Shown piece after piece: positions 1-14,112 of a stretch of DNA of 14,112 bases. Made by a program: the position numbers and the translations under genes. A model generated the notes under the pieces. The model searched no databases. It was not told the origin of the DNA and worked only from the letters and a program-made list of their open reading frames with translations. How positions within the stretch are numbered: the stretch's first letter is position 1; each line of letters starts with the position of its first letter. Source of the stretch: Stephanodiscus triporus (taxonomy: Eukaryota > Bacillariophyta > Thalassiosirophyceae > Thalassiosirales > Thalassiosiraceae); assembly GCA_036939755.1 (NCBI GenBank), contig JALLAZ010000555.1, forward strand, positions 1 to 14,112, read 5' to 3'.

Positions 1-550
1 GCCAATTTTGGAAAATGGGGTACCATATTGACCCCCACGTTATTCCCGACTCTAATGCAGTCTTACTTTTCCTTGGGGGGTCATTTTTCAGACCTTTTAG
101 GGTGCTGCTAAGAGCGCCATAGTGACCCTAACATCTGACCAACAAGGAGATAATATGGCACGCCACCATTTTATGAGAGAAACTCAGCGACGTAGAGCCT
201 GGTACCTAACCAGGTCCGTAAATAAATCAGAAATCAGCCACCGTGGAATCAAGACAGTGGCCAGAAATACGATATCGTACGTACTCAGAGGCTGATGCGT
301 ATGCGGGAGTTCGTTGGGGTTTGGGGGGCGTGCCCCCCCCCCAAAAACAATGACGCTGTAAAAAACCTCTCCTCTCTTGCTTCGTTTTTCTGCGAGGAGA
401 TATTAATATAATATTGAATTGTTTGATACTTTGATTGATTGATTGTTGGCGGAGGGGAGGATCGGAAGCGAGGCCAACAAACGACCACGCCACGCACCAC
501 CACCGCCCGACCCTCCCCCCCTCCCATCCGAGCAGAAATAAGTATAAGTA
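1..550. other. Leader and upstream spacer of the large fusion gene
   Basis: I see no convincing gene here. An in-frame TAA at 545-547 closes the frame just before the ATG at 551. The stretch contains a G/C hairpin at 323-338, a 12-bp palindrome at 268-279, a small stem at 198-214, and pyrimidine-rich sequence from about 365 to 390. The promoter must lie here or further upstream, but I cannot point to a core element. Confidence 0.6.
323..338. repeat. Short G/C inverted repeat (hairpin)
   Basis: A run of six G plus C (323-329) and its exact complement GCCCCCC (332-338) are separated by two bases. The C-run continues to 342 and is followed by A's that can also pair with the T's before the G-run. 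It lies about 210 bases before the ATG of the fusion gene, so it would be in the promoter or the 5' UTR. It may be the remains of a dispersed intergenic repeat. Confidence 0.6.
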
Positions 551-3500
551 ATGACGACGACTGCCAACGCCGCGTCGTCCCCGTCCCCGACCGTCCCCGA
601 CGACGGGTCGTCGTCGTCGTCGTCGATCGAGGGCGGCGGAGGCCGCCGGCGCCCTCCCGCCGCCGCCGACGTCGACGAGATCGTGGCGAGGCACTTTCGC
701 ATCGTCGCGTCGATCGTGCGCGACCCCCCCGGTAACGACGACGAGGACGATTACGACGATCGCGACGCCGCGGCGGTCGTTCCCGACTCGGTCAGGCTTC
801 GCCTGTACGGGTACTACAGGTGCGCCACCGCCGACGACGCCTCTCGCGACGATCGTCTTCGTGCTCGTCGTCGTCCTACTCGTCCGTCGATGTTCTTCGA
901 TCCGGTGGGACGGGCCAAATACGACGCGGTCGAGTCTTGTCTGAGGGAGCTGAAATCGTCGATGATGATGTCGTCGTCGTCGTCCTTGTCGCCGCCCTCC
1001 TCCTCCCACGGCCCCGACGACGACGACTACGATTACGATGGAAGAGGGAGCGGCGACGACGGATTATCATCGTCAAACGACTACGACGACGAAAACGAAA
1101 ACGAAAACGACGACGATGGGGTGAGGATACTCGCCATGAGGCGATACGTCGACCTCGCCGCGAGCGTATGTCCGAACACCCGCGCGGGGAGGGAATGTTC
1201 GAGGATGCGCGACGCGATGAACGCGGAGATCGAGTCGCTGAACACGCCGTTGCCGTCGTCGTCGTCGTCGTCGTCACGACGAGGACGAGGATCGTTATTA
1301 TCACGACGAAGACGCGAGGAGGAGGGCGGGGATAAAGACGACGACGACGGGAAGGGGGAGGACGGGAAGGGGGGGGAGGTGGACGACGCAGTTGCCGCGT
1401 CAGGGGGAGGGGGGGGGGGAGGGAACGGACGACGTCCTCCCCCCCCCTCCGGGGTCGACCGCCGCACGACGACGACCACGACCGAGACGGCCGTCGCGGC
1501 CGTCGCCGTGTCCCCCCCGTCGTGCCGTGCCGCGCCCCGCCATCGTCGTCGTCATCACCACCTCCTCCTCCTCCCGCGCGGGCGGCTGGACGCGTCGTAT
1601 CCCGATCTGCTCCGCGCCCTGTTCGAGTCTATCATCGTCGGCCTTTTCCGATCGGCGTCCGCGGCGGCGGCGCGATCGCGGTGCTCGTTCCTCCTGCCGC
1701 GATCGTTGTCGTCGTTCGTGCCAATGCCGTCGTCGTCGTCGTCGTCGTCGTTTTGGCTTCTTACGAGCCTGCTACTCCGTCATCCGCGCGCGGTCGAATC
1801 GGACCTCGAGCGCGAAATCGAGAGTTTGTGGCTCGACGCGATGGTGGCTCGACGACAACGACGGCTAGACGATAACGACGACGACGATCGCGCGTCGCGG
1901 AATACGTCGTCATCGTCGACGTACGTCGTCGTCGGCCTGTCGGTCAGGACCCTACTCGACCTGTACCTCTCGGCGAACGACGGCATATTGTTCGATCCGT
2001 CGTCGTCGTCGGGGGGAGGGGAGGAGGAACGCAAGTCCGAGGTCGTGATCGTTCCCCCCGTGTCCATACCCGGCATGATCGGCGTCCTTCGACGACGAGG
2101 CCTGACGCCGATCCCCGTCGACCTCCTCCCGCCGCATCCCGACGACGACGACGACGACGACGTCCCGCGGTGGGGGATCGACGTCGACGGCGTGATCGGC
2201 GCGATCACGTCCCGGACCGTCGCGATACTCGTCGTCCATCCCTTCGGGGCCGTGGTGGCGTCGGACGCGGTCATGGCGCGTCTGCGCGATGTCGCGAACG
2301 GACGGGGGATCGAAATATGGGAGGATTGCGCCCAGTGCTACACCGGGTCCGTCCCCGCCGAAGTTGCGGGGAGGGGAACGCGGCGACGAAGTGATCGCGA
2401 TTATCGTCGATCTGGGTACTCCGGCAGTCGACACGCGAACGTATCCTTCTTCTCCTTCGGTCCGATCAAGACCGCCACCGCCCTCGGGGGGGGACTGGCG
2501 ATCCTGCGCGAGATGGTAAACGACGACAACGGCGATGATGATGACGACGAGGATGTACCGCGCGACCCGCCGTCGTCCCCCCCCCGCCGTCGTAGCGTCG
2601 GCATCGTTAAACGCCTGCGAGCGGAGGAGACGGCGCGAGCCATGAGGCGCATACAGGACACTACGTACCCGACGCAGTCCGACGCTTCGTACCTCGGACG
2701 CGTCCTCAGGTGCCTCGTCGTCCGCGCGGTATCGGGCTCGCGCGCGCTCGCCGGCCTATCCCATCGAGCGTTGACGGACGTATTCGGCCGGGATTATGAC
2801 GAGTTCGTCGGATCCTTGCTCCGGGGCTTCCCCCCCCCCCCTCCCGCGTCGTCGACGACGACGTCCGACGACGAGCCCTCTCCCCGTGGCGCCGAGGTAC
2901 GACAATTGAGGAGGAGGCCATGCGCGGCGATGCTGTCGATGCTGCGTCGACGTCTCCTCGATTCCGACGGCACGTACGCGAGCGCGACGCGTCGTAAAGA
3001 AGGGTGTCGATCGTTCGCGAGGGAGCTGCTCGATGATGGGAGGATGAAATCCCGCGGCATCGCGCCGCTTCGGCACGTAGACGACGACGACGCAGGGGGG
3101 GGAGGGGACGTAGGCATGTACGGATGGGTCTTCCCGGTATCGGTCCCCGACCCCGCGCATGCGAGTCGAATGCTGTTGGGGATGGGATTCGACGCCCCGG
3201 CCGGCGGCGTGACCCAACTGAGGCCCATCGACGACATCGAGGGGGCCGGCGGCGTCGGGAGGAGAAGATGCCCCCGCGCAAGCGACGCATTCGATCGCAT
3301 TTTGTACCTCCCCGTGACGGGCGAATGTTTCTCGTCGAGGGATCGCGCCGCGTTGATCGACGCGCTTGCGGCCGCGGTAACATCGTCCAAGGGTGGCGAA
3401 GATGAAGATGACGGAGTCGGACGACCCCAATGCCGACTCGAATGCACGCCCACGAAGGAGGATGGCCGAAGGCAGCATTCGCCACGAAGGAGGATGGACA

Positions 3501-6500
3501 CGGTGGCTTTCTTATCCGTCATCGTTGCTTTGATCGATTCGCATTTCTCTATTCTCGGCCTGTGGCGGATAATCCCAATCCGTGTCGCGCTCCGACTAGC
3601 GATCGCCATAACTCCCTGGATTAGTACCGTGCTAGTCTGCACAGCGCTATCGCTGCTCGCGCTGAGTCAATACATGGGCCCGATTTATTTGAAATCTTCG
3701 AACACATTTGCCAAGTACTGTGATATGCTATTTCGGTCACCATTTCATCGCCATCGTGGTGCGTCGTCATCGCACGGTACCGACTTATTAAATCACGATG
3801 ACAACGACAGCATTTTATTCATGCAATCGAAGACAGTTTTGGATTTGGAATCGACAAGGGTGCCGTCCATCAGTGTTTCGGTTGAGGATGCAGATAATGA
3901 CGGTGATTCTAATGATGAAGAAAAGCGACAAAAAGCAATGGTACTCCTCACAGGCGCGACAGGATTCATCGGCTCTCTTCTGCTACGCGAACTTCTATTA
4001 CATCGACGTTCGCTCGCGATACTCGGAGGTGTCATTGTGATTGTGAGGCCGAAACGAGGCAAATCGGCCCGGGAGAGAGTTGATCGCCTTTTATCCCAGC
4101 CGATGTACGATTTCTTAAGTGCAGCCGAAATGAAGTCTCTCGTGCATGTCATCGAGGGCGATGTCACTCTTCCGGATTGTGGGATGCGAAGGGAAGACAT
4201 CGAATCGTTGTGTCGAAAGGACATCTCGCACGTCTTTCACTGCGCGGCGGCAGTCAGCTTCTCCCAATCCCTCGATGATGCGGCCGTGTCGAATATCACC
4301 TCGTCGTTGCAACTGCACGTCCTGACAAAGAGACTGAGGAGGGGGAGGAATGACGATGTAAAATTTGTGTATATCAGCACTGCATTCGTACACGGCGGGA
4401 AAACAGGCTCGCCGTCCGAGCCTCTGCCCGAAGAGGTGTTTTCATTGCGCCGATACGATCCCGTGGGACTTTACAAATCGATGCTGGGGTCGCAATCGTA
4501 CGCATCTGCCGCCATGAAAGATCTGGGTCATCCGAATACCTATACCTTCAGCAAATGTATATGCGAGCACTTATTACTCCGAGCAAGCAGCGGCAGCGAG
4601 GGCGGCGGCGTCAAAACGATCATCATCCGACCTAGCATCGTGGGACCTTCCGTTCAAGAACCCTCCGAGGGATGGGCGGGGGAAAAACCATCGACGATCG
4701 TGGCTGCGGCATGCCTGTACCTCAAATTTCCCTACAACATTTGGTGTTTCGGAAAAAATTTAGTTCCCTTCGTACCCGTGGATGTCGTCTGTCGGTTTGT
4801 TATAGCAAAATCGTTTGGAGATCAGAGCCGCATGCCGAACGGCGAACCCAATGAGGGCAGCTCCTCGGTAATATATGCAGAGGACGAGAAAAAAGAAATA
4901 TCTCCATCAGACAGCCGAGAGGAGAGCCGTTGCCCACATTATACCATTGCTACAGTCGCATGGGATGCGTCTTCACCATCCAGCGCGTCATTTTCATGGA
5001 TGTCATATGCCTTTTCGATCACACATCTCGGCGCAGTTTGTGGTCATGTCAATCGTGTCATCGCATACGCCGGTTTGCTAATATCAACAAAATTGTTCCC
5101 TCGATTCAATTTTAGTCTTGATACGTTTCGGCGCCTTCACTCCATGTTTGTCCGGGCATCCCTAGATGCTGTATTGGATATAAGCAACCATCTCCCATTG
5201 AAGACGATTTTTTTTCGCGATTTGAAGGCTCTGAGTCACATCATAGATTTGCCTATTCTATTCTACCCCTTTGCGAACCAGAGCTTTTACTTCAAGAGCG
5301 ATCTTATAGCTCCGTTGGACTTTAACGGCGAGCGGTACATGTTCAGCTGTGCAGTCGCTGCTCATCAGTTCATTCTAACGATTGAAAATCAGAGGAGGGT
5401 TCGCCCTATTCAACTCCATCTCTCGAATTTGCGGCAATATAGTGTTGGTACGCCTGGCACACAACAAAGTCATTCCACCAGTTCAATCGTTGTTGCTGGT
5501 GCAAATCATGTGAAGCCTGTATCGGATTTGTGGTGGGCTCTCACGCAGCCGAAGGGAAATTTCACGATTCGCCTTGGGGGTTGGATCCTATCGAAGATTT
5601 TTCGTTACACCTCAATGGAAATTGAAGTCGATATCGATTCTTTCCGGATTCTCTCCAGAAAACTGGCAAGATCACAAAAATCAGCGACGCCTCACGTCAT
5701 CATTGCACCTACGCATCGCTCATTCTATGACTTCCTCATCGTCAGTTATGTTTGCTTTTCCGTGCCAGAGTTGGGTCTTGACTTACCCCACATAGCGGCC
5801 GCGTCAGATTTCGAGAGTATACCCATTCTTGGATGGCTGGCAAGGAGATCCCTTGCTTTCTTCTTAAAACGCGATGGAACAAAGAGTGACAATGACCTGA
5901 AACAAAATCTGGCCATGATAATAGAGGCCGGACAGAGCCCTGCCTTCATCGAGGTTTTTATTGAAGGGAAGCGCAGCAGGATTCGGACATTTGCCAAGCC
6001 CAAGACTGGTTTTTTACGTTGTCTATCAAGAATCGCAGGCGATTGCATTATTTTCCCATTAACAATCAACTACGAAGGTATACCCGATGAAGAAAGTTTA
6101 ATCAAAGAGGCTAATTATGGTCGTACCGAGAAGATGAGTCTGGCTAATCTCACAAAATGGATGTACCGTGTATTGGCCGGAAAAGTTAACATTGGACGTG
6201 TGTATGTATCGGCATCGGAGGCTTTGGCTATGAATGACTCATGTGGTGAACCCATAAATGAATTGGCCCATGCAATTCAATTGCGCCAGCAGTGTCAAGT
6301 CATGGTTTCGAATTATCACATAAAAGCCGCTTCATTGGCGCTGGATTTATCGGAGGAAATTGTATTCGAGGCCATTTTGGAGCTGGGGTGTCAACTTTGG
6401 CCAGAATCAGAGAACCAAACTTACATCCAACTGCCGGACAATCAGGATTTTCTGTGGGCCGCCATGCTACAATTTTCCCACCTTCTTGGGCCGTATCTTA

Positions 6501-8650
6501 GTACTTCTCATCCTCTGTGGTCATCATGGATCTGCCCGTCTCCAAAAAAGTTAAATTCCAAAGTCGCAACTGGCAATGCACTGAATAAACTCCTTTCGAA
6601 GCTGACTCATGTCTTTGATCTCGCAGAGAACGAAGTAGATTTGGTATTCCAATCTCTTCAAGCAAAAGGATTTGATGCACCAGAGGAAAAGCACGTCCTT
6701 CAATACCTTCCCATTGATTCCGATGTTCCCATGTTTTTAATGCATGTGGTCCTTAGAGACAAGTTTGCCAAAGCCAACGTTCTCTCGCATTATTCTCATC
6801 GGCATAATGTGCAAAAGGTCGCACCAATATTCCCGTTGGGAGACAGTCCTGACGCAGAAGCCTTCGGGGCATGGGGCTATCAAGACTCGTGTTTCGTTTT
6901 GAACGTCAAGCCTGATGGATCAAAGACTGTCACAATGAAAGGATCAAGATATGGCATAAGTGGAAAACCCTTGGCTCGGCTGGCCAGTTTCGTTGAGGAA
7001 GAACTCAATGTTGTTATCGATCCCACCGGCCTCACCTTTCCAACATGTCATGATTTGAGAAACACCCCAGAGAGTAGTCTTGGTATTGAAAGCGTGAAGC
7101 AACTTGTCGCCTTGCTTGGGGGTGACGGAAAAAGGATATCACTAAGACTAGCCGACCGCGCGCGTCGTGGAACTGGTCATTCCCAAGAAGACATGTATTG
7201 TTTGCGAACAGGCCTGACTGGGTTTCGTGTGCCAGATGCAGTTGTTTGGCCCCAGAGTGAAGGAGAAATCCAGGCTCTAGTGTTGAGTGCCGCCCAAAAT
7301 AGTTGGTGTCTCATTCCTTTTGGAGGAGGTACCAATGTGACGCACGCTACTCACTGCCCAACCATGGAACTCGACCCAAGGCCAATGATATCAGTTGATA
7401 TGAAGTCAATGTGCCGTGTTCTCTGGGTAAACGAAGAAGATGGCCTTGCGCATGTTCAAGCTGGCATAACAGGGATTGACTTAATTCGAAATATAGAGAA
7501 GCTTGGCTTCACTATTGGTCACGAACCTGATAGTTATGAATTTAGTACACTCGGTGGATGGATTGCAACTAAAGCAAGTGGAATGAAGCAGAACAGATAC
7601 GGAAACATTGAGGACATAGTTAGAGAAGTTAGGGTTGTCGGGGCGAAAGGTTTAATGTCGTACGACCACAAAACTGGAAAGTCGTCAGTTGGAAGATCGT
7701 CAATAGGCGTAGATCTTAAGTCGCTTATGCTTGGGTCGGAGGGGTGCTTTGGAATCATTGTCAGTGCTGTTATAAAGATATGGCCTATTGCAGAATCAAG
7801 ATCGCATGAGAGTGTAATTCTGCCTAACTTTGAAGTCGGCATGAGATTTATGAAAGATGTCTCGAAATTGCGTGCAATGAAACCTGCAAGTGTGAGACTT
7901 CTTGACAATGAACAATTTCGACTTGGGCAGGCACTTAAGGAAGAGGGTCCAAAGTATGCATCTCTGTGCAGCCACGTCGCTCAGAAAATTGCATACTACC
8001 TTGGAAATTTTTCAGAAAAGTCTGTCGTGTGTGCCACAATCGCATTCGAAGGCACTTCCTTTGAAGTGAATATGCAAAAGAAGTTTGTTCATGAATTAGC
8101 GTCTACGCATGGTGGCATTCTTGCAGGATCGAAAGTTGGCAAGGCAGGCTATGCTCTCACCTTCGCCATTGCATATCTGCGTGACTTTGCTCTGAACTAC
8201 AACATCTTAGGTGAAAGCTTTGAAACTTTTGTCCCGTGGTCTAAGTTGACTCAAGTTTGCTCGCGAACAAAGCATAGAATTTTCCTCGAGCACAAGACTC
8301 GTGCGTTGCCTGGAGTGCCCTTCGTGTGTTGCAGGATCACTCAGCTTTATGATGATGGTGCATGCGTCTACTTTTACTTCTGCATGAACATAAGCGGTGT
8401 TTCAGAACCAAGTAGGGTATTCTCAGATATTGAAAAGGCTGCTCGCCAAGAAATTCTGACCAACGGAGGAACGCACAGTCACCACCATGGCCTGGGTAAG
8501 CGAACAACCTTGATGGCTGAAATATATTCATCTGGTTATGCGAATGCGCTTGTTTCTATGAAGGAGGCAATCGACCCAATGAACACGTTTGGCGCAAGGA
8601 ATGGAGTGTTTTCAATGATGCATTCACAAACAACCATGCCTGCTTTGTAA
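551..8650 (+). CDS. Multidomain ether-lipid synthase: ACBP / DegT-type aminotransferase / fatty acyl-CoA reductase / DHAP acyltransferase / alkyl-DHAP synthase
   Basis: A single 2,699-residue frame with no stop and no intron needed. Domain order: ACBP-like (about 55-205), PLP aminotransferase (about 340-965), two hydrophobic segments (984-1043), NAD(P)-binding fatty acyl-CoA reductase with its C-terminal part (about 1125-1660), HxxxxD acyltransferase (about 1700-2000), and alkyl-DHAP synthase with FAD domain (about 2100-2690). The signature residues of each domain are intact (see the domain entries), so every module looks potentially active. Known chemistry of these families: FAR reduces acyl-CoA to fatty alcohol, DHAPAT makes acyl-DHAP, and AGPS swaps acyl for alkoxy to give alkyl-DHAP. 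The start is the first ATG after an in-frame TAA at 545. The 5' third is GC-rich and rich in Asp and Ser tracts; the rest has ordinary composition. The protein ends in ...TMPAL, which is not a canonical PTS1. The main alternative is two adjacent genes or a spurious N-terminal part, but no stop separates them. The single ORF is certain; the single polypeptide is likely. Confidence 0.87.
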   Translation: MTTTANAASSPSPTVPDDGSSSSSSIEGGGGRRRPPAAADVDEIVARHFRIVASIVRDPPGNDDEDDYDDRDAAAVVPDSVRLRLYGYYRCATADDASRDDRLRARRRPTRPSMFFDPVGRAKYDAVESCLRELKSSMMMSSSSSLSPPSSSHGPDDDDYDYDGRGSGDDGLSSSNDYDDENENENDDDGVRILAMRRYVDLAASVCPNTRAGRECSRMRDAMNAEIESLNTPLPSSSSSSSRRGRGSLLSRRRREEEGGDKDDDDGKGEDGKGGEVDDAVAASGGGGGGGNGRRPPPPSGVDRRTTTTTTETAVAAVAVSPPSCRAAPRHRRRHHHLLLLPRGRLDASYPDLLRALFESIIVGLFRSASAAAARSRCSFLLPRSLSSFVPMPSSSSSSSFWLLTSLLLRHPRAVESDLEREIESLWLDAMVARRQRRLDDNDDDDRASRNTSSSSTYVVVGLSVRTLLDLYLSANDGILFDPSSSSGGGEEERKSEVVIVPPVSIPGMIGVLRRRGLTPIPVDLLPPHPDDDDDDDVPRWGIDVDGVIGAITSRTVAILVVHPFGAVVASDAVMARLRDVANGRGIEIWEDCAQCYTGSVPAEVAGRGTRRRSDRDYRRSGYSGSRHANVSFFSFGPIKTATALGGGLAILREMVNDDNGDDDDDEDVPRDPPSSPPRRRSVGIVKRLRAEETARAMRRIQDTTYPTQSDASYLGRVLRCLVVRAVSGSRALAGLSHRALTDVFGRDYDEFVGSLLRGFPPPPPASSTTTSDDEPSPRGAEVRQLRRRPCAAMLSMLRRRLLDSDGTYASATRRKEGCRSFARELLDDGRMKSRGIAPLRHVDDDDAGGGGDVGMYGWVFPVSVPDPAHASRMLLGMGFDAPAGGVTQLRPIDDIEGAGGVGRRRCPRASDAFDRILYLPVTGECFSSRDRAALIDALAAAVTSSKGGEDEDDGVGRPQCRLECTPTKEDGRRQHSPRRRMDTVAFLSVIVALIDSHFSILGLWRIIPIRVALRLAIAITPWISTVLVCTALSLLALSQYMGPIYLKSSNTFAKYCDMLFRSPFHRHRGASSSHGTDLLNHDDNDSILFMQSKTVLDLESTRVPSISVSVEDADNDGDSNDEEKRQKAMVLLTGATGFIGSLLLRELLLHRRSLAILGGVIVIVRPKRGKSARERVDRLLSQPMYDFLSAAEMKSLVHVIEGDVTLPDCGMRREDIESLCRKDISHVFHCAAAVSFSQSLDDAAVSNITSSLQLHVLTKRLRRGRNDDVKFVYISTAFVHGGKTGSPSEPLPEEVFSLRRYDPVGLYKSMLGSQSYASAAMKDLGHPNTYTFSKCICEHLLLRASSGSEGGGVKTIIIRPSIVGPSVQEPSEGWAGEKPSTIVAAACLYLKFPYNIWCFGKNLVPFVPVDVVCRFVIAKSFGDQSRMPNGEPNEGSSSVIYAEDEKKEISPSDSREESRCPHYTIATVAWDASSPSSASFSWMSYAFSITHLGAVCGHVNRVIAYAGLLISTKLFPRFNFSLDTFRRLHSMFVRASLDAVLDISNHLPLKTIFFRDLKALSHIIDLPILFYPFANQSFYFKSDLIAPLDFNGERYMFSCAVAAHQFILTIENQRRVRPIQLHLSNLRQYSVGTPGTQQSHSTSSIVVAGANHVKPVSDLWWALTQPKGNFTIRLGGWILSKIFRYTSMEIEVDIDSFRILSRKLARSQKSATPHVIIAPTHRSFYDFLIVSYVCFSVPELGLDLPHIAAASDFESIPILGWLARRSLAFFLKRDGTKSDNDLKQNLAMIIEAGQSPAFIEVFIEGKRSRIRTFAKPKTGFLRCLSRIAGDCIIFPLTINYEGIPDEESLIKEANYGRTEKMSLANLTKWMYRVLAGKVNIGRVYVSASEALAMNDSCGEPINELAHAIQLRQQCQVMVSNYHIKAASLALDLSEEIVFEAILELGCQLWPESENQTYIQLPDNQDFLWAAMLQFSHLLGPYLSTSHPLWSSWICPSPKKLNSKVATGNALNKLLSKLTHVFDLAENEVDLVFQSLQAKGFDAPEEKHVLQYLPIDSDVPMFLMHVVLRDKFAKANVLSHYSHRHNVQKVAPIFPLGDSPDAEAFGAWGYQDSCFVLNVKPDGSKTVTMKGSRYGISGKPLARLASFVEEELNVVIDPTGLTFPTCHDLRNTPESSLGIESVKQLVALLGGDGKRISLRLADRARRGTGHSQEDMYCLRTGLTGFRVPDAVVWPQSEGEIQALVLSAAQNSWCLIPFGGGTNVTHATHCPTMELDPRPMISVDMKSMCRVLWVNEEDGLAHVQAGITGIDLIRNIEKLGFTIGHEPDSYEFSTLGGWIATKASGMKQNRYGNIEDIVREVRVVGAKGLMSYDHKTGKSSVGRSSIGVDLKSLMLGSEGCFGIIVSAVIKIWPIAESRSHESVILPNFEVGMRFMKDVSKLRAMKPASVRLLDNEQFRLGQALKEEGPKYASLCSHVAQKIAYYLGNFSEKSVVCATIAFEGTSFEVNMQKKFVHELASTHGGILAGSKVGKAGYALTFAIAYLRDFALNYNILGESFETFVPWSKLTQVCSRTKHRIFLEHKTRALPGVPFVCCRITQLYDDGACVYFYFCMNISGVSEPSRVFSDIEKAARQEILTNGGTHSHHHGLGKRTTLMAEIYSSGYANALVSMKEAIDPMNTFGARNGVFSMMHSQTTMPAL
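608..2161 (+). repeat. In-frame trinucleotide (TCG/GTC/GAC) microsatellites
   Basis: Pure triplet runs include (TCG)6 at 608-625, (GTC)7 at 1255-1275, (GTC)7 at 1729-1749 and (GAC)7 at 2141-2161, with many shorter and interrupted ones up to about 3,440. On the coding frame they give Ser or Asp tracts. The repeats stay open in several frames and on both strands, which explains the many long overlapping ORFs in this part. Confidence 0.85.
713..1165 (+). other. Domain: acyl-CoA-binding protein (ACBP) fold, split by a low-complexity insertion
   Basis: Residues about 55-205 of the fusion protein. Seen: LYGYYRCAT at 85-93, RPSMFFDPVGRAKYDA at 111-126 and MRRYVDLAA at 196-204. These follow the ACBP pattern of LYxxYKQAT, RPGMxDxxGKAKWDA and AMxxYIxxV. 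The four residues that contact CoA or the acyl chain in classical ACBP (Tyr28, Lys32, Lys54, Tyr73) map to Tyr86, Arg90, Lys123 and Tyr199, so only a conservative Lys-to-Arg change occurs. An insertion of roughly 50 Ser/Asp/Glu/Asn-rich residues (about 139-190) lies between helix 3 and helix 4. Inferred role: capturing acyl-CoA for the reductase and acyltransferase modules downstream. Confidence 0.72.
1568..3445 (+). other. Domain: DegT/DnrJ/EryC1/StrS-type PLP aminotransferase
   Basis: Residues about 340-965. Seen in fold-type-I order: YVVVGLSVRTLL (458-469) in the place of the usual SGTxAL phosphate-binding stretch, VIVPPVSIPG (from about 499), HPFG (563-566), EDCAQCYTG (591-599), which supplies the PLP-contacting Asp592 and Gln595, then SFFSFGPIKTATALGGG with Lys640 at the Schiff-base position. 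The C-terminal half keeps the YGWVFPV and ILYLPV strands typical of the family. The family normally transaminates keto-sugar nucleotides with glutamate or glutamine. Odd points: Val465-Arg466 replace the usual Gly-Thr pair, and long Asp/Ser insertions loosen the domain. The substrate cannot be read from the sequence. Confidence 0.8.
3450..3497 (+). repeat. 16-bp direct repeat at the composition boundary
   Basis: CCACGAAGGAGGATGG occurs at 3450-3465 and again at 3482-3497, 32 bases apart. It lies exactly where the GC-rich, triplet-rich part of the large gene gives way to ordinary composition, just before the hydrophobic segments. The spacing is not a multiple of three, so the two copies are read in different frames. 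Confidence 0.75.
3500..3679 (+). other. Two adjacent hydrophobic segments, probable membrane hairpin
   Basis: Residues about 984-1043, directly after the aminotransferase domain. One segment covers about 984-1004 and the second about 1012-1038, with a short Trp/Arg/Pro stretch (WRIIPIR) between them. A hairpin would leave the ACBP-aminotransferase half and the reductase-acyltransferase-synthase half on the same side of a membrane. The topology is inferred by eye from composition. Confidence 0.6.
3932..5530 (+). other. Domain: fatty acyl-CoA reductase (FAR, NAD-binding-4 plus C-terminal part)
   Basis: Residues about 1128-1660. Seen: the dinucleotide-binding loop VLLTGATGFIGSLLLREL (from 1131, with TGATGFIG at 1134-1141), VFHCAAAVSF in the middle, YISTAFVHG (1274-1282), the catalytic YxxxK as Tyr1331 and Lys1335 (YTFSK), and IIIRPSIVGPS (1357-1367). 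This is the order of animal, plant and protist FARs, which use NADPH to make fatty alcohols from acyl-CoA through a bound aldehyde. The C-terminal part (about 1490-1660) has moderately hydrophobic helices and weaker resemblance to the FAR C-terminal domain, so its limits are approximate. Confidence 0.9.
5648..6520 (+). other. Domain: DHAP/glycerol-3-phosphate acyltransferase (GNPAT/PlsB-like)
   Basis: Residues about 1700-1990. The catalytic HxxxxD is His1722 to Asp1727 within APTHRSFYDFL. The second block is LKRDGTKSD and the substrate-binding third block is FIEGKRSR at 1803-1810, followed by KPKTGFL. The combination of HRSFxDF with FIEGxRSR is the form found in the GNPAT/PlsB group rather than in LPAAT enzymes. 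Between the FAR and AGPS modules the natural reading is dihydroxyacetone-phosphate acyltransferase, giving 1-acyl-DHAP. That choice over glycerol-3-phosphate rests on the domain context. Confidence 0.87.
6848..8620 (+). other. Domain: alkylglycerone-phosphate (alkyl-DHAP) synthase, FAD-dependent
   Basis: Residues about 2100-2690. Seen: the AWGYQDS entry motif (2107-2113), FRVPDAVVWPQSEGEI, the FAD loop PFGGGTNVT (2256-2264), EFSTLGGWIATKASGM (from 2330), YGNIEDIV, GSEGCFGII, SVRLLDNEQF with Arg2449 at the position equivalent to the disease-associated arginine of human AGPS, TQLYDDGACVYFYF with Tyr2600 at the catalytic-tyrosine position, and the histidine motif SHHHGLGK (2643-2650). This diagnostic set separates alkyl-DHAP synthase from D-lactate dehydrogenase-type flavoproteins. 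It replaces the acyl group of acyl-DHAP with a fatty alcohol. The N-terminal PTS2 of animal AGPS has no counterpart here because the domain is internal. Confidence 0.93.
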
Positions 8651-9262
8651 ACTAATGTATGGATTATCGGCTCTATCTCTAGGCACAACTGCCTCCGTGG
8701 TTTGTGCGATCGTTAGGATTTGATTCGCATCCCCAACTTTACTATTGCATAATATGTGTGTTAACTATGTCAAGGACTAACAGATTATTTTGTTTGTGAA
8801 ATAATGGGCTTGGGGGCGCTTGCTCATTTTGCCGGTCCTTTCCCTCATAGCATTTGCTTTGACCATGTTCTGATGGTAAGAAATGCAAACCAGTTTAGAT
8901 GTCATGTGATTTTGTAGTTGATTTCACAGTATTAGTAAATTATTCAGAATCAGACTATTTTTCATATTGACACATACCTTCCCAATCATAGCGGTCATCA
9001 TGAGTGCTCTGATTTTTAATATTGGTATTTGTGTCATCAACATCAATGTCTGAAAAGGTACTAGTGCATCCCACAAAGAGGGTACAGTCGTCAAGTTTCA
9101 TCAATGTTGATACTAAGGGATCTGTCAAATGAACGCATGCTCCGCAGAGCTGTACATTTTCACACGCCTGACTTTATGAATATATGGCCATAAGATGTCT
9201 CTATTTGCTAGGGTAATTTCTTTTTTGTTTGGTGTACTTGGATGTTGATGAATAACCTAAAA
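8651..9262. other. 3' flank of the fusion gene, no gene seen
   Basis: AT-richer sequence following the TAA at 8648-8650. I see no open frame with coding character, no RNA gene and no clear AATAAA near the stop. It presumably contains the 3' UTR. Confidence 0.6.
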
Positions 9263-9740
9263 CTAAAAAAGACAGTCCAACATTGGCACCATTGAAAATT
9301 GCTTAACTTGAGCAATCAAAAATATAGGGGGCAATGGCTTTTGAGCCAAGCAAAATATTCAGATGCTGAATATTTTGATGTGCTGGGTGTAGTTGTGAAG
9401 TACTCCTATGTGGGAATGGGTATGGGGGTGTGTGTGTTAGTGTGTAACTGTTGATTTTGGTGAATATCTAAAAAAGATGGTCCAGCATTGGCACCATTGA
9501 AAATTGCTTACCTTGCAATCAAAAATATAGGTTGCAATGTACCATGTGGCTCTAGCTCCGGCTCTAGCTCCAGCTATGTGTGGGTGTAGGGTAGGTGTGG
9601 GAGTAAGTGTGATTGGCATGGGCGTGGGAATGGTGTGGGTGTGGGATAAGTGTAACTGTTTTACGTTGATGAGTGAAGAATGTACGTAAAGTCCAAGAAC
9701 ATCACTATTCCAAATTTCTTACCTGCAAATTTCAAAGTAT
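9263..9740. repeat. Degenerate tandem repeat with a period of about 205 bp
   Basis: Copy 1 core at 9263-9336 and copy 2 core at 9468-9539 share most bases (for example GGCACCATTGAAAATTGCTTA and CAATCAAAAATATAGG). Each is followed by a GT-rich tract ending in GTGTAACTGTT. A third, strongly decayed copy starts near 9664 (GTTGATGA...AAGTCCAA...TTCTTACCTGCAA). No coding capacity is evident. It could be an old satellite or the remains of a non-autonomous element. Confidence 0.75.
9351..9377. repeat. Perfect 12-bp-arm palindrome with a 3-base loop
   Basis: CAAAATATTCAG (9351-9362), loop ATG, then CTGAATATTTTG (9366-9377). A related but damaged copy lies at 9861-9887, where the second arm has lost its match. 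Confidence 0.8.
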
Positions 9741-10350
9741 TCATGCCCTGAAAATGTTGGTGTGACCATTGTTGATTGTTGTGAAGGATGTGGCCATTTG
9801 CAGGTGTATGAATATACATTGAAGTGACAGTCAAACATTATGCTACATTTCATACCCTTGCAAAATATTCAGACGCTGAATTTTTTAGTGCCATTTACCA
9901 CAGACTCCTCTCCCTGCCGTGTCACCTCAATAAGAACAAAAAGAGACACTAGAGTATTCTAGAGTACAAAAGTACAATTTCCTTTCTCAACATGTGATAA
10001 GCTTCTCGGACACAGAGATTACTACAAGGAAAGACAAAAAGGGGGGATTCGCTCCCACCCCTACTCCCAGCCCCCCCAACCGCCCCTCCTTGGTGTGTTG
10101 ACCGTGACTGCCTCATGACGGGACATGACGATGGCCCCAAAACCACTGGCAGGCCCAGCCGCATTTGACTCCTCACCCACTGTGGGTCGTGATGACACGC
10201 TATGGGGTCAGACGCGACGGCGTGTTCTTTTTTGGGGCTGTCATCGGCCCAGTGCCGCCGCTGCCACCATCATCGTTGTGTCAACACCCTCATCACGGTG
10301 GCTGGTAGGCTCCTCTGCATTAGACAGATAGATTTTTTCAAGGCAGAATT
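9741..10350. other. Intergenic region, no gene seen
   Basis: Short open frames on both strands lack coding character and have no domain I recognise. A C-rich patch lies at about 10054-10090. A 9-bp inverted pair (GCCCCAAAA at 10134-10142 and TTTTGGGGC at 10230-10238) flanks a GC-rich stretch. Confidence 0.5.
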
Positions 10351-10625
10351 CCATTTTCTCCCGAACAACATCAACATGAGTTTTGTATGTCGTTGTCTGC
10401 CATTTCTCCTCTGTTGCTTTGTTGCAAAGCAACACTTATCTCCAGTAATTAAATACTAAATAATATTTTATTGATTGGGCCTTATAATCCATTTTCTCCC
10501 GAGCAACATCACCATGAGTTTTGTATGTCGTTGTCTGCCATTTCTCCTCTGTGTTTTTTTGCGAAGCAACACTTATCTCCAGTAATTAAATATCTAAATA
10601 ATATTTTATTGATTGGGCCATATAA
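10351..10625. repeat. 138-bp tandem duplication (two units)
   Basis: Unit 1 spans 10351-10488 and unit 2 about 10489-10625. They are nearly identical, starting CCATTTTCTCCCGA and ending in TTTTATTGATTGGGCC. Unit 1 holds a 9-bp hairpin (GTTGCTTTG, loop TTG, CAAAGCAAC, 10413-10433) that is broken in unit 2. The open frames through the array are not convincing genes. Confidence 0.9.
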
Positions 10626-11216
10626 AATATTCACACCCCTCGGGCCCCAATACAGCACCATGACAACCTAAAAGACACCCATCACACCCCTCCACTGGGC
10701 AAATAATCTGTGAATGATGTTAACGTCGTATGGCTTAACTGGTATGTGCTTACTACTTAAGCTTATGTGCTTTTGAATAGGTTCAAATATAAGCCTGTCT
10801 TTAAACATGGCGGTAGTTTCACGACACAATCACAATCATCATCATGTCGGCGTTGTCTCATCATCATCACCATTGATGAAATTATGTTTCTAACTCCCTC
10901 CTCGCAGTGCATGTGTACTAAGACCAAACAATTCTAACAACAAAAAATAAAAAATGGATCTCGGCTTGGCAGAGAATGGATCTCGGCTGGTGACAGAGAG
11001 TTTTTGGCGAGCAATCGCCAAACCATAATCCACGTGGCCCCCAACAAATTTGGAGGGGATGGAGAGCTATCTACTTATCTACTATCGTACTCTGCACCAT
11101 ATCTCGGTTGCATGTTGCATTGTTTCATTTTTTTATGGCATTGCATATGTTGCGGCATACGCGACGCGTCGACTACTAACCACTCGAGCGGAGGACCCAC
11201 TAATTATATCATCATC
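10626..11216. other. Upstream region of the PDI/ERGIC gene, with a small direct repeat
   Basis: No gene seen. A repeat of AATGGATCTCGGCT occurs at 10953-10966 and 10975-10988 (22-bp period). Upstream of the chosen start the frame stays open and contains another ATG at 11112; starting there would add 35 residues with a hydrophobic beginning. The promoter and 5' UTR of the gene at 11217 should lie here. Confidence 0.5.
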
Positions 11217-13028
11217 ATGAGCAACAATAACATTTACGGCGGAGGCGGAAAGAGGGGGGCCGTGTCCTCGATGGATTTTTACAGGCGCGTGCCGAAGGAC
11301 TTGACTGAGGTGAGCGAGAGGAAGGGAGGGAGGAGGGAACGACGAAACGACAAACGACGAAACAACAAAATCGCAGAAGAAACATTGCGAATGTATTTTG
11401 GTTTGGACTGCGATTTTTTTGCGGAGATCTCATCTTCTCCATCGCCCTCTAACTTTTTATCTTCTCTCATGACCGTGCCTAAAAAAACAGGCAACTTCCC
11501 TTGGCGCATTCATGTCCCTCTGCGCCATCGCCGTCATGGGCGTGCTCTTCCTTTCGGAGACAATCGCCTTCGCGCGAACGGCGATAGAAACGTCCATAGC
11601 GCTCGACGAGAACGACCAACCGCAGATACGGCTCAATTTCAACATCACGCTCATGGACCTGCACTGCGATTACGTCTCCGTGGACGTATGGGACACCCTC
11701 GGCACGAACCGCCAGAACGTGACGAAGAACGTCGAGAAGTGGCAGCTCGACGAGTCCGGCCAGAGACGGATCTTCTCGGGGAGGAATCGTGAGCAGCGGC
11801 AGGTCGTACACGAGGAGCACGAGGAGAGTCTCGAGGAGTTGCACGAGGACGGCGAGCAGGCGGTGGAGCTCACGAACGACAATTTTCAGGATTTCCTGAA
11901 AAACTTCGATATGGCCTTCATCGACATGTATGCTCCGTGAGTTATCATATAGTCTTTTGCATTCCTTGTTGTCCGGCTTTGAATGCGATGTGGCCAATCA
12001 CGAGGACGGGCCTAATATCATTTCTCACTTTCTCTCCCACCCATGCCATTTTTTGCTTTCCCTGGCCTTGCCTTAGATGGTGCATCTGGTGCCAACGGCT
12101 GCACCCCACGTGGGAAAAATTCGCGGAGGAGGTTCACAAGTTGCACATGCCCATCGGCGTGGGCAAGGTGAACTGCGTCATCGAGGCACAATTGTGCAAA
12201 GATCTTAGGATCATGGCCTTCCCGACGCTGCGTTGGTACAAGAGCGGCGAGGCCATCCTCCCCGATTACAGCATGGACCGCACGGTGGACGCGTTGACGG
12301 GGTACGCCAAACGCAAGCTCGAGATGGAACAGAAGTACAAGGATTGGGAGTCGAAATCCGCCGAGGGGGGCGACGTGCCGAGGCCTAATGCCGGGGCCTC
12401 TCGTCCGGCGCACCCCGGCTGTCAGGTGTCGGGACACTTGATGGTGAATCGCGTTCCCGGGAATTTCCACATCGAGGCCAAATCGGTGAATCACAACCTC
12501 AACGCCGCCATGACCAACCTCACCCATCGAGTGAATCACCTTTCGTTCGGCGAGCCCATAACAAAACTCCTACCCCACATGGAGAATACGCCGTTCATGA
12601 GGAAGGTCAAACGCGTGCTGAAGCAGGTTCCCGACGAGCACAAGCAGTTCAACCCCATGGACGATAAGGTGTATGCCACGTCCAAATTCCACCAGGCCTT
12701 TCACCACTACATTAAGGTCGTGTCCACCCATCTCAACATGGGATCCAGCGCCCAGTCGGAAAATGACGTCAACTCCCTCGTAGTTTACCAGATGCTCGAG
12801 CAGTCGCAGGTTGTGTATTATGATGACGTCAATGTTCCCGAGGCGCGATTCTCGTACGACATGAGCCCGATGAGCGTTGTTGTCCAGAAGGAGGGCAGGA
12901 AGTGGTACGATTATATGACCAGTTTATGCGCTATCATAGGTGGGACATTCACGACACTCGGCTTGATCGATGCGACGTTGTACAAAGTATTCAANTTGTA
13001 CAAAGTATTCAAGCCGAAGAAGTTGTAA
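11217..13028 (+). CDS. ER membrane PDI/ERGIC hybrid (PDI-C, PDIL5-4-like), three exons
   Basis: Exons 11217-11309, 11491-11936 and 12077-13028 join in frame to 496 residues as assembled. Seen: DFYRRVPKDLTE (20-31) of the ERGIC N-terminal domain, an N-terminal membrane anchor at about 34-58, luminal sequence with N-glycosylation sequons (NIT, NVT), a thioredoxin domain with YAPWCIWCQRL (CIWC at 182-185) created by the second splice join, the cis-proline strand MAFPTLRWY, then the ERV/ERGIC domain starting at GCQVSGHLMVNRVPGNFH (294-311), and a second membrane segment at about 460-485. The tail ends KPKKL, which fits a KxKxx COPI retrieval signal. Plants and many protists have this ERV-thioredoxin-ERV form, thought to act in disulfide chemistry and cargo handling between ER and Golgi. 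I chose the start at 11217 because the family begins just before the DFYR motif; an in-frame ATG at 11112 is the alternative. The 3' end contains an N (12995) within a short duplication that adds six residues, probably artificially. Confidence 0.9.
11310..11490 (+). other. Intron 1 of the PDI/ERGIC gene
   Basis: GTGAGC at the 5' end and AAAACAG at the 3' end, 181 bases, phase 0. Removing it joins DLTE directly to ATSLGAFMSL, the layout expected for the ERGIC N-terminal domain (DLTE followed at once by a membrane anchor). The pyrimidine tract is weak. Confidence 0.87.
11937..12076 (+). other. Intron 2 of the PDI/ERGIC gene
   Basis: GTGAGT donor, pyrimidine-rich 3' part and TTAG acceptor, 140 bases. 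It splits the proline codon just before the active site, so that only the spliced message encodes APWCIWC. CCTAAT within the intron could serve as the branch region. Confidence 0.93.
12978..13012 (+). repeat. 17-base duplication flanking a single N (probable assembly joint)
   Basis: TTGTACAAAGTATTCAA occurs at 12978-12994 and again at 12996-13012 with an N between. Collapsing the two would remove 18 bases and keep the frame, leaving one LYKVF before KPKKL. Two contig ends joined without merging their overlap would produce exactly this pattern. Confidence 0.8.
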
Positions 13029-13245
13029 CTTGATTGCTTTTTGGAATGAGACATGGAACTTGCATGGACTGTTGCGGGAGAAGGGCGAGGGAGGAACTTT
13101 GACCAACAAAAACAGTCCGTTGATTGAATGATGCATCTCCGATTCGCGGTTTGGTTACAATTGTCTTCCGCTTCTGAAAGACGAAATTGTGTTCAGATAG
13201 TATGCATGTGACATTTAACAGAAAATAATTTTACCTTTACCTCAG
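13029..13245. other. 3' flank of the PDI/ERGIC gene
   Basis: Short spacer with no clear gene. It ends in a pyrimidine-rich tract and CAG (about 13230-13245) that looks like a 3' splice site for the open frame that follows. Confidence 0.45.
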
Positions 13246-13628
13246 TGCTACAATATATTGGTCGATCTCCCAGCTGCCGCCATCCTGTTGGGATAAGGGG
13301 TTCAGAAGATAGGGAGGACGTGGATTTTGAATTATTTTCACATGCCCGGGAAAACAAGAGGGGGGCATTTGTCTCACTCTGGAACACGCTTCTGGCCACG
13401 TCCAATCGAGTTCACACCATTCTCTTTGAGTGCCTCAAGCTACCATGTGCTGCATATTATTCCTTAGAGCAGTTTGCAGAGATTTGCAACCGCGCAGGTG
13501 GTCTGGTCAATGGGGCTCTCTTCAACGATTCCATTGTGAAGTATTATCTCCCATTCAGTGACCTAATCATTGAGAGGGACACATGCGCAACAGATTTTAT
13601 TCACGTTTATGAGTCAAATCGTTTCTGA
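13246..13628 (+). CDS. Possible terminal exon of an unknown gene
   Basis: About 126 codons stay open from 13248 to a TGA at 13626-13628. There is no ATG at the beginning, but the frame is preceded by TTTTACCTTTACCTCAG, a good 3' splice site. The peptide is well mixed (for example FVSLWNTLLATSNRVHTILF and LEQFAEICNRAGGLVNGALF) and could be a folded helical protein, but I recognise no family. The frame would need an upstream exon ending in phase 1; the two short ATG frames nearby (13053 and 13128) do not offer a matching donor. It could also be a chance ORF or a gene remnant. Confidence 0.3.
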
Positions 13629-14073
13629 ATGAATGGCGATCGATTCACTGCCACGGGCAGATTACCGTCCGAGGAGGAGCGTATCAAAGCTTGTGATTGT
13701 CTTGTCGGAATGGTGAATAGACATTAGTTTCGATTGTGGAACTTTGATTGGATCAGGGTTTGTGCAAATTTGGCTTTGTGGGAGTACATTGGTGCCCTGA
13801 AAGCGACAGCCCAGAGTGTGGCGACAGCAGCCCAGAGAGCAGCGAGAAAAAAGATCAAAGCTACTTAGTTACTTAGCACTGTGGCGCAGAAAAAAATTAT
13901 TAATTCTGCTTGTATTGTGCCAATAATGACTACGTTGCCACCTTGTTGAGGAGTTGGTTCTAGCTTCTAATACTTAATCCATTACGTGGTAAACGTTTCA
14001 ACGTTTGACCTCTATATGAGTGCCAAACGGTGGAACTGCGTGTGGACACACAGCAAGAGAAATTGACATTGCT
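13629..14073. other. Intergenic region, no gene seen
   Basis: AT-rich sequence with a short imperfect repeat of GCGACAGC/CCCAGAG at about 13802-13840. I found no tRNA-like fold and no coding frame. Confidence 0.5.
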
Positions 14074-14111
14074 ATCAAGTTACAACTTCTTCGGCTTGAA
14101 TACTTTGTACA
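14074..14111 (-). repeat. 38-base inverted copy of the 3' end of the PDI/ERGIC gene
   Basis: The reverse complement of 14074-14111 is identical to 12997-13034, covering the codons for the KPKKL tail, the TAA stop and six further bases. The last base of the window already differs. Either a tail-to-tail gene copy begins here and runs out of the window, or the window end is an assembly-graph overlap. Confidence 0.85.
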
Positions 14112-14112
14112 G

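Follow-up and report, generated by a model that had tools for sequence, protein, structure and literature searches.

The window analysed here, a 14,112-nucleotide stretch of a Stephanodiscus triporus contig, contains a reading frame of 2,699 codons without a stop, immediately preceded by an in-frame stop at position 545. By comparison, 200 windows simulated with the same first-order composition contained no stop-free run longer than 279 codons. The encoded protein comprises five modules, namely an acyl-CoA-binding (ACBP) domain, a DegT/DnrJ/EryC1-type aminotransferase (DegT), a fatty acyl-CoA reductase (FAR), a PlsB-type acyltransferase (AT) and an alkyl-DHAP synthase (ADPS) (Table 1). The original prediction had placed three ether-lipid enzymes with intact catalytic motifs on this frame, behind an ACBP and an aminotransferase domain, and this was confirmed, in that the frame is free of stops, the YTFSK, HRSFYD and SHHHGLGK motifs are present and the modules lie in the predicted order. 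Pfam searches of the translation identified NAD_binding_4 (FAR, 8e-44), Acyltransferase (7e-16), DegT (4e-12) and, in the ADPS part, FAD_binding_4 (6e-32) and FAD-oxidase_C (1e-24), whilst the ACBP domain scored 20.3 bits against a cut-off of 28.3 and was recovered only with a profile of relatives.

Table 1. Features of the five-module protein and their positions in the 14,112-nucleotide window
Feature	Residues	Position	Strand	Evidence
Five-module protein, single open reading frame, 2,699 codons		551..8650	+	ORF, homologues
Acyl-CoA-binding (ACBP) domain	45-140	683..970	+	Pfam 6e-4 (below cut-off); family profile 2e-10
DegT/DnrJ/EryC1-type aminotransferase	340-942	1568..3376	+	Pfam, family profile
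EDCAQ motif with D592	591-595	2321..2335	+	D592 invariant, 67-sequence alignment
SFGPIK motif with K640		2453..2470	+	K640 invariant, 67-sequence alignment
Hydrophobic, membrane-spanning-like stretch between aminotransferase and FAR	985-1045	3503..3685	+	
Fatty acyl-CoA reductase (FAR, NAD_binding_4)	1128-1424	3932..4822	+	Pfam, family profile
FAR motif TGATGFIG		3950-3973	+	
FAR motif YTFSK	1331	4541-4555	+	
PlsB-type acyltransferase (AT), predicted DHAP acyltransferase	1691-1996	5621..6538	+	Pfam, family profile
AT motif HRSFYD (HX4D)	1722	5714-5731	+	
Alkyl-DHAP synthase (ADPS)	2106-2688	6866..8614	+	Pfam, family profile, PDB match
ADPS motif GACVYFYF		8357-8380	+	
ADPS motif SHHHGLGK	2643	8477-8500	+	

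The FAR domain has both the GxxGxxG and YxxxK motifs and is directly followed by the AT with its HX4D motif. A search for PF03015 (FAR_C) returned no match in the S. triporus genome, nor in any control genome, and is hence uninformative. FAD_binding_4 and FAD-oxidase_C together span the full length of the ADPS module, which matched solved peroxisomal alkyl-DHAP synthases at 7e-131, with PDB 4bby aligned almost end to end (residues 2105-2684); the catalytic tyrosine (in GACVYFYF; phenylalanine in 4bca) and the HHH motif are both retained. ADPS is a stand-alone enzyme in animals and Dictyostelium (PDB chains 4bby, 2uuu), whereas the diatom ADPS forms the C-terminal fifth of a fusion. A hydrophobic stretch comparable to that ahead of the FAR domain lies no more than 160 residues before FAR in 84 of 85 relatives (those of >1,700 aa in which a FAR motif could be recognised). 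The diatom protein ends in PAL, with no PTS1-like end, and amongst relatives of >1,700 aa, some records of which end early, only P0014 (ANI) matched a loose PTS1 pattern.

Residues 1100-2699 were utilized to retrieve 144 homologues, and all of the 120 that were listed were scanned with module profiles. The complete order ACBP-DegT-FAR-AT-ADPS was found in 62 of these, and DegT-FAR-AT-ADPS in a further 28, some with only a partial DegT, hence 90 of the 120 share the order from DegT through ADPS. Another 18 were ACBP-DegT-FAR-AT, records that end early, possibly owing to introns, and eight were FAR-AT-ADPS; FAR-AT-ADPS-ACBP, DegT-FAR-AT-ADPS-ACBP, ACBP-FAR-AT-ADPS and DegT-FAR-AT occurred once each. 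By profile, an N-terminal ACBP was present in 81 of the listed homologues and a DegT domain was missing from 10, some of which may be truncated gene models. The diatom sources include Cyclostephanos, Discostella, Thalassiosira, Cyclotella, Skeletonema, Chaetoceros, Thalassionema, Nitzschia, Seminavis and Fistulifera. The bolidophyte Triparma also carries the fusion, as do the dinoflagellates Cladocopium, Symbiodinium and Prorocentrum (DegT through ADPS with no ACBP in front, a domain that dinoflagellate fusions mostly lack), which led us to reject the idea of an oddity confined to diatoms; the alga Pycnococcus encodes a fusion with neither ACBP nor DegT. The fusion is a conserved family across diatoms, bolidophytes and dinoflagellates, and of the supposition that this was an unusual enzyme the domain reading stands, but not any peculiarity of this window. 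Partial matches only were obtained from a phage collection (the best covering 18% of the query, amongst the best five of nine records), and 49 pattern matches in viral contigs included no relatives.

Several homologues depart from the common architecture. Two Seminavis paralogues (P0077 and P0079) have no DegT, and in P0077 and P0086 the ACBP domain is located at the C-terminal rather than the N-terminal end, suggesting that ACBP has likely joined the fusion more than once. In Triparma P0076 and P0078 the PLP lysine is kept, whilst the N-terminal part of the aminotransferase with its SVRS motif is apparently absent, which appears to represent either decay or a gene-model error.

The NCBI record for the S. 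triporus locus (P0001), a hypothetical protein of 1,906 aa that is 99.8% identical over the aligned part, begins at residue 794 of the frame, and hence lacks the ACBP domain and most of the aminotransferase; it is one of the 28 homologues without ACBP. This locus was the only match to residues 1100-2699 in the 21.65 Mb assembly. The late start of the NCBI model would be compatible with neighbouring genes having been joined in assembly, or with separate transcripts that mimic a five-module frame, as would a fall in GC3 from 0.76-0.78 across the first two modules (551-3580) to 0.43-0.55 in the remainder (3580-8650), which coincides with a module border. However, the frame runs for its whole length without any stop, and the identical module order recurs in many genomes and in six records that are transcript-derived by name (P0036, P0041, P0074, P0093, P0104 and P0105). 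Since relatives have the same fusion, the GC3 drop is likely a compositional step and not a join error. The original prediction had named an assembly error or transcripts split between modules as what would overturn it; with the order shared by so many homologues, six of them transcript-derived, either has only the slightest chance of being correct, and an assembly artefact was rejected. That the fusion is real, and one gene, is near certain.

Fusions of FAR with a DHAP acyltransferase have been described from Tetrahymena, Paramecium, Dictyostelium, Polysphondylium, Phytophthora and Naegleria, and the same paper reports Thalassiosira pseudonana and Phaeodactylum tricornutum as being without one, a reported absence from two model diatoms that may explain why the diatom fusion went unstudied. 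The pairing that the original prediction named from Dictyostelium is known there and also in ciliates and bacteria. FARAT/ART1 of Dictyostelium and Tetrahymena resembles the diatom protein in having FAR followed by the acyltransferase in one chain, and starts ether-lipid synthesis in Dictyostelium; unlike the diatom protein, no ACBP, aminotransferase or ADPS is described for it. Dictyostelium FARAT is reported as a soluble protein of peroxisomes that terminates in SKL, whereas the diatom protein has a membrane-like segment and no such signal. Amongst the matches listed from the open-access literature, a body that leaves most subscription journals outside, there was no description of a five-module enzyme, of a DegT protein in ether-lipid synthesis or of a 2-amino alkyl-glycerol lipid. 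The papers cited for comparison were PMC3143110, PMC9244630, PMC7375469, PMC9131029, PMC3222319 and PMC11800397.

Textbook ether-lipid synthesis includes no aminotransferase step, hence the novelty of the fusion lies in this module. Its DegT fold is complete in the predicted structure, and K640 and D592 are invariant in 67 aligned diatom, dinoflagellate and bacterial sequences, the former being presumably the PLP-binding lysine by its role in the DegT family and the latter a residue that we take to hold the PLP ring nitrogen. A pattern for the PLP-lysine motif matched 87 of the 120 listed homologues, with the misses including records that lack or truncate the domain, and a pseudo-aminotransferase was rejected on the invariance of the lysine. 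The predicted fold and PLP residues are common to the DegT/DnrJ/EryC1/StrS enzymes, such as ArnB, PseC and perosamine synthase. The best-scoring solved relatives are, by their titles, nucleotide-sugar or cyclitol enzymes and none a lipid enzyme, whereas in some bacteria the subfamily found here has lipid genes as neighbours or fusion partners, a context which suggests a lipid or glycerone ketone as the substrate rather than a nucleotide sugar or cyclitol.

A scan of bacterial and archaeal genomes retrieved at least 80 DegT loci, and the bacterial subfamily occurs in many phyla. In a Gemmatimonadetes MAG (L004), genes for ADPS, FAR-AT, DegT (4524-5732) and a PlsC-type acyltransferase follow one another in this order, overlapping or adjoining. 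This was the only one of the 80 listed loci with FAR or a strong ADPS beside DegT; the remaining 79 had no strong FAR, AT or ADPS neighbour in the DNA examined, which is short around some loci, indicating that the DegT subfamily in general is not devoted to ether lipids. Direct neighbours of the 80 listed loci, in 72 of which the gene picker called DegT, revealed no conserved neighbour overall. Amongst genes no more than two places from DegT, a profile for FAD_binding_4 oxidases matched 11 of 260 (including the ADPS of L004), and it also matched two DegT fusions, versus none of 559 genes farther away, and a PlsC profile matched four of 260 versus none of 559; neither count is an independent test, as the profiles were partly built from such near genes.

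In a few of the other 79 loci DegT had different partners linked to lipids or to ketone formation. DegT is fused to a FAD_binding_4 oxidase in acidobacterial loci L053 (9917-12586, by Pfam) and L072 (6497-9226, by profile), and a FAD oxidase gene adjoins it in Bacteroidetes loci L035, L043, L046 and L055, that of L043 having a DUF805 domain and lying beside a methyltransferase-like gene. PlsC-like genes occur near DegT in L041 (by profile) and L059, and P0223 is an acyltransferase-DegT fusion. In two loci of the Gemmatimonadetes class, L127 (5282-8841) and L129 (7873-13914), DegT comes after genes for a PlsC-type acyltransferase and ketoacyl-synthase-like proteins, in a fatty-acid-like cluster, and in genomes G099 and G105 it adjoins acyltransferase and fatty-acid-synthesis-like genes. 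In the Bacteroidota locus L064 (9962-12805), DegT is fused to a glycerol-3-phosphate-oxidase-like domain (DAO, DAO_C) and adjoins an AMP-ligase/carrier/acyltransferase protein, making this a candidate DHAP or serinol lipid pathway.

The position occupied by DegT in L004, directly after FAR-AT, was compared across related genomes. In the taxonomic order of L004, FAR-AT was found in seven of 288 genomes at E<=1e-100, with two of the seven truncated at contig starts, and DegT in five (E<=1e-30), with both in four, a co-occurrence with a hypergeometric P of 6e-7 when kinship is ignored; at class level, ADPS was present in eight of 198 genomes, DegT in four and both in three. DegT immediately follows FAR-AT, and is itself followed by PlsC, in G001, G275 and G278, whereas in G177, G371, G379 and G402 the gene immediately after FAR-AT encodes an SDR, and in G133, which was seen only at class level, the contig ends at this slot. 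In G402 the operon carries the SDR, and a DegT lies elsewhere in the genome. A second phylum, to which the Lujinxingiaceae MAG L059 belongs, gave matches at E<=1e-80 in 34 of 377 genomes; 27 of these were examined and the seven whose match covered the FAR part only were left out; the 27 loci yielded an SDR in 23, no DegT, neither gene in two (L162 and L167, with 1.5 and 3.2 kb left, respectively) and two slots cut by contig ends.

Altogether, 32 slots were visible, with an SDR in 27, DegT in three, neither in two and both in none, the profile for the SDR having been built from L116 and L137, which are themselves amongst the counted loci. ADPS was visible upstream in 26 of the 32, the remaining six having a contig boundary inside or near FAR-AT. 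The SDR or DegT domain begins 75 to 755 bases past the AT domain. PlsC came next in all three DegT rows and in none of the 27 SDR rows, 23 of which extend at least 2.3 kb beyond the AT domain; L144 has a PlsC-like gene upstream of ADPS. DegT and a dehydrogenase are thus exchanged in otherwise similar bacterial gene rows. The DegT proteins of G275 and G278 are 60% and 59% identical to that of G001, and as these are close relatives the three DegT operons may represent one event. The Myxococcus operon MXAN_1676-1675-1674, consisting of AGPS, a FAR-GNPAT fusion and one more gene, is the SDR form in its third place, as described in PMC9131029.

Phylogenetic analysis placed the 96 FAR-AT sequences taken as eukaryotic and retained after filtering in one clade apart from the bacterial set (support 1.0) with a long stem. 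The 97 filtered eukaryotic DegT sequences fell within a clade of 102 (support 0.83), the five others including L064, whilst the DegT of L004 belonged to a separate 70-leaf clade without eukaryotes (support 0.99). The possibility that algae recently acquired the bacterial FAR-AT-DegT operon was rejected on account of the long-stemmed eukaryotic FAR-AT clade and the placement of the operon DegT in another clade. The separate clades suggest that bacteria and algae likely brought this aminotransferase together with ether-lipid enzymes in separate events, which reinforces the functional association.

The pathway up to alkyl-DHAP requires exactly ADPS, FAR and an acyltransferase. Judging from family and position, the ACBP domain would hold acyl-CoA, the AT domain would load one acyl chain onto DHAP, the FAR domain would reduce another acyl-CoA to a fatty alcohol, and the ADPS domain would exchange the acyl group for this alcohol to give alkyl-DHAP. 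The animal alkyl-DHAP reductase belongs to the SDR type. In animals a reductase converts the C2 ketone of alkyl-DHAP to an alcohol, as given in PMC9131029. An SDR in the third place of the bacterial rows fits such a ketone reduction, and we infer that it is an alkyl-DHAP reductase; were a transaminase to occupy that place, its substrate would be the same ketone. A search of the S. triporus genome with the bacterial slot SDR, conducted without a positive control, returned no match.

The exchange at the slot, together with the precedent of RtxA and Cj1437, which are reported to transaminate the ketone of dihydroxyacetone-phosphate to give serinol phosphate with no ether lipid involved, makes transamination of alkyl-DHAP the most likely role of the aminotransferase, at about an even chance. 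The PLP enzyme would convert the C2 ketone to an amine in place of the reductase, and the product, 1-O-alkyl-2-amino-2-deoxyglycerol-3-phosphate, would be a sphingoid-like ether-lipid backbone that mimics sphinganine-1-phosphate. A separate acyltransferase could N-acylate this amine to a ceramide-like amide, and in the bacterial DegT rows the extra PlsC-type gene may supply the N-acyl chain. Counting against transamination of alkyl-DHAP are the rarity of FAR or strong ADPS genes beside the 80 listed DegT loci, the kinship of the three DegT operons, the merely inferred identity of the slot SDR, G402 with its operon SDR and DegT elsewhere, the two rows with neither gene, the apparent erosion in Triparma, the 10 listed homologues without DegT, and the sugar and cyclitol substrates of the solved relatives. 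The wider proposal, which falls a little short of an even chance, is that diatoms, dinoflagellates and some Gemmatimonadetes make undescribed N-acylated ether lipids isosteric with sphingolipids via a transaminase that replaces alkyl-DHAP reductase, a trait that would have had two or more origins, one leading to the bacterial operon and another to the eukaryotic fusion.

Alternatively, the protein may be an ordinary ether-lipid synthase in which the aminotransferase is accessory or unrelated, serving in dimerisation, regulation or membrane-side docking, with a separate reductase giving normal alkyl-glycerol lipids. Dictyostelium, for whose ether lipids FAR-AT and a separate ADPS suffice, is consistent with this, as are the DegT-less fusions of Pycnococcus (P0075 and P0103) and Seminavis and the partly eroded DegT of Triparma. 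However, invariance of the lysine and aspartate in the 67-sequence alignment, retention of the lysine motif in most listed homologues and the presence of DegT in the dehydrogenase slot of three bacterial operons render an accessory role unlikely, though far from negligible.

Two further substrates were considered. Both AT and ADPS need the ketone of DHAP, so that an aminotransferase converting DHAP itself to serinol phosphate, for a parallel amino-lipid or a head group, would compete with the modules to which it is fused, and the operon slot lies after ADPS and FAR-AT; even with RtxA and Cj1437, which are reported to perform such chemistry, and the fusion in L064 of DegT to a glycerol-3-phosphate-oxidase-like domain, this seems decidedly improbable. 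Reductase-aminotransferase pairs make amines from fatty aldehydes in some peptide synthetase pathways, and interception of the FAR-made aldehyde to form a long-chain amine would accord with the position of DegT directly before FAR in the chain and with the fatty-acid synthesis genes that adjoin some bacterial DegT relatives. An SDR in most of the visible bacterial slots is nonetheless a better fit to the glycerone ketone, and solved DegT enzymes act, by their titles, on sugar-type ketones, leaving a long-chain amine as an outside chance.

Should the aminotransferase act in line on alkyl-DHAP, two of the main groups of marine phytoplankton would make, without recourse to serine palmitoyltransferase, amino ether lipids that would resemble sphingolipids to proteins and mass spectrometers. 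Transamination at this step predicts a defined mass series, a C2 nitrogen derived from the amino donor and loss of the lipids upon mutation of one lysine, and would assign a function to a bacterial aminotransferase subfamily that many phyla possess. Even without amination, one conserved chain uniting an acyl-CoA carrier with a reductase, an acyltransferase and an ether synthase constitutes a natural case of possible substrate channelling in the synthesis of ether lipids.

Downstream of the fusion, a gene spread over two frames (11512-13025) encodes ERGIC_N, thioredoxin and COPIIcoated_ERV domains, as in a PDI-ERGIC type protein, and likely contains an intron.
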